Part shown: positions 1 through 64,000 of the stretch, in pieces
Numbering within the stretch: position 1 is the first letter of the stretch
Layout of the letters: each line of letters opens with the position of its first letter
Assembly (NCBI GenBank): GCA_031268335.1
Contig: JAIRXG010000021.1
Location: 1 to 64,000 of the forward strand
Source of the DNA: Campylobacteraceae bacterium
GTDB taxonomy: Bacteria; Campylobacterota; Campylobacteria; Campylobacterales; Campylobacteraceae
Length of the DNA: 64,000 nt
Reading direction: 5' to 3'
The notes under the pieces: model-generated
Told to the model about the DNA's origin: nothing
Database searches by the model: none
The model's input: only the letters and a program-made list of their open reading frames with translations
Translations under genes and position numbers: made by a program

Positions 1-1
1 T

Positions 2-1855
2 AGCGTAGATGGCGTTACAAGTTCTAATACCGTAGACGTTTTATTCAAACCCGGCGAACCTTGCCTCGACAACACGGGAGTATGCGCTAATGCCACTACG
101 TCAATAACGGCTAATCCTAATCCTCAAACGGCGGGACAAAACAGCACCGTTACAGTTCATTTAAGTGATAAATACGGCAATGACGTAACAAATGCTACCA
201 ATGTGGTAGTACTCATAAAAGAGGATAATACAACTAGCGGCACTGCTAGTTTGTATTTCGGCGGTGACGCTACACATGTAGGAGGCGGCAACTATACGGT
301 TGATTTGATTTCTTATACTGTGGGTAATGTTACTGTTGGATTTGAGATAGATTCGGACGAATCCGATTTGACCGAAGTAGTGATATTTAATTCCGGCAAT
401 TATAGTATTAACGGTACTCATACTACCATAACAGCAACGCCTAATCAAACTATCGCGGGCAATAGCAGTCTGATAACAGTATTTTTAGCCGATGATATCG
501 GAAATGGCGTGTCGGGACAAAATGTTGATGTCATTGTTGTGAACGGTGATTTTGGTTCGGGCGCTTTGACGTCTACAACAGACATGGGCGGAGGAATATA
601 TACAGCTACGTTAAATTCTACTTTAGTCGGTAACATAACGGTAGGATTTACGGTAAGTTCCAACCAGAGCAATAAAACGGCCGTTGTTAAGTTTGAAACA
701 GGAGGCGGTAATGCAAGCTTATCTAGTATAAGCGTCAATCCTTCGATCCTTGATGTCGGCAATACGAGTACTATCACTGTGATGGTGCTTGACGATTACG
801 GCAATGCAGCAACAACGGGCGGAGAGAATATAACCATCGTCATATCAAATCCTACAAATGGTCTTGAATTAAGCAATGGTATGACGACTAGCAATATATC
901 TGTTGTTGCCATAGATAATGGAGACGGAACATATACGGCTTATCTGACTTCAAGTATAAGTGTGGCTGCAAACGTTACGTTTACTATTAACAACATTTAT
1001 CCTGATCCTATCGCCGCTCAATTATCGAATACTACTATAGATAGTATCGTTACTTTTGAGGATTATGAAGTTGATTTGTACGTAACATTGAATGCCTCCG
1101 TAAAACAGGCTAGAATAGGCGATTTGGTAAGATATACTGCCGTCATAGAAAACAGGGGTAGTACAAAAGCTATAGATTATACATTGGCAAATATCATTCC
1201 TAAAGGATTTTCTTACGTGGATGGTTCAGTATTGGCAGATGGCAATAAGAGCAGTGCAGTTACATGGAATGCTTCATTAAAAATCAATGAACTTACGCTG
1301 GATTCGGGAGATACTATGACGGTAATGTATATTTTGCGAGTAGGAGCTGGAGTTAGACAAGGAACTTACGAAACGCAGTCTTTAGCTTACAAAACTTCAG
1401 AACTTATAGCTACCAACAAGATATCCAACACAGCTTCAGCTTCTGTGGAGATACTTATTAACGATCCTTTGTTTGACGAGAGTTTAATATTCGGTACGGT
1501 ATATCACGACAAAAACTCTAACGGCATACAAGACAAAGGAGAAGAGGGAATCCCGGGAGTCAAGATAGTAACTGTTGAGGGCTACGTTATAATAACGGAT
1601 CAATTTGGAAGATATCATTTACTTAATATTTTAGGCGGAGAGTGGGGAATAGGACGTAACTTTATTATGAAGGTAGACCCGTCCTCCATTCCCAAAAATT
1701 CTAAATTTACAACATCAAATCCTCTTTTAAGAAGGATAACTCCGGGCATACCTGTAAGATTTGACTTCGGAGTAACGTTTACCGACAAAAAAGACACGGA
1801 GGAAATAGACAGCAATGTCACAGATGTTCAAACCACGCAAAGGGGGCAAAAATGA
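2..1855 (+). CDS. Ig-like/DUF11/SdrD-B surface protein, 5' end outside window
   Basis: The frame is open from base 2, so the true start lies upstream; about 617 C-terminal residues are visible. At least three invasin-type Ig-like repeats start near visible residues 34, 140 and 240. Each has a 'P.. ...AG..S.ITV.L.D..GN' pattern, typical of bacterial adhesins. A DUF11-like domain follows near residue 357 (VDLYVTLNASV), then an SdrD B-like domain near 497 with a Ca-binding-like DKNSNGIQD loop. There is no C-terminal anchor or barrel. The stop overlaps the next start as ATGA, so the two proteins are probably made together. The architecture suggests an exported structural or adhesive protein held by the downstream outer-membrane partner; that role is inference. 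Confidence 0.75.
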   Translation, partial: SVDGVTSSNTVDVLFKPGEPCLDNTGVCANATTSITANPNPQTAGQNSTVTVHLSDKYGNDVTNATNVVVLIKEDNTTSGTASLYFGGDATHVGGGNYTVDLISYTVGNVTVGFEIDSDESDLTEVVIFNSGNYSINGTHTTITATPNQTIAGNSSLITVFLADDIGNGVSGQNVDVIVVNGDFGSGALTSTTDMGGGIYTATLNSTLVGNITVGFTVSSNQSNKTAVVKFETGGGNASLSSISVNPSILDVGNTSTITVMVLDDYGNAATTGGENITIVISNPTNGLELSNGMTTSNISVVAIDNGDGTYTAYLTSSISVAANVTFTINNIYPDPIAAQLSNTTIDSIVTFEDYEVDLYVTLNASVKQARIGDLVRYTAVIENRGSTKAIDYTLANIIPKGFSYVDGSVLADGNKSSAVTWNASLKINELTLDSGDTMTVMYILRVGAGVRQGTYETQSLAYKTSELIATNKISNTASASVEILINDPLFDESLIFGTVYHDKNSNGIQDKGEEGIPGVKIVTVEGYVIITDQFGRYHLLNILGGEWGIGRNFIMKVDPSSIPKNSKFTTSNPLLRRITPGIPVRFDFGVTFTDKKDTEEIDSNVTDVQTTQRGQK

Positions 1856-4800
1856 GAACATACACTAAATTAAGTGTGCTTGCCGCATCCTTTTTGATCG
1901 GTTCAATTTCATTGCAAGCTCAAGAGATCATAGACAACAAGAACGCTTCTTTCATAAAAGATGCGGATGAAAACGCTATCGAAATTATATTAGGCGATGA
2001 CAGCGCAGTTTTTACGGAAGATATAGATATCGAAGAAGATTTGGATTTAGCGGAGGAAAAGAACGAATTTATATTCGAAGAGTTAAATTTAGAGGACAAT
2101 GAGTCGATATCAGAGTATGAAGAAATAGCATCGGACAACAATACGGATATTCAATTTACGCAAAATAATGTATCCGAAAACCAAGAAGTTAAACAAATAT
2201 TAGCCGATGACAATTTTATCTCTAAAGAGGAGTCTTACTCTATCTCTCTATCAAATAACGGACTTATATACGCATCCGAAGATACAAGCATAGGAGAGGC
2301 GGTACTTGGCGTAACGTCTCTATCTTACGTTTCTATTGTAGATGGAGTTATAAGCGAACCCATCACATTTTTAGTTAGAACTAATTATTCCGCTTTTATA
2401 GAGAGAATGGAGATTATCGTATACAAAGCTTCCGATACCGATTTGATTGAACCTCTTGTTACAATTCCCGTTGATTCGAGTGCGTTTGCCAAAGTTACAT
2501 GGGATGGCAAGCTTCCCGATAGTCGTTCATATAAAGCCGGAGACGAACTTGTTTATATTTTAAAAGCATATGATAAAGAAGGAAAGTTTGACGAAAGTGT
2601 TAAAAATTATATAAGGCTTTTAAAACCTGAAGATGTTATCTCCAATAAAAACGAGCTCAAAGAAGGCGTATCAAAAGAGCAGGGTGTTTTACTGAATACT
2701 CAAGAGGCGGCAGACCAATATCTACTCGATAAAACGTTTGCCACAAATTCTCTTGCCAAACAAAATATTGTCATATACGGCTCAAGAGTAATTATAAGAG
2801 GCGTGTCGCTTCCAGAAAATACAAATCTGTTTATTAACGGCGAATCATATCCTGTTGATTTTGAGAGAAAATTTACGGCAGAATTCATAGTGCCTTCGGG
2901 AACTCATTATTACGATATAGACTTGCAAGGCGAGGAGAATATACACAAAAGGCTGAAAGTAGATGTCGACGATAACTACTTTTTTGGCATAGCGATTGCA
3001 GATTTTACGTTGAGTAAAACACAAACTTCGGGAAGTTATGAGAGCAAAGAGGATGATTTATTAAAAGACGGACGACTTGCTTTTTACATAAAAAGCAGAT
3101 TGCATAGCAAATATCAAATTACAGCCCAAGCCGATACTACTCAAAAAGATGTTAAAGATTTATTCAAAGGATTTACTCAAGCAGATGCGACAGATATATT
3201 TGAGTCTTTAGACCCTGACATGTACTATCCTACATATGGAGACGATTCTACTACGTTTAAAGATATAAATACGCAGGGAAGATTTTATTTGAGAACAGAT
3301 TGGGATAAATCTCAAGCTCTTTGGGGTAACTACGATACAAATTTTGACGGAACGCAATACGGCGGATACTCAAGAAGTTTGTACGGAGCTAAACTTGACT
3401 ATAGATCCGTTGATATTAATGAATTTGGAGACGCTAAAACAACCGTAAAAGCGTTTGGCTCCGAAGCTCAAAGCGCAGCGGGACACAGCGAGTTTTTGGG
3501 AACGGGCGGAAGTCTTTATTATCTAAAAAATACAAATATAATTCCAGGTTCTGATAAATTGCTTTTACAAGTAATCGATACTTTAACCGGCAATGTGATA
3601 GCAAGGATTGATTTGGTAAGAGGCGCTGATTATGAGATAGACAATGTTCAAGGAAGAGTTATCTTAACAAGACCTTTATCTCAAATAATATATCAAGGAG
3701 CAAACTCTATTACTACCATGGCTCCTCTTAGCGGATATGAGCAGAGATTGATGGCGGATTATGAGTATGTACCGAATGCGTTTGACGGAGATAATGTAGT
3801 TGCCGGCGTTAGAGTTAAGCAATGGTTTGGAGACCATGTGGCTTTAGGCGGCACATATGTAACGGAAGAACAAGTCGGAGATGATTATGAGATGGTAGGC
3901 GGGGATATAACCTTGCAAGCGGGCAAAGGAACATACTTAAAAACGGAGATTACCCAAACCAAATCAAAAGCAGCTCCTATATATTATTCGACTAACGGAG
4001 GCTTGTCTTTTGATTCTCTTGGTTCATTGACGGACGATATAAAGGGTGAAGCTGTAGCCGTTGATGCCAGAGCAAACTTCAAAGAGCTTGGTTTTACGAA
4101 TAGCGATTTTACCGCAGGAACTTGGTGGAGAAAGGTTGACAAAGGATATTCAAGCGCTCGCACCTCTTCTTATGCCGACAGCGAAGTAATGGAATATGGA
4201 GTTGAAGTAGCTACGGATGTGAACGATAAAACAAAACTCTACACAAAAGCGAATAAAGCGGAGAAAGACGATAACTCATTTTCAGAGATTCAGGTAACGG
4301 CAGAGTATAGCATAGACCCCAAAATGTCCGTAAGCGCCGAAATTAAAGGCATACAGACAAAAGAGGCAAATTCTACCGCGGGCGGAGCTATAGGAGCTTT
4401 GAGAGTTGATTACGAACCTATCTCAAATCTTGAAACTTTTTTGACGGGTCAAGCTACGTTAAGTAATGATAATGGCGCATATGAAAATAACGACGCTATC
4501 ATTGTCGGAGCGAGATATTTATTTGATGCTTCAAGTGCCGGCGTAAGATATACAACTGGTCATAGAGGAGATGCCGTAGAGGTTGATGCTTCTTATCAAT
4601 TAAATAAAGACCATACGATATACGGCGGATATACGTGGAGCAATGATTATGTTTCCGATTTTGACAGAACGTTTGGCGCGGGAGCTAATACCGGTTTTAC
4701 CGTAGGGCAACGCTGGAACATAACAAACAAAGTAGCTCTTTATAACGAATCTCAACTTGTAGAAAATAGCGGAGACAAAGGCGCTACCAATTCTTTAGGT

Positions 4801-5610
4801 ATGGATTTTTATTTGGGAGAGGGTTGGAATTTAGGGTTTATATATCAAAAAGGCGAGCTTAGAGCCGAAAACGGTAACGATACCGACAGAGACTCTTTTA
4901 GTTTCAATGTAGGCAGAACGTCGAGCGTTATGAATTGGGCAAGCAAGCTTGAGTATAGACAAGATAGAGGAGCTGAAGATAGAGAACAGTGGGTAACCAC
5001 GAACAGATTGTCTTATAAAGTAAACGACAGTTTAAGATTGGCAGGCAGGCTTAACTATTCGAAGACGGAAGATAACTTAAACTCTCAAAACGGAGCGGAA
5101 TTCACGGAAGCTAACATAGGATTTGCATACAGACCTTATGACTCAAGCAAATGGGCGCTTTTTGGAAGATATACGTATCTGTATGATTTGGCCTCTTTGG
5201 GACAAGATATCGTAAATGGAAGCGAATATGACCAAAGAAGTCAAGTGCTTTCATTTGAGGGTGTATATAAATTTGATGAAAAATGGGAATTTGCCCTCAA
5301 ATACGCAACAAGAATAGGTGAAGCTAGATATGGAAGAGGAGATGGAGAATGGTTTGACTCACAAACGTCTTTCTATGCCGCTCAAGCGCGATATGACTTG
5401 CTTTATAGATGGCACGGATTGTTGGAGTACAGAATTCTTGACGTAAAAGACGGAGGCGCTAAACAAGGCTACATGTTAGGAATTGACAGAGATATAACCG
5501 AACACTTCAGAGTTGGCGCAGGATATAACTTTACGGATTTCAGCGACGACTTGACGAAACTTGATTATAAATACAGAGGTTGGTTCATTAACGTAGTAGG
5601 CACATATTAA
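1852..5610 (+). CDS. Large outer-membrane beta-barrel protein coupled to Ig-like protein
   Basis: The protein has 1252 residues. A signal peptide (MRTYTKLSVLAASFLIG..., likely cleaved after LQA) precedes an acidic low-complexity segment (about 30-120) rich in D and E. Ig-like or glucodextranase-like modules (about 140-380) follow, including an 'NGESYPVDF' type fold. From about residue 390 to the end the sequence alternates aromatic and polar residues and finishes with FINVVGTY, an aromatic-terminated beta strand expected of outer-membrane barrels. A 'DYEIDNVQGRVILTRPL' motif marks a domain shared with large DUF11-associated barrel proteins. The start is the ATG of the ATGA overlap with the upstream gene. 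It is probably the membrane anchor or export partner of that gene; no enzymatic motif was seen. Confidence 0.7.
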   Translation: MRTYTKLSVLAASFLIGSISLQAQEIIDNKNASFIKDADENAIEIILGDDSAVFTEDIDIEEDLDLAEEKNEFIFEELNLEDNESISEYEEIASDNNTDIQFTQNNVSENQEVKQILADDNFISKEESYSISLSNNGLIYASEDTSIGEAVLGVTSLSYVSIVDGVISEPITFLVRTNYSAFIERMEIIVYKASDTDLIEPLVTIPVDSSAFAKVTWDGKLPDSRSYKAGDELVYILKAYDKEGKFDESVKNYIRLLKPEDVISNKNELKEGVSKEQGVLLNTQEAADQYLLDKTFATNSLAKQNIVIYGSRVIIRGVSLPENTNLFINGESYPVDFERKFTAEFIVPSGTHYYDIDLQGEENIHKRLKVDVDDNYFFGIAIADFTLSKTQTSGSYESKEDDLLKDGRLAFYIKSRLHSKYQITAQADTTQKDVKDLFKGFTQADATDIFESLDPDMYYPTYGDDSTTFKDINTQGRFYLRTDWDKSQALWGNYDTNFDGTQYGGYSRSLYGAKLDYRSVDINEFGDAKTTVKAFGSEAQSAAGHSEFLGTGGSLYYLKNTNIIPGSDKLLLQVIDTLTGNVIARIDLVRGADYEIDNVQGRVILTRPLSQIIYQGANSITTMAPLSGYEQRLMADYEYVPNAFDGDNVVAGVRVKQWFGDHVALGGTYVTEEQVGDDYEMVGGDITLQAGKGTYLKTEITQTKSKAAPIYYSTNGGLSFDSLGSLTDDIKGEAVAVDARANFKELGFTNSDFTAGTWWRKVDKGYSSARTSSYADSEVMEYGVEVATDVNDKTKLYTKANKAEKDDNSFSEIQVTAEYSIDPKMSVSAEIKGIQTKEANSTAGGAIGALRVDYEPISNLETFLTGQATLSNDNGAYENNDAIIVGARYLFDASSAGVRYTTGHRGDAVEVDASYQLNKDHTIYGGYTWSNDYVSDFDRTFGAGANTGFTVGQRWNITNKVALYNESQLVENSGDKGATNSLGMDFYLGEGWNLGFIYQKGELRAENGNDTDRDSFSFNVGRTSSVMNWASKLEYRQDRGAEDREQWVTTNRLSYKVNDSLRLAGRLNYSKTEDNLNSQNGAEFTEANIGFAYRPYDSSKWALFGRYTYLYDLASLGQDIVNGSEYDQRSQVLSFEGVYKFDEKWEFALKYATRIGEARYGRGDGEWFDSQTSFYAAQARYDLLYRWHGLLEYRILDVKDGGAKQGYMLGIDRDITEHFRVGAGYNFTDFSDDLTKLDYKYRGWFINVVGTY

Positions 5611-5629
5611 AAGCCTTTATTGTGCGATG

Positions 5630-5673
5630 TTTGCCCGTTTCGCGATTACATAAACAGATGTGAATCGGGCAAA
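5630..5673 (+). terminator. Hairpin after outer-membrane protein gene
   Basis: TTTGCCCG (5630-5637) pairs perfectly with CGGGCAAA (5666-5673), about 20 bases after the stop codon. There is no good T-run after it, so it may be a weak terminator or an mRNA 3'-stabilising hairpin. Confidence 0.4.
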
Positions 5674-5784
5674 GCATTATAAAATCAAATTATATTTGAG
5701 TACATATATTACAAAAACCCTGTCGAATTGTATTTGTATTCTAAAAAAATATACGATTTTTATCGGAAAATTTTATATCAATTG

Positions 5785-6114
5785 TGATATTTTAATCTGA
5801 AAAATATTTCATCGTAAAACAAGCATTGTGTTGGAATATTTGATATTGTCTTTACTAAATTCTTTGCCCGCTCAGTTGAACCCAAACAAGCATTGTGTCA
5901 ACATTAGCATAATACCTAATTTACAAAAATGTGATTTATTGTGTTTGAATTTGCAGTAAAATTACTTTATTGCATGTAACTATGTGTATACAAGTCTGAT
6001 TATTAAAAAGATAAATACATTTGTCATATATGTATTATCTCAATAAAATAATTTTGTTTGAGAGATTACAGTCATACATGTAATGCTTGATAGTTAAAAT
6101 ATTGTACATTTGTG
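5785..6114 (+). repeat. Dispersed intergenic repeat, copy A
   Basis: This stretch matches the reverse complement of 16013-16224 almost base for base over most of its length. An example is the shared block from AAGCATTGTGTC through TTTACAAAAATGTGATTTATTG to TTGCATGTAACTATG. Copy A has two extra segments. One is about 65 bp near 5833-5898, created by duplication of AACAAGCATTGTGT. The other is about 45 bp near 6030-6075, duplicating a CATAYATGTA motif. No coding frame is conserved. It lies in the 704-bp gap between the barrel gene and the thioesterase; the rest of that gap is AT-rich with no feature I can support. Confidence 0.85.
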
Positions 6115-6314
6115 AAATTCGCATTTTTAATTTTGCGCAATTTTTACTGCAGTTAAGATATCACTGTTGTCTTATGAAACCCGTATACGTACAATATCAA
6201 AGTACTTCATTGCATATAGACATCTAGTTACATGCAAGAAAATATTTTTATAATTTGTGAATACGGCTTTTATTTGCATCAAGTACATGACCGATAGTTT
6301 GCTTTTTTGTCAAT

Positions 6315-6698
6315 CTAATCCGTTTTTAACAATCTTTTATTGCCATCGTTGTCAACGGCTACATATGTGACTATCGCGCTTGTTACATGTACGCAAACTT
6401 CTTCGTGATTTATAACTCTTTCAGCGAATACTTCTATTTGTGTTTGAATTGAAGTTTTTCCGACTTTAATGATTTTGCCGTAACAAGTTACCGTATCGCC
6501 TATTTTTACCGCTTTTTTAAATTCAAGCGAATTTACGGCTACAGTGGCAAAATTGCCCGAATCCAAATCGCGCACAGTAAGAGAGCCGGCTATATCTATT
6601 TGAGACATTATCCAACCGCCGAATATATTGCCTTTTGAGTTTGTGTCTTTTGGCATAGCCACTACTCTTGTTCTTAATTTTCCGTAATTTTGCATCAT
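6315..6698 (-). CDS. Acyl-CoA thioesterase, YciA-like hotdog family
   Basis: The product is about 127 residues with a single hotdog domain. The family signature NIFGGWIMSQID near the N terminus holds the conserved helix and catalytic region of YciA/BACH-type acyl-CoA thioesterases, which hydrolyse acyl-CoA to free fatty acid and CoA in the cytoplasm. I chose the ATG at 6698 because it forms an ATGA overlap with the cysE stop; an upstream TTG at 6707 is possible but has no RBS of its own. It is the last gene of a three-gene minus-strand run with cysE and the adenylyltransferase gene, so it is probably co-transcribed without an obvious pathway link. Confidence 0.85.
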   Translation of the reverse strand: MMQNYGKLRTRVVAMPKDTNSKGNIFGGWIMSQIDIAGSLTVRDLDSGNFATVAVNSLEFKKAVKIGDTVTCYGKIIKVGKTSIQTQIEVFAERVINHEEVCVHVTSAIVTYVAVDNDGNKRLLKTD

Positions 6699-7642
6699 AT
6701 AACCCAATCTATCATTATATCGTCGTCTTTTCTTTTTGACTTTTTAGAAGCCTTGTCGGTATACTGAAGTTCGGGTGTTTTCATGCTTACATTTGTTTTG
6801 CCGGCAACGGATTTTGTGATAAACACATTACTTCCTATCACAACGCCTTCGCCTATCACCGTATTTCCGCCGAGTATTGAAGCGCCGGCGTATACTATGA
6901 CGTTGTCTTCTAAAGTCGGATGTCTTTTTGTTCCCCTTAAGGATTGTCCTGCCCTCAAAGAAAGAGCTCCTAAAGTAACTCCTTGATATATTCTTACATA
7001 TTTGCCGATTTTTGTAGTTTCGCCTATGACGATGCCTGTTCCATGATCTATAAAAAAGTGTTTGCCGATCTTTGCACCCGGATGTATATCTATACCGGTT
7101 ATCGTATGGGCATATTCGCTCATGATGCGCGGAATTAACGGCACCGATAAAATGTGTAATTCATGGGCAATTCTATGGGTCATTATGGCAAAAATTCCAG
7201 GATACGAAAAAATAATCTCGTCCGTGCTGGAAGCGGCGGGATCACCTTCGTACGCAGCCTCCACGTCCATAGCTAAAATCTCGCGAAGATATGAAATCTT
7301 GCCTAAAAAATTAAGCGTTTTCTCTTCGGCGGATGCCAAAAGCTCACTTTTATTTACATTATCTGCATATAACACAAAAGCGCAATATATCTGCTTGTGA
7401 AGTTTCTCATAGATAATATTAATCCTCTCATCAACCATGAGATTTATAGATTTTGAACTATGACCTTGTTTAGAAAAATAACCGGGAAACAAAACTTCTC
7501 TTAATTTCAGCACTACGTCTATAACTTCCTCTCTTTTGGGAAGATTTTCGCTATTTAGATGGCTGATTTGTTTGTGCGTTTTGTAACTTTCAAGAATTGA
7601 TGAAGCGATGGATTTTAGTTCGCCTTGTATATCTTTTTTCAC
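6695..7642 (-). CDS. cysE: Serine O-acetyltransferase (EpsC/CysE type)
   Basis: The protein has 315 residues. An alpha-helical N-terminal half is followed by a left-handed hexapeptide-repeat beta helix (IHPGAKIGKHFFIDHGTG, then VIGETTKIG and ANTVIG-type turns), the catalytic fold that acetylates L-serine with acetyl-CoA to give O-acetylserine for cysteine synthesis. The long N terminus matches the EpsC subgroup better than the 270-residue E. coli CysE. The start is GTG at 7642, supported by a GGAG Shine-Dalgarno sequence 8 bases upstream. It follows the ThiF-rhodanese gene by 18 bases and overlaps the thioesterase start. The neighbouring sulfur-transfer gene suggests a shared sulfur-assimilation role (inference). 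Confidence 0.92.
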   Translation of the reverse strand: MKKDIQGELKSIASSILESYKTHKQISHLNSENLPKREEVIDVVLKLREVLFPGYFSKQGHSSKSINLMVDERINIIYEKLHKQIYCAFVLYADNVNKSELLASAEEKTLNFLGKISYLREILAMDVEAAYEGDPAASSTDEIIFSYPGIFAIMTHRIAHELHILSVPLIPRIMSEYAHTITGIDIHPGAKIGKHFFIDHGTGIVIGETTKIGKYVRIYQGVTLGALSLRAGQSLRGTKRHPTLEDNVIVYAGASILGGNTVIGEGVVIGSNVFITKSVAGKTNVSMKTPELQYTDKASKKSKRKDDDIMIDWVI

Positions 7643-7660
7643 TGTTTTTACTCCAAAATT

Positions 7661-8818
7661 TTAATATTTTGTCATTGTTTTGTCTATCTTGCGAGCCCAC
7701 GCTAAGATACCATCTTCCAAATTCAAAAGCTCGCCTTTAAACTCATCTTTTTTAAGCTTTTTTATGGCATAAGCGCTTCTTATTCCTGATTTGCAAAGCA
7801 CTACCGTGGGGATTTTGATGTCAATCTCGCTTTTTCTTGCCGATATTTCACTTAATGGAATGAGTCGCGAACCTCTAATGTGGGCTATATCAAATTCGTC
7901 TTTTTCGCGAACGTCTATTATATTTATTTTTTCATTATTATCAATTTTTTGTTTTAACTCTTCGGCGCTAATATTTTTGACAATAATTTCCTCTTTATCT
8001 TTAACTCCGCAAAAAAACTCATAATCAATAAGTTCTTTTATGGATGGCGTTTTGCTGCAAATGGGGCAATTATCATCTTTTTGTAAACGCAACTCTTTAA
8101 ACTTCATATTCCACGCGTCAAACACCAGAAGTCTATTTATAAGCGTTTTATTTTCGGCGCCTATTATAAGTTTTATAATCTCATTAGCTTGAATTGAGCC
8201 GATAATTCCGGGCAACACTCCAAAAACTCCCGCTTCGGCGCAACTTGGTGCAAATCCGACGGATGGAGGAGTTGGAAAAACACACCTATAACAAGCCCCT
8301 TTTTTGCTCCAAAAAACGCTTGATTGTCCTTCAAAACGAAATATAGATCCGTAAACCAAAGGTTTATCCAAAAGTACGCAAGCGTCGTTTATGAGATAGC
8401 GCGCAGGAAAATTGTCCGTACAATCAGCCACAATATCAAAATCTTTTAAAACTTCAAGTGCGTTTTGAGCGGTAATTTTTGTGTCAAAAGTTAAAACGTT
8501 TATATGAGGATTTATATCGAGTATTGCTTCTTTTGCCGACAAAGTTTTCTTTTTGCCTATATTTTTTGTTTTATGGATAATTTGTCTTTGAAGATTGCTT
8601 ACATCCACTTCGTCAAAATCCGCAATGCCGATAGTCCCAACGCCTGCTGATGCCAAATACAAACCTATCGGCGAACCCAAAGCACCACCGCCAACTATTA
8701 AGACTCTGCTTTTTTTGAGTTTTTTTTGTCCCTCTAAGCCAACATTGGGCAATATAATATGGCGACTGTATCTTGTTATTTCATCAGGCGTAAGATTCGG
8801 CAAACTGCCCTTTTGCAT
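7661..8818 (-). CDS. ThiF/MoeB-type adenylyltransferase fused to rhodanese (MoeZ-like)
   Basis: The protein has 385 residues. An E1-like adenylation domain (about 10-245) carries the nucleotide-binding GGGALGSP motif, the NLQRQI arginine region and zinc-binding cysteine pairs (CYRC and CPIC). A rhodanese domain (about 280-380) has the active-site loop VVLCKSGIRS with the persulfide cysteine. Such fusions adenylate the C-terminal Gly-Gly of a ubiquitin-like sulfur carrier (MoaD, ThiS or CysO type) and then pass sulfur to it. It heads the operon with cysE. A TATAAT box lies at 8845-8850 on the minus strand and a GGGAG RBS precedes the ATG. The exact carrier partner cannot be decided from the window. 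Confidence 0.88.
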   Translation of the reverse strand: MQKGSLPNLTPDEITRYSRHIILPNVGLEGQKKLKKSRVLIVGGGALGSPIGLYLASAGVGTIGIADFDEVDVSNLQRQIIHKTKNIGKKKTLSAKEAILDINPHINVLTFDTKITAQNALEVLKDFDIVADCTDNFPARYLINDACVLLDKPLVYGSIFRFEGQSSVFWSKKGACYRCVFPTPPSVGFAPSCAEAGVFGVLPGIIGSIQANEIIKLIIGAENKTLINRLLVFDAWNMKFKELRLQKDDNCPICSKTPSIKELIDYEFFCGVKDKEEIIVKNISAEELKQKIDNNEKINIIDVREKDEFDIAHIRGSRLIPLSEISARKSEIDIKIPTVVLCKSGIRSAYAIKKLKKDEFKGELLNLEDGILAWARKIDKTMTKY

Positions 8819-8844
8819 ATTTATCTCCCAACTTATAAAAGGAT

Positions 8845-8850
8845 ATTATA
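8845..8850 (-). promoter_or_regulatory. Sigma70-type -10 box for adenylyltransferase-cysE operon
   Basis: The minus strand reads TATAAT in AAGTATAATATCC, 27 bases before the ATG and followed by the GGGAG RBS. No clear -35 is present, as usual for Campylobacterota promoters. Confidence 0.55.
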
Positions 8851-8901
8851 CTTAATAAGAGCTGTTTTGTCATAAATTTTTATTGTACATGTAAAAGATT
8901 T

Positions 8902-10290
8902 TTATTTTAAATTGTTTAGAGAAAAAGAGAATGTAGACCCTTCGCCAAGCACGCTTTCTATTTTGAGTTCCAGTCCATGCATTTTTAGTATATGAGAGAC
9001 AAAAGTTAGTCCAAGACCCAAAGAGTTATCCCAGCTTCTGCCCTCTACGCGATAAAACTTATCCGTGATTTTGCTTATCTCCTCTTTAGCTATTCCGATA
9101 CCGTCGTCCGTTACGCTGAATATTTCGTCTTTTAACTTTACATGTACGGCGCTTTCCGAATACTTTAGAGCGTTGCTTATGAGATTTGAGACAACTATCT
9201 CCATCATTTGTGCATCAGCTTTGATGAGAGTTGTTTCGCTCTCATATGTTATTAGTCTCGAAGGTTCTGATATGCGAAACAAAGACACGACTTCTTGCGC
9301 TAATTCGTTAAAGTCAAATTCATTGGTTTGATAAGGCAAATCGCCGCTTTCAAGTTTTGAAGCAAGTGAAAGTCTATCTATCATATCGGAAATTTTTTGA
9401 CTGTTTTTCAGTATCTTTTCTAAAAATTTCTTTCTTATTTTTGTATCTATATTTTCATCATCGTTTAGTGTTTGCGCATATCCTATAACCGCCGCTATCG
9501 GATTTTTAAATTCGTGGCTTATAGCCGATATGATATCGCTTTTTTGGCGGCTTATAAGCTTTATTTTGGCTGTGTATTTTCTTTTTTGTTTCGCTCTTTT
9601 TTCAAGTCTCTTTGCAAGTTTTTTGAGATAGATTCCCAGCTCCGCAAATTCTCTTGCAAAACCAAATTGAAACTCTTTCTTATACTCTTTTTGAGCTAAC
9701 GCATCAAAAGCGCTGTTTAGTTTTATCACCTCGTTTCTTATATTTTTGCTGAATTTATTTATCCAAAAAAAGCCTATCAGTAAGACAAAAATGAAAATTA
9801 CGGTAATAATCGCCCAAATAATATAAAAGCTTTTCATTACTAAATTAAGCGGCGTAGTAACGCGCACAAAATAGAAAGCCTCGTTTATTTGCACTCTGCT
9901 CGCCACATTTAAAAAATCTTCGTTTAAAGTATCCGAATATCTAATCGCTATGCCATATTCTTGCAATCTTGCTTGCATTATCTCGGCTCTATTGTTATGA
10001 TTTTCCATAACTTCTATATCCGCCGCGCTATCGGCTAAAACTATGCCGTTGCCGTCGATAAGCGTTACGCGCATATTTGAACTCTCTCCGACCTCTTTTA
10101 TATAATTTTTAAAGTCGCTTCTGTCCGCGATTGACGCTTTGACGATATTTAGCGTTGTTTTTAGAAGATTTTCATATCTATTTATCTCTAATTGTTTGCA
10201 TATAAAATAACTAGCTGTGCCAAATATACAGATGAGTACAATCACCGTGACGGTCAATTGTTTTGCTACATGTTGATGAAGTCTTAGCAT
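8902..10290 (-). CDS. Sensor histidine kinase of the phosphate regulon (PhoR-like)
   Basis: The product is about 462 residues. A transmembrane helix sits near residues 8-28, followed by a periplasmic loop, a second helix near 155-180 (IIWAIITVIFIFVLLIGFFW), then a cytoplasmic kinase core. The H box is ISHEFKNPIAA (phospho-acceptor histidine), the N box NLISNALKYS, and the G boxes DDGIGIAKEE and GLGLTFV. I prefer the ATG at 10290 (MLRLHQ) over the one at 10311: it has a GGGGAG sequence upstream and a shorter overlap with the response-regulator gene. It is co-transcribed after phoU and the regulator and lies divergent to pstSCAB, so phosphate control is the likely role. Confidence 0.88.
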   Translation of the reverse strand: MLRLHQHVAKQLTVTVIVLICIFGTASYFICKQLEINRYENLLKTTLNIVKASIADRSDFKNYIKEVGESSNMRVTLIDGNGIVLADSAADIEVMENHNNRAEIMQARLQEYGIAIRYSDTLNEDFLNVASRVQINEAFYFVRVTTPLNLVMKSFYIIWAIITVIFIFVLLIGFFWINKFSKNIRNEVIKLNSAFDALAQKEYKKEFQFGFAREFAELGIYLKKLAKRLEKRAKQKRKYTAKIKLISRQKSDIISAISHEFKNPIAAVIGYAQTLNDDENIDTKIRKKFLEKILKNSQKISDMIDRLSLASKLESGDLPYQTNEFDFNELAQEVVSLFRISEPSRLITYESETTLIKADAQMMEIVVSNLISNALKYSESAVHVKLKDEIFSVTDDGIGIAKEEISKITDKFYRVEGRSWDNSLGLGLTFVSHILKMHGLELKIESVLGEGSTFSFSLNNLK

Positions 10291-10952
10291 AATATATAAC
10301 CGACTCCCCATATAGACTTAATATATTTTTTATCTTTTTTCGGGTCAATTTTCTTGCAAAGCCTGCTTATTGCCACATTTACAGTTTTTTCCTGAAATAC
10401 CTCGTCATTTTGCCAAATGCTCTCCAGCAAAAAGTCGCGGTTTAAAACGCTGTTTTTATTCTGCACAAATAACTTTAAGAGGTCAAACTCAAGTCTTGTA
10501 AGGTCAATTTTTTCATCTTCTACGAAAGCTTCGCGGGATTCGAGATTTAGTAAAATATCCTTAAAGCTCATATTTTTTGCTTCATGTTTAGTTCTATTAA
10601 TTAAAGCTTTGGAGCGCAAAATAAGCTCTTGCATGTTAAACGGTTTTTTCAGGTAATCGTCTCCTCCTCTTAAAAATCCCTCCTCCACTTCGCTGTCTTT
10701 ATCTTTGGCCGTTACAAAAATGGCTGGAATATTTATCCCTTTTTTACGCAAACGTTCCACGAACTCACTGCCTTCAGTCTCTTTCAAATTTCTATCTACT
10801 ATCAAAAGAAAGCACTTCTCTTCGCTTAAAAACTTTTCCACATTTTTTGTAGATAAAAATCCTATCGCGTCAAATCCGACTTTGTTTAGATGAAACTCCA
10901 TCAATTCCAGCAAATCTTGCTCATCTTCAATGATAACTACCGTATCTTTCAT
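10284..10952 (-). CDS. OmpR/PhoB-family response regulator
   Basis: The product is about 222 residues. The receiver domain begins VVIIEDEQDLLEL, with acidic pocket residues, the phosphorylated aspartate in LLIVDRNL, and the conserved lysine in YLKKPF. A C-terminal winged-helix DNA-binding domain ends with the motif KYIKSIWGVGYIL. The start is ATG 10952 with an AGAGG RBS five bases upstream; longer readings upstream have no RBS. It sits 7 bases after phoU and overlaps the kinase gene. Together with the divergent pst genes this points to phosphate-starvation control, equivalent to PhosR of Campylobacter. Confidence 0.9.
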   Translation of the reverse strand: MKDTVVIIEDEQDLLELMEFHLNKVGFDAIGFLSTKNVEKFLSEEKCFLLIVDRNLKETEGSEFVERLRKKGINIPAIFVTAKDKDSEVEEGFLRGGDDYLKKPFNMQELILRSKALINRTKHEAKNMSFKDILLNLESREAFVEDEKIDLTRLEFDLLKLFVQNKNSVLNRDFLLESIWQNDEVFQEKTVNVAISRLCKKIDPKKDKKYIKSIWGVGYILC

Positions 10953-10959
10953 AAAACCT

Positions 10960-11622
10960 CTAATACAACCTAAGTTCGCCGCCGCTTTTGGCGTACAAAA
11001 CAAGTTTAGCGATAGCAACGCACCTATCGGCCATTTTTTCAAGCTTTCTCATTGTGCTTAAAATCTGTATGTGGTTCGCGCTAAAATCCAACTCTTTACC
11101 AAGCGCGCTTAATATATTTTTCTCCAAGATAGAGTACAAATCGTCGCTTTTGCTCTCTTCTACTTTCACTTTTCTGTACGCATTTTCGCCGTCATCTTTG
11201 CTGTTTATCATGCCTACGGCAATGGTTACCGCACCGATTGAGGATTTATAGAGTTGCAAAACGTACTCTTTAAAGATATGAAAATAATTCGCATCGGTTA
11301 TATAAAACGTCATATTTTTTGCAAATCCTCTCATATTGTCCGCGATTCTTACCATCTCGTTTGTGATTTTCAGATATGATATGAGTTCGCGCAAATCCTT
11401 AGCTTCGGCTCCAAAAAGTGCTAAAGACATTATTATATCATTATCGATGGCGTTTGCATTGGCTTCTATATTTCTTAACATATTTTTGGCATTTTCAAAC
11501 TCTTTTGCATCAAACTTTTTAAGACCTTCAAAAATTGCCTCTCCTACCTCTACGATAACAAAACCAAATTTTTCAATATCCTTTCTGATTTTGTCTAATT
11601 TTTCTTCATTTCGCGAAAGCAT
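10960..11622 (-). CDS. phoU: PhoU-family phosphate-signalling protein
   Basis: The product is about 220 residues, all alpha-helical, with two PhoU-like three-helix repeats. Features such as DNDIIMSLALFGAEAKDLRELISYLK and MRKLEKMADRCVAIAKLV contain the acidic metal-binding patches typical of the family. PhoU links the Pst transporter to the histidine kinase and represses the Pho response when phosphate is ample. The start is ATG 11622 with an AAAGGAAT RBS; a TTG directly before it is less likely. It is the first gene of the minus-strand phoU-regulator-kinase operon, divergent from pstS. Confidence 0.87.
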   Translation of the reverse strand: MLSRNEEKLDKIRKDIEKFGFVIVEVGEAIFEGLKKFDAKEFENAKNMLRNIEANANAIDNDIIMSLALFGAEAKDLRELISYLKITNEMVRIADNMRGFAKNMTFYITDANYFHIFKEYVLQLYKSSIGAVTIAVGMINSKDDGENAYRKVKVEESKSDDLYSILEKNILSALGKELDFSANHIQILSTMRKLEKMADRCVAIAKLVLYAKSGGELRLY

Positions 11623-11639
11623 CAAATATTCCTTTACAT

Positions 11640-11776
11640 GTATGATAAAGCTATGCTACTTAAAAAAGATTACTAAACAATAACAAATTAGAGTGCAATA
11701 CGGCTTTTACATGTAATCGATTTGTAATTAAGTACTTTTACAATTTCTTAATTTTAAAAGTTTCAAAGGAGAGACT
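11640..11776. promoter_or_regulatory. Divergent phoU / pstS control region
   Basis: This 137-base AT-rich spacer separates phoU (-) from pstS (+). It contains a TACATGTA palindrome near 11710 and a partly symmetric TTGTAATTAAG / TTTACAATTTCTTAA arrangement just before the pstS RBS (AAAGGAGAG). This is the expected place for response-regulator boxes; I cannot define the exact operator. Confidence 0.45.
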
Positions 11777-12775
11777 ATGTTAGAAAGAATTATTGTACTT
11801 TTATTGTTAAGTTTTATAAGCGTTTTCGGCGCTGATAAGATAAATGGAGCGGGCGCATCGTTTCCGGCACCTGCATATTTTGGCTGGGCATACTCTTATG
11901 AACAAGAGACAGGCAATCAGATAAATTATCAATCCATAGGTTCCGGCGGCGGTGTCAAGCAGATAACTTCAAGAGTCGTTGATTTTGGTGCAAGCGACGA
12001 ACCGTTAGATAAAAAAAGTATTGCCGAAGCGAAGGTTTTACAATTTCCCTCTCTTATAGGTTCGATAGTTTTAGCCCACAATATCGACGGGATTAAAGAC
12101 GGCGAATTAAAATTAAAAAATGAAATTTTAGCCGATATATATCTTGGCAAAATTACAAGATGGAACGATGAAAAAATCGCCAAAGACAATCCAACTCTAA
12201 AACTTCCTAACAGCGTCATAACTGTTGTCAGAAGAAGCGATGGTTCCGGAACTACTTACAATTTCACAAGCTTCTTGGCGGGTGTTAGTAAAGAGTGGGC
12301 AGATAATTATGGTGTCGGCAAAGCAATTGATTGGCCTGTGGGAATTGCCGCGAAAGGAAATGAGGGCGTTACGTCCATGATAGCGCAAACGCCAAACTCA
12401 ATAGGATATTTAGAAAACGCTTATGCGCTCAAAAATAATCTCGCAAGAACTACGTTGAGCACAAAAAACGGCAAATGGGTAAAACCAAACGACGACAATT
12501 TCAAATCTGCGGCAAAAATGGCAAAGTGGAGCAAAACCGACGATTTTTATCAAATCTTAGTGTTGCAAGACGGCGATAACGCATATCCTATCGTAGCGGC
12601 AACTTTTATATTGTTGCCTACGGATAAATCCGCCATGAATAATAAAATCATCAATTTTTTCAACTGGGCTTTTGATAAAGGCGATGATATGATAGCAAAA
12701 TTGGGATATGTTCCGCTTCCGTTAGAGACTAAAAACTTGATACGCGAATATTGGAAAGATAACGGTTTGAAATAA
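11777..12775 (+). CDS. pstS: Phosphate ABC transporter substrate-binding protein
   Basis: The protein has 332 residues. A signal peptide (MLERIIVLLLLSFISVFG) is followed by the mature PstS fold. Phosphate-binding motifs are GAGASFPAPAY near the N terminus, YQSIGSGGGVKQI, FGASDEPL and VVRRSDGSGTTYNFTSFL. It captures inorganic phosphate in the periplasm for PstCAB. The RBS AAAGGAG is ideally spaced from the ATG. A strong terminator follows about 30 bases after the stop and pstC starts 534 bases later, so pstS is probably made in excess over the membrane components, as elsewhere. Confidence 0.97.
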   Translation: MLERIIVLLLLSFISVFGADKINGAGASFPAPAYFGWAYSYEQETGNQINYQSIGSGGGVKQITSRVVDFGASDEPLDKKSIAEAKVLQFPSLIGSIVLAHNIDGIKDGELKLKNEILADIYLGKITRWNDEKIAKDNPTLKLPNSVITVVRRSDGSGTTYNFTSFLAGVSKEWADNYGVGKAIDWPVGIAAKGNEGVTSMIAQTPNSIGYLENAYALKNNLARTTLSTKNGKWVKPNDDNFKSAAKMAKWSKTDDFYQILVLQDGDNAYPIVAATFILLPTDKSAMNNKIINFFNWAFDKGDDMIAKLGYVPLPLETKNLIREYWKDNGLK

Positions 12776-12807
12776 CGCTTCTTTATTGTGAGTATAAAAA
12801 AGCGTAG

Positions 12808-12840
12808 TATCGGTACAAATTGTGCCGATACTTTTTTTGG
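12808..12840 (+). terminator. Rho-independent terminator after pstS
   Basis: AGTATCGGTAC pairs with GTGCCGATACT (one G-T pair) around a short AAATT loop, and a T-run follows at once. This is a classic intrinsic terminator or attenuator between pstS and pstC. Confidence 0.85.
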
Positions 12841-13309
12841 TTTTTAAGTCTTACATGTAGTAATTTTTGTTTGTTTTGTTTTTGCATATAAGCAGTATCC
12901 GAATCCTTATTCTTAAGCCTTACATGTATCATCTTACAATAAAACTTGCAAAATAAAAATATGATTTTTGTGAATTTACCAACACTTTTTGTTCACATGT
13001 ATCGGTTGTTTTGCTTTTGTGCGATTTAGGATTGTTGCGGTTTTCAAACTTACATGCAAGCAACTTTTGAACACGAAAAAAGATAAATTAGAAACAAACA
13101 TGCTTGCGAACATACGATGGTCAGAGATGGAATTGAACCGTCGTCCTCTATATAGCGACATATTGTTGATAAGGCATAACATTCAAATTCTTGTTTCTAT
13201 CATCATAACCGTACTGACAAATAAAATCTTATATGTAACAATCCTTTGTAACCATTTTGCAATACAGCGACGTTAAAATAGGCTCATGAAATAAAAAATA
13301 AGGTTTTTT
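12841..13309. other. Intergenic DNA between pstS and pstC
   Basis: This is 470 bases without a supportable gene. It holds two exact TACATGTA palindromes (near 12853 and 12921), near-matches at 12994 and 13050, and a stretch on the minus strand (13118-13145) that ends GGTTCAATTCC...CCA like the 3' end of a tRNA but cannot fold as a whole tRNA. Overlapping short frames on both strands have no RBS or recognisable content. Confidence 0.5.
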
Positions 13310-14167
13310 GTGAATAAGATAAACGATTTTGTCTTTTTTAACCTCACAAGATTTGCAGCTTATGCTCTTTTTGTTGTCTTAGCGGCGATATTTATCGTTC
13401 TATTTATTGAGGCAAAACCTGCTATAAATGCTTTTGGAGTAAATTTTTTAGTATCTTCCAGATGGGCGCCAAATCTTGAAATATTCGGCGGTTTTCCCGC
13501 TATAGCCGGCTCTTTACTATCCACTTTTATAGCTATGATTTTAGCTGTGCCTTTGGCTCTTGGAATAGCGATATTTTTGAGCGAAATAGCCGTTCAAAGA
13601 TTAAAAACGCCTGTTGGAACAGCCATAGAACTATTGGCTGCGATTCCATCTGTAATTTATGGAATGTGGGGACTTTTCTATTTTGCTCCCATTTTGAGAG
13701 CGATATTTGGGGGAAACGGGCTTGGATTATTGAGCGCCGGGATAGTACTTTCTATTATGATATTGCCGTTTATGGCTTCAGTCGCAAGAGATGCCATGAA
13801 CACGACGCCGGATATTTTAAAAGAGTCTGCTTACGCTTTGGGCGCTACAAAATGGGATGTAATCAAAAGCGTGATAATTCCTTATGCAAAGGCGGGCGTT
13901 TTGGGGGCTGCTATCTTGGCTTTGGGGCGCGCGATAGGAGAAACTATGGCGGTAACGTTTGTGATGGGAAACGTCCACAAAGTACCAAGCGGGCTAACTT
14001 CTGCCGCGACCTCTATTCCTGTAACTTTGGCAAATGAGTTCACGGAAGCTGACAGCGCGCTTTATTATTCGTCGCTTTTTTATTTGGCTCTTATACTTTT
14101 TGTGATTAGTTTTATCTTTATAGGCATTGCAAAATTCATATTTTTCAGAAAATTGAGGGCGGCTTGA
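13310..14167 (+). CDS. pstC: Phosphate ABC transporter permease PstC
   Basis: The protein has 285 residues and about six membrane helices. The binding-protein-dependent transport fold carries the EAA-type loop ESAYALGATKWDVIKSVIIPYAKAGVLG, and IGETMAVTFVMGN is typical of PstC. It forms the inner-membrane channel with PstA. The start is GTG at 13310, preceded by AAGG. The stop overlaps the pstA start (TGATG), which indicates translational coupling. The protein is shorter than E. coli PstC (319), mainly at the N terminus. Confidence 0.95.
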   Translation: MNKINDFVFFNLTRFAAYALFVVLAAIFIVLFIEAKPAINAFGVNFLVSSRWAPNLEIFGGFPAIAGSLLSTFIAMILAVPLALGIAIFLSEIAVQRLKTPVGTAIELLAAIPSVIYGMWGLFYFAPILRAIFGGNGLGLLSAGIVLSIMILPFMASVARDAMNTTPDILKESAYALGATKWDVIKSVIIPYAKAGVLGAAILALGRAIGETMAVTFVMGNVHKVPSGLTSAATSIPVTLANEFTEADSALYYSSLFYLALILFVISFIFIGIAKFIFFRKLRAA

Positions 14168-15003
14168 TGACGTCAAAAACAAAAAGAGTTATTGTTAGTC
14201 GCATTGTCTTGACACTTTGTGTCATAAGCGCTATTTTTGGCATAGCTTTTTTATTTTGGATACTTTTCGTACTGCTTTATAAAGGTTTTTTTGCGCTAAA
14301 TCTTGATATATTTTTACACAATGCCGCGCCGACCGGAGTTGAAGGTGGAGGACTTAAAAATGCCCTGATAGGTCAAGTCATGCTCGTATCTTTTGCTTCT
14401 ATCATAGGAATCCCGATAGGCATATTGGCAGGTACTTTTTTAAGCGAGTATGGACAAAAAAATAAAATCGCTAATATCATAAGAGATATAAGCGATATAA
14501 TGATGAGTTCCCCCTCTATAGTAATAGGCGCGTTTATTTATGCAATTTTAGTTCATCCTGTCGGACACTTTTCGGGTTGGGCAGGCATAGCGGCGCTGGT
14601 AGTTATAATGATACCTATCGTTTTGAGAGTAACTGATGATATGCTCTTGCTTGTCCCTCAAACTCAAAGAGAAGCTGCTGCTGCTTTGGGAGCCCCAAGA
14701 TACAAGGTCATCATAGGAGTCGTTTATAGAGGAGCAAAAATCGGTATTTTAACAGGAGCATTGTTGTCAATTGCAAGAGTTAGCGGTGAAACAGCCCCTT
14801 TGTTATTTACATCTTTTAATAACAATTTTTTTAGCACCGACTTGAATGCGCCCGTATCGTCGCTTACTGTTACTATGTTTAATTACGCCACAAGTCCTTA
14901 TGCGGATTGGCAAAGTCTTGGTTGGGCTGCGGCGTTTTTATTGTCGGTATTTGTTCTTGGAATAAATATAATCGGCAGATTGATAATTAAAAAGAGGAGA
15001 TAG
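14167..15003 (+). CDS. pstA: Phosphate ABC transporter permease PstA
   Basis: The product is about 278 residues with six predicted membrane helices. Its EAA loop is [30 protein letters not shown], and [14 protein letters not shown]-type residues follow, as in PstA. It pairs with PstC in the inner-membrane phosphate channel. The start is the ATG at 14167, in a TGATG junction with the pstC stop. pstB follows with one base between the pstA stop and the TTG start, so the three genes are translated as a block. Confidence 0.94.
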
Positions 15004-15004
15004 C

Positions 15005-15790
15005 TTGGCAACCATTGCAAATATCAAGGAAAACAGAGCTGTTGAGGTGGTAAATCTCTCTTTTGCTTATGCTAATACCGCGCAAAGCAGTTTGAAAGGC
15101 ATAAATATGCCGATTGCTGAAAACAAAATTACCGCCCTGATAGGCCCCAGCGGCTGCGGAAAAACCACTTTACTGCGCTGTTTTAACCGCATTCACGATT
15201 TATATACGGGAAATGTCTATAAAGGCAAAATCATCTTTAACAACCAAAACATACTTGACGTTAAAACGGATTTGATTGATTTGCGTACAAAAATAGGTAT
15301 GATTTTTCAAAAACCTACGTCCTTTCCTATGTCTGTTTGGGACAATATCGCGTATGGACTAAAACTAAAAGGCGTCAAATCAAAATCCGAACTAAACGAT
15401 AAAATAGAAAAAGCTTTAAGAGGGGCTGCTATTTGGAATGAAGTCAAAGATAGATTAAAGAGCGATGCAAACGCACTTTCGGGCGGTCAGCAACAAAGAC
15501 TTTGTATAGCAAGAGCGATAGCGGTCGAACCTCAAGTGCTTTTATTTGACGAACCTACGTCCGCCTTAGACCCTATATCGACTCAAGCAATTGAGCAACT
15601 CATAACGGAACTAAAAAATAATATTAGCATCATAATCGTAACGCACAATATGCAGCAAGCCGCTCGTGTCAGCGACTATACGGCGTTTATGTATCTTGGA
15701 GATTTGATAGAATTAAGTCCAACTGAAGAGCTTTTTATAAACCCAAAAGAGAAATTAACGGAAGAGTATATCACAGGCAAATTTGGTTAA
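15005..15790 (+). CDS. pstB: Phosphate ABC transporter ATP-binding protein
   Basis: The protein has 261 residues. The ABC ATPase has Walker [11 protein letters not shown]-loop [16 protein letters not shown] (the PstB-typical form), signature [16 protein letters not shown] and Walker [14 protein letters not shown], with the H-loop histidine in [10 protein letters not shown]. It drives phosphate uptake through PstCA. The start is TTG at 15005, supported by an AGGAG RBS five to six bases upstream. It is the last gene of the pst operon. Confidence 0.97.
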
Positions 15791-16012
15791 TGTCTGTTGC
15801 GCCGAACAAAAAAGATTGTAAAAAGTATTCGCAAAATTTGGCAAAAGATGATGTTAAAAAAATATACGTGTATGTATGAAGTTTTATTTTTAATAGCTAC
15901 ATGCATTTGCCGCAATACTTCAAATCGAAGCGATTTTTTTTGTCGGATTAAGACAAATGCTATTGAAATCTTGTTACATTTTCAACTTCAAGTATTTAAA
16001 GTATTGATGAAC
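15791..16012. other. Intergenic DNA after pstB
   Basis: There is no convincing gene. A small AATCG/CGATT hairpin followed by eight T residues near 15925-15942 could end pst transcription. An open frame from 15797 to 16096 has no RBS and runs into the dispersed repeat, so it was not called. Confidence 0.4.
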
Positions 16013-16224
16013 TACATGTACAATATTTTAACTCTCAAGATTACATGTATGACAAATGTATTTATCTTTTTGATAATAAAACTTGTATACACATAGTTAC
16101 ATGCAATAAAGTAATTTCATGCAAATTCAAACACAATAAATCACATTTTTGTAAATTAGGTATTTATGCTAATTTTGACACAATGCTTGTTTTGCGACAA
16201 AATATCTTTCAGATTAAAATATTG
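16013..16224 (-). repeat. Dispersed intergenic repeat, copy B (inverted relative to copy A)
   Basis: The reverse complement matches 5785-6114 except for two insertions in copy A. It contains two TACATGTA palindromes and one TACATGCA. It lies in the gap between pstB and the rubrerythrin gene, so the two copies bracket the whole 6.3-15.8 kb block in opposite orientation. Between this copy and the terminator at 16301 there is only AT-rich DNA. Confidence 0.85.
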
Positions 16225-16300
16225 TAATTTAATACAAAAGATATTTTGTAAAATTTTTAACCAAATAAATCTCAAATCTTATTTTTTTAAAAATTGATAA

Positions 16301-16327
16301 CGGCAGTAGTTTTTGAAACTACTGCCG
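16301..16327 (-). terminator. Terminator of the desulforubrerythrin gene
   Basis: This is a perfect 12-bp stem CGGCAGTAGTTT/AAACTACTGCCG with a 3-base loop. On the minus strand it is followed by TTATCAATTTTTAAAAAAAT. It lies 8 bases after the stop codon. Confidence 0.85.
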
Positions 16328-16334
16328 CCAAAAA

Positions 16335-16982
16335 TTATCCTAAAAACTCTCGCTTAAAATACTCTTTTGAAGCTTTGCAAAGCGGACAAGCGCCGGGTGC
16401 TTTTTTGCCTTTGTGTACATGTCCGCATATTTCGCAGACCCAAGTTTCATCTTCTTCGTCTTCAAAAAAATTATCTTTTTCCAATTTCTCTTTAAGCGCC
16501 AAATACTCTCTCTCATGTTCGGTTTCGACTTTTGCTATAGCCCTAAAGAGTCTGGCAAGCGCGCTGTGCCCTTCTTCGGCGGCAATCGCTTCAAACTCCG
16601 GATACATTATGGAATGTTCGTAATTTTCTCCTTGCGCTCCGTAGATTAGATTTTTTGCGGTTGTATCAAGCTCAAAACCATGAATTAGTTTGTTATACTC
16701 TTTATATTCGGCTCTTGCATGCCACATCTCATTTAGCGCGGCTTCTCTAAAATGTGCCGCTATTCTGTGAAGCCCTTCTTGTTGAGCTACGTCGGCAAAT
16801 AAATCGTATTTATTTCTCGCCATAGATTCGCCCGCAAATGCTTTCATCAAATTTACAGCTGTCAAATTTTTTGTCGTTAACTCCATCTCTTCGCCGCAAC
16901 ATATAAGTTTGCCTTTACCTACATTTTGCACCTCTACTTCATTTCCGCATATATTACAGCGGTATGTTTCGTACTTTTTCAT
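16335..16982 (-). CDS. Desulforubrerythrin (peroxide-scavenging diiron protein)
   Basis: The protein has 215 residues in three parts. The N-terminal desulforedoxin-like zinc/iron-ribbon has YRCNICG and the adjacent cysteines of ICCGEEM. A ferritin-like diiron domain (about 40-165) has EGLHRIAAHFREAALNEMWHA and AIAKVETEHEREY carboxylate/histidine ligands. A C-terminal rubredoxin has CEICGHVHKG and CPLCKA. This three-domain order and length match the desulforubrerythrin of Campylobacter jejuni, which reduces hydrogen peroxide in the cytoplasm. It is a single gene with its own terminator; the start has an AGGAG RBS. A perfect AT palindrome in its promoter may bind a PerR/Fur-type repressor. Confidence 0.93.
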   Translation of the reverse strand: MKKYETYRCNICGNEVEVQNVGKGKLICCGEEMELTTKNLTAVNLMKAFAGESMARNKYDLFADVAQQEGLHRIAAHFREAALNEMWHARAEYKEYNKLIHGFELDTTAKNLIYGAQGENYEHSIMYPEFEAIAAEEGHSALARLFRAIAKVETEHEREYLALKEKLEKDNFFEDEEDETWVCEICGHVHKGKKAPGACPLCKASKEYFKREFLG

Positions 16983-16998
16983 AAATTACTCCTTAATA

Positions 16999-17014
16999 AA
17001 TAATAATTATTATT
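16999..17014 (-). promoter_or_regulatory. Palindromic AT operator candidate upstream of desulforubrerythrin
   Basis: AATAATAATTATTATT is a perfect 16-base palindrome placed 17 bases before the start codon and next to a TATAAT box (17015-17020 region, minus strand). Its ATAATNATTAT-like shape resembles Fur/PerR boxes, which fits control of a peroxide-defence gene. This is inference from shape and position only. Confidence 0.45.
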
Positions 17015-17020
17015 ATATAA

Positions 17021-17364
17021 TTATCTTTATTCTTTTATTAAATTTGAAAAATGCAATCTATTAAGTATACAGCAAAAATAGTTCCAATATAAATATAAGC
17101 GCAAATACATATAAGGTTTTAATCGTATGAGTAAAAATTCAAATTTCAAAACGGCAGTAATATACTAAAATTATATGGATGGCAGTTAAATTGCTTTTGG
17201 TATTTTTATCGCAAAAATGAAAACTGCAAAATGGGAAACAAAGCGGCATAAATAAAAATATTAAAAATTAACGTTGCAAAAAATTTCAATATTTTTGTCA
17301 AGATGTAAAGCGGTTAATCATCTTTTTAAATCGCTATATTTGATGATAAAACCGCTTCATTAAT
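17021..17364. other. Intergenic DNA between desulforubrerythrin and dUTPase genes
   Basis: About 340 bases of AT-rich sequence. I see no reading frame, RNA gene or clear hairpin in it. Confidence 0.5.
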
Positions 17365-18057
17365 TTATTTGTATAACTCTTCTAATTTGGCGTAAAGTTC
17401 GTCTATAGTTGGATTTTTATGTTTTGTCAAAATCTCCAACATCACGACATTATCCTCTTTGCCGTTCCAGATTTTTTTATATGTGCCGTCTTTGTAGCCG
17501 TGGTTTTGGCGAAAGCGGTTTAAAACATTTTTGGCAATATAGTATTGATAAAGATAGTGCAGATTTACTCCGCATTTTAAAGATAGGGCAAAGTATTCTA
17601 TAAACATCGGGTCAAATACGGTCAAATTTTTATTTGTGGATTTGTTTATAAGTGTCTCTATATCATTTATAATCTCAAATGAATTTACGTCGTAAGTTTT
17701 GAACGGTTCGTTGCAAAACTCTTTGAAGCCTTTGACGTTTTCTATATCCGATACGATAGTGTCTATATTGCCAAGATTGTTTAATTTATAATGTTCAAGT
17801 ATCATGCTCATAATAAAATGCCATATATCGACAATCTCAACGCGCACATTTTCCCAATCTATCGGTTTATTCAAATCTTTCCAGTGCTTCCAATCGAAAC
17901 TATCTATAAGTTCCGCGCACTCCATATATATGCATCTGCGCCAATTTATAATGTTATTTGTTTTAGTATAACCTTTTTCCCAGCCAACGCCATTAGTATC
18001 GTCATTTAGTGATTGTTGAAGTTCAAACATAGCTTTTACATAATCTCTATTTGTCAT
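17365..18057 (-). CDS. dut: Dimeric dUTP diphosphatase
   Basis: The protein has 230 residues of the all-alpha dimeric dUTPase/MazG-like superfamily, not the trimeric Dut fold. Visible markers are the ECAELIDSFDWKHWKDL segment, with metal-binding glutamates and the WKHWK motif, and VRVEIVDIWHFIMS, holding the E..D metal-ligand pair. It converts dUTP to dUMP and pyrophosphate, limiting uracil in DNA. Campylobacter uses this type. It is a single gene on the minus strand, 67 bases downstream of the dnaX stop, and may be co-transcribed with dnaX. Confidence 0.9.
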   Translation of the reverse strand: MTNRDYVKAMFELQQSLNDDTNGVGWEKGYTKTNNIINWRRCIYMECAELIDSFDWKHWKDLNKPIDWENVRVEIVDIWHFIMSMILEHYKLNNLGNIDTIVSDIENVKGFKEFCNEPFKTYDVNSFEIINDIETLINKSTNKNLTVFDPMFIEYFALSLKCGVNLHYLYQYYIAKNVLNRFRQNHGYKDGTYKKIWNGKEDNVVMLEILTKHKNPTIDELYAKLEELYK

Positions 18058-18124
18058 TTATATCCTTACATGTATGTAATCAAAGAGTGGATTATATCAT
18101 TAATATATGAATATAGGTAATGGG

Positions 18125-19651
18125 CTACATATCGTCCGGGGCAAAAAGATTTGTAGCTTTTTTTATAAATGGATGATTTTCCATATCTTGAGATTGCTCA
18201 TCTGTTTGCTGGATTTGTATTTTTTGGGATTGAGAAGGGATTTGTTCTTCCGTTGTTTGTTCCTCTTCAATTCGTTCGATTTGCGTCATCAGAAGTTTAG
18301 TCTCAAAACCGAAAATATCTTTTATAAAGTGTTTTATAACAGCGGAGTTTTGCCGTAAAAGTTTTTGACAGTCTCCTTGTGCATGCGAATTTAGACACAA
18401 AGTGTCGTCTTTGAATTCTACAAAATTTACAGACTCTTCAAAGCATTCGCCGAGTTCAGCGTTTCTATCCGCAATCTTAGCTACCAATTCTTCAAATTTA
18501 TTGTTGTGTATTTTTTGACTTGAAACCGGTTTGTCAATTATCGGGTCTGTTTTTATCTCTTTTGCTATTGGCGGTTCAAATTTGGCGTTTTCTAAAGAGG
18601 CTATCATATCGTCCACTTTTTTGATATTTAGAGCCTCCATCATTTTAAAAAAGACCAAAGCCAAAATAAAACTATTTTCGGCGTTTAAAAACAGTAGACT
18701 TTTAGCTTCGCTCAGTATTCGAAAAAACCTTTCGCAAAGCATGGTTGAAAAACGAGTGTCTTGCTCAAAATATCTGTCTTTAAGATACGATATCATCTCA
18801 TCTATAACAGTATCGCACTCATAACTTACAAGCTCTTTTATGATTTCAAGCGCTCTTTTTCTATCCTCATTTAATATGACGGCGAATATATCATCAAGTT
18901 TTGCAGGGTCTAATAATCCCAACATGGAAGCTACGGAAGAGGGCGTTAAATCGCTTTTTGAAAAGATTATAGCTTGGTCAAGAAGTGTCAAAGTGTCTCT
19001 CAAAGAGCCGCTTCCAGCTCTTGCTATTATCTCAAGCGCGCCGACGTCGTATTTGATTTTTTCAAGATTTAAGATATGTTCCAAATGTTTGACGGTATCA
19101 CTTTTTGATATCTGTTTAAAACGAAAATGCTGCGTGCGAGAAAGAATAGTAGCTGGCAATTTCATGGGGTCAGTTGTGGCAAGTATAAATTTGACAAATT
19201 CGGGCGGTTCTTCCAATGTTTTTAAAAGCGCGTTAAAAGCCTCTTTGGTTAACATGTGAACTTCATCTATAATAAAAATCTTAAAGCGCGATATTGATGG
19301 TTTGTATTTTGTATGTTCTATCAAGTCTCTTATGTCGTCTATCTTTCTGCTGCTTGCCGCGTCCATTTCTATGATATCTATGTGCCGATTTTCATTTGCC
19401 ATTTTGCAGTTTTCACAAACTTCGCAAGGGTTTTTAGTAGGTCCTTGATCGCATGCTAAAGCTTTAGCGAAAATTCTTGCGGTTGAAGTTTTGCCGCTTC
19501 CTCTAAGTCCGGAAAATAGATAGGCGTGGGAGAGGCGATTTTGCGAAAGCGCTGATGAAAGTGTTGTAACTATCGCGCTTTGTCCTATCAATTTGTCAAA
19601 ATCCGAAGGTCTGTATTTTAATGCTAAAACTTGCGACACAAGAAACTCCAT
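18125..19651 (-). CDS. dnaX: DNA polymerase III subunit gamma/tau
   Basis: The protein has 508 residues. The clamp-loader AAA+ core has Walker A GLRGSGKTSTARIFAKAL, a zinc site formed by C..C..C..C near CEVCENC, Walker B FIIDEVHMLT and sensor motif ILATTDPMKLP. SRTQHFRF and the arginine-rich region GSLRDTLTLLDQ are typical of DnaX. The C-terminal third is divergent and low-complexity (Q/E-rich near the end), as in other Campylobacterota. It loads the sliding clamp at the replication fork. The only plausible start is ATG 19651. Confidence 0.95.
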   Translation of the reverse strand: MEFLVSQVLALKYRPSDFDKLIGQSAIVTTLSSALSQNRLSHAYLFSGLRGSGKTSTARIFAKALACDQGPTKNPCEVCENCKMANENRHIDIIEMDAASSRKIDDIRDLIEHTKYKPSISRFKIFIIDEVHMLTKEAFNALLKTLEEPPEFVKFILATTDPMKLPATILSRTQHFRFKQISKSDTVKHLEHILNLEKIKYDVGALEIIARAGSGSLRDTLTLLDQAIIFSKSDLTPSSVASMLGLLDPAKLDDIFAVILNEDRKRALEIIKELVSYECDTVIDEMISYLKDRYFEQDTRFSTMLCERFFRILSEAKSLLFLNAENSFILALVFFKMMEALNIKKVDDMIASLENAKFEPPIAKEIKTDPIIDKPVSSQKIHNNKFEELVAKIADRNAELGECFEESVNFVEFKDDTLCLNSHAQGDCQKLLRQNSAVIKHFIKDIFGFETKLLMTQIERIEEEQTTEEQIPSQSQKIQIQQTDEQSQDMENHPFIKKATNLFAPDDM

Positions 19652-19877
19652 GTCTATAAATTTAAAAAATAGATTTTACTATGCATTTGATTAAATCTTG
19701 ATTTTTAAGAGTCAATTTTCAGACTTTTGTTTATACCTATATGTAGAGATTTTAAATCATTTACATTGAGAGTTTTGATAGAGTAGTTTTGTGCAAGCGA
19801 CGTATAAGTATCGTTGGTTTGTCAATCTACTTGACGACATTGCAAAAATCAATATAAAGTTAATTGTGAATATCAAA
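19652..19877. other. Intergenic DNA upstream of dnaX
   Basis: No gene or clear element is visible. It presumably holds the dnaX promoter, because a terminator separates dnaX from the helicase gene upstream. Confidence 0.4.
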
Positions 19878-19943
19878 AAATGCGCAGATATTTCGGATAT
19901 TTAGCGATTCTGTCGCTAAATTTTATGATTTGATACTCTGCGC
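19875..19943 (-). terminator. Branched terminator after DEAD-box helicase gene
   Basis: On the minus strand GCGCAGA.TAT pairs with ATATCTGCGC, enclosing a perfect inner hairpin TTTAGCGA/TCGCTAAA. It is followed by ATTTTTTG. It lies 80 bases after the helicase stop and should end that transcript before dnaX. Confidence 0.7.
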
Positions 19944-20022
19944 TATTTTTCATTTTTATGCTTAATCTGTCAATTCATTGCAAAAATTAAATTTTACACA
20001 ATGATTTTTAGCAAAACAAGAA

Positions 20023-21501
<1,479 letters not shown>

Positions 21502-21579
21502 TATATGTTGTCCTAAAAATTTTTATAGTTTTTCAGTGTTAAGCAGAAAAAATGTGCAAGATACTAAAAAAAGTAAGCA

Positions 21580-21585
21580 ATTATA
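21580..21585 (-). promoter_or_regulatory. -10 box of DEAD-box helicase gene
   Basis: The minus strand reads TGCTATAATTGC, an extended -10, about 80 bases before the ATG. This leaves a leader of roughly 70 bases. Confidence 0.5.
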
Positions 21586-21654
21586 GCAGAAATGTTTTAA
21601 AAACAATAATTTTTCCACTTTCTGCGTTAAAAGATTTAATGGTTTGCAAAAAAC

Positions 21655-21740
21655 TCCTTACATGTAGGGTTTGTTAAATCCAAAAACATTGATTTTATTG
21701 ACTTCATAAAACATAGTTTTTAACCCTAATTCTCTACATG
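21655..21740. repeat. Pair of TACATGTA palindromes facing each other
   Basis: TTACATGTAGGGTT at the left end and AACCCTAATTCTCTACATGTAA at the right end form an interrupted inverted repeat in the 299-base spacer between the helicase and nth genes. The rest of the spacer shows no gene. Confidence 0.5.
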
Positions 21741-21800
21741 TAACAAACAAATCAAAGTTTTTCAAGATTAAGACTTGGTGAATTGCGCTTTAAAATTTTA

Positions 21801-22445
21801 TTAATTTGGTTTGAAACCTTGCTTACTTTTACAAAACGCGCCTAAAAAACACTCTTCGCATTTCGGATTTTTTGCGGTGCAGATATAGCGCCCGAATAAC
21901 ACCATGCCTTGATGTAAAATATCAAGATTATTTTTAAATGCTTTCGTTAAGTCAATCTCGGTTTTTTGGACGGTTTTCGAGCGAGATATTCCAAGTCTGT
22001 GAGAGGTGCGAAAAACGTGAGTATCAACCGCCATGAGATTTGCGCCTTTGTACTCTATCATAACCACATGTGCTGTTTTTTGACCAACTCCTGCTAAAGT
22101 TATTAGTTTTTCTTCGTCAAGCGGAATTTTACCGTCAAAATCTTTCTCCACGCTTTTTGCCATCTTTATGAGATTTGTCGCTTTGTTATTAAAAAAAGAG
22201 CAGCTTTGAATGAGCATTTTTAAAGATTCCAAATTTGCGCACGCAAGAGATGCCGTATCTGGATAAGCCTCAAATAGTGCGGGCGTTATGATATTTACTC
22301 TTTTGTCGGTACATTGCGCTGAGAGTATCACAGATACTAATAATTCGTAAGCATTTTTATAGCTAAGTTCCGTTTTGGCATTTTTATATTTATCTATCAA
22401 AATAGATTTGATTTGGTTTATCTCATTTTTTGTTGATAACTTCAA
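21801..22445 (-). CDS. nth: Endonuclease III
   Basis: The protein has 214 residues. The helix-hairpin-helix LAGVGQKTAHVV contains the catalytic lysine, and AVDTHVFRTSHRLG holds the catalytic aspartate. A C-terminal [4Fe-4S] cluster has the spacing C-x6-C-x2-C-x5-C (CTAKNPKCEECFLGAFC). This bifunctional DNA glycosylase/AP-lyase removes oxidised pyrimidines. It is divergent from the PPIase gene at 22574, the same arrangement as nth beside peb4 in Campylobacter jejuni. Confidence 0.96.
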   Translation of the reverse strand: MKLSTKNEINQIKSILIDKYKNAKTELSYKNAYELLVSVILSAQCTDKRVNIITPALFEAYPDTASLACANLESLKMLIQSCSFFNNKATNLIKMAKSVEKDFDGKIPLDEEKLITLAGVGQKTAHVVMIEYKGANLMAVDTHVFRTSHRLGISRSKTVQKTEIDLTKAFKNNLDILHQGMVLFGRYICTAKNPKCEECFLGAFCKSKQGFKPN

Positions 22446-22519
22446 TTTTTGTTCCTTTGCGAAGGATAATTATAACAGGTTTTCTTTATAAACTTATGCT
22501 CATTTAATGCAAGTTTTTA

Positions 22520-22525
22520 TATAAT
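22520..22525 (+). promoter_or_regulatory. -10 box for PPIase-aldolase operon
   Basis: TATAAT in GTTTTTATATAATTTT with a T-rich upstream region, about 48 bases before the start of the PPIase gene. This is typical of Campylobacterota sigma70 promoters. Confidence 0.55.
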
Positions 22526-22573
22526 TTTAAATTGCTTTTCGCAAAAATTATATTTTAAAGGATCTTATCAAAA

Positions 22574-23368
22574 ATGAAAAAATTAGTTTTTGGTACATGC
22601 GCGGTTTTTGCCGCAATAAGTTTAAACGCGGCTGTCATAGCGACCGTTAATGGTCAAGATATAACTGACGAGGATATTCCCTCAAACATTGGTTATGAAA
22701 CGCTTTCAAATGATGCAAAACAACAAGTAATAGATCAAGCCATAAATGGAAAACTTTTAATTTTAAACGCTATAAATAGCGGAATAGAAAAAGATAAAGA
22801 GTTTATCAATATACTTGATAAGGTTAAAGGTGAAGTAGCTGCTAATGTGTGGATGAAAAAAGAGTTTGATAAGATAAAAATCAGCAATGACAATATCAAA
22901 AAATTTTACAATGAAAATCCAAGCGCTTTTTTGCAACCGGAGAGAGTAAAAGCAAGTCATATTTTGGTTAAAACCGAAGATGAGGGCAAAAAGATAGTTA
23001 AAGAGTTGAGCGGTTTAAAAGGCAAAGCTTTGAGTGATAAATTTGCACAGCTTGCAAAAAACAATCCCGATGGAACTTCACAAACAGGCGGCGATTTGGG
23101 TTGGTTTAGCAAAAATGATCCGCTTATAGCAGAGTTTAAAAATGCGGCGTTTGCTTTGAAAAAAGGCGAAATATCAAAAACTCCAGTACAAACTCAATTT
23201 GGTTACCATGCTATATATCTTGAAGATAGACAAGCGGAGAAAAAGGCTGCTTTTGACGAAGTTAAAAAAGAAATTGAAAACAATTTAAAAAACGAAGAGT
23301 TTAAAAAAATTATTGAAGCTCAAATAAAAACGTTAAGAGATAAAGCAAAAATAGAGATTAAAAAATAG
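22574..23368 (+). CDS. Periplasmic peptidyl-prolyl cis-trans isomerase (PEB4/SurA-like)
   Basis: The protein has 264 residues. A signal peptide (MKKLVFGTCAVFAAISLNA) precedes a SurA-like N-terminal helical domain. A parvulin (PpiC) domain follows at about 125-230, with RVKASHILVKTEDEGKK, GGDLGWFSKNDP and TQFGYHAIYLEDRQ. It is the counterpart of the Campylobacter PEB4/Cbf2 chaperone, which helps outer-membrane proteins fold and affects adhesion. The aldolase gene follows after 13 bases, as in C. jejuni. In this window its clients would include the several barrel proteins. Confidence 0.93.
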   Translation: MKKLVFGTCAVFAAISLNAAVIATVNGQDITDEDIPSNIGYETLSNDAKQQVIDQAINGKLLILNAINSGIEKDKEFINILDKVKGEVAANVWMKKEFDKIKISNDNIKKFYNENPSAFLQPERVKASHILVKTEDEGKKIVKELSGLKGKALSDKFAQLAKNNPDGTSQTGGDLGWFSKNDPLIAEFKNAAFALKKGEISKTPVQTQFGYHAIYLEDRQAEKKAAFDEVKKEIENNLKNEEFKKIIEAQIKTLRDKAKIEIKK

Positions 23369-23381
23369 TTAAAGACTTTAT

Positions 23382-24461
23382 ATGTATAGTGCAAAAGCAG
23401 TTGAAATTGTAGGAAGCGGAGTTATAAGCGGCGATAAAATCAGCAAACTTTTTGAATTGGCAAAAGCCAATGAGTTTGCTATACCCGCTGTGAATGTTGT
23501 GGGCGGCGATTCTATAAATGCGGCTTTGGAGGCTGCAAAGATTGCAAGCTCTCCTATTATTATTCAATTTTCAAACGGCGGCGGCGAATTTATGGCAGGC
23601 AAGGGTTTGGGTACTTCAAACGCTGCCGTGCTTGGCGCTGTATCCGGCGCGCAGCATATTCATTTGATGGCTAAATCGTACGGCGTGCCTGTTATTATTC
23701 ACACAGATCATGCTGCCAGAAAACTTCTTCCTTGGATTGACGCTTTGCTTGATGAGGGCGAGGAGTTTTATAAAATTCATAAAAAACCGCTTTTTAGCTC
23801 TCACATGTTAGATTTATCCGAAGAGCCGCTTAATGAAAATATAGCTACATGCGTCAAATATTTGGAACGCATGAGTAAAATCGGCATGACGCTTGAGATA
23901 GAAATAGGCGTAACGGGTGGCGAGGAAGATGGCGTGGATAATACAAGCATTGATAACGCTTTATTATATACACAGCCAAAAGATGTAGCTTATGCGTATG
24001 AAGAGTTAAAAAAGGTAAGCGATAATTTTACGATAGCAGCGTCGTTTGGCAACGTTCATGGCGTTTACAAACCGGGAAATGTTGTGCTGACTCCGAAGAT
24101 TTTAGGCAACTCTCAAACATATATAAAAGAAAAATTTAACCTTGATGCGCAAAAACCGGTAAATTTTGTTTTTCACGGCGGCTCGGGTTCTACATTAGCG
24201 GAGATACGAGAAGCTGTAAGTTATGGTGTTGTAAAAATGAATATAGACACTGATACGCAGTGGGCATTTTGGGATGGCGTGAGAAAGTATGTTGATAAAA
24301 ATAACGCATATTTGCAAGGTCAGCTTGGAAATCCCGAAGGCGAAGATAAGCCGAATAAAAAATATTATGATCCGCGAAAATGGCTAAGAGAAGGTCAAAA
24401 AAGTATGGCAGAGCGCTTGAGGGTAGCATTTTCAGATCTTAATTGCTTAAACAGAAACTAA
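23382..24461 (+). CDS. fba: Class II fructose-bisphosphate aldolase
   Basis: The protein has 359 residues, matching the long class IIA aldolases. Zinc and catalytic motifs are VIIHTDHAARKLLPW (histidine ligands and catalytic aspartate), ASFGNVHGVYKPGNV, FVFHGGSGSTLAEI and the substrate-binding KMNIDTDTQWAFWDG. It cleaves fructose 1,6-bisphosphate to DHAP and glyceraldehyde 3-phosphate, or runs in reverse for gluconeogenesis. It is transcribed with the upstream PPIase gene and ends at a hairpin before hisD. Confidence 0.97.
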   Translation: MYSAKAVEIVGSGVISGDKISKLFELAKANEFAIPAVNVVGGDSINAALEAAKIASSPIIIQFSNGGGEFMAGKGLGTSNAAVLGAVSGAQHIHLMAKSYGVPVIIHTDHAARKLLPWIDALLDEGEEFYKIHKKPLFSSHMLDLSEEPLNENIATCVKYLERMSKIGMTLEIEIGVTGGEEDGVDNTSIDNALLYTQPKDVAYAYEELKKVSDNFTIAASFGNVHGVYKPGNVVLTPKILGNSQTYIKEKFNLDAQKPVNFVFHGGSGSTLAEIREAVSYGVVKMNIDTDTQWAFWDGVRKYVDKNNAYLQGQLGNPEGEDKPNKKYYDPRKWLREGQKSMAERLRVAFSDLNCLNRN

Positions 24462-24465
24462 AAAC

Positions 24466-24508
24466 TTACGCATAAAAATTATCTTTATGCGTAAATTCCG
24501 CTTTTTTT
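24466..24508 (+). terminator. Terminator after aldolase gene
   Basis: An 11-bp perfect stem TTACGCATAAA (24466-24476) / TTTATGCGTAA (24484-24494) is followed, after a 7-base spacer, by seven T residues. Confidence 0.7.
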
Positions 24509-24521
24509 AAACTCAAAACGA

Positions 24522-24527
24522 TATAAT
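24522..24527 (+). promoter_or_regulatory. -10 box upstream of hisD
   Basis: TATAAT in ACGATATAATTATTC, about 33 bases before the hisD ATG and directly after the aldolase terminator. Confidence 0.5.
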
Positions 24528-24559
24528 TATTCTTATAGCTTATAAAACAAGGTGTTTCA

Positions 24560-25858
24560 ATGAGAATTTTGCATACTACAGATAAAAATTTTAACAATGA
24601 CTTTGATACGCTTTTGTTACGCGGGGCGATGGATTTGAAAGAAGCGGGCAAAATAGTGGAAAATCTACTTGATGAGATAAAAAAAGAGAAAAATAGAGCC
24701 CTTAAAAGACATATTTCAAAATTTGATAAATGGGAAGTTAGAAGCGATAGTGAGTTGGAAATACCGCTTTCTTTAATGGAAAAAACATATAACGAACTTG
24801 ATCATAATTTAAAAGATGCGCTTCATAAAGCATACGATAGAGTTTTTGCATTTCATGAAAAACAACTTCCAAAATCATGGCTAACGTATGAAGATAATGG
24901 AATAGTTTTAGGGCAAAAGATAAGTTGTGTGGACAAAGCGGGACTTTATATTCCCGGAGGTAAAGCCGCATATCCAAGTTCGCTTTTAATGAATGCAATT
25001 CCCGCTATTGTCGCCGGCGTAAAAGAGATAGTTGTATGCACGCCCGCACCAAATAATGAATTAAATTCGCTTCTTTTAGCCGCTATGCATCTTTGCAATA
25101 TCAAAAAAGCTTTCAAGATAGGAGGCGCTAGCGCGATAGGAGCTATGGCTTACGGCACGGAAAGCGTACCAAAAGTTGATGTCATAACGGGTCCTGGAAA
25201 TATATTTGTGGCGACCGCTAAAAAGATGGTTTTTGGAGATGTGAATATAGATATGATAGCAGGTCCTAGCGAAATAGGTATATTGGCAGATAAAAGCGCG
25301 AATGCAAAATATTTGGCTATAGATTTGCTATCTCAAGCCGAACATGACGAGATGGCAAGCTCTATTTTGATAACAACAGATGAAGAAGTTGCGAAGAATA
25401 CATTGAAAGAAATTGAGGCGTATTTGCCGCAACTTTCGCGCCAAAAAATCGCAACTGTCTCAGTACAAACAAGGGGCGCGATAATTGTCGCTAAAGATTT
25501 GGATGAAGCAATCTCTTTAATGAATAGGATAGCGCCCGAGCATTTGGAAGTTGTAACTGAAAATCCGTTTGATTTATTGCCTAAAATTAAACATGCAGGC
25601 GCAATTTTTATGGGCTCTTTTACGCCAGAACCCATAGGCGATTATATAGCAGGACCCAACCACACGCTTCCTACCGGTTCAACGGCAAGATTTTTTTCGC
25701 CTTTAAATGTTGAACATTTTATGAAGAAGTCATCAGTCATTAGCATGAGCAAAGAGGGAATAAAAGCTATAGGCGAAAGTTGTGCAAGTCTTGCAAATGC
25801 CGAAGGACTCAATGCGCACGAAGAAGCTGTAAGAATTAGGCTTAGAGACTTAAAATAG
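24560..25858 (+). CDS. hisD: Histidinol dehydrogenase
   Basis: The protein has 432 residues. Family motifs are GLYIPGGKAAYPSSLLMNAIPA, DVITGPGNIFVATAKK, MIAGPSEIGILAD, the zinc-binding LLSQAEHDEMASSI (Gln/His ligands), RIAPEHLEV (catalytic Glu-His) and AGPNHTLPTG. It carries out the last two oxidations of histidine synthesis, L-histidinol to L-histidine with NAD. No other his gene lies nearby. The hemolysin III-family gene follows after 15 bases and is probably co-transcribed. Confidence 0.97.
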   Translation: MRILHTTDKNFNNDFDTLLLRGAMDLKEAGKIVENLLDEIKKEKNRALKRHISKFDKWEVRSDSELEIPLSLMEKTYNELDHNLKDALHKAYDRVFAFHEKQLPKSWLTYEDNGIVLGQKISCVDKAGLYIPGGKAAYPSSLLMNAIPAIVAGVKEIVVCTPAPNNELNSLLLAAMHLCNIKKAFKIGGASAIGAMAYGTESVPKVDVITGPGNIFVATAKKMVFGDVNIDMIAGPSEIGILADKSANAKYLAIDLLSQAEHDEMASSILITTDEEVAKNTLKEIEAYLPQLSRQKIATVSVQTRGAIIVAKDLDEAISLMNRIAPEHLEVVTENPFDLLPKIKHAGAIFMGSFTPEPIGDYIAGPNHTLPTGSTARFFSPLNVEHFMKKSSVISMSKEGIKAIGESCASLANAEGLNAHEEAVRIRLRDLK

Positions 25859-25873
25859 CGTTAAAGGAACTAC

Positions 25874-26491
25874 ATGCGAAAAGGTGAAAAATTTAACACA
25901 ATTACTCACTTGCTTGGGTTTTTACTCTCTATTACTGCGCTTGTCGTTTTGGTAGTTTTTGCGTCAATGCAAGGTAATGCTTGGAAAATTGTAAGCTTTA
26001 GCATTTATGGGGCGACGTTAGTCATCTTATATGGCATTTCGACTGTGTATCATAGCATAGCCGGCAGACGCAAAAAACTTATGCAAAAATTAGATCATTT
26101 GAGCATCTATCTTTTAATAGCGGGTTCATATACGCCGTTTACGCTTGTTAGTATGCGAGGCGGTTGGGGTTGGAGTATATTTGGTGTCATATGGGGATTG
26201 GCTATCTTTGGCATCATTCAGGAATTTTTCACAAAATCGCAAAAGCGTATCCTCTCTTTAATCATATACATCATTATGGGTTGGTTGATTTTGATAGCCG
26301 TAGTTCCGTTAATAAAAAGCTTGCCGATAGGCGGACTTGTTTGGCTTATTATAGGTGGGCTTTTTTATACGGGCGGGGTGTATTTTTTTGTAAATGACGA
26401 AAAAGTGCGCCATTTTCATGGCGTATGGCATATATTTGTGATAGCAGGATCTGTAAGCCACTTTTTTACGATGGCATTTTATGTACTTTGA
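25874..26491 (+). CDS. Hemolysin III / PAQR family membrane protein
   Basis: The protein has 205 residues and seven predicted membrane helices. Family markers are THLLGFLLS at the start, the SIYLLIAGSYTPFTLV motif and HGVWHIFVIAGSVSHFF near the end; their histidines, serine and aspartate are the putative metal-binding residues shared with adiponectin receptors. The name comes from a Bacillus haemolysin, but the cellular role in Gram-negatives is unsettled (membrane homeostasis or hydrolase activity). It directly follows hisD. Confidence 0.88.
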   Translation: MRKGEKFNTITHLLGFLLSITALVVLVVFASMQGNAWKIVSFSIYGATLVILYGISTVYHSIAGRRKKLMQKLDHLSIYLLIAGSYTPFTLVSMRGGWGWSIFGVIWGLAIFGIIQEFFTKSQKRILSLIIYIIMGWLILIAVVPLIKSLPIGGLVWLIIGGLFYTGGVYFFVNDEKVRHFHGVWHIFVIAGSVSHFFTMAFYVL

Positions 26492-27692
26492 TTTGCTTAC
26501 ATGTGGGAGTATTAGGATTTTGCGCCCGAAAAATATAATAATTCAAAATCGCAATAAATACGACACGGGGGATTTTCCGATTGAAAGAAATTTTTAATTT
26601 TTAGAGCTTTCTTTGTTATTTTTAGTAAAAAATAAAATCAATATAGCAACTTTAAACTGATATATGTTTATGTATTTTGCGCCGTAAATTGCCTGCTCTA
26701 TAGGTGCTTGGAACTATAGTTTTGAAACTAAATGTGTCATTGCTATTTACATTTTAATAGATAAAGAGTTGTTTGGGCGAGTGATGCAAATAAATTTAAG
26801 TGTTTTTTAATATCACGACTTTAGAAAGCGAATGTATTAAAGTTCCTTTTATACTCTAATGTTTGCTTAATATTGACGTAAAGCAACAGATACAAATCTT
26901 GCAAAAGAGCACAATCTTTTTACTGTAAAGTAGTTAAAAGCGTAATTTAACTATGACAAAAAATAGAAGCGAACATTTTACGCGAACAGCAACGGTATTT
27001 TTGCGGTTGGCGGTAAAATTTATACTTTGAGAGAAAAGATGACAAAATGGTAAAATTAATATAAATATATCTTACATGTAGATAAGGATTTGGATTAAAA
27101 ATAGTTGTATGACTGTTATTTTTCAAGATAGTGAAGTACTGATGAAAAGCGTTTGCGCTATTGTTAAGACAAAATCACAAGAGAATCTATCAAATCGGAC
27201 AAGTTATTTTGGGTTAAAATATTAAAATAAGAATGTTACAGAAGATGAGATTGAAATATTCAAAAGAGTAAATTTATCGGCATTTTAATAAAAAATTAGA
27301 GACAAATTGCAATTTATTTATTTTGGAATTCTCATAAATATTTTACTTTTAGCGTTAATCTTTTTGCTTCGGCAGGAATGGAGAAGAGATATTGCGATTT
27401 TTAGCAAGATGAAAAATCGGAAATATTTTAAATTAGAATCGGCAATAAATAAACTTTGTGCCAAATTTGAAAATCGGTTGTGTTGGGTTGTCTGAAGCAG
27501 TTATAAAATGAAATATATAGTTATGTCAAATAAAGTTACAAGCCGATAGAAACTATCTACATGTACGATAGATTTCAAATTTTAATGAATTTAATTCTTG
27601 GCGCTGATAGTTTGATAAAATGAAAAATGCAAACTTTTTAGCAAAAAAAGTCTATCTGTTTCCCAAAAATCTCTACATGCAGGACAGTCGCA
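26492..27692. other. Long gap of decayed-looking DNA
   Basis: About 1.2 kb without a convincing gene. Short frames look like remnants. One at 27109-27225 begins MTVIFQDSEVLMKS and is followed in another frame by NVTEDEIEIFKRVNLSAF (to 27288). A TTG-started frame at 27307-27495 would give a 62-residue protein with one membrane helix but no good RBS. TACATGTA occurs near 27073 and 27561, with a near-match at 26501 and TACATGCA near 27675. I see no RNA gene. Confidence 0.45.
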
Positions 27693-30257
<2,565 letters not shown>

Positions 30258-30274
30258 AAAATTTTAAATTTTAG

Positions 30275-30280
30275 TATAAT
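30275..30280 (+). promoter_or_regulatory. -10 box for aroB operon
   Basis: TATAAT in TTTTAGTATAATCAG, 29 bases before the aroB ATG, with an AGGAAG RBS between. Confidence 0.55.
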
Positions 30281-30309
30281 CAGAGAATATCATAAAATAT
30301 AGGAAGGAT

Positions 30310-31356
30310 ATGAGAGTAGAGATAAGATTCGCCGCATCTAAAAGTTCGGATTACAATGTCTTTATCGACGAACTTGAAGAGATTGTGCTTGATGGCAAAG
30401 CCGCTATTATAACCAATGAAACGGTGGCTAAAATTCATCTTGAAAATATAAAAAGCAAGATAAAAGCAAAAGAACTTTATGAAGTTGTCGTAAAAGACGG
30501 CGAAGAGTATAAAAACTTACAAACTATAGAATATATACTAAACGAGCTTTTTAAAATGAAATTAGATAGAAAATCCACCCTCATAGCTTTTGGAGGAGGC
30601 GTTGTTGGGGATATGACAGGTTTTGCAGCGTCCGTTTATCAAAGAGGTATAAATTTTATCCAAGTACCGACAACGCTTTTGGCTCAAGTAGATGCTAGTG
30701 TCGGCGGAAAGACGGGTGTAAACAATAGTTTTGGAAAAAATTTGATAGGTTCTTTTTATCAGCCGCGCGTCGTTTATTGTGAAAGCGAATTTTTAAAAAC
30801 ATTGCCGAAGCGCGAATTTAACGCTGGAGTTGCAGAGATAATTAAAATGGCGGTTATGTTTGATAAAGAGTTTTTTTATTGGCTTGAAGATACAGATTTG
30901 AGCGACGATGTAAATTTAAAAGAGGCGATAGCAAAAAGTATAAAAATAAAAGCCGATATTGTGGCGCAAGACGAAAAAGAAAGTGGCATAAGAGCTGTTT
31001 TAAATTACGGACATACGTTTGCACATGTAATAGAACAAGAGACTAATTATCGCGAGTATTTGCACGGTGAAGCGGTAGCTTTTGGGATAGTAATGGCAAA
31101 TGAATTAGCGATAAATTTAGGACTTTTAGGACAAGATGAAGCGGACAAAATAGAAAAGGCGCTGCAATTTTTTTCTCTTCCGACAAGATACAAGATACAA
31201 GATATAGACAGTTTTTATAGTTCGTTTTTTCTTGATAAAAAAAGCAGTAATTCCAAAATAACGTTTATTTTGCCAAATCACATAGGAAATTTTGCGATAA
31301 GAGACAGTATCACAGAAGAAATGGTGAAAAATAGCTTAAAGGTTTTTAGTCGATGA
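30310..31356 (+). CDS. aroB: 3-dehydroquinate synthase
   Basis: The protein has 348 residues. The NAD-binding motif is FGGGVVGDMTGFAASVYQRG, followed by PTTLLAQVDASVGGKTGVN, NLIGSFYQP and metal ligands in LNYGHTFAHVIE and YLHGEAVAFGI. It converts DAHP to 3-dehydroquinate, the second step of the shikimate pathway. It is the first gene of a tight operon: the stop overlaps the mscS start (ATGA). A good RBS (AGGAAG) precedes the ATG. Confidence 0.97.
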   Translation: MRVEIRFAASKSSDYNVFIDELEEIVLDGKAAIITNETVAKIHLENIKSKIKAKELYEVVVKDGEEYKNLQTIEYILNELFKMKLDRKSTLIAFGGGVVGDMTGFAASVYQRGINFIQVPTTLLAQVDASVGGKTGVNNSFGKNLIGSFYQPRVVYCESEFLKTLPKREFNAGVAEIIKMAVMFDKEFFYWLEDTDLSDDVNLKEAIAKSIKIKADIVAQDEKESGIRAVLNYGHTFAHVIEQETNYREYLHGEAVAFGIVMANELAINLGLLGQDEADKIEKALQFFSLPTRYKIQDIDSFYSSFFLDKKSSNSKITFILPNHIGNFAIRDSITEEMVKNSLKVFSR

Positions 31357-32954
31357 AAACAGTATTTCTAACTCTTGTTTTTTTGGCGGGTATGCTTTTT
31401 GCCGATACAAATCAAACTGTGCAAAGCAAAAATCAGACTATGGAACAGCTATTGAGTGATTATAAATTAAAACTTGAAATAATCGACGATACAAACAGAA
31501 ATAATATTTGGTTTGCAAGGCACGAAAATTACAATATATATAAAGCAAAACAAGCCGAATTAGAATCGGTGCTTGAAGATGTAAAAAAGCTTAAGGTTAG
31601 AGTCGGTAAAAATTCTTCGGCAAAACTTAACGAAATGGAGAGAAGGCGCGATGTTCTGGAGAGTCAGATGGAACAGTTGAGCGAATTTCAAAACGCTCCT
31701 TTTTCAGGACTTTTAAAATCCCCGGAAGTTCCGCTCATACCATCTATCAGCAATCCGTTTGCTATATTTTCCGGATTTTCATATATCAAAAAAATTAAAC
31801 AAGATTTAGAGGAGTACAACAAACTTTCGCGCGATTTGGAAGTTTTGATTGATAATTTGCAAGAAAAAAACGAGATATTAGAATACATGATAGAGCTTGA
31901 TGACAACGGCTCTTTTGCAAGCTTACAAGAAAACAACAAAATTCTCATGAAAGAGTTTAATTCTGCTTACGATATAGTTTTAACGTCGGCTTCTATTTAT
32001 GAAAGGAAGATAAATGAAGCTGTTATGCGCGCTTCTGACGCTATAGAAAATGAGACAAAACGCACATTTTTCATATTTACCGTTATCGCTTCAATTATAT
32101 TTATCTCTTTTTTATTGAAGTTTTTCTCAAAGCGTTTTACGTCGGCGAGCGAAAAAAGTTATATTGTCAATAAAGTGATAAACATCACCAACATAACGCT
32201 TATCATTTTGATTTTACTGTTTACATACATTGAAAATATGACTTATCTTGTTGCTGTTTTGGGTTTTGCATCCGCCGGTATTGCTATTGCTATGAAAGAT
32301 ATGTTTATGAATATACTCGGTTGGACTGTGATAACATTCGGGCGCAGTTTCAGCGTAGGAGATAGGGTAAAAGTTCATCAGGACGGATGTTCATACGTCG
32401 GCGATATAGTGGATATATCTTGGATGAGAATGACCATTTTGGAAGATGTAACTTTAACTACCTATCTTGAAAATAAGCGTGCCGGCAGAGTGATATTTAT
32501 ACCAAACAATTTTATATTTACAAGTCTCATTTCAAACTATACTCATGAGACGTTAAAGACCGTGTGGGACGGTATATATTTGACGATATCGTTTGATTCA
32601 AATTATAAAAAAGCGATGTATATTATAAAAGAAATTACAAAGAAATATTCAAAAGGCTATACCGAAATAGCAAGAAAGCAGCTAAATCAATTAAGACAAA
32701 AGTACAATCTCAAAAATACAAATGTAGAACCCAAAATCTTTTCGTTTATTGAACCGCACGGACTTACCATACATGTATGGTATATGACTAACTCTTATGC
32801 CGCCTTGGCTTTGAGAAGCACTTTAAGCGGCGAGATAATAGACGCCATCAATAAAGAAGATGACATAGTCATAGCTTACCCTACGCAAACATTAAATTTA
32901 AGGCGAGCTTCGGATGTGAAGTATCCTGGCGAAGTTGGGGAAGCAAATGAGTGA
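31353..32954 (+). CDS. MscS-family mechanosensitive ion channel
   Basis: The protein has 533 residues. A signal peptide (MKTVFLTLVFLAGMLFA) precedes a periplasmic coiled-coil-rich region (about 30-220). Membrane helices follow at about 230-320. The pore-lining helix is VLGFASAGIAIAMKDMFMNILGWTVI, followed by the beta domain (FSVGDRVKVHQD.C.YVGDIVDISWMRM) and the cytoplasmic cage. It should release solutes during hypo-osmotic shock. It is larger than E. coli MscS because of the periplasmic extension. Overlaps on both sides (aroB ATGA, mtaB 8 bases) show tight coupling. Confidence 0.92.
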   Translation: MKTVFLTLVFLAGMLFADTNQTVQSKNQTMEQLLSDYKLKLEIIDDTNRNNIWFARHENYNIYKAKQAELESVLEDVKKLKVRVGKNSSAKLNEMERRRDVLESQMEQLSEFQNAPFSGLLKSPEVPLIPSISNPFAIFSGFSYIKKIKQDLEEYNKLSRDLEVLIDNLQEKNEILEYMIELDDNGSFASLQENNKILMKEFNSAYDIVLTSASIYERKINEAVMRASDAIENETKRTFFIFTVIASIIFISFLLKFFSKRFTSASEKSYIVNKVINITNITLIILILLFTYIENMTYLVAVLGFASAGIAIAMKDMFMNILGWTVITFGRSFSVGDRVKVHQDGCSYVGDIVDISWMRMTILEDVTLTTYLENKRAGRVIFIPNNFIFTSLISNYTHETLKTVWDGIYLTISFDSNYKKAMYIIKEITKKYSKGYTEIARKQLNQLRQKYNLKNTNVEPKIFSFIEPHGLTIHVWYMTNSYAALALRSTLSGEIIDAINKEDDIVIAYPTQTLNLRRASDVKYPGEVGEANE

Positions 32955-34203
32955 GCCTTTGGTAAAACCTAAAGTATTTTTTAAAACATTTGGTTGCAGG
33001 ACAAATATTTACGATACGCAAATGATGATAGGGCGTCTTAAAGATTTTGAGGCGACAGACAATGAAATAACAGCCGATATCATAGTAGTAAATTCATGTA
33101 CCGTCACGAACGGAGCGGATAGCGGTGTTAGAAATTATATATCAAAGCAAAACAAAAACGGCAAAAAAATAATCTTCGCAGGATGCGGAGCCGATACGCA
33201 AGGCAACAAACTGTTTGCTCACAAAAAAGTTTTTGGAGTTTTGGGGCATTCTGAAAAAGAGAATATAAATAGATTGCTTTTTTCCGAAGAACCTTTCAAA
33301 AACATAGGAGTTTTAACACATCTTGACAAAAATATAGTATCAGATTATCACGATAAGAGCAAAGCTTTTATTAAGATACAAGAAGGCTGTAATTTTTCTT
33401 GCAGTTATTGCATTATCCCACATGTAAGAGGCAAAGCAAGAAGTCAAAATGAAGATAAGATAATAGAACAAGTGAAAGTATTGTCAGAAAATGGCTTCGG
33501 CGAATTTGTTTTGACGGGCACAAATATAGGAAGTTACGGTAAGGATACTAATACGACGCTTGGAAAGTTGCTTCAAAAAATAGGCGCGATAAATGGCGTG
33601 AAGAGGGTGCGCATGGGCAGTATAGAGCCCGTTCAAATAGATGATAGTTTTAAGGAGATATTAAAAGAGCCTTGGCTTGAAAAACATTTGCATATTGCGT
33701 TGCAGCATACAAACGAAGAGATGTTGAAGATTATGAGGCGCAGAAACAGCGTCAAAAAAGACTTGGAACTTTTTTTAGAGCTCTACTCTTTGGGATTTGC
33801 TTTGGGAACCGATTTTATAGTAGGACATCCGGGAGAAAACGAGGAGATTTGGCAAGATGCGCTTTTGAATTTTAAAAAATTTCCTTTAACACATTTGCAC
33901 GCATTTTGTTATTCAAAAAGAGACGGTACACTTTCGGCGTCAATGAAGCAGACGGTTGATGGAAATATGGCAAAAAGCAGACTAAAAGAGATTCAAGCTA
34001 TAATTCAAGAGAATAACTTTGTTTTTAGACAAAAAAAAGTTAAGCTAAATGTATTGGTTGAAGAACAAAAGAGCGGTTTTTATACCGGATTTGACCAATT
34101 TTACAATAGAATTTTTATTCATTCCAAAGATAATTTGGTCAAAAAATGGATAATTATTGATGATTATGAAGCAAAAAGAGAGGGGAACTATGCGACCTTT
34201 TAA
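32947..34203 (+). CDS. mtaB: tRNA t6A37 methylthiotransferase, MtaB/MiaB-like
   Basis: The product is about 418 residues. The N-terminal UPF0004 domain has FKTFGCRTN and VNSCTVTNGAD cluster cysteines. The radical-SAM core has CNFSCSYCIIPHVRG (C-x3-C-x2-C). A C-terminal TRAM-like region follows. It adds methylthio groups to N6-threonylcarbamoyl-A37 of ANN-decoding tRNAs. I chose the ATG at 32947, with GGGGAAG upstream, over a TTG at 32935; it overlaps the mscS stop by 8 bases and the following gene start by 14. Confidence 0.92.
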   Translation: MSEPLVKPKVFFKTFGCRTNIYDTQMMIGRLKDFEATDNEITADIIVVNSCTVTNGADSGVRNYISKQNKNGKKIIFAGCGADTQGNKLFAHKKVFGVLGHSEKENINRLLFSEEPFKNIGVLTHLDKNIVSDYHDKSKAFIKIQEGCNFSCSYCIIPHVRGKARSQNEDKIIEQVKVLSENGFGEFVLTGTNIGSYGKDTNTTLGKLLQKIGAINGVKRVRMGSIEPVQIDDSFKEILKEPWLEKHLHIALQHTNEEMLKIMRRRNSVKKDLELFLELYSLGFALGTDFIVGHPGENEEIWQDALLNFKKFPLTHLHAFCYSKRDGTLSASMKQTVDGNMAKSRLKEIQAIIQENNFVFRQKKVKLNVLVEEQKSGFYTGFDQFYNRIFIHSKDNLVKKWIIIDDYEAKREGNYATF

Positions 34204-35854
34204 ACCAAATAGATTACAAATTTTAATAATGTCGTTTTGTATTTTAGCATTGCTCATAGGCTATATATTTATTAAAAATTCGCCTAAAGCCATAGATATG
34301 AAATTTTATGACAAACTTGTCGTTGAAAACAAAATAAAAGAGGCTAAAGTATATGGAGACGAGATTATTTTATATACAAACTTGGGGGTTTACAGCATAA
34401 TAAAAGATGGAGTTAACATGGAACAACTTCTTTTGATTGTGCCTGTAGATGTAAAAAAAGAGAATAATTTTGCAGAGTTGATTTTGATTTTTATCCTTTT
34501 TGTTCTTTCACTTTTTTCTTTGTACTATTATCAAAAAATACAAAAAGGCAAGATGCAGAACCAGCAAAATCTTACGAATCTGAAAAATATAGCTATAGAA
34601 GAAGAGGGCGCGCATACGGCTAAATTTTCACCATCTGTCTCAAAGTTGAAATTTTCTGATGTAGCCGGAATAAAAAGCGTAAAAGAGGAGCTTGTTGAAA
34701 TTGTTGATTTTTTGAAAAATCCATCCGTTTATCAAAAGATGGGCGTAAAACTTCCGCGCGGAGTTTTATTGGTAGGACCTCCCGGCGTAGGTAAAACAAT
34801 GATAGCTAAAGCGGTTGCGGGAGAAGCTAATGTACCGTTTTTTTATCAAAGCGGAGCTAGTTTTGTACAGATATATGTCGGTATGGGAGCTAAAAGAGTA
34901 AGAGAACTTTTTTCCGTAGCCAAATCAAACGCTCCTTCAATTGTTTTTATAGACGAAGTTGATGCAGTCGGCAAAGCGCGCGGCGGTATGAGAAACGACG
35001 AAAGAGAAGCAACGTTAAATCAGCTCTTAACCGAAATGGACGGCTTTGAGGATAATTCCGGCGTTATAGTTATAGCTGCTACAAATCGCCTTGAGATGAT
35101 AGACGAGGCGTTGCTAAGATCCGGAAGATTTGACAGGCGTATTTTTGTCTCTTTACCCGATTTACACGATAGAGAAAAGATAATAGACGCATATTTGGCA
35201 GACAAAACGCACAATGTCAATATATCCGATATCGCTAAAATGAGCGTTGGTTTTAACGGAGCAGCGCTCTCCACTCTTGTAAATGAAGCCGCGATAAATG
35301 CTTTGAGAAGAAAGAGTAAAAAGGTGGAAATGGAGGATTTTTTAGCCGTACGAGATAAGGTGTTACTTGGAAAAAAAAGACTTATGCGATACTCCGAAAA
35401 AGAAAAAAACGTACAAGCCGTTTATCAAGCTGCAAAAGCTCTTTGCGCTTATTGGTTTGAGATAGATTTTGACAAAATAGGTTTGGTTGGAGATTTTACA
35501 AAAGAGATAGATAAAGAGATAGAATCCCGCACGGAGATTATGGCAAAGATTAAAGTCTCATTCGCAGGTATTGCCGCTTCAAAAATATATTTTAACGAAA
35601 CTTATTCAAACTCAAGCGAGGATTTAAACAAAGCAAGGCGGTTAGCTACTGAGATGGTTGAAAAGTACGCTATGGGCGATAGATTGCTTCCTACCGCGCA
35701 GGATATAGAAACTATACTCTCAAGCGCTCTAAAAGAGATGGAGACATTTTTGGAGGGAATGAAAAAGCCTTTGGATTTGTTAATAGCCGTACTTTTGGAA
35801 GAAGAAAACTTGACGAAAGAGAATATCAAGGAGATGCTTGGCAAGGTTTTTTAG
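34190..35854 (+). CDS. FtsH-like membrane AAA+ ATPase lacking the protease motif
   Basis: The product is about 554 residues, starting at ATG 34190 with a strong GAGAGGGG RBS. The layout is that of FtsH: a membrane helix (about 10-28), a short FtsH extracellular-like loop, a second helix (about 95-115), then AAA+ with Walker A GPPGVGKT (about 196), Walker B VFIDEVDA (about 251) and SRH residues LLRSGRFDRR. In the peptidase domain the HEXXH zinc motif is replaced by YQAAKALCAYW near 411, so proteolysis is unlikely. The later SSEDLNKARRLATEM segment, equivalent to the third-ligand region, remains. It is probably an unfoldase or chaperone paralog of the true FtsH. Confidence 0.87.
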   Translation: MRPFKPNRLQILIMSFCILALLIGYIFIKNSPKAIDMKFYDKLVVENKIKEAKVYGDEIILYTNLGVYSIIKDGVNMEQLLLIVPVDVKKENNFAELILIFILFVLSLFSLYYYQKIQKGKMQNQQNLTNLKNIAIEEEGAHTAKFSPSVSKLKFSDVAGIKSVKEELVEIVDFLKNPSVYQKMGVKLPRGVLLVGPPGVGKTMIAKAVAGEANVPFFYQSGASFVQIYVGMGAKRVRELFSVAKSNAPSIVFIDEVDAVGKARGGMRNDEREATLNQLLTEMDGFEDNSGVIVIAATNRLEMIDEALLRSGRFDRRIFVSLPDLHDREKIIDAYLADKTHNVNISDIAKMSVGFNGAALSTLVNEAAINALRRKSKKVEMEDFLAVRDKVLLGKKRLMRYSEKEKNVQAVYQAAKALCAYWFEIDFDKIGLVGDFTKEIDKEIESRTEIMAKIKVSFAGIAASKIYFNETYSNSSEDLNKARRLATEMVEKYAMGDRLLPTAQDIETILSSALKEMETFLEGMKKPLDLLIAVLLEEENLTKENIKEMLGKVF

Positions 35855-36137
35855 TTCGTCTGAAGATTTGAAAAAAACTTTTGAACGATATTTTGATAAA
35901 AGCGATTTTTGCGTGATAGGCATAGACGATAAATGTCAAGAAGCTTATGAGTACGCGCTTTTGAGTCAAGATAGGATAGATACGCTTCAACTGTTTTTGC
36001 TGACAAAATTTATAGATTTAAAAGCATTAAAAGATAAAGGCATAAATATAGAGGTCTATCTCTCAACGTACGGACATCCGCTCAACAATGAGTTCAAATC
36101 TTACGCTACTGTTTACACTACAAAAGAATTGATATGA
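35838..36137 (+). CDS. Small conserved-position protein of unknown function
   Basis: The product has 99 residues. The start is TTG at 35838, supported by an AAGGAG RBS five bases upstream; it overlaps the end of the FtsH-like gene by 17 bases. The stop forms an ATGA overlap with mogA. The protein is soluble and mixed alpha/beta (DFCVIGIDDKCQEAYEYALL ... NIEVYLSTYGHPLNNEFKSY). I do not recognise its family. Its position suggests a partner of the FtsH-like ATPase or simple operon membership. Confidence 0.75.
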   Translation: MARFFSSSEDLKKTFERYFDKSDFCVIGIDDKCQEAYEYALLSQDRIDTLQLFLLTKFIDLKALKDKGINIEVYLSTYGHPLNNEFKSYATVYTTKELI

Positions 36138-36658
36138 TAAAGATAGGGATATTGACGCTTTCGGATAGAGCCAGCGCAGGAATTTACGATGATATTTCTG
36201 GAAAAGCCATCATTAATATACTTAAAAGTTACATAAAAAGCGAGTGGGAGAGTATTTACAAAGTCATTCCTGATGAAAAAGACAAAATAGAAAAAGAACT
36301 TATAGGTATGGCTGACAATGTTGGATGTTGCCTCATTGTAACTACGGGCGGAACGGGACCGACCATAAGAGATGTCACGCCTGAAGCTACCGAGAAAGTA
36401 TGCGAAAAAATGTTGCCGGGTTTTGGCGAACTTATGCGCCAAACAAGCCTGAATTATGTGCCGACAGCCATCTTATCAAGGCAGACGGCTGGCATAAGAG
36501 GAAAATGTCTTATTATCAACCTTCCTGGTAAACCAAAATCTATTAAAAAGTGTCTGGAAGCTGTGTTTCCGGCGGTGCCTTATTGCATAGACTTGATAGG
36601 CGGAGAATACATAGAGTGCGATGAGAATGTGATAAAGGCGTTTAGACCAAAAAGCTAA
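36134..36658 (+). CDS. mogA: Molybdopterin adenylyltransferase
   Basis: The protein has 174 residues. The MoaB/MogA fold is shown by GILTLSDRASAGIYDD, VTTGGTGPTIRDVTPEA and the substrate-binding LPGKPKSIKKCLEAVFPAVPYC. It adenylates molybdopterin before molybdenum insertion, so the organism makes molybdoenzymes. It ends the aroB operon and its start overlaps the preceding small gene. Confidence 0.95.
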   Translation: MIKIGILTLSDRASAGIYDDISGKAIINILKSYIKSEWESIYKVIPDEKDKIEKELIGMADNVGCCLIVTTGGTGPTIRDVTPEATEKVCEKMLPGFGELMRQTSLNYVPTAILSRQTAGIRGKCLIINLPGKPKSIKKCLEAVFPAVPYCIDLIGGEYIECDENVIKAFRPKS

Positions 36659-36670
36659 AAGGAGAATGAA

Positions 36671-37942
36671 ATGGTAAGTTTTTCAAAAATTTTTGCAGGC
36701 TTATTGTTGATAAATACAGTTATTTTGGCTGATGATTTTATTGAGGCTGAAAAAGCTTATGATAAAGGTGATTTTAAAAAATCAATGAAATTATTTCATC
36801 AAATGTGTGATAGCGGAAATTATAATAGTTGCTACCGTTTAGGCAATTTTTATAATAATGGAGAAGGTATACAGCAGAATTATAAAAAAGCCTTTGAGTT
36901 GTACAAAAAAGCTTGCGATAATGACGATGCGTCCGGTTGTTCTGCGTTGGGAGCAATGTATGGTACGGGTGCAGGCACGAAAGAGAATTTTTCTAAAGCT
37001 TTTGAGTTATATAAAAAATCGTGTGATGGTGGAAGTACTAAAGGTTGCTATAATCTTGGTTTTTTATATAGTCATGGTAAAGGCGTTAAACAGGATTATC
37101 AGAAAGCCATAGAATTTTACACAAAATCATGCAATGAAAGAATGAGTTGGGCGTGTAATAATTTAGCTTCAATTTATTACAATGGTAAAGGTGTGGAGCA
37201 AAACTACGATAAAGCATTTAAATTGTATCAAAAAGCTTGCGACGGTATGCTTATCAGCGGTTGTCATCGTTTGGCAGGTATGTACTATAGCGGTGAAGGC
37301 ACATCGCAAAATTATAATAAAGCATTAGAATTATATTATCAAACTTGCAGATATGGATACCCAAATAGTTGTTTTTATGTGGGAGATATTTACTATAACG
37401 CCAGAGGTATCAAGCAGGATTACGTCGTCGCCGCTCAATTTTTTGACGCTGCTTGCGAAGGCGAGGATATACGAGCTTGCTCGTATCTTGGATATATGTA
37501 CAATAAAGGATTGGGCGTTGAGCAGAGTTATTTTGAGGCTATGAAGTATTATAAGAGAGCGTGTGATGGAGGAAAGATGAGCGAGTGCTCTAATTTGGGA
37601 ACGCTTTATAGAGATGGCAAAGGCATTAAAGACTACGCTAAAGCTCACAGATTTTTTAAGCAGGCTTGTGAAGGTGGAGATATGTCAGGATGTTATAATC
37701 TAGGATATGTATATATGCTTGGTCAAAGCGTTGAGGTTGATAAAAATAGAGCTTATGAGTTGTTTGATAAAGCTTGTGAGGGCAATAACAGTATGGGTTG
37801 TTATAACGCGGGTATGATGTTTGCCGCAAAAGGCGGTATTGCCGAAGATTTTAGAAAAGCGGAGAAATATTTTAAAAAATCATGTGATTTGAAAAACAAT
37901 CAAGGCTGCGCAGCATTTGAGAGAGCTAAAAATGAGCCGTAA
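36671..37942 (+). CDS. Secreted Sel1-like repeat protein, cysteine-rich
   Basis: The protein has 423 residues. A signal peptide (MVSFSKIFAGLLLINTVILA) is followed by about ten Sel1-like repeats of 36 residues. Each has the pattern Y..ACD.G...GC..LG..Y..G.GV.QNY.KA, with a paired-cysteine spacing that fits disulphide-linked repeats like Helicobacter cysteine-rich (Hcp) proteins. Those are periplasmic or secreted and bind diverse partners. The RBS is AGGAG. The gene ends 2 bases from the convergent dedA gene. Hcp-type families often show beta-lactamase-like annotations that do not reflect function. Confidence 0.88.
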   Translation: MVSFSKIFAGLLLINTVILADDFIEAEKAYDKGDFKKSMKLFHQMCDSGNYNSCYRLGNFYNNGEGIQQNYKKAFELYKKACDNDDASGCSALGAMYGTGAGTKENFSKAFELYKKSCDGGSTKGCYNLGFLYSHGKGVKQDYQKAIEFYTKSCNERMSWACNNLASIYYNGKGVEQNYDKAFKLYQKACDGMLISGCHRLAGMYYSGEGTSQNYNKALELYYQTCRYGYPNSCFYVGDIYYNARGIKQDYVVAAQFFDAACEGEDIRACSYLGYMYNKGLGVEQSYFEAMKYYKRACDGGKMSECSNLGTLYRDGKGIKDYAKAHRFFKQACEGGDMSGCYNLGYVYMLGQSVEVDKNRAYELFDKACEGNNSMGCYNAGMMFAAKGGIAEDFRKAEKYFKKSCDLKNNQGCAAFERAKNEP

Positions 37943-37944
37943 TA

Positions 37945-38553
37945 TTATGGCTGCCATTTTTGTTTTTTCTCTCGCCAAAAGTATATAATACCGCCCGTAA
38001 CTGTTAACACAATCAAACCGACGATAATATACATCAAGTATTTTTGTATCAGCTCCTCATTTTCTCCTATAAAAAATCCAAGCAACGCCAAAATATTCAC
38101 CCAAATGAACGAACCCAAAAGCGTATAAAAAGAGAATTTAGCTAAATTCATACGGGCAAGTCCCGCCGGCAAGGATATGAAATGTCTTACGCCAAGTACA
38201 AGCCTTCCGCTGAATGTTGAAATCTCTCCATGTCGGTTGAAAAAAACTTCTACTTTTTCTAAGTGATGCGGTTTTATAAAAATGTATTTGCCGTATTTTA
38301 AAAGCAGAATTCGCCCAAGCTTAAAAGCCAAATAGTAGTTAAAACAAGCCCCCGCAAGCGAACCTAAAGTGCCGCATACGACTATTAAAAAATAGCTCAT
38401 TTCGCCTTTATATGCAAGATAGCCCGCAGGAATAATAACTACCTCGCTTGGAAGCGGAAATATGGAACTCTCAATCGCCATAAGGACAAAAATCCCGATA
38501 TATCCGAAACTTCCTATCGTTTCAACTAACCATAATGAGACAGACTCTATCAT
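37945..38553 (-). CDS. DedA-family membrane protein
   Basis: The protein has 202 residues with four to five membrane helices. Typical DedA motifs are ESSIFPLPSEVVIIPAGYLA, GSLAGACFNYYLAFKLG and the FSGRLVLGVRHFISLPAGLARM arginine motif. The family includes undecaprenyl-phosphate flippases and proteins needed for envelope homeostasis. It is the last gene of the valS-metN-metI-metQ run, 6 bases after the metQ stop. Confidence 0.92.
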   Translation of the reverse strand: MIESVSLWLVETIGSFGYIGIFVLMAIESSIFPLPSEVVIIPAGYLAYKGEMSYFLIVVCGTLGSLAGACFNYYLAFKLGRILLLKYGKYIFIKPHHLEKVEVFFNRHGEISTFSGRLVLGVRHFISLPAGLARMNLAKFSFYTLLGSFIWVNILALLGFFIGENEELIQKYLMYIIVGLIVLTVTGGIIYFWREKKQKWQP

Positions 38554-38559
38554 AAAGTG

Positions 38560-39348
38560 TTAAAACGCCTCTATGATTGCGCCTTGATACTTTTCGCGTA
38601 TAAATTTGCGAACCTCTTCGGAATTTAACACTTTATTAAGAGCTTTAATATTCTCTTTATTCTCGTTTCCTTTTTTGACAACCACGATATTGGCGTAAGG
38701 AGACTCTTTGCTTTCTAGAAAAAGCGCGTCTTTGAGCGGATTTAATTTAGCCACGATAGCAAAATTTGTGTTGATGACAGACAAATCAAAATCGCTGATT
38801 GTTCGCGGTAATTGAGGAGCTTCTATCTCAACTATTTCAATATTTTTCGGATTTTCAATAATATCAAGTTTTGTTTTTATCTCTTTTTTGCTGTTTAGCT
38901 TTATGATATTGGCGTCTTGCAATACTTCAAGTGCTCTGTTACTATTTGTAGGATCGTTTGGTATAGCTATGCTGCTGCCGTTTGATAGCTCATATATAGA
39001 GGTTAGCTTGGTAGAATAGATACCGATAGGCTCCAAATGAACCGAAACAGTTTTTATCAAATCGGTATTTTTATCTTTATTGAACTGCTCAAGATATGGC
39101 GAATGCTGAAAAAAGTTAGCGTCAATTTCGCCGTTAAATACCGCCATGTTGGGTATAACATAGTCGTTAAAAACTTGAATATTGAGTGTATAACCCTCTT
39201 TTTCAAGAAGCGGCTTTACAAACTCTAAAATCTCTGCATGTGGAACGGGTGTAGCGCCTACCGTTATTGTTTTGGAAGTCTCTTTGTTATTGGCGCAAGC
39301 GGTGAAAGTAAGCGCAATACCCATAAGTAAAACATAAAATTTTTTCAT
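38560..39348 (-). CDS. metQ: Methionine ABC transporter substrate-binding lipoprotein
   Basis: The product is about 262 residues. The start is ATG 39348; the open frame extends further upstream but overlaps metI and lacks an RBS. A lipoprotein signal ends in the lipobox LTFTAC. The NlpA/MetQ fold shows TVGATPVPHAEILEFVKPLL, DANFFQHSPYLEQFN and IAIPNDPTNSNRAL. It binds methionine in the periplasm for the MetNI importer. It is co-transcribed after metN and metI. Confidence 0.95.
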   Translation of the reverse strand: MKKFYVLLMGIALTFTACANNKETSKTITVGATPVPHAEILEFVKPLLEKEGYTLNIQVFNDYVIPNMAVFNGEIDANFFQHSPYLEQFNKDKNTDLIKTVSVHLEPIGIYSTKLTSIYELSNGSSIAIPNDPTNSNRALEVLQDANIIKLNSKKEIKTKLDIIENPKNIEIVEIEAPQLPRTISDFDLSVINTNFAIVAKLNPLKDALFLESKESPYANIVVVKKGNENKENIKALNKVLNSEEVRKFIREKYQGAIIEAF

Positions 39349-39364
39349 TAAAAACCCCTTTAGT

Positions 39365-40024
39365 TTAATGTTTGATGGTCTTGTAGACCAGATTGCCGAG
39401 CGCTTGAAAAAGTTGTACGAGCACAATAAGTACAACAACGGTGTAGAGCAAAATATCTGCTTGAAATCCGTTATATCCGTATTGTATGGCAACTTGTCCC
39501 AAGCCTCCTCCGCCGACTGTGCCTGCCATTGCCGAAAAGCCGACAATTACTATCAATGTTAAAGTAATAGCCGAAATAATGCTTGGCATAGCTTCCGGAA
39601 GCATAACTTTGAAAATTATCTGAAGTTTGCTTGCGCCGAATGATTTGGCGGCCTCAATTATACCATAGTGCACTTCTTTGAATGCGTTTTCAAATATCCT
39701 TGCTACAAAAGGCGCTGCTCCTATCGTCAAAGGTACGATTGAAGCGGTTGTGCCTGTGATTTTACCTATGATTATTTTCGTAAACGGAAATAGTATAATA
39801 ATTAGTATGATAAAAGGAAACGAACGGAATGTATTTACTATAATATCAAGCGAACCATAAATATACCTGTTCGGCGATAATCCGTTTTTATCCGTCATCA
39901 CTAAAATTATTGAGATTAAAAATCCTATCAGTACGGCAAAAAAAGTAGATGCCAAACTCATATAAAAAGTTTCAAGCAAAGCTTGTAACATTAGTTTTGT
40001 TATCGCTGCGAATCTGTCGGTCAT
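39365..40024 (-). CDS. metI: Methionine ABC transporter permease
   Basis: The product is about 219 residues, five membrane helices, with the EAA loop IEAAKSFGASKLQIIFKVMLPEAMPSII and GTVGGGGLGQVAIQYGYNGFQ typical of MetI. I chose ATG 40024, which overlaps the metN stop (TAATG), over a TTG 15 bases upstream. It forms the homodimeric channel for methionine import. Confidence 0.95.
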   Translation of the reverse strand: MTDRFAAITKLMLQALLETFYMSLASTFFAVLIGFLISIILVMTDKNGLSPNRYIYGSLDIIVNTFRSFPFIILIIILFPFTKIIIGKITGTTASIVPLTIGAAPFVARIFENAFKEVHYGIIEAAKSFGASKLQIIFKVMLPEAMPSIISAITLTLIVIVGFSAMAGTVGGGGLGQVAIQYGYNGFQADILLYTVVVLIVLVQLFQALGNLVYKTIKH

Positions 40025-40983
40025 TAGATTGTCTCCCAAGAGATTTCCGTTTCTGTTTCCAGATAGTTTTTCGTGATATCAGCATATTTTGAATCTACAT
40101 TGATGACCAAAGAACCTACCACCTTATCGCCTAATTTTTCAAGTCTGCCCCAAACAATGCCAAAATCTACGCCAAGTTTTCTTGCCATAGCGGTAACTAT
40201 CGCTTTATCCGATATCGTACTTGGAAAATATAATCTGATATTTACACCGTGTTCTGGTAAAATATCCTCTTCGCCTAAGAATTTTCTCATTCGCTCATTA
40301 GGTTTTAAAAATAAAGACTCTATCTCTCCAAGACCTATAATCTGTCCGTTTTCAAGCAAAAGGGCTCTGTTCGCAGCAGTTTTTACCACATTCATTTCAT
40401 GTGTTACTAAAATTATGGTAACACCAAGCGTTTTATTTACGGTTTTTAAAAGTTCAAGTATAGATAGAGTTGTGTTGGGGTCTAACGCGCTAGTGGCTTC
40501 ATCGCTCAAAAGAATATTAGGTTCCAGCGTTAAAGCTCTTGCTATGGCGACTCTTTGTTTTTCGCCGCCGCTTAAAGCTTTGGGATAACTATTTTTTTTG
40601 TGAATAAGTCCTACAAGCGTCAAAAGCTCTTCCGTTTTTTTGTCTATATCGCTTTTTTTATATCCCCAAAGCTGCATTGGAAGCGCTACGTTTTGATATA
40701 CGTTTTTTTGTTCAAGCAGTGAGAAATGCTGAAAAATCATTCCTATATTTTTTCTTAAAAAGCGCAGTTGGTCTTCGCTCATTTTGCCAATCTCTTCGCC
40801 GAAGACTTTTAAATTGCCTTCATCATATTTTTCAAGTCCGTTTATGCAACGAAGCAAAGTTGATTTTCCGGCACCACTGTGTCCGACTATCGCGAATATT
40901 TCATTTTGTTTGATTTTTAAAGTGATGTTATGCAGTATTTTATTATTTCCGAAATATTTGCCAAGATTTGATATCTCTATCAA
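40024..40983 (-). CDS. metN: Methionine ABC transporter ATP-binding protein
   Basis: The protein has 319 residues. Walker A is GHSGAGKST, signature LSGGEKQRVAIARAL, Walker B ILLSDEATSALDP and H-loop VTHEMNV. A C-terminal NIL domain (about 240-319) binds methionine for trans-inhibition. The start is TTG at 40983, giving a TTGA overlap with the valS stop, so translation is coupled to valS. Linking a tRNA synthetase gene to methionine import by overlap is unusual but the frame is clear. Confidence 0.94.
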   Translation of the reverse strand: MIEISNLGKYFGNNKILHNITLKIKQNEIFAIVGHSGAGKSTLLRCINGLEKYDEGNLKVFGEEIGKMSEDQLRFLRKNIGMIFQHFSLLEQKNVYQNVALPMQLWGYKKSDIDKKTEELLTLVGLIHKKNSYPKALSGGEKQRVAIARALTLEPNILLSDEATSALDPNTTLSILELLKTVNKTLGVTIILVTHEMNVVKTAANRALLLENGQIIGLGEIESLFLKPNERMRKFLGEEDILPEHGVNIRLYFPSTISDKAIVTAMARKLGVDFGIVWGRLEKLGDKVVGSLVINVDSKYADITKNYLETETEISWETI

Positions 40984-43613
40984 TTTGCTGCCTTTGAGAG
41001 TGTGTTTAATTCGTCATTTACTTTTGAGATTTTAGATATTGCGTCATTCAGCGCGTTTTTATTTTGTTCAACTACATCTTTTGGGGCATTTGCTACAAAT
41101 TTTTCGTTACCAAGCATATTTTCAAGTTTTATAATCTCTTTTTCAAGCTTTATTTTTTGAGCGTTTAATCTTTGAATCAGCGGAGTCAAATCCACATTTT
41201 CAAGCGGTATAAAAACTTCCAAATTATCGCCCACATCGCGCACAGCATTTTCTATATTTGTTTTTATAAAGGTTATATTTTCTACTTTCGCAAGCAATTT
41301 TACAAATGACAAAAATTGCTCGTCAAATGTTTTATTTCCAAACTTTACAGCTGCTTTTGGTATCAATCCGGCAATATCAAGCGTAGCTTTTGCGCGTCGT
41401 ATTCCAACGATAGCTTCAATAACAAGCGAAAAAGTCTCCTCTATATCTTTATCCTGTATCAAATCGTCAGGATATGGTTTTATCATAATAGATTGAGCTC
41501 TCTCAAGCGATGTGCCGCTTAATTCTTGATAGAGATATTCTGAAATAAAAGGCATAAAAGGATGCAGCAGCTTCATAGCTTCTTTAAAAATTGCTCCAAG
41601 CTCGCTTATAGCCTCTTTTTGCGCTTTGGCAAGTTCTATACCCCAATCGCAGAATTCTCCCCACAAAAAGCGGTAAAGCGTTGTAGCCGCATCGTTAAAT
41701 CTATAACTGTCAAGATAGTCTCGCACCTCTTTTGTAGTCGCATTCAGACGACTTTTTATATAAAGTCCCAATTTTGTTTTTATACTTACATGTTGCAAAT
41801 CTTGAAAACTTTTTTCATTTAAAAGTAAAAATCTTGAGGCATTGAAAAGCTTATTTGTGAAGTTTCTCATCTGTTCGAGTCTATCTTTGCTAAGTTTTAT
41901 ATCTCTTCCTTGAACAGCTAAAACCGCCAAAGTAAAACGCAACGCGTCTGCACTAAACTCATTTATCATATCTAATGGGTCTATTACGTTGCCTTTTGAT
42001 TTGCTCATTTTTTGACCGAATTCATCTCGCACTAACGCGTGTAAGTATACATTTGCAAAAGGCAGTTTTTTCATAAAATGTTCGCCCGAAAACATCATTC
42101 TGGCGACCCAGAAAAATAAAATGTCAAATCCTGTGATTAAAATGGAATTTGGATAAAACTCATTTAGATCATTTTCGCCGCATTTTTCATCGGCATATGT
42201 ACCATTTTCCCACCCAAGCGTTGAAAATGGCCATAGTCCCGAACTAAACCACGTATCAAGCACATCGGGATCTTGATGAAAGTTTTTGGAGTCGCACTTT
42301 GGGCATTTGCTCGGATTTTCTTCATTGCTTGCCCATTCGTTGCCGCACTCGTCGCAATAAAACACAGGTATTCTGTGTCCCCACCAGAGTTGTCTTGAGA
42401 TGCACCAATCTTTCAAATCTTTCATCCAAGCGTTATATGAGTTTATCCAATGAGGCGGGTGGAATTTTATAAGAGCGTCGTTTACTTTCGCGATAGCGCC
42501 CTTGGCTATCTCTTTTTTAACAAACCACTGTTTTGAGATATAAGGCTCGACTATATTTTTGCATCTGTAGCAGTGTCCGACTTGATTTATATAATCTTCA
42601 ATTTTTTCTATATTTCCACTTTTTTGCAACGCGTCTACTATCTCATCTCTTGCTTTTAGTCTCTCTTTGCCTTTAAATTTTCCGCAATAATCATTTAAAA
42701 TACCATTTTCGTCAAATATGGTGATAAATTCCAAATCATGTTCTTTGCCTACCTCGTAGTCATTTATATCGTGAGCGGGAGTTACCTTTACGCAACCGGA
42801 ACCAAACTCTTTGTCTACATGTGGGTCTGAGATGACTTTTATTTCACGGTTAATAATAGGCAAAACTATGCTTTTGCCGATATATTGTCTATATCTCTCA
42901 TCGTCAGGATTTACCATAACCGCAGTATCGCCGAAAAATGTTTCAGGTCTTGTTGTGGCAACCGTCAAATATTCATCCGAATTTTTCAAAAAATATTTTA
43001 AATAGTATAATTTTCCCTTGTGTTCTTCATATTCAACTTCTATATCGCTAAGCGCGCCATCGTGCGTACACCAATTGACCATATAATTTCCGCGCACTAT
43101 CAACCCTTCGTCATAAAGAGTTACAAAAGCCTTTCTAACCGCGTTTTTAAGCCCTTCGTCCATTGTGAAACGCTCTCTGCTCCAAGCGGGACTTGCGCCT
43201 AATTTTCGCAACTGTTTTGTTATTTCATCGCCGCTGTATTTTTTCCATTCCCATACTTTTTGTAAAAATTTTTCTCTTCCTATATCCTCTTTTTTAACAC
43301 CATCTTTTAAAAGCTGTTTTTCAACGACGTTTTGAGTGGCGATTCCCGCGTGGTCAACTCCGGGCTGCCAAAGCGTTTTATATCCGTCCATTCTTTTGTA
43401 ACGAGTTAGTATATCTTGAAGCGTAAAAGTTAAACCGTGTCCGATGTGAAGACTTCCTGTTACATTCGGAGGAGGCATCATGATAGAAAAATTTTTACCC
43501 TTTTTTTGTATATCTTTATTGCCTTCAAGCTCAAAATATCCTCTGCTTTCCCAAATCTTATAATAACTATCTTCTATGTTTTTTGGCTCATACGAAACTG
43601 CTTTTTCGCTCAT
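40980..43613 (-). CDS. valS: Valyl-tRNA synthetase
   Basis: The product is about 877 residues, starting at ATG 43613 with an AAGGG RBS; a longer frame to 43655 has no RBS. Class I motifs are PPPNVTGSLHIGH and KMSKSKGNVIDP. A CP1 editing domain has TTRPETFFGDTAVMVNP, zinc-ribbon cysteines CDECGNEW ... CPKCDSKN lie near the middle, and the coiled coil at the C terminus (about 810-877) is typical of ValRS. It charges tRNA-Val. It heads the operon with metN, metI, metQ and dedA. Confidence 0.97.
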   Translation of the reverse strand: MSEKAVSYEPKNIEDSYYKIWESRGYFELEGNKDIQKKGKNFSIMMPPPNVTGSLHIGHGLTFTLQDILTRYKRMDGYKTLWQPGVDHAGIATQNVVEKQLLKDGVKKEDIGREKFLQKVWEWKKYSGDEITKQLRKLGASPAWSRERFTMDEGLKNAVRKAFVTLYDEGLIVRGNYMVNWCTHDGALSDIEVEYEEHKGKLYYLKYFLKNSDEYLTVATTRPETFFGDTAVMVNPDDERYRQYIGKSIVLPIINREIKVISDPHVDKEFGSGCVKVTPAHDINDYEVGKEHDLEFITIFDENGILNDYCGKFKGKERLKARDEIVDALQKSGNIEKIEDYINQVGHCYRCKNIVEPYISKQWFVKKEIAKGAIAKVNDALIKFHPPHWINSYNAWMKDLKDWCISRQLWWGHRIPVFYCDECGNEWASNEENPSKCPKCDSKNFHQDPDVLDTWFSSGLWPFSTLGWENGTYADEKCGENDLNEFYPNSILITGFDILFFWVARMMFSGEHFMKKLPFANVYLHALVRDEFGQKMSKSKGNVIDPLDMINEFSADALRFTLAVLAVQGRDIKLSKDRLEQMRNFTNKLFNASRFLLLNEKSFQDLQHVSIKTKLGLYIKSRLNATTKEVRDYLDSYRFNDAATTLYRFLWGEFCDWGIELAKAQKEAISELGAIFKEAMKLLHPFMPFISEYLYQELSGTSLERAQSIMIKPYPDDLIQDKDIEETFSLVIEAIVGIRRAKATLDIAGLIPKAAVKFGNKTFDEQFLSFVKLLAKVENITFIKTNIENAVRDVGDNLEVFIPLENVDLTPLIQRLNAQKIKLEKEIIKLENMLGNEKFVANAPKDVVEQNKNALNDAISKISKVNDELNTLSKAAN

Positions 43614-43845
43614 TTTTAACCCTTGTGCTATACTCAATTTATTTGATAAAAACATTAATTTTACTTAAAAATTGTTGAAAAACCCCTTTGGCTACATGTA
43701 AGAGATTCAAGACAATTTTAAAGTTTATTCATTTGCAATAATTAAAAAAATATTAAAATTAATTAATGCATATATCTGATATTTCATATAAAATTATAAA
43801 ATTTATGTTAAAATAAATCCAAAAAATTTATAGAAGGGAAATATT

Positions 43846-44358
43846 ATGACAATCAAGTTTTTGGTTACACTACTATGTTTTGGCTGTTTTTGTTTGACGC
43901 ATTTGAGTGCTGAAACAAATAGATTTGATTCCTCAAAACTGGATATGTATCGACAAGATTGCAGCAGCAAAATTGCCGAAGGCTGTTTTAATATAGGAAT
44001 TGCTTACTTTTTAGGCGATGGTTTTGAAAAAAACGACGCGAAAGCCAAAGAGTATTTACAAACAGCTTATAATCTAGAACCGAAAAATACATTTTTTGCC
44101 GCTACGCTTGCTAGATTGTATTATTATGAATACAGGACGAAAGGTAGCAATGACAGTTTAGATAAAGCTTTGAAATTTTTTAATGAAACTTGCGATAAAG
44201 GCGAGCGCAGCAGTTGTATTATGCTTGGTGACATATATGAGTTTGGCGATAATAATATAAAAATAGATTTAAACAAAGCTATGGCATACTATAAAAAATC
44301 TTGCAATTTAAAAGACATAGAGGGTTGCAATAAATTTAATAACTTGAAAAAACGATAG
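43846..44358 (+). CDS. Small secreted Sel1-like protein
   Basis: The protein has 170 residues. A signal peptide (MTIKFLVTLLCFGCFCLTHLSA) is followed by about three Sel1-like units with cysteine pairs (DCSSKIAEGCFNIGIAYFLGDG, TCDKGERSSCIMLGDIYEFG, SCNLKDIEGC). It resembles a short version of the protein at 36671-37942 and is likely periplasmic. The RBS is GAAGGGAA before the ATG. It sits 8 bases before the DNA-repair gene, perhaps as an operon. Confidence 0.82.
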   Translation: MTIKFLVTLLCFGCFCLTHLSAETNRFDSSKLDMYRQDCSSKIAEGCFNIGIAYFLGDGFEKNDAKAKEYLQTAYNLEPKNTFFAATLARLYYYEYRTKGSNDSLDKALKFFNETCDKGERSSCIMLGDIYEFGDNNIKIDLNKAMAYYKKSCNLKDIEGCNKFNNLKKR

Positions 44359-44366
44359 GTAATTAA

Positions 44367-45083
44367 ATGGATGCAAAAAGCATAATCGACGAGCTTTTAA
44401 AATTTGAAGATAAAACTTACGCGGTTCATCATACAAATTTTTTCAAATGTTTTAAGGGCGGATATGGCGATATAAACGATACATTTTGCGGTATTAGAGC
44501 GAAAGATTTGAAGTTGATTGCAAAAAATTTTTACAAGCAGATTGAACTTAGCGAACTTGGCGTTCTTTTGAAAGAGCGTTTGCACGAAGCAAGAGTTGTC
44601 GCGCTCATTATGCTTGTAAATAGATTTGATAAAGCGAACGATAAAGAGAAAAATGAAATAGTAAAGCTCTATCTTAAACATACAAGGTATATTAACAATT
44701 GGGATTTGGTAGATGTGTCCGTTTATAAGATTTTGGGCAGATACTGTTATGAAATCGGCGACTGCGCGATATTGCAAACTCTTTCGCAAAGCGGCTTTTT
44801 GTGGGAAGAACGAATGAGCGTCGTGGCAAATTGGTATTTGGTACACAAGGGCGAGTTTGTTTTGCTCATTAGTTTATGTGAAAAATTTTTGACACACAAA
44901 CATGATTTAATGCATAAAGCTTGCGGCTGGATGTTAAGAGAGATGGGAAAAGTCTCGTCTGAGGGGCTTGCTCAACTTCTTGATTTTTTAAAAAAATACC
45001 ATAAAATAATGCCTCGCACAATGTTAAGATACTCCATAGAAAGACTTTCAAAAGAACAAAAAGCCTATTTTATGCGAAAGTAG
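44367..45083 (+). CDS. DNA alkylation repair enzyme, AlkD-like HEAT-repeat family
   Basis: The protein has 238 residues, all helical, with HEAT-like repeats. AlkD-family features are FFKCFKGGYGDINDTFCGIRAKDL at the start, EARVVALIMLVNRF, INNWDLVDVS and HDLMHKACGWMLREMGK. AlkD proteins excise positively charged alkylated bases such as 7-methylguanine and 3-methyladenine without base flipping. The substrate here is inferred from family membership. Confidence 0.85.
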   Translation: MDAKSIIDELLKFEDKTYAVHHTNFFKCFKGGYGDINDTFCGIRAKDLKLIAKNFYKQIELSELGVLLKERLHEARVVALIMLVNRFDKANDKEKNEIVKLYLKHTRYINNWDLVDVSVYKILGRYCYEIGDCAILQTLSQSGFLWEERMSVVANWYLVHKGEFVLLISLCEKFLTHKHDLMHKACGWMLREMGKVSSEGLAQLLDFLKKYHKIMPRTMLRYSIERLSKEQKAYFMRK

Positions 45084-45635
45084 AAATATAAAATAGTAAA
45101 TCGCGGTTTTTTAAATACACTACATGTAATCAATAAAAATAAAATACATAATATTTTCTAAGTAAAGTCTATAATAAAATAGAAAAACGAATAACTAAAA
45201 TTTTGTTAAAAGTATTTTTAAAAACAAGATTTGTAATTTAGCGGTATTTTTTTATGTATATTACAAAATAATAGCCGTAATGAATTTTTAAAAGAATTTA
45301 AATCCATAGAGATTCAAAAGAGATAATTTGCAATTAGTATGGTGTGAAAACTTTAAGTTATTTTATAAATTATTGGTATTGTGGGTTAAAGTTGCGCTAA
45401 TTGATTTTCCAAAAAGCTTATTGATATATAAATTATAAACCATTTTCATTTCGTATTATTGTAAAAAAACAGTGAATTAATTAAAAATAAAATTATGAAG
45501 ATATATCAATAATAACTATTTAACATTTTAATTTACTTAAAAAAGATTTATAAAATTTTTTTGGACATATTTATATATTTTTAATTAATTTTTGTATAGA
45601 ATTGCGAAATGTTTTACATAAAAGGCAAGAGGTGC
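45084..45635. other. AT-rich intergenic DNA before the envelope operon
   Basis: About 550 bases of very AT-rich DNA with one TACATGTA (45122). No gene or structured element can be supported. It ends at the promoter and repeat described next. Confidence 0.5.
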
Positions 45636-45641
45636 TATAAT
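45636..45641 (+). promoter_or_regulatory. Extended -10 box ahead of (AG)10 tract
   Basis: TGCTATAATG is a good extended -10 promoter. The expected transcript start (about 45648) is only some 20 bases before the AG tract, which would lie in the 5' leader of the envelope operon at 45856. Confidence 0.5.
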
Positions 45642-45666
45642 GATAGTTGGTATCAATAAATTCTGC

Positions 45667-45686
45667 AGAGAGAGAGAGAGAGAGAG
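45667..45686. repeat. (AG)10 simple sequence repeat
   Basis: This is an uninterrupted run of ten AG units. It also lies inside a 20-codon frame starting at ATG 45640 (AGAGG RBS upstream) and ending at 45702. With one unit fewer that frame would stay open to 45863, overlapping the TTG start of the outer-membrane protein gene at 45856. The tract is a slipped-strand mutation candidate. Confidence 0.85.
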
Positions 45687-45855
45687 CTTAAAAGATACTT
45701 AAAAAAATTTCTTCTTAATATAAACTTTAAATCACAAAAATATCCCCATTTTTTATATGCGTTTTTTGTCAACGTTTTTCTAATTCATTCAATAAAAAAA
45801 ATCATTTATAGCAACAAAATGATTTATAGATATAAAATCAATACAAGGATTTACA

Positions 45856-46455
45856 TTGAGTAAAATATTTAATTTTACACTTCTTTTTACGTTTTTATTG
45901 ATTAGTGCAATAAAAACACAAGCGGCAGATATAGGTTTTGAATTCGGTTTTGGTCTTGATACAAGCGGAGATCGGTTGGATTCTATAGAAAGAGCATATG
46001 GGACGGATTCATCCGGTCTTGGTATGTTTTTTGAATTGCAAGCCGGCATGCCAATTGGCATTGCGGAAAATTTTCTTGTTAAGCCCAAATTGTCATATCT
46101 TATGGGATATGTTTCTGTTGATTATGCCTATGGTGAAGATACATGTATGGATTCTCTTTTGATTTCTGGAGTTGCAGCAGAATATCATATAAATGGTTAT
46201 GAAAAAAACTCTTTTTTTGTAGGAGCGGAGATTGGTGCCATTAGCGCTTCAAGCGATAGCGACGGATATTACGAGCTCGATAGCAATGGCGTAAGTTACG
46301 GTATTTACGGCGGTTATAATTTTGGCGGCGGTTCAAAAATTTTACTAGGTTATAGAAGCATTCCTGTAGAGGTTACTTATCAAAATGGCTACAAGGAATC
46401 TAATAATTTCGGCGGACTTTCGTTGCAGTTCACCTATACTTTTTGGCTTAAATAG
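45856..46455 (+). CDS. Outer-membrane beta-barrel protein, OmpW/porin-like size
   Basis: The protein has 199 residues. A signal peptide (MSKIFNFTLLFTFLLISAIKTQA) precedes a short eight-strand-type barrel with alternating hydrophobic strands and G/Y-rich turns (IGFEFGFGLDTSGD, VSYGIYGGYNFGGGSK), ending FTYTFWLK. The start is TTG with an AAGGA RBS at good spacing; no closer ATG fits. It is first in an envelope operon with two lipoproteins and a DUF4105 gene. The specific family is not recognised. Confidence 0.75.
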   Translation: MSKIFNFTLLFTFLLISAIKTQAADIGFEFGFGLDTSGDRLDSIERAYGTDSSGLGMFFELQAGMPIGIAENFLVKPKLSYLMGYVSVDYAYGEDTCMDSLLISGVAAEYHINGYEKNSFFVGAEIGAISASSDSDGYYELDSNGVSYGIYGGYNFGGGSKILLGYRSIPVEVTYQNGYKESNNFGGLSLQFTYTFWLK

Positions 46456-46467
46456 TAAGAGATTTAA

Positions 46468-46938
46468 ATGAAAAAAACTATATTGTTGTTTTGTGTAGCA
46501 CTAACTAATATATGGTTGCTGAGCGGATGCGCAGTTAATGTTCCCATGGCTTCGGAAGAGATGGATTTAGTAGCCAAGGAATTTAAAATACCTGCCGAGG
46601 GTAATGCAGGAGTTTACATTTATCGCAATGAATTTATGGGCGCAGCGATAAAAATGAATATTTTTATTGATAATTGGCTGATTGGTTCAACCGCATCGAA
46701 GACATATCACTATCTGGAACTATTTCCGGGAAATTACACATTTATGGGAAGTTCGGAGAATGATTCTACTCTTAATGTCGATGTGGCGGCAAACAAACTA
46801 TATTACATTTGGCAGGAGGTAAAAATGGGGATTATGTATGCTCGCAATAAATTACATCTTGTAGATGAATTTGAGGGGCAAAAAGGTGTTTTGGAATCAA
46901 AACTGGCAATTTCAAACTCTATTGATAAAAACAAATGA
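46468..46938 (+). CDS. DUF2846-like lipoprotein
   Basis: The protein has 156 residues. A lipoprotein signal ends at lipobox LLSGC. The body matches the DUF2846 pattern: GVYIYRNE.MGAAIKMNIFIDNWLIG, a tail of ELFPGNYTF and a beta-rich domain ending LVDEFEGQKG. Proteins of this type are envelope lipoproteins of unknown function. It lies 12 bases after the barrel gene. Confidence 0.75.
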   Translation: MKKTILLFCVALTNIWLLSGCAVNVPMASEEMDLVAKEFKIPAEGNAGVYIYRNEFMGAAIKMNIFIDNWLIGSTASKTYHYLELFPGNYTFMGSSENDSTLNVDVAANKLYYIWQEVKMGIMYARNKLHLVDEFEGQKGVLESKLAISNSIDKNK

Positions 46939-46971
46939 GATTGAATTAAAAAGTTTAACATGGGGGATAAA

Positions 46972-47385
46972 ATGAAAATTTTTTCATGGTTGTTACTAAG
47001 CGCTGTTGTGCTAAGTATAGTGGGATGCGCTTCGCTTGTAAATAAAGATACTCAGCCGGTTATAATTAGCACTAATGACTTAAAAAGTGCTACGGTTACC
47101 GTTACACATAAAGATGGAACACAATCCGGTAAAACGCCTTTTGTTGTTTCAGTAAGACGTGCAAATCAGCCGTTAATTGTTTCTGTTGAAGAAAGCAAAT
47201 GTACAAAGGCCACCACAATAGAAAAGAATGCGACAGTTAGCGGAGTTTTTTTTGTTAATGCAATATGGTGTTTTAGTTGTTTGTTTAGCACAACAACAGA
47301 TGCAGCTACAGGCAGAATGTGGAAATATGATGAGCAAATCGTCGTTCCTGTTGAAAGAATATCTGATTGCAGCGATAATACCTGA
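46972..47385 (+). CDS. Small lipoprotein of unknown function
   Basis: The product is about 137 residues. The start is ATG 46972 with GGGGG five bases upstream; another ATG 12 bases earlier lacks this spacing. The lipoprotein signal ends in SIVGC. The body has a PEGA-like 'GKTPFVVSVRRANQPLIVSVEE' segment and the motif TTDAATGRMWKYDEQIVVPV seen in envelope lipoproteins of uncertain role. It is third in the operon, 2 bases before the DUF4105 gene. Confidence 0.72.
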   Translation: MKIFSWLLLSAVVLSIVGCASLVNKDTQPVIISTNDLKSATVTVTHKDGTQSGKTPFVVSVRRANQPLIVSVEESKCTKATTIEKNATVSGVFFVNAIWCFSCLFSTTTDAATGRMWKYDEQIVVPVERISDCSDNT

Positions 47386-47387
47386 TA

Positions 47388-48919
47388 TTGTTTAGATTTT
47401 TATTTATTAATTTGATTGTTTTGTCTCATATTTTGATGGGGCAAAACAATCAAGACTTACTTTCAAGTTATGATTTTTCCATGTGGAAAACACTTTTACA
47501 TTATAAAGGCAAAAAGAGTGTTATCGGACAAGAAAGTGCATTTTTTATATCCCCAAATGGAAACCAAAACGCAAAAGCCGAATTAGACGCAACAATAATG
47601 GCTCTTAAAACAGACTCAAAAACACAGTGTAAATATCCCGCTCGATTGGATTTTTACTTAAAGTTGGTGTAATTAGCATGGATGAATTGCCAAGCAATGA
47701 TTGTACGGATTACAAAACATATGTTGAAAAAGTTCCTTTTGAGCGTATTTATCTCGTTTTTGTCGCTGAAGATCAAACACATCCGGCATCAGTCATGGGG
47801 CATGCAATTTTAAAAATTTCAGGAGAAGATAAAGAGGGTGCATTAAGAGAACATAGTTTTGCATTTATGGCACTTATGAATAAAGATGGAAACTTGGAGC
47901 GTTATTTAAATGCTGTATTGCGCGGGACAAACGGTGTTTATGCATTAATGCCTTATCAAGATACAATTGACACTTATGTTCACGGAGAAAATCGTTCGCT
48001 TTGGGAGTTTGAACTTAAGATATCAGATGATGCCAAACATCGTTTACAAAAGCACTTATGGGAGTTAAAAGAGACACCTATTTTGTATCAATTCATTACG
48101 CATAATTGCAATACGGCAATTGAAGCTATATTGCGTGTGGCAGGTGAAAGTTTCAACGATGATCGTCATTTTATTTTTGCAACTCCAACTGAATATTTAC
48201 AAATATTGGAAGAGCGCGGATTGATAAAAAGTGTGAATGTTTATCCAAATATGGTGGAACGTTCCTATTTTAAGCTTGGCAAAATATTTTATCCACTAGA
48301 TGCACCAAGCGCAAGCCGAATTACAATTGAGGGATTTGACGGAGGATTTAGGCTAAATGCAGCGCCTAGTTACCGCAATATATTGTCGGTTTCAAATGCC
48401 GGAGCGACAGAAATTAAAAGTGAATTTTTGGAAATCGCGCTTCGCAGTGAAAATAAAAAAATACGGTTAGAAACATTGAATTTTATTGCTATTGAATCAA
48501 TCGGTGATTATCGTGTTGTTGGTTTGTCAAAATCTTTTCGATTAGCTTCGGACGAAAATAAATACAATCGTTTGAGCGGTACATTTGAATGGGGGCGTGG
48601 ATTTGGTATCTCGATTATAAAGGATACGGTTGCATATAGCATAACTAAAATTGGCATTGGATACGATGGCGAAATAAATTTTTATATTGCTGCAAAAAGC
48701 GGTATTATTGCAAGATTTGGCAGTCATGCTAAGCTCATTACCGATTGGACACACTATTGGGATAGCAGCGATCGGTATCGCAGTGATAAATTGAGCGCAT
48801 ATGCCGTTTATGCGCCTTCGTTTTCTTGGGATACTCATATCGGTTTGGAGCGATATTTCCACGAATATGACTATTCGCCTAAAACAATTTTTTCGGTGGG
48901 ATTTAGTCGATATTTTTAA
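47388..48919 (+). pseudogene. DUF4105 family envelope protein, split by a frameshift
   Basis: The N-terminal frame (47388-47672, 94 residues: signal peptide, then SMWKTLLHYKG and CKYPARLDFY) and the C-terminal frame (47678-48919, 413 residues: MDELPSNDC, SVMGHAILKIS, THNCNTAIEAIL, C-terminal barrel-like strands) are successive parts of one DUF4105 protein. In the downstream frame the sequence reads back without stops through FLLKVGVIS, placing a one-base loss near the T5 run at 47651-47655. DUF4105 proteins carry a papain-like-looking N-terminal Cys/His region and an outer-membrane-like C terminus; function unknown. It could be a real pseudogene, a phase-variable gene or an assembly error. 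A start at ATG 47678 could still give a truncated product. Confidence 0.75.
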
Positions 48920-49089
48920 GCAATAAGTGTATTTTTTACTATGATTTAAATTAGGAATATTTTAGTGGTATACATGTAGTATATGCAATATTTTAAATCC
49001 ACTTATTTGTTGGCAGGAATTTTTCACATAAAAGAGTTTTTAATTTTTGCTTGCAAAATTTCTTTTTCGTTAATTGACGTAGAACAAAC

Positions 49090-49122
49090 CATCCCACACA
49101 AAGTGCGGGATGTGTGGTTTTT
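49090..49122 (+). terminator. Terminator between envelope operon and metE
   Basis: CATCCC.CAC (49090-49099) pairs with GTG.GGGATG (49104-49112) around an AAA loop. T-rich sequence follows on the plus strand. It can serve the convergent metE gene as a weaker minus-strand terminator. Confidence 0.6.
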
Positions 49123-51386
49123 TAGCTCTCTCTTACCTTTTTGACTGCTTTTACGAGATTTTTAAGAGCAGGTACGACTTCGTTCCATTTTCTGGTTTTC
49201 AATCCGCAATCCGGATTTATCCAAAGTTTCTCTTTTGGGAAAATTTCCAAAAGCGCATTTATCTGATTTGTCATCTCCTCAATGCTGGGAATTCTGGGAG
49301 AGTGAATATCGTATATGCCAGGACCTATCTCTTGCTTGTAGCCAACTTCTTTAAATATTTTAAGTATTTTATTTCCAGCCCTTGCCGTTTCTATGGAAAT
49401 AACGTCGGCGTCCATAGCTTCAATAGTTCTTATGATATCGTTAAAGTTGCTGTAACACATGTGAGTGTGGATTTGCGTTTGAGCTTTTGCGCTGCTCACA
49501 GATAATTTAAATGCTTCTAACGCCCATTTTTCATACTCATCTTTCTTGCTTTTTCTCAAAGGATAACCCTCTTTAAAAGCGGCTTCGTCAACTTGAATGA
49601 TTTTGATGTTTGCATTTTGCAAGTCCGTTATCTCATCGTTCAACGCTAAAGCCAATTGTTTGGCGACATCTTTTTTAGCCAAATCATCCCTCACAAAAGA
49701 CCAGTTTAAAATGGTAACGGGTCCTGTTAACATTCCTTTTACGATTTTTGAAGTGCGAGATTTGGCATATGTTATCCATTTGACGCTCATGGGTTTTATT
49801 CTTGTGATGTCCCCAAACAATAACGGCGGTTTCACGCAACGGCTTCCGTAACTTTGCACCCAACCGTTTTGCGTAAATGCATAACCGTTGAGCTGTTCGC
49901 CGAAATATTCAACCATATCGTTTCTTTCAGGCTCTCCATGTACCAAAATATCAAGCCCAATCTCTTCTTGGATTTTTATGCATTCATCAATATATTTTTT
50001 GATGCCCTCTTCATACTCTTCTTGAGAAATTTTATTTTTCTTAAAATTACTCCTTAAATTTCTTAAATCATCCGTTTGAGGAAAAGAACCTATGGTGGTG
50101 GTGGCTAATGAAGGGTATTTCAAAATCTCCTTTTGTATCTTTATACGTTCTTCAAAGGGCAGCTCTCTTTTTTGACCTGTAAAAGATTTCAATCTCTCTT
50201 GCAAAGCGCTATTGTGAATTTTGGATGAGTTTTTTCGCGAGTGATTAGCCTTTGTATTTGCATTGAGCGAGATATTGTCTTTTTCAAGCAAAACGTCATT
50301 GTGAAATAGTTTTGAAATCAACGAAATTTCGTCAAGTTTTTCAAGCGCAAACGAAAGCCAATCTTTTACTTCGCTATCCAGTTTATCTTCGTATTTTAGC
50401 GAGTAGGGTACATGTAGAAGGGAACAAGAAGTTGAGACAATTATGCGCTCTTTTTGTACATTTGAAGTTATTTTGTCTAAAAGTTTAAGAGTGGCGTTTA
50501 TATCGTTTTTCCAAATGTTTCTTCCGTCCACCACGCCTGCAATTAGATATTTATCTTTGATATTTTTGATATTGTCAAAATTTTCTTTGCCGTAAACAAA
50601 ATCAAGTCCGATTCCCCAAATTTTAGTATTTGACAAAGCCTCAACTACATCTTCATCCACATAATCAAAATAGCTTGAAACTATAAGATTTAATTTCGGC
50701 GAAACTTGCGAGAGTTTTTCGTATGCGTTAAAAAGATAATTTTTTTGCTTATTGCTTAAATCCGTGACAATTACAGGTTCGTCAAATTGAATAAATACTT
50801 TTTCATCCAATGCGGCGATTTGTTCCAAAAGTTGCTCGTATACTTTCAAAATCGCGTCAAAGTGTTCGTACACATTGCTACCGTCCATGCTTTTTGACAG
50901 AGATAAAAATGTTATGGGACCGATGAGATTAATCTTTGGATTTATGCCAAACTCTTTTGCCTCTTTAAATTCCTCTATTATTTTGCGAGAATTTAGAGTA
51001 AAACGCGTGGATTTTGAAAGCTCAGGGACAATGTAGTGATAGTTGGTATTAAACCACTTTGTCATTTCCATAGCGACTCTTTTTTCATCTCCTCTTGCCA
51101 TTGCAAAATAGAGTTCCAATCCATCGCTTAATTTTGCAAATCTTTGCGGAATTGCACCAAGCAGTACGATAGTATCAAGCATTCCATCATAAAAACTAAA
51201 ATCGTTTGAACTTATCAAATCAATCCCTGCGTCTTCTTGATACTCTAAATTTCTAAGCCTTAATTCTTTGGCTTGTTTTTGCAGTTCGTCAGCGTCTATT
51301 TTGCCAGACCAAAATGCTTCAAGCGCAAATTTCAATTCTCTTTGTTGTCCAATTCTGGGAAATCCCACAATACTGTTTTTTATCAT
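49122..51386 (-). CDS. metE: Cobalamin-independent methionine synthase
   Basis: The product is about 754 residues, full length for MetE. The N-terminal barrel starts SIVGFPRIGQQRELKFALE. The C-terminal catalytic barrel holds the zinc ligands in HTHMCYSNF (His/Cys), SIETARA and NPDCGLKTR (Cys), with TIGSFPQTDDLR at its start. It transfers a methyl group from methyltetrahydropteroyltri-glutamate to homocysteine. The start is ATG 51386 with AAGGAT; the TTG just before it is less likely. A 400-base leader upstream may be regulatory. Confidence 0.97.
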   Translation of the reverse strand: MIKNSIVGFPRIGQQRELKFALEAFWSGKIDADELQKQAKELRLRNLEYQEDAGIDLISSNDFSFYDGMLDTIVLLGAIPQRFAKLSDGLELYFAMARGDEKRVAMEMTKWFNTNYHYIVPELSKSTRFTLNSRKIIEEFKEAKEFGINPKINLIGPITFLSLSKSMDGSNVYEHFDAILKVYEQLLEQIAALDEKVFIQFDEPVIVTDLSNKQKNYLFNAYEKLSQVSPKLNLIVSSYFDYVDEDVVEALSNTKIWGIGLDFVYGKENFDNIKNIKDKYLIAGVVDGRNIWKNDINATLKLLDKITSNVQKERIIVSTSCSLLHVPYSLKYEDKLDSEVKDWLSFALEKLDEISLISKLFHNDVLLEKDNISLNANTKANHSRKNSSKIHNSALQERLKSFTGQKRELPFEERIKIQKEILKYPSLATTTIGSFPQTDDLRNLRSNFKKNKISQEEYEEGIKKYIDECIKIQEEIGLDILVHGEPERNDMVEYFGEQLNGYAFTQNGWVQSYGSRCVKPPLLFGDITRIKPMSVKWITYAKSRTSKIVKGMLTGPVTILNWSFVRDDLAKKDVAKQLALALNDEITDLQNANIKIIQVDEAAFKEGYPLRKSKKDEYEKWALEAFKLSVSSAKAQTQIHTHMCYSNFNDIIRTIEAMDADVISIETARAGNKILKIFKEVGYKQEIGPGIYDIHSPRIPSIEEMTNQINALLEIFPKEKLWINPDCGLKTRKWNEVVPALKNLVKAVKKVRES

Positions 51387-51389
51387 CAA

Positions 51390-51790
51390 TTTATCCTTTA
51401 CATGTAATGAAATTTATTTGAAAAAAATGAATAAAGCAAAGTTTTGGAGGGTGAATACCGGAACGGCGAAAACCATAATATAAGCGGTTATAAAATTTAT
51501 GAAAAGCTTTTTTTGTTTTTAAAACTTTTTGTACGCGTTTTAAAAAAGAGCAAATAAAATAATATAAATTTTGAGAGTCAAGCAGACTTTCACATTCTGT
51601 CGGTGGGTCATTTTTGCCGCTTGATTCTTTGTCTTTATTTGTTTTGGTAAAAAATAGACATATGCTTACGAGCGTGCTGTGAAGTTTGGCGGCGCAACTA
51701 TGCGCTTGTATGGAAGATAGCGTGAAGTATTTTTTGCCAAAACCTTTAGGTCTAACCAAGAACGAACCCTTTGTAAATTTAATCGTGATA
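51390..51790 (-). promoter_or_regulatory. Possible structured leader of metE
   Basis: On the minus strand a TAATAT box near 51790 is followed by about 400 bases with several stems, for example GCGCA/TGCGC near 51700 and TCAAGC/GCTTGA spanning about 51575-51625. No protein is recognisable in the open frame covering it. MetE leaders in other bacteria often hold cobalamin or SAM riboswitches, but I cannot match either consensus, so the nature of the leader is uncertain. Confidence 0.3.
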
Positions 51791-51831
51791 TTAGCAGGAT
51801 TTCACTTAAACGAGTATTTTGATATAAATAG

Positions 51832-51837
51832 TATAAT
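51832..51837 (+). promoter_or_regulatory. -10 box for UvrD-like helicase gene
   Basis: TATAAT in AATAGTATAATTAG with a T-rich upstream stretch, 70 bases before the start codon. Confidence 0.5.
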
Positions 51838-51906
51838 TAGAAAATTTCTTGAGATTTAATCATTATTTTGATACCCTCCCGTTTTTAGAAAATTTATAGG
51901 AACATA

Positions 51907-53940
51907 ATGCCTCTTTCGCGATTAAACCCAGAACAGTTAAGCGCTGCTACCGCGCCTTTCGGACACAATCTTATCATTGCAAGCGCCGGTACGGGCAAAA
52001 CTTCTACGATTGTTGCGAGAATCGCCTACCTTTTGCAAAAAGGCATAAAACCGGAAGAGATTTTACTGCTCACATTTACCAATAAAGCAGCGAATGAGAT
52101 GATAGAAAGAATCGCGCGTTTTTTTGATAATGAAACCGTAAAAAAGATAGAAGCCGGCACATTTCACGCCATAAGCTATAAATTGTTGAAGAAAATTGAT
52201 AAAAAAATTACTTTGAAACAACCGAAAGAATTGAAAATATTGCTCAAAACCATACATGCAAAGAGGCGGTTTGACCATATAGACGCTACTGTTAAGCCAT
52301 ATCAATCTTCATATTTGTACGACCTTTTTTCTCTATATCAAAACTCTGAAATCAACCTCTCCTTTAGTGAATGGCTTGAAAAAAATGAGAGCGAGCATGG
52401 CGCATATTTTGATATTTATGAAGATATCTTAGAAGAGTTTCAAGAGGAGAAGAGGGCATTTTCATATGTGGATTTTAATGATTTGCTGGTTTTGCTGAGA
52501 AATGAATTGCAAAACACTAATAATGGTCTGGTTTTCAAAGAGATTTTAATAGACGAATATCAAGATACGAATACCCTTCAAGGCTCTTTGATAAAAGCTT
52601 TTACATGTAATAGCATATTTTGCGTTGGAGACTATGACCAGAGTATTTACGCATTTAACGGAGCAAATATAAAAATAATCGGTACATTTAAAGAGCGCTA
52701 CTCAGATGCTAGCATATTTACTTTGGATAAAAATTACAGATCTTCGCATATGATTTTATCTTTGGCGAACAAAGTGATAGAGAAAAATCCGCGTCTTTAT
52801 CCTAAAGAACTCAAAGTAACAAGAGAGGGCGAATTTGAAGCTCCCAGACTGCTTGTTTATAATGAGCTTTTTGAGCAATATCAATCCATAGCAAGCAATA
52901 TTAGCCGCTCACACAATGTGCACGGCGAGATAGCGGTAATTTTTAGAAATAATTCAAGCGCTGATGGAATTGAGGCGAGTTTGAGAGAATTTGATATCAA
53001 ATGCAAACGAAAAGGGAGCAATAGTTTTTTTGATTCACGCGAAGTCAAAGCGATACTGGATTTGGTAAGTTTATTTATAAATCCAAAAGATATGATGGCG
53101 TTTATTCATATTTTTGAATATGCAAAAGGTATTGGGGCGGCATTGTCAAAAGAACTTTTTGACGCGCTTTTGGAGATTGGCGGCGGAGACATCAAAGAAG
53201 CGTTTTTTAAGCCCAAAGATATAGAAAATCCATTTAAAAAAAGAGTTAAAAATTCTCAGCTTGGCTTATTTGATGATTTGCATGAAATCGGAAGTGTAGG
53301 GCGGTTTTATTCGTTTGGTTTTGATGAGGTTTTTTTATCAAATCCTGTTTTGAAAAATTCGCATTTAAGCGAAGAGGGCGCTAAATTTATATACGGTTTT
53401 TATAAGTTTTTGAAAGATAGCAAAACTGTAAAACTGCCCGCAAGTTTAGTAGAACACGCGATAAACTCACATGTATTTGAAGATATTGTGAATTTTTTGG
53501 CAAAAAAAAGAGGAACACTGAAAGATGGGAACGTTGATAAGAGGCTTGTTGACGAAGCCAAAGAGAGAATAATGAGAAAAGCTTGGCTGCTTAGGGATTT
53601 GGCTAAAAATTACAATGATGTATTTGGATTTTTAAATGCTTTAACGCTTGGCAGCAGCGAGATGAGCGAAGGAGAGGGGGTAAATCTTTTGAGTATTCAT
53701 GCGAGCAAAGGACTTGAATTTAAAGAGGTTTACATTGTGGATTTGATGGACGGACGATTTCCAAATAGAAAACTTATGAATATGGGCGGCGGAAGTCTTG
53801 AAGAGGAGAGAAGACTTTTTTATGTAGCGACCACAAGAGCAAAAGATAAGCTTTTTTTATCATTTGCGAAGTATGATAAAATCAAAAAAATAAGTTATCT
53901 GCCCTCACAATTTTTAAATGAAGCGGGATTTGCAAGCTGA
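51907..53940 (+). CDS. UvrD/Rep-family ATP-dependent DNA helicase
   Basis: The protein has 677 residues of superfamily 1A. Motif I is IASAGTGKTSTI, Ia LLTFTNKAANEM, II LIDEYQDTN, III VGDYDQSIYAFNGA, IV region KNYRSS, V LLSIHASKGLEFKEVY and VI EERRLFYVATTRAK. It translocates 3' to 5' on single-stranded DNA and serves repair or replication restart. It is shorter than E. coli UvrD (720), without the C-terminal UvrB-binding tail. The stop codon lies within its terminator stem. Confidence 0.94.
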   Translation: MPLSRLNPEQLSAATAPFGHNLIIASAGTGKTSTIVARIAYLLQKGIKPEEILLLTFTNKAANEMIERIARFFDNETVKKIEAGTFHAISYKLLKKIDKKITLKQPKELKILLKTIHAKRRFDHIDATVKPYQSSYLYDLFSLYQNSEINLSFSEWLEKNESEHGAYFDIYEDILEEFQEEKRAFSYVDFNDLLVLLRNELQNTNNGLVFKEILIDEYQDTNTLQGSLIKAFTCNSIFCVGDYDQSIYAFNGANIKIIGTFKERYSDASIFTLDKNYRSSHMILSLANKVIEKNPRLYPKELKVTREGEFEAPRLLVYNELFEQYQSIASNISRSHNVHGEIAVIFRNNSSADGIEASLREFDIKCKRKGSNSFFDSREVKAILDLVSLFINPKDMMAFIHIFEYAKGIGAALSKELFDALLEIGGGDIKEAFFKPKDIENPFKKRVKNSQLGLFDDLHEIGSVGRFYSFGFDEVFLSNPVLKNSHLSEEGAKFIYGFYKFLKDSKTVKLPASLVEHAINSHVFEDIVNFLAKKRGTLKDGNVDKRLVDEAKERIMRKAWLLRDLAKNYNDVFGFLNALTLGSSEMSEGEGVNLLSIHASKGLEFKEVYIVDLMDGRFPNRKLMNMGGGSLEEERRLFYVATTRAKDKLFLSFAKYDKIKKISYLPSQFLNEAGFAS

Positions 53941-53966
53941 TAAAAAAGTCTTATCACTACTTTTTT
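53938..53966 (+). terminator. Terminator of UvrD-like gene
   Basis: TGATAA (53938-53943, containing the stop codon) pairs with TTATCA (53951-53956), followed by CTAC and six T residues. Confidence 0.6.
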
Positions 53967-54112
53967 AGGCGATTTGCAGGCTGATAAGAATTTGCTTGCT
54001 TTTTGTTATTTCCCGCACCCCCTTTCGTCATTTCCACGCGAGCAAAGAGTTTTTCAAAAAAACTAAGAGGCGTGCGATACGGCGTTAAGTCGTAACGAGC
54101 TCGGAATACCTT

Positions 54113-54310
54113 TCCGTCATTGCGAGGAATGAAATGACGAAGCAATCCAGCAATACGAAGTGTTTAATACTTTAGATTTTTAATCCGATTTGTTTTTTGA
54201 ATGAATTTAAGATACCAACCGTTTTTGATAATTTTTCCGGATTGCCATGCCGTAAGCGGCTCGTAATGACGGAGGAAAAAGGGTTGTCACGCTGAGCTCG
54301 CAATGATGGA
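54113..54310. repeat. Cluster of palindromic CGTCATTGCGAG-type repeats, left of GLUG lipoprotein
   Basis: One unit at 54115-54150 begins CGTCATTGCGAGGAATGA and continues AATGACGAAGCAATCCAG; its ends CGTCATT/AATGACG are inverted repeats. A second, opposite unit runs 54239-54272 (GGATTGCC...AATGACGG) and a partial one lies at 54286-54309. Similar GTCATT...GCAATCC elements are spread through many bacterial genomes. The remainder of 53967-54506 has no gene apart from the leader of the lipoprotein. Confidence 0.75.
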
Positions 54311-54506
54311 TAAGGAAATCCCCAATCCCCAACAATCAGGTTACCTGCTTTTTGAAAAAACAGTTTCAAACTTCAAATCCTCCCAATCTTTTCTTATTTT
54401 TTTTAAAATAAATAGTAAAAATATACATTTTCTTAAGGTGATTTTTATAGCATTTCATATAGTATTCGTATCAATAATCAATATCAAATTAAAAAAAGGA
54501 GTTCAC

Positions 54507-56482
54507 ATGCTGTTTGCTATGGCAAATTCTCAATTGTCTGATAAATCGTTTCAGACTAATGTTCAAGTTTTAGATTTGTTTAAGTTTAAAGCGTTCTCTC
54601 TCTCTCTCTCTCTCTAGTTCAGATAATAAAGCTTTTATTTTTCTTAAGCGTTTTCTTTCTGTTTGTCGGATGCGGAGGCAGTGGAGGTTCTAATAATAAC
54701 GGAGTCGGTGATACAACCATTACAAATGCTGCAACGCCCGTTATAAATACTCAGCCTTCAGGTTCAACTTATACCAAAGGCGATACTTCAATACCTCTTA
54801 GCATAATTGCAACTGTAAGCGATGGAGGAACTTTAACTTATCAATGGTATTCAAACAGTGTGAACCAAAACAGTGGAGGAACTCTTATATCGGGAGCTGC
54901 AAGTTCATCTTATACTCCTTTAACTGCTGACGCTGGAACTGTATATTATTACGCGGTTGTTATTAATGCAAACGATAATGTCAACGGTGTTCAAACCGCA
55001 AGCGTTGCAAGCAGTACGGTTGAGATTGTTGTTAACGCGCCTCCAGTAACTTATGCTATTGGGTTTTATGATGAAAATTTAAGTTTTATAGAATCCGTAT
55101 CGTTACAGGAAGGCAATATCAATCCTTCAAATATAAAATCAGGTTCGTGGTACAAAAAAGGAGAAAATACGCCGTTAGTATTTTTCTATCTTGACAGCGA
55201 TATCAATCTTTATGCTATAGCAAATGTTAAAGAGATTATTACTCAGGAAGATTTAAATAATGTAAGAACTGATTTGAGCGGTAAGTATATTCTTTTAAAC
55301 GATATAGAGCTTAACGCAACAGATGGAGCGGCAGGATTTGACAGTGGAGGCTGGCAAAACATAGGCAGTAGTATTAACGTATGCTTTTCAGGTCTTTTCA
55401 ACGGCAATAACCACACGATAAGCAATCTTCAGATAAACAGAACTACCGATTATGTCGGTCTTTTTGGAATCATTCGCGGCGCTAATGTTAAAAATATCAG
55501 AGTTTGGGGCAATATAAAAGGAGCCGGATATGTCGGAGGTATAACGGGAAGGGTTCACTCCTCAAATCTCACAAACGCTTATTTTAAAGGAAATGTTGTC
55601 GGAACAAGCAGTGGTGTAGGAGGCATAGCGGGATATAATACCGACGGCGGTACTGTCTCACACTCTTTCTCCGAAGGAACTGTTAGCGGAGCAGGCAGTG
55701 TCGGGGGCATAGTAGGATACAACTCCGCAAGCATTGAGCGCTCTCACTCTTCTGCAAACCTCAGCGGCACAACCAATGTCGGCGGTATAGTAGGGTATCA
55801 TATCAGTAGCGCTATTATCAAAAACAGTTATTTCGCAGGAAATGTCAATGCCTCAGGCGAGAATGTCGGAGGTATAGCGGGACGCTCTCAGGACTCTGCG
55901 GTTGAAAACAGTTATTCTACGGGAAATGTCAGCAGTACAAGTCAAAATGTCGGCGGTATAATAGGATATAATTATACCTATTCATCAATCAAAAACAGTT
56001 ACTCTGCGGGAACTATCAGCGGAACAAACCGTATCGGCGGTATAGCAGGATATACCAATGGTGCTAGAAACGTTACCAACACTTACTCTACGGCAATTGT
56101 AATCGGCAGCGGAAATAATGTCGGAGGCATAACGGGATACATTTCAAACATTAGTCCTGTTTCAAACAATGTCGCCCTCAATCCTTCCATTAACGGAACA
56201 AGCGCCGTAAGCCGTATCGGGTCTTTTGCTAGCGGAACATTATCAAACAATTTTGCATCGGATGATGTATTGGTAAATGGCAGTACCGTAACGGGAGACG
56301 ATGGAAGCGGAGTTAATGGTATAGACAAAACTATCGCAGAGTTAAAAACTGAGACGACTTACTCCGATTCTATAACCAACGGCGGTCTTGGATGGAGTTT
56401 TGGAAATGACGATGAAAATCCTTGGAAAATAGACCTAAATAAAAACGATGGACTTCCATATCTTTATTGGCAGGAGTTGTAA
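54507..56482 (+). CDS. Phase-variable lipoprotein with Ig-like domain and GLUG repeats (out of frame here)
   Basis: An ATG at 54507 with AAGGAG six bases upstream opens a 36-codon frame that stops at TAG 54615-54617, immediately after a (TC)10 tract. From the tract onward another frame is open for over 1.8 kb. It encodes VQIIKLLFFLSVFFLFVGC (hydrophobic signal with lipobox cysteine at 54671), a GGSGGS linker, an Ig-like domain (TYQWYSNS ... TVYYYAVV) and about eight GLUG motifs (VGGIAGYN..GGTVSHSFSEG pattern), ending YLYWQEL. Losing one TC unit or gaining two joins start and body. As sequenced it is off. Such GLUG proteins are surface adhesins or polysaccharide-associated proteins; function is inferred. 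An internal GTG at 54860 could only give a signal-less fragment. Confidence 0.82.
54595..54614. repeat. (TC)10 simple sequence repeat in the lipoprotein leader
   Basis: Ten uninterrupted TC units lie between the start codon and the signal sequence, encoding SLSLSL in frame. They are followed by TAG in the start-codon frame. The tract has the length and position of contingency loci. Confidence 0.9.
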
Positions 56483-56496
56483 GACTCTTGTCGGCG

Positions 56497-56527
56497 CGTA
56501 AGGCGCTAGTCACCGCCTTACGTTTTT
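56497..56527 (+). terminator. Terminator of GLUG lipoprotein gene
   Basis: CGTAAGGCG (56497-56505) pairs with CGCCTTACG (56514-56522) and is followed by five T residues, 14 bases after the stop. Confidence 0.85.
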
Positions 56528-56552
56528 GCGTTAAAGAGGTAAATGAAAAATC

Positions 56553-56577
56553 AAGGCGGCAAACACCGCCTTTTTGT
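56553..56577 (+). terminator. Second terminator-like hairpin
   Basis: AAGGCGG/CCGCCTT with a CAAACA loop and a T-run following directly. It may back up the first terminator. Confidence 0.6.
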
Positions 56578-56639
56578 TTTGCATAAGAAGCGGCAAGGCG
56601 CAAATGTGAGCAAGACTTCTTTTTGTCATTTTCTCCTCT

Positions 56640-56990
56640 GTGTCATTGCAAGAAATGAAATGACGAAGAATTATCAAAAATAGTTGACATTTTAAATTCA
56701 TTCAAAAAAACAAGAACTTGTGATTTTAAAACTTTTAAGTATGAACACTTCGCGTTGCCGGATCGCTGCGTCAGTCGCTTTGTTCCTTCCTATCAATTAC
56801 GAAGGGTGACGCAGGAATGACGAAGAGAGTAGATTGCTTTGTTGTGCTTTGCATTCCTTGCAATAACGACTCAACACTCGTGTGGGTAGGTAATGTTTTT
56901 GGATTCCAGTCCGAGCGGGAATGACGTATTGGTGAGCGAATTACTACTTGAAACAGGAATGACAGAGAGAAGCGGAGATGACATAAGAGA
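56640..56990. repeat. Cluster of palindromic CGTCATT-type repeats, right of GLUG lipoprotein
   Basis: Degenerate units occur at 56642-56664 (GTCATTGCAAGAAATGAAATGAC), 56750-56830, 56832-56870 (minus orientation: GATTGCTTTGTTG...TTGCAATAACG) and 56900-56926 (GGATTCCAGTCCGAGCGGGAATGACG). They belong to the same general class as the left cluster and occupy most of the 730-base gap before the nickel operon. No gene is visible between them. Confidence 0.65.
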
Positions 56991-57157
56991 GGAAGGCGGA
57001 ATAGCAGAGGAAATATCCTAACTTTTTAAGGGGAATATCATCGGCAATTACCAATATTGAGCCGCCATAAAAGCATTACAACAAAAAAGTCGTTAAACGC
57101 ATAATCAGCAACCAAATTTTAGTAATATTTTTTTATTAAATTTCATAAGCGTAGATT

Positions 57158-57178
57158 TATTATATAAGTGCAATAATA
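57158..57178 (+). promoter_or_regulatory. Dyad upstream of nickel/cobalt transporter operon
   Basis: TATTAT-N9-ATAATA lies about 40 bases before the first gene. Epsilonproteobacterial NikR and Fur sites are AT-rich dyads of this kind, but the spacing does not exactly fit the known NikR consensus, so the regulator is uncertain. Confidence 0.35.
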
Positions 57179-57216
57179 CCAAATTTATTTTGATATTATT
57201 TAATAGGAGTATCTAT

Positions 57217-57966
57217 ATGAAAGTATTATTGCTTGTTTTGTTTTTTATTTCATCGGCATTTGCACATTTTCAAACTATTATCGTTGATAAAAGCGTTCTT
57301 GAACAAGAGGATGGAAATGAAATTAACATAGTTTATGAGTTTACTCACCCATTTGAGCAAGAACTTATGAATATGGTTAAACCGCAAGAAGCCGGCGTTT
57401 TTGTTGACGGTAAAAAAATATCGTTGCTCAATATTTTAAAATCTTCCTCAAAAAAAGACAAATTAACCGTTTGGAACGCAAAATATACCGTAAAAGAGCC
57501 CGGAGTTTATCAATTTTACGTTGACCCCGCGCCATATTTTGAACCTGCGGAAGATAAGTTTATCAGACATCAAACAAAAACGATAGTGGATGCTTTTGGT
57601 TCAAGCGAGGGCTGGGATGAGCCTATAGGATTGAAGGCTGAGATTATCCCTTTGTCTCGTCCATATTCTTTGTATACTGGAAATATATTTAGCGCTCAAG
57701 TGCTTTATAAGGGCAAGCCTGTGGCAAATGCCGAGATAGAGATAGAGTTTTATAACATAAAAGGTTTAAAAGCTCCAAACGACATGTATGTTACGCAAGT
57801 GATAAAAGCCGATCAAAACGGAGTTTTTCATGCAGCGCTTCCTTTTGAGGGGTGGTGGGGATTTGCCGCGCTTATAGATGACGACCAAAGTATAAAAAAA
57901 GACGGCAAAGAGTATCCCGTAGAGCTTGGAGCTGTGCTTTGGCTGAAAACCGAGAGCGTTAAATAA
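57217..57966 (+). CDS. DUF4198 periplasmic component of nickel/cobalt ECF transporter (NikK-like)
   Basis: The product is about 249 residues. The start is ATG 57217 with a TAGGAG RBS. A signal peptide ([16 protein letters not shown]) leads to a mature N terminus [14 protein letters not shown]; a histidine right after cleavage suits metal binding. The DUF4198 beta-sandwich pattern [18 protein letters not shown] and [19 protein letters not shown] is typical of NikK/CbiK-type subunits found with CbiMQO in Campylobacterota and Deltaproteobacteria. The stop overlaps the next start (TAATG). Confidence 0.85.
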
Positions 57967-58556
57967 TGCATATAAGCGAAGGCGTTTTAGAACCTAAGAT
58001 TTTGATTGCAGGGGCGGTTATTTCAGCGGCTGTTACAATATATGCTTTAAAAATTTTAAAAGGCGAAGATATACCGAAAGTCTCCGCCTTTTCCGCACTA
58101 TTTTTTTTAGCTTCGTTTATACATATTCCCATAGGCATTACATCTGTGCATTTAATATTAAACGGGATAGTTGGAGCGGTTTTGGGAGTGAGAGCATTTG
58201 TTGCGATTTTTGTCGCATTATTGTTGCAAGGACTTTTATTCGGATATGGCGGCATGACGACGCTTGGTATAAATCTTTTTACTCTTGCTACACCCGCTCT
58301 TGTTGGTTATTGGCTTTTCAGTATTCGCTACAAAAGAGTATGGCAAAAGCAGATTGTTTGGTTTTTAGTAGGGTTTTTGCCTATCGTTTTTGGGGCATTG
58401 CTTTTATCTTTTATTTTATCTTTAAATGGCGAAGGGTTTTTGACCGCGGCTAAAATCGCATTTTTGGCACATGTACCCATAATGTTTATAGAGGGAATTA
58501 TTACTCTTTTGACTTTAAGTTTTATTGAAAAAGTCAAACCATCTTTTCTAAAATAA
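57966..58556 (+). CDS. cbiM: Nickel/cobalt ECF transporter substrate-specific membrane protein CbiM/NikM
   Basis: The protein has 196 residues. It begins MHISEGVL; the invariant Met1-His2 N terminus coordinates the metal ion in this family. Six membrane helices follow with SFIHIPIGITSVHLILNGIVGAVLG, the metal-site histidine region. It determines specificity for Ni2+ or Co2+; sequence alone does not settle which. Neighbouring genes supply all other subunits (K, L-like, Q, O). Confidence 0.95.
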   Translation: MHISEGVLEPKILIAGAVISAAVTIYALKILKGEDIPKVSAFSALFFLASFIHIPIGITSVHLILNGIVGAVLGVRAFVAIFVALLLQGLLFGYGGMTTLGINLFTLATPALVGYWLFSIRYKRVWQKQIVWFLVGFLPIVFGALLLSFILSLNGEGFLTAAKIAFLAHVPIMFIEGIITLLTLSFIEKVKPSFLK

Positions 58557-58565
58557 GGACAATTC

Positions 58566-58982
58566 ATGTTTCGCAAAATATCGGTATTATTGATTTTAAC
58601 TGTCGGTGTATTATCAGCTCATAAAATAAGCCTTTTTGTATATGACGATAACGGCACGCTTTATATTCAAAGTTATTTTACAAAATCATCTCCTTGTAAA
58701 AATTGTGAAGTAACTGTAAAAGATGAAAATGATAAAAACATTGCAAAATTATTTACAGACGATGATGGCAAAGCTTCCCTGGAAACGTCAAACGAAGTGG
58801 TAACGATAAGCGTTGATGGAAGTATGGGGCATTTTAAAGAGATGAAGTATACGCTGAAGAGCTTTACGAAAGACGATGTGCAAGACCTTCCTCCCGACAT
58901 CTCTTTGTATAATATATTTATCGCTCTTGCAATTATAGCGGTCATTTTTTTAATGCTATGGTTTGTTAAAAGGAAAAAATGA
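58566..58982 (+). CDS. CbiL/NikL-like small transporter component
   Basis: The protein has 138 residues. A signal peptide (MFRKISVLLILTVGVLSA) is followed by HKISLFVYDDN (histidine at the new N terminus), a beta domain with a CKNC pair (SSPCKNCEVTV) and a C-terminal membrane helix (IALAIIAVIFLMLWFV) with KRKK tail. This matches the NikL/CbiL accessory type that works with CbiM and CbiQ. The stop overlaps cbiQ as ATGA. Confidence 0.8.
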   Translation: MFRKISVLLILTVGVLSAHKISLFVYDDNGTLYIQSYFTKSSPCKNCEVTVKDENDKNIAKLFTDDDGKASLETSNEVVTISVDGSMGHFKEMKYTLKSFTKDDVQDLPPDISLYNIFIALAIIAVIFLMLWFVKRKK

Positions 58983-59638
58983 GATCCATATCGCCAACTA
59001 CTTCTCTTTTAGTGGTATTTTTTTATAGCTTTACCGTAGCGCTGCAAGAACATATATATATTTTTATGTTCTTGCCCGTGTTGTTTTTGATTTTTGTAGA
59101 TTTTTGCGCTTTGAAAGAGGCGTTTCAAAAACTGCTTTTTTTGAACATTTTTGTTATCATCATCGTTATAAGTTTGCTTATGCAGGGCGATTTTAAGAGT
59201 GCTTTGCTTATTTTTGTGCGTTCAAATCTTATATTGTTAGCAACTCTTTTGCTCTTTTACCAAAAAAATGAGTTTGACATAGCTTTGGCGCTGCAAAGAT
59301 TGCGATTTTCCCACAAACTTGTATCCATCGTGTTTTTCACCGCCAGATCCATTTTTTTGATAAAGCGCGAATTTACACTTTTTAAAAAGACTCTGTATAT
59401 AAGAGGATTCAAGCCTAAAACAGATTTTTTAAGTTATAAGATTATGGCGGGTTTTGTAGGTATTTTGATTATAAAGGCATATGAAAGAGCAAAATATCTT
59501 CAAAAAAGTATGTTTTTGCGTGGGTTTAAAGGCGAGATTTATGCGCTGAGCAAGCGCCAAGTTTTTAGTCGTTGCGATATAGTTCTTTGCTTGATAACGC
59601 TTATATCGCTTACATGTAGATGGGGAGTTGTTTTATGA
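58979..59638 (+). CDS. cbiQ: ECF transporter transmembrane protein CbiQ/NikQ
   Basis: The protein has 219 residues with about five membrane helices and the two characteristic AxxRG-type coupling motifs: LYIRGFKPKTD and MFLRGFKGEIY. It couples ATP hydrolysis by the CbiO subunit to transport through CbiM. It overlaps the genes on both sides by ATGA junctions. Confidence 0.92.
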   Translation: MRSISPTTSLLVVFFYSFTVALQEHIYIFMFLPVLFLIFVDFCALKEAFQKLLFLNIFVIIIVISLLMQGDFKSALLIFVRSNLILLATLLLFYQKNEFDIALALQRLRFSHKLVSIVFFTARSIFLIKREFTLFKKTLYIRGFKPKTDFLSYKIMAGFVGILIIKAYERAKYLQKSMFLRGFKGEIYALSKRQVFSRCDIVLCLITLISLTCRWGVVL

Positions 59639-60354
59639 GTTGTTCTTTAAATATCAAAAATATATCTATGAGTAGAGACGGCAGAGAGCTTTTTAAAAAT
59701 ATATCGCTCAGCGTCTCCCATAAAGAAAAAATCGCCATTATCGGACCAAACGGCTGCGGAAAAACGACTTTATTGGAGACGATAATCGGACTTTATCCAA
59801 TAAGGGAAGGCAGCATTGAGCTTTTTCATCAAAAAATCAACAATAGCAATGATTTTAAATCCGTTCGTCATATGGTCGGTTATCTTTTGCAAGATTCCGA
59901 TAATCAATTTTTGGCTCCGATAGTGGAAGATGATGTCGCTTTTAGCCTTTTAGCGCGCGGTGTGGACAAAAATGAGGCGAAAGCAAAAACCGATGCGATA
60001 TTGGATAGTTTGGAAATTTCTCATTTGGCAAAGAAAGTCGTTTATCATCTTTCGGGCGGCGAGAAAAAACTTGTAGCATTGGCTGGGGTTTTGATAACAG
60101 AACCAAAACTTATGCTTTTGGATGAGCCGACGTCCGGACTTGATTTTGAGATGCAACTGAAATTGATGGAAATACTCAAAAAAATAGACAAAAGTATAAT
60201 CATCATTTCGCATGATAAAGAGTTTGTGGAATCCATGGTAGACGCGATATATAAAATCTCTTCGGATGGATTAAAGCGTATGTCAAGCTTTAAAACAGAG
60301 TACATACATACTCATGACGGATTGCCTTTACACACACATCCGCACGAGCATTAG
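59635..60354 (+). CDS. cbiO: ECF transporter ATP-binding protein CbiO/NikO with His-rich tail
   Basis: The product is about 239 residues. Walker A is GPNGCGKTT, Q-loop YLLQDSDNQF, signature LSGGEKKLVALAGVL, Walker B LMLLDEPTSGLD and H-loop ISHDKEF. The C terminus is histidine-rich (YIHTHDGLPLHTHPHEH), a feature of nickel-transport ATPases and a possible metal store. I chose ATG 59635 (ATGA overlap, GGGGAG RBS) over ATG 59620. It ends the operon. Confidence 0.93.
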   Translation: MSCSLNIKNISMSRDGRELFKNISLSVSHKEKIAIIGPNGCGKTTLLETIIGLYPIREGSIELFHQKINNSNDFKSVRHMVGYLLQDSDNQFLAPIVEDDVAFSLLARGVDKNEAKAKTDAILDSLEISHLAKKVVYHLSGGEKKLVALAGVLITEPKLMLLDEPTSGLDFEMQLKLMEILKKIDKSIIIISHDKEFVESMVDAIYKISSDGLKRMSSFKTEYIHTHDGLPLHTHPHEH

Positions 60355-60847
60355 GTGATTTTTGACAAAAATTATTGAGAAGTTTTGCAACTTTTGATTG
60401 AAAACTTCTTACATGTAGCAATGGGCAATATCGCTTCAAATGTGTTTTTGCACAAGCTTTATCGCCGCTCATTTAACTATATCTGCTGTTGCAAGTTTTT
60501 TGCTTTTGAGTGAGATTTTTGTTATTTTTCGCAGCTTTTTATTTTGTGTATTCTTACGCAAAAAGTATTGTCAAAATATAGTAACAAAAAAATATTTTCT
60601 TGAATATTTAAAGTCGTTTAATTCTAAGTCTCAACGAGTTCAATACCGCAATTATTGAACTTATGCTTATAATAATAGGCTATTTTAAACTTTTTATATT
60701 TTTATTGTCATTATTTTTGCATTCACGAGCAATATATTTTTTAACTCCATCTAAATTGAATTTTGTCTATATTATGTTGATAAAAATCATATTTTTTGAA
60801 AGATGTAAGTTTTATAATCGCCATTTCGTTACTTGTTGAGATAAATT
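60355..60847. other. Gap after nickel operon with gene fragment
   Basis: AT-rich sequence with one TACATGTA (60412) and no complete gene. A 13-codon fragment at 60624-60662 reads LSLNEFNTAIIEL and recurs at 63251-63289. Confidence 0.55.
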
Positions 60848-61003
60848 GGAATTAATAATGCGTTCCTGTCTAATAAAAGAGTAAAAGAGAGGGTTAGTAG
60901 AGGCGGACACGATGTTCCAAGTGCATATATAATAGAAGATACGACAAGAAGTATAAATAATTTGCCAAAAGCTTTAGAGATTGCCAATAGAGCTTATGTG
61001 TGA
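60848..61003 (+). pseudogene. C-terminal remnant of a zeta-toxin-like kinase
   Basis: A 51-codon in-frame stretch reads GINNAFLSNKRVKERV, then SRGGHDVPSAYIIEDTTRS, NNLPKALEIANRAYV and a stop. RVKERV..GGHDVP and the following SI.NLPKALEIA.RA are the hallmark of the C-terminal half of zeta-toxin/UDP-GlcNAc kinase relatives. No Walker A or start is found upstream, so it is a truncated relic. It is on the opposite strand to the intact zeta gene and not a duplicate of it. Confidence 0.72.
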
Positions 61004-61075
61004 TAACAGTAAAAGCAAAAACATCTTTTATGTATCAAGAAAAACAAAACAATAAAATTAAGCAGTAAAAAACTT

Positions 61076-61792
61076 CTACAGTGGTTTTAAAACATATCTA
61101 TTAAAATACACACCATTATCTTTTATCGGCTTAACTGTATTCTGATTTTTTTCTTTAAAATCTTTTAGCACTGAACTTATTGAGGACGTAGCGATAACTT
61201 TTGTATTGATAGCTTCCATAAGAGGTTTAGTCCAACTTGGCAACTCTTCCGCCTGAAAATGAATTTTTTTATCTCTTACATCCAATAATTTTCTAAATCT
61301 ATTGTTGCCTGTTTTACTATTATCGTAAAGAACTATATAATCAACTCTTGAACATATGTTTTGAAAAGTTGTAATACCTAAATCAAGATTTTCTTTTACA
61401 ATATCATTCTCAACGTTATGTCCACCCTCTTTAAACCTCTGTTTTATTCGCTTTTTAGATAATTCAAGAGTATCGATTCCAATATATACTAAAGAGATTT
61501 TAAAATTGTAGCTTCCAGCTCTATCAATTAGATTATTAATTTCTTTTTCATTGCCTAAAATCCTCTCTACGGCAAAAACTCTTTTTTCGTTGAAATATTT
61601 GTTTTGTAAATTGTGAATAGCTATTGTGCCGGTTTTTAGCTCATCATTACTATATTTATAAAAACCGCCGAACATATTCTTGAAAAACTCATCGGTATTT
61701 ATGAAAGGCGTCTCGTTACATGTTTTGATATAGTTGCCGAACGTACTTTTACCAACTCCATTTGTACCTGAGATAATTATTAAGTTAGACAT
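61076..61792 (-). CDS. Zeta toxin family kinase
   Basis: The protein has 238 residues. Walker A is ISGTNGVGKSTFGNYI. FINTDEFFKNMF carries the catalytic aspartate region, AVERILGNEKEINNLI follows, and the RFKEGGHNVENDIV motif is the zeta R/K..GGH signature. The C-terminal 60 residues are extra and basic. Zeta toxins phosphorylate UDP-N-acetylglucosamine and block peptidoglycan synthesis. The gene is intact and follows a 72-residue gene by 5 bases, suggesting a toxin-antitoxin pair. It may instead be a non-toxic kinase of the same fold. Confidence 0.85.
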   Translation of the reverse strand: MSNLIIISGTNGVGKSTFGNYIKTCNETPFINTDEFFKNMFGGFYKYSNDELKTGTIAIHNLQNKYFNEKRVFAVERILGNEKEINNLIDRAGSYNFKISLVYIGIDTLELSKKRIKQRFKEGGHNVENDIVKENLDLGITTFQNICSRVDYIVLYDNSKTGNNRFRKLLDVRDKKIHFQAEELPSWTKPLMEAINTKVIATSSISSVLKDFKEKNQNTVKPIKDNGVYFNRYVLKPL

Positions 61793-61797
61793 CGGTA

Positions 61798-62016
61798 TTA
61801 TTGAATTTGTTTTATTTTAACAAGCTTATCGTTTTCATCTAAATCTATAAGGAATTTTTCACCGAGTGGAGTTTCCATGATACTATACTCTGTTGATATA
61901 TTCTCATCGTTATAAACTAAACTTTTACCTTGAGAGAAAAAGTCATCGCGAATATCCCACTTTTCTATACCTTCTTGTATTGTGTCTAAAATATGTTTTT
62001 CATTTTCGGTATCCAA
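61798..62016 (-). CDS. Small acidic protein, candidate antitoxin
   Basis: The protein has 72 residues and a clear acidic excess (about 18 D/E against 8 K/R). The start is TTG 62016 with a GGAG RBS about nine bases upstream; no ATG lies early enough. The sequence (TENEKHILDTIQEGIEKWDIRDDFF ... ETPLGEKFLIDLDENDKLVKI) does not match epsilon, PezA or other antitoxin families I know. It sits 5 bases before the zeta-like gene and overlaps the decayed gene upstream by 17 bases. The antitoxin role is inferred from position, size and charge. Confidence 0.6.
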   Translation of the reverse strand: MDTENEKHILDTIQEGIEKWDIRDDFFSQGKSLVYNDENISTEYSIMETPLGEKFLIDLDENDKLVKIKQIQ

Positions 62017-62935
62017 TTGCCTGTTCTCCGTTTTCTGTTTTGAATTGTTGAGTTTTTAAGGTTTTATCAAAAACAATGTAAAACATATCATCCTCTTGAT
62101 AAAATTTTACTCCTGATAATATATTAGCATAATTTTCTTTATCATTGATACTTTTGGCAAGCTTAATATCTTTTTCAATTAAGCCGTTTATATGGTATCC
62201 TAAAACAAGAGAAATACCTACACAAACACCGAATATCAAGAAACCTGTTCCAACAAGGGTTGTAATTTTTGCATTGCTTTTGCGAGTAATAACTGAAGTT
62301 TGTGCAAGAGCGTCAGTAATCGATTTATTGGCATTATGTAAATCATTTAGTGTTTTTCAATGAAACTATCAATCACATCTTTCGTATCAAGCAATTTTTC
62401 GTTACAACTGTTTTTATATTGTTCGAGCATTTCTATAAGACCTTTTTCGCCAAGTCTTATAATACTCCCATTCTCTTTTAGTTGTATGACAATTTTTGAT
62501 ATGTCGTTCAAAGTTCTTGCAATCTCTTGCTTGTTTTTCGACTGACAATACATCGCTTACATTTATAATAGCTATAGTATTATTTTTCAACTGTTCGGAA
62601 TAACTTTTTAATACTCTAACATTTTTTTCAAGTTCGTATTGTTCAGGATAAGCATTTGAAAATTTAATATCATTAACTGCAATATTGAGACACTCAATTG
62701 TGTAAGATAATTGGCTTTCAATAATATTTTTTCATTTTTGGCAGTTAAATTTGAGACTTCTAAAGACTTTAAGCTTACTGATAATTTTTTTATTATTTCA
62801 ATAACACTTGCTAATTGTTATTGTGTTGAAGCCTTTGAAAACTCTTCATCTACAATGATATGGCCTGTATCAAAATTATCATCATCAATGCTAACTTACA
62901 CTATCAACGTTAAAATTGTTATCATCATCAGCCAT
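62000..62935 (-). pseudogene. Decayed membrane-anchored coiled-coil protein
   Basis: Reading the minus strand from ATG 62935 (MADDDNNFNVDS) one can follow a single protein across several frames: DDDNFDTGHIIVDEEFSKAS, then a TAA nonsense codon, LASVIEIIKKLSVSLKSLEVSNL, a frame change, ECLNIAVNDIKFSNAYPEQYELEKNV, another, EIARTLNDISKIVIQLKENGS, another, then NKSITDALAQTSVITRKS, a membrane helix (TLVGTGFLIFGVCVGISLVLGY) and a soluble tail ending at 62000. At least five lesions are needed. The layout resembles accessory proteins of mobilisable plasmids, but I cannot name the family. The last 80 codons remain open and could be expressed alone. Confidence 0.65.
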
Positions 62936-62945
62936 TACTAGCTAC

Positions 62946-63137
62946 TCATTTTTCAGTCGTTACTTGATAAGCCCAATCGCCGATTTTCAATTCTTCCGGA
63001 TTTTTTGGGAATGAATTCGGAACTTTTTGCTGATTGAGATTTAAATTCAAAGAAATTTTAATGTCGCTTTATAAACTTTCAGGCTTTGGAGTGCAACCGC
63101 CCAACATAATAGCGCCTATAATTGTCACAATAAACAA
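62946..63137 (-). pseudogene. Small lipoprotein with internal stop
   Basis: From TTG 63137 the frame gives a lipoprotein signal (FIVTIIGAIMLGGC) and TPKPESL. It is then broken by TAA at 63069-63071 and continues in the same frame as SDIKISLNLNLNQQKVPNSF and KIGDWAYQVTTEK to TGA at 62946. It lies just upstream of the decayed coiled-coil gene in the same orientation, as part of one decaying module. Confidence 0.6.
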
Positions 63138-63530
63138 TGTTTTAATTTTATATCGATTTAATATATAAATCTATAGTGCATGTTTATAATATTTGTCAAT
63201 TTGACAATTTTATTTATCTTGTTTGTGGCATTTAGTTTATTTTTTTTATCCTAAGTCTCAACGAATTTAACACTACAGTTATTGAACTCGCCGCCGGCTA
63301 TTGCTGGTGTTAAAGCGATATCAGCAAAATACAAAACCCCGCTTGCTATTCATCCAAACATTAAATTTTTTACATTTGCTCATAGACGGCAGAGACAATC
63401 TAAAACCTTAAGAAAAGCTTATTTTTCATTTTTTTATTAGATTATTTCTTTATATTTTAGCATCTTTGCATTATTATGCAGGGTATTAGCTTGATATTGT
63501 GAGCTAAAAATTAACACAAAAGGATAGATA
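63138..63530. other. Gap with gene fragments before second lipoprotein
   Basis: It contains the LSLNEFNTTVIEL fragment (63251-63289), second copy of the one at 60624, followed in another frame by a short stop-free run (PPAIAGVKAISAKYKTPLAIHPN...) ending at 63440. No complete gene is visible. Confidence 0.5.
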
Positions 63531-64000
63531 ATGTTTATTTTCTTAGACACAATCAGCGTTTCAAATTTATTCCAAAAAATAGCGCCTTTACTAATCGGTC
63601 TTTTTTTGATTGGCTGCGGAGGAAGAAGTTGCAACAATATGATAAATGCGGATACTCCGTTTATATCAGTTCAACCGCAAAGTATGACCTATACTGAAAA
63701 TGACAATGCAATTCCCTTGAATGTAACGGCTAGTGTAACAGACTGCGGCATACTATCGTATCAATGGTTTGAACTCGATGCAAACAGTACCGAAGAAGGA
63801 AAACAAGTCGCAACTATGCCAACCTATACTCCTCATACTAATGAGACAGGAGTAAAGTACTATTATGTCAAAGTTACAAATACAAATACAAATGCCACAG
63901 GAGATAAAATAATTTCCGTAACAAGTGACATCGCCATTATTACGGTAAAATCTGATACTCACACTGTAAGATTTTATGACGACAATCTTGATTTTATACA
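63531..64000 (+). CDS. Surface lipoprotein, paralog of the GLUG lipoprotein; 3' end outside window
   Basis: The ATG at 63531 follows an AAAGGAT RBS. The protein begins MFIFLDTISVSNLFQ and has a lipoprotein signal ending LLIGLFLIGC, then GGRSCNN. An Ig-like domain follows (SVQPQSMTYTENDNAIPLNV ... LSYQWFELD ... KYYYVKVTN) and then VRFYDDNLDFI at the window end. This order and the last motif match the lipoprotein at 54507-56482 (QPSGSTYTKGDTSIPLSI ... GFYDENLSFIES), so GLUG repeats probably follow beyond the window. It has no dinucleotide tract in its leader and is in frame. Confidence 0.82.
   Translation, partial: MFIFLDTISVSNLFQKIAPLLIGLFLIGCGGRSCNNMINADTPFISVQPQSMTYTENDNAIPLNVTASVTDCGILSYQWFELDANSTEEGKQVATMPTYTPHTNETGVKYYYVKVTNTNTNATGDKIISVTSDIAIITVKSDTHTVRFYDDNLDFI

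What the first reader, a model, noticed from the sequence alone, without database searches (positions are those of the whole stretch)
54507..56482. Contingency locus: (TC)10 tract switches a GLUG-repeat surface lipoprotein off
A strong RBS and ATG (54507) run into TAG right after ten TC units, while the lipoprotein signal, Ig-like domain and GLUG repeats are open in the frame reached by deleting one unit or adding two. Dinucleotide tracts in the 5' end of surface-protein genes are classic slipped-strand phase-variation switches. The intact body (over 600 codons with no lesion) argues that it is selected and sometimes expressed.
Basis: partly seen in the sequence, partly recalled or inferred. 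Interest (0 to 1): 0.85.

Follow-up and report, generated by a model that had tools for sequence, protein, structure and literature searches.

The report
Dinucleotide ON/OFF switch of surface lipoproteins
In an uncultured relative of Campylobacter, ten repeated TC units at the front of a surface-protein gene put the gene out of frame (OFF), and the same switch cassette recurs in front of 28 surface-lipoprotein genes in nine of the genus's 14 genomes, in ON and OFF versions, so these bacteria probably vary their surface by random slippage of repeats.

Summary
(TC)10 lies at 54595-54614. The ATG at 54507 (RBS AAGGAG) runs into TAG at 54615, and the 621-codon lipoprotein/GLUG frame has no start codon before its lipobox. 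In the genus (14 genomes) I found 28 lipoprotein genes with a leader ATG and a pure TC tract of 7-14 units at the same place, between a leader typically ending in LFKFKAF and the signal peptide. They fall in all three phases (6 ON, 22 OFF), with open, constrained bodies. Two same-genome pairs with identical leaders differ by one unit and flip phase (8 ON/9 OFF; 13 ON/12 OFF). The cassette sits on unrelated bodies (GLUG, RCC1, an unnamed ~220-aa family). Long TC tracts occur in 13/14 genus genomes against 19/106 others in the family; MutS1/MutL are not found. The mechanism is of a known kind (H. pylori oipA/sabA/hopZ CT tracts); the modular cassette is new. A second cassette, at window 45667, appears to place (AG)n in a leader ORF whose long frame ends on the start codon of a downstream surface gene: a phase-variable, translationally coupled leader. 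Switching itself was not observed (no reads available).

The parts
54496..54501 (+). ribosome-binding site AAGGAG of the leader
54507..54594 (+). leader of the switch cassette (MLFAMANSQLSDKSFQTNVQVLDLFKFKAF); its 3' part TTTAAGTTTAAAGCGT is conserved across the genus
54595..54614 (+). (TC)10 tract, coding Ser-Leu repeats in whichever frame is read; phase switch, OFF here
54615..54617 (+). TAG that ends the ATG frame directly after the tract (OFF state)
54587..54589 (+). stop that closes the lipoprotein frame upstream; no start codon between it and the lipobox
54617..54670 (+). signal-peptide hydrophobic core VQIIKLLFFLSVFFLFVG in the lipoprotein frame
54671..54673 (+). lipobox cysteine codon (FVG-C)
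54674..55100 (+). N-terminal region of the mature protein: flexible Gly/Ser/Asn linker, then a weakly supported Ig-like domain
55220..56482 (+). GLUG-repeat, mainly beta repeat region (beta-helix by model) and C-terminus; stop TAA 56480-56482
56496..56523 (+). 10-pair stem followed by T-run, terminator-like, directly after the gene
45640..45666 (+). second cassette: leader ATG with RBS (MIVGINKFC...)
45667..45686 (+). second cassette: (AG)10 tract coding (RE)n; leader frame stops 13 nt after it (OFF)
45687..45863 (+). second cassette: the one long open frame after the tract, ending at TAA 45861-45863 over the start of the next gene
45856..46455 (+). outer-membrane-protein-like gene (TTG start) overlapped by the leader frame of the second cassette

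Best explanation
A translational phase-variation (contingency) switch. Slipped-strand mispairing in the TC tract, in a genus where MutS1/MutL are not found, changes the number of units. Only one of three lengths joins the leader's ATG to the signal peptide and body, giving a surface lipoprotein with GLUG repeats; the other two lengths terminate early. The tract reads as (Ser-Leu)n in any frame, so in the ON state it is simply the beginning of the signal-peptide hydrophobic region and its exact length is tolerated. The assembled allele (10 units) is OFF. The 5' cassette (RBS, leader, tract, signal peptide) is a module shared among unrelated lipoproteins, so each genome carries several independent switches. 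Shown: frames, start-codon absence, recurrence, phase variety, constraint on bodies, modularity. Inferred: slippage and its rate, surface exposure, adhesin-like role.
For: Frames and missing start codon. 28 genus genes with the same architecture and at least 7 units: ON 6 / OFF 8 / OFF 14, not different from random phase (chi2 p = 0.16). One-unit pairs with identical leaders: L091 n8 ON vs L093 n9 OFF (79 identical nt upstream), L104 n13 ON vs L103 n12 OFF (94 identical nt). Bodies under constraint, dN/dS about 0.14-0.67, including OFF-OFF pairs. Own-genome paralogs C17, C4 and C31 have interrupted tracts that are in frame, as expected for switches that became locked ON. The two OFF frames stop early after the tract (median 17 nt to the farther stop vs 53 in codon shuffles). 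Tracts of at least 7 units in 13/14 genus genomes vs 19/106 others in the family (Fisher p = 5e-8). No MutL or MutS1 match over cut-off in any of 14 genomes, while controls rang. Leader type follows the genome more than the body.
Against: No read-level or isolate-level length variation could be examined at this locus; the genome is an 85% complete draft with one consensus allele. The ON-state leader is long (about 30 residues before the repeat), unusual for a signal peptide. ON alleles are fewer than one third when both cassettes are pooled (8/45, p = 0.016), so phases may not be neutral. The genes compared are related, so they are not fully independent.
Confidence: 0.9

Rival explanations
1. 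A fixed frameshift: the gene is a young pseudogene and the tract length has no regulatory role.
For: Only one (OFF) allele is seen; a syntenic relative lacks the gene altogether, so the gene is dispensable.
Against: Body of 621 codons without lesion; dN/dS well below 1 across relatives; the same tract at the same place in 27 other lipoprotein genes in all phases, which decay would not produce.
Confidence: 0.05
2. Assembly or sequencing error: the true tract has an in-frame length and the gene is always ON.
For: Draft assembly in 31 contigs; dinucleotide stutter is possible; raw reads not available.
Against: A 20-nt tract lies well inside a short read. An error would have to recur in 22 of 28 genes over nine genomes, while own-genome paralogs without a tract are in frame.
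Confidence: 0.03
3. The protein is made from the 10-unit allele by a non-canonical start (ATA/ATT/CTG) in the lipoprotein frame or by ribosomal or polymerase slippage on the tract, so the tract sets the level, not ON/OFF.
For: ATA and CTG codons exist in the signal-peptide region; repetitive tracts can favour slippage (general knowledge).
Against: No ATG/GTG/TTG there. Stops placed just after the tract in both other frames argue for tight termination. Interrupted-tract paralogs are in frame with the ATG.
Confidence: 0.05

Closest known systems
Helicobacter pylori oipA (hopH), sabA, hopZ, babA: CT-dinucleotide repeats in the 5' coding/signal-sequence region (PMC10564699, PMC3960876)
   Same: Same phylum, same repeat unit read on the coding strand, same place (signal-peptide region), same logic: unit number sets frame and early stop.
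   Different: Those are Hop outer-membrane beta-barrel proteins. Here the products are lipoproteins (GLUG, RCC1 and others), and a common leader cassette is shared by unrelated bodies within a genome.
Neisseria opa genes (CTCTT pentamers in the leader; from general knowledge)
   Same: Multi-copy family with a repeat in the signal peptide, each copy switching independently.
   Different: Pentanucleotide unit; one protein family; no modular reuse on unrelated bodies that I know of.
Campylobacter phasome (PhasomeIt, PMC6321876)
   Same: Same family by relationship; many simple-sequence-repeat contingency genes.
   Different: There 91% of tracts are poly-G/C and dinucleotides are rare (44 in all genomes studied). 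Here dinucleotide tracts are a major switch type, alongside poly-G.
GLUG-motif proteins; nearest solved folds are IgA1-protease-family entries (PDB 3n6z, 6xja)
   Same: GLUG repeats and repeat-type beta fold.
   Different: Pfam found only Glug and a weak Ig-like match in this protein, no protease domain.

Membership tests
Simple-sequence-repeat contingency locus (translational phase variation) | Pure short-unit repeat, unit not a multiple of three, in the 5' part of the ORF | tested here: met
   (TC)10 at 54595, leader ATG 54507
Simple-sequence-repeat contingency locus (translational phase variation) | Unit gain or loss moves the body in or out of the start codon's frame, with early stops otherwise | tested here: met
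Simple-sequence-repeat contingency locus (translational phase variation) | Tract length differs between related alleles and changes phase | tested here: met
   At paralog/ortholog level: 7-14 units, three phases; identical-leader pairs differing by one unit
Simple-sequence-repeat contingency locus (translational phase variation) | Reversible high-frequency switching at this locus within a population | not testable with these tools
   No reads, isolates or second genome of the species
GLUG repeat protein (PF07581) | Match above the curated cut-off | tested here: met
   61.6 bits vs cut-off 20.5, 6 stretches
Bacterial lipoprotein | Signal peptide ending in a lipobox cysteine | tested here: met
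   LFFLSVFFLFVG-C in frame, and the same motif in relatives; processing itself not tested
H. pylori Hop outer-membrane family | Hop beta-barrel outer-membrane protein | tested here: not met
   Only Glug and a weak Ig-like match in Pfam; the model is a GLUG repeat fold. It works like a Hop gene in switching only

The most novel reading that the evidence does not exclude
The genus carries a second, apparently undescribed switch type, also present in the window (45640-45863): a phase-variable leader ORF, M-I-x-x-I-x-x-F-C-(RE)n, whose single long reading frame runs about 130-370 nt to end on or near the start codon of a surface-protein gene. The (AG)n tract would then switch the downstream gene by translational coupling without touching that gene's own reading frame. 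Two exchangeable cassettes, (SL)n signal-peptide fusion and (RE)n coupled leader, would control many phase-variable surface proteins of the genus.
Probability: 0.6. Interest if true: 0.8.

Novelty: new variant of a known kind. Interest (0 to 1): 0.66.

Why it matters
It extends dinucleotide phase variation from a few H. pylori adhesins to a whole uncultured genus, and shows it packaged as a portable 5' cassette placed in front of unrelated surface lipoproteins. That is a clear, testable case for combinatorial surface variation in what are probably gut commensals rather than pathogens. The coupled-leader cassette, if confirmed, is a new way for a repeat to switch a gene whose own coding sequence stays intact, and would be missed by scans that look only for frame-broken genes.

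Tried and rejected
Alternative start in the lipoprotein frame: none before GTG 54860, which lies after the lipobox. Chance tract: 0 expected. Promoter-spacing role of the tract: no promoter-like match above shuffles around it, and the tract is inside the leader ORF. For the second cassette I considered a promoter or operator role (CTTAAA-n5-CTTAAA direct repeats after the tract, recalled as resembling an HP1043/CosR-type site). I prefer coupling, because a frame is open from tract to gene start in 11 of 15 loci with 0.94 expected; the operator idea is not excluded. Literature searches for GLUG with phase variation, and for coupled leaders with phase variation, found nothing. Host: record titles say only 'Campylobacteraceae bacterium isolate ...'. 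I recall these accession series as termite-gut metagenomes, but searches did not confirm it.

Full report
Observation. The window is contig C13 of a 1.65-Mb, 31-contig, 85% complete genome. At 54595-54614 there are ten TC units. ATG 54507, five bases after AAGGAG, reads MLFAMANSQLSDKSFQTNVQVLDLFKFKAFSLSLSL and stops at TAG 54615. The frame that carries VQIIKLLFFLSVFFLFVG-C and the GLUG repeats is closed upstream by a stop at 54587 and has no ATG, GTG or TTG before the lipobox. It is then open for 621 codons to 56482. No TC run of seven units is expected in shuffled windows. PF07581 is clear, the Ig-like domain weak. The AlphaFold model of the mature part (pLDDT 87) is nearly all beta with a long regular repeat region; the nearest solved folds are IgA1-protease-family entries, but no protease domain is present here. 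A terminator-like stem follows the gene.

The gene is not alone. In the same genome, the paralog at C23:31612 has a leader ATG, (TC)9 and a GLUG lipoprotein, again out of phase. C1 has a short tract, out of phase. C17, C4 and C31:31291 have the same kind of leader with an interrupted tract, all in phase. C2, C14, C13:63597 and C31:44193 have no tract and are in phase. This is the pattern expected of a switch that is sometimes lost in the ON position.

Genus survey. Long TC tracts occur in 13 of 14 genomes of the genus, against 19 of 106 other genomes of the family (Fisher p = 5e-8). Reading the tracts gave 28 lipoprotein genes in nine genomes with a leader ATG, at least seven pure units (7-14) and an open body (80-621 codons, a few cut by contig ends): 6 ON, 8 and 14 in the two OFF phases. 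The leader typically ends in L-F-K-F-K-A-F-(SL)n and is followed by a signal peptide such as LLAFFLSFSLIGC-GG. Two pairs in single genomes have identical leaders and differ by one unit and in phase: L091 (8, ON) and L093 (9, OFF), with 79 identical bases before the tract and 97% identity in the 60 bases after it; L104 (13, ON) and L103 (12, OFF), with 94 identical bases up to the contig end. Bodies that are OFF are still under constraint (dN/dS 0.14-0.67). Both off-frames meet stops soon after the tract (median 17 nt for the farther one, 53 in codon shuffles; the genes are related, so this is not an independent test for each).

The cassette is modular. Bodies fall into GLUG proteins, RCC1-repeat proteins (PF00415, E down to 3.5e-72), a family of about 220 residues with no Pfam match, and others. 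Leaders of different body classes in one genome are more alike (mean 0.68, up to 0.92) than leaders of the same body class in different genomes (0.59); shuffling genome labels over all pairs never reached the observed same-genome excess (0/2000). Several contigs break about 95-120 bases upstream of the tract (G005 C10, C13, C30; G009 C5, C14), as expected if the 5' cassette is repeated in the genome.

Repair background. No genome of the genus has a MutL or MutS1 match over the curated cut-off, while the controls do; the weak MutS1 matches are probably MutS2-like. This fits high slippage rates but does not prove them.

Locus history. In L213 (Gx481_bin170; helicase 92% identical) the helicase is followed directly by the same downstream genes as in the window. 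Homology resumes on both sides of a 3.2-kb block that holds the GLUG gene in the window. Other relatives carry other genes at this site, among them another lipoprotein (L153). The gene is a replaceable insert.

A second cassette. The other tract in the window, (AG)10 at 45667, belongs to a different recurring arrangement: RBS, ATG, a short leader M-I-x-x-I-x-x-F-C, (RE)n coded by (AG)n, then one frame that stays open for about 130-370 nt and in most loci ends within about 22 nt of the start of a lipoprotein or outer-membrane gene (ATGA overlaps in L095, L108, L226, L293). In 11 of 15 loci a frame is open from the tract through to the gene start; 0.94 are expected from dinucleotide shuffles. 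The other two frames stop within about 20 nt. In the window the long frame ends at TAA 45861-45863, over TTG 45856 of the next gene (the automatic gene pick for this locus was a later ATG and is counted there as not open). Of 17 such loci, 2 are in phase (my count). Related loci differ in phase, for example L095/L293 and L099/L290/L291. The simplest reading is a phase-variable leader ORF translationally coupled to the surface gene. This is inferred; an operator role of the CTTAAA repeats after the tract is not excluded.

Best explanation, rivals and status. The frame switch is shown as anatomy and by comparative phases; slippage in this population is inferred. Pseudogene, assembly error and non-canonical start are each given 3-5%. 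The mechanism is that of H. pylori oipA, sabA and hopZ (PMC10564699, PMC3960876), so the kind is known. The products, the modular cassette and the coupled variant were not found in the searched literature. In Campylobacter proper, dinucleotide tracts are a small minority (PMC6321876).

Noticed in passing
window 45640-45863: Second switch cassette: (AG)10 in a short leader ORF whose long frame ends on the start of an outer-membrane-type gene; same arrangement in about 17 loci of the genus, mostly out of phase.
   Followed up: partly
L086, L087, L098 (near positions 2127, 2498 rev, 2534 rev): TonB-dependent-receptor-like genes with (AG)7-10 immediately after the ATG; all three are out of frame.
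   Followed up: partly
L115 2515 (G000:C2:16915); also L089, L105, L112: (AG)8-9 inside a TetR-type regulator next to an efflux membrane-fusion gene; in frame in all four species, coding RERER. Possibly a switchable repressor.
   Followed up: partly
L054 1013: A G15 run in a GLUG-gene locus of another family of the order (G049); poly-G runs of 9 or more are also common in the genus.
   Followed up: no
window 63531-64000 and beyond: Another GLUG lipoprotein gene without a tract, in frame from its ATG, about 7 kb downstream.
   Followed up: partly
window 54117-54150 and 56640-56670: Short dispersed repeats (gtcattgcgaggaatgaaatgacgaag and similar) flank the GLUG gene on both sides, inside the block that is absent from L213.
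   Followed up: no
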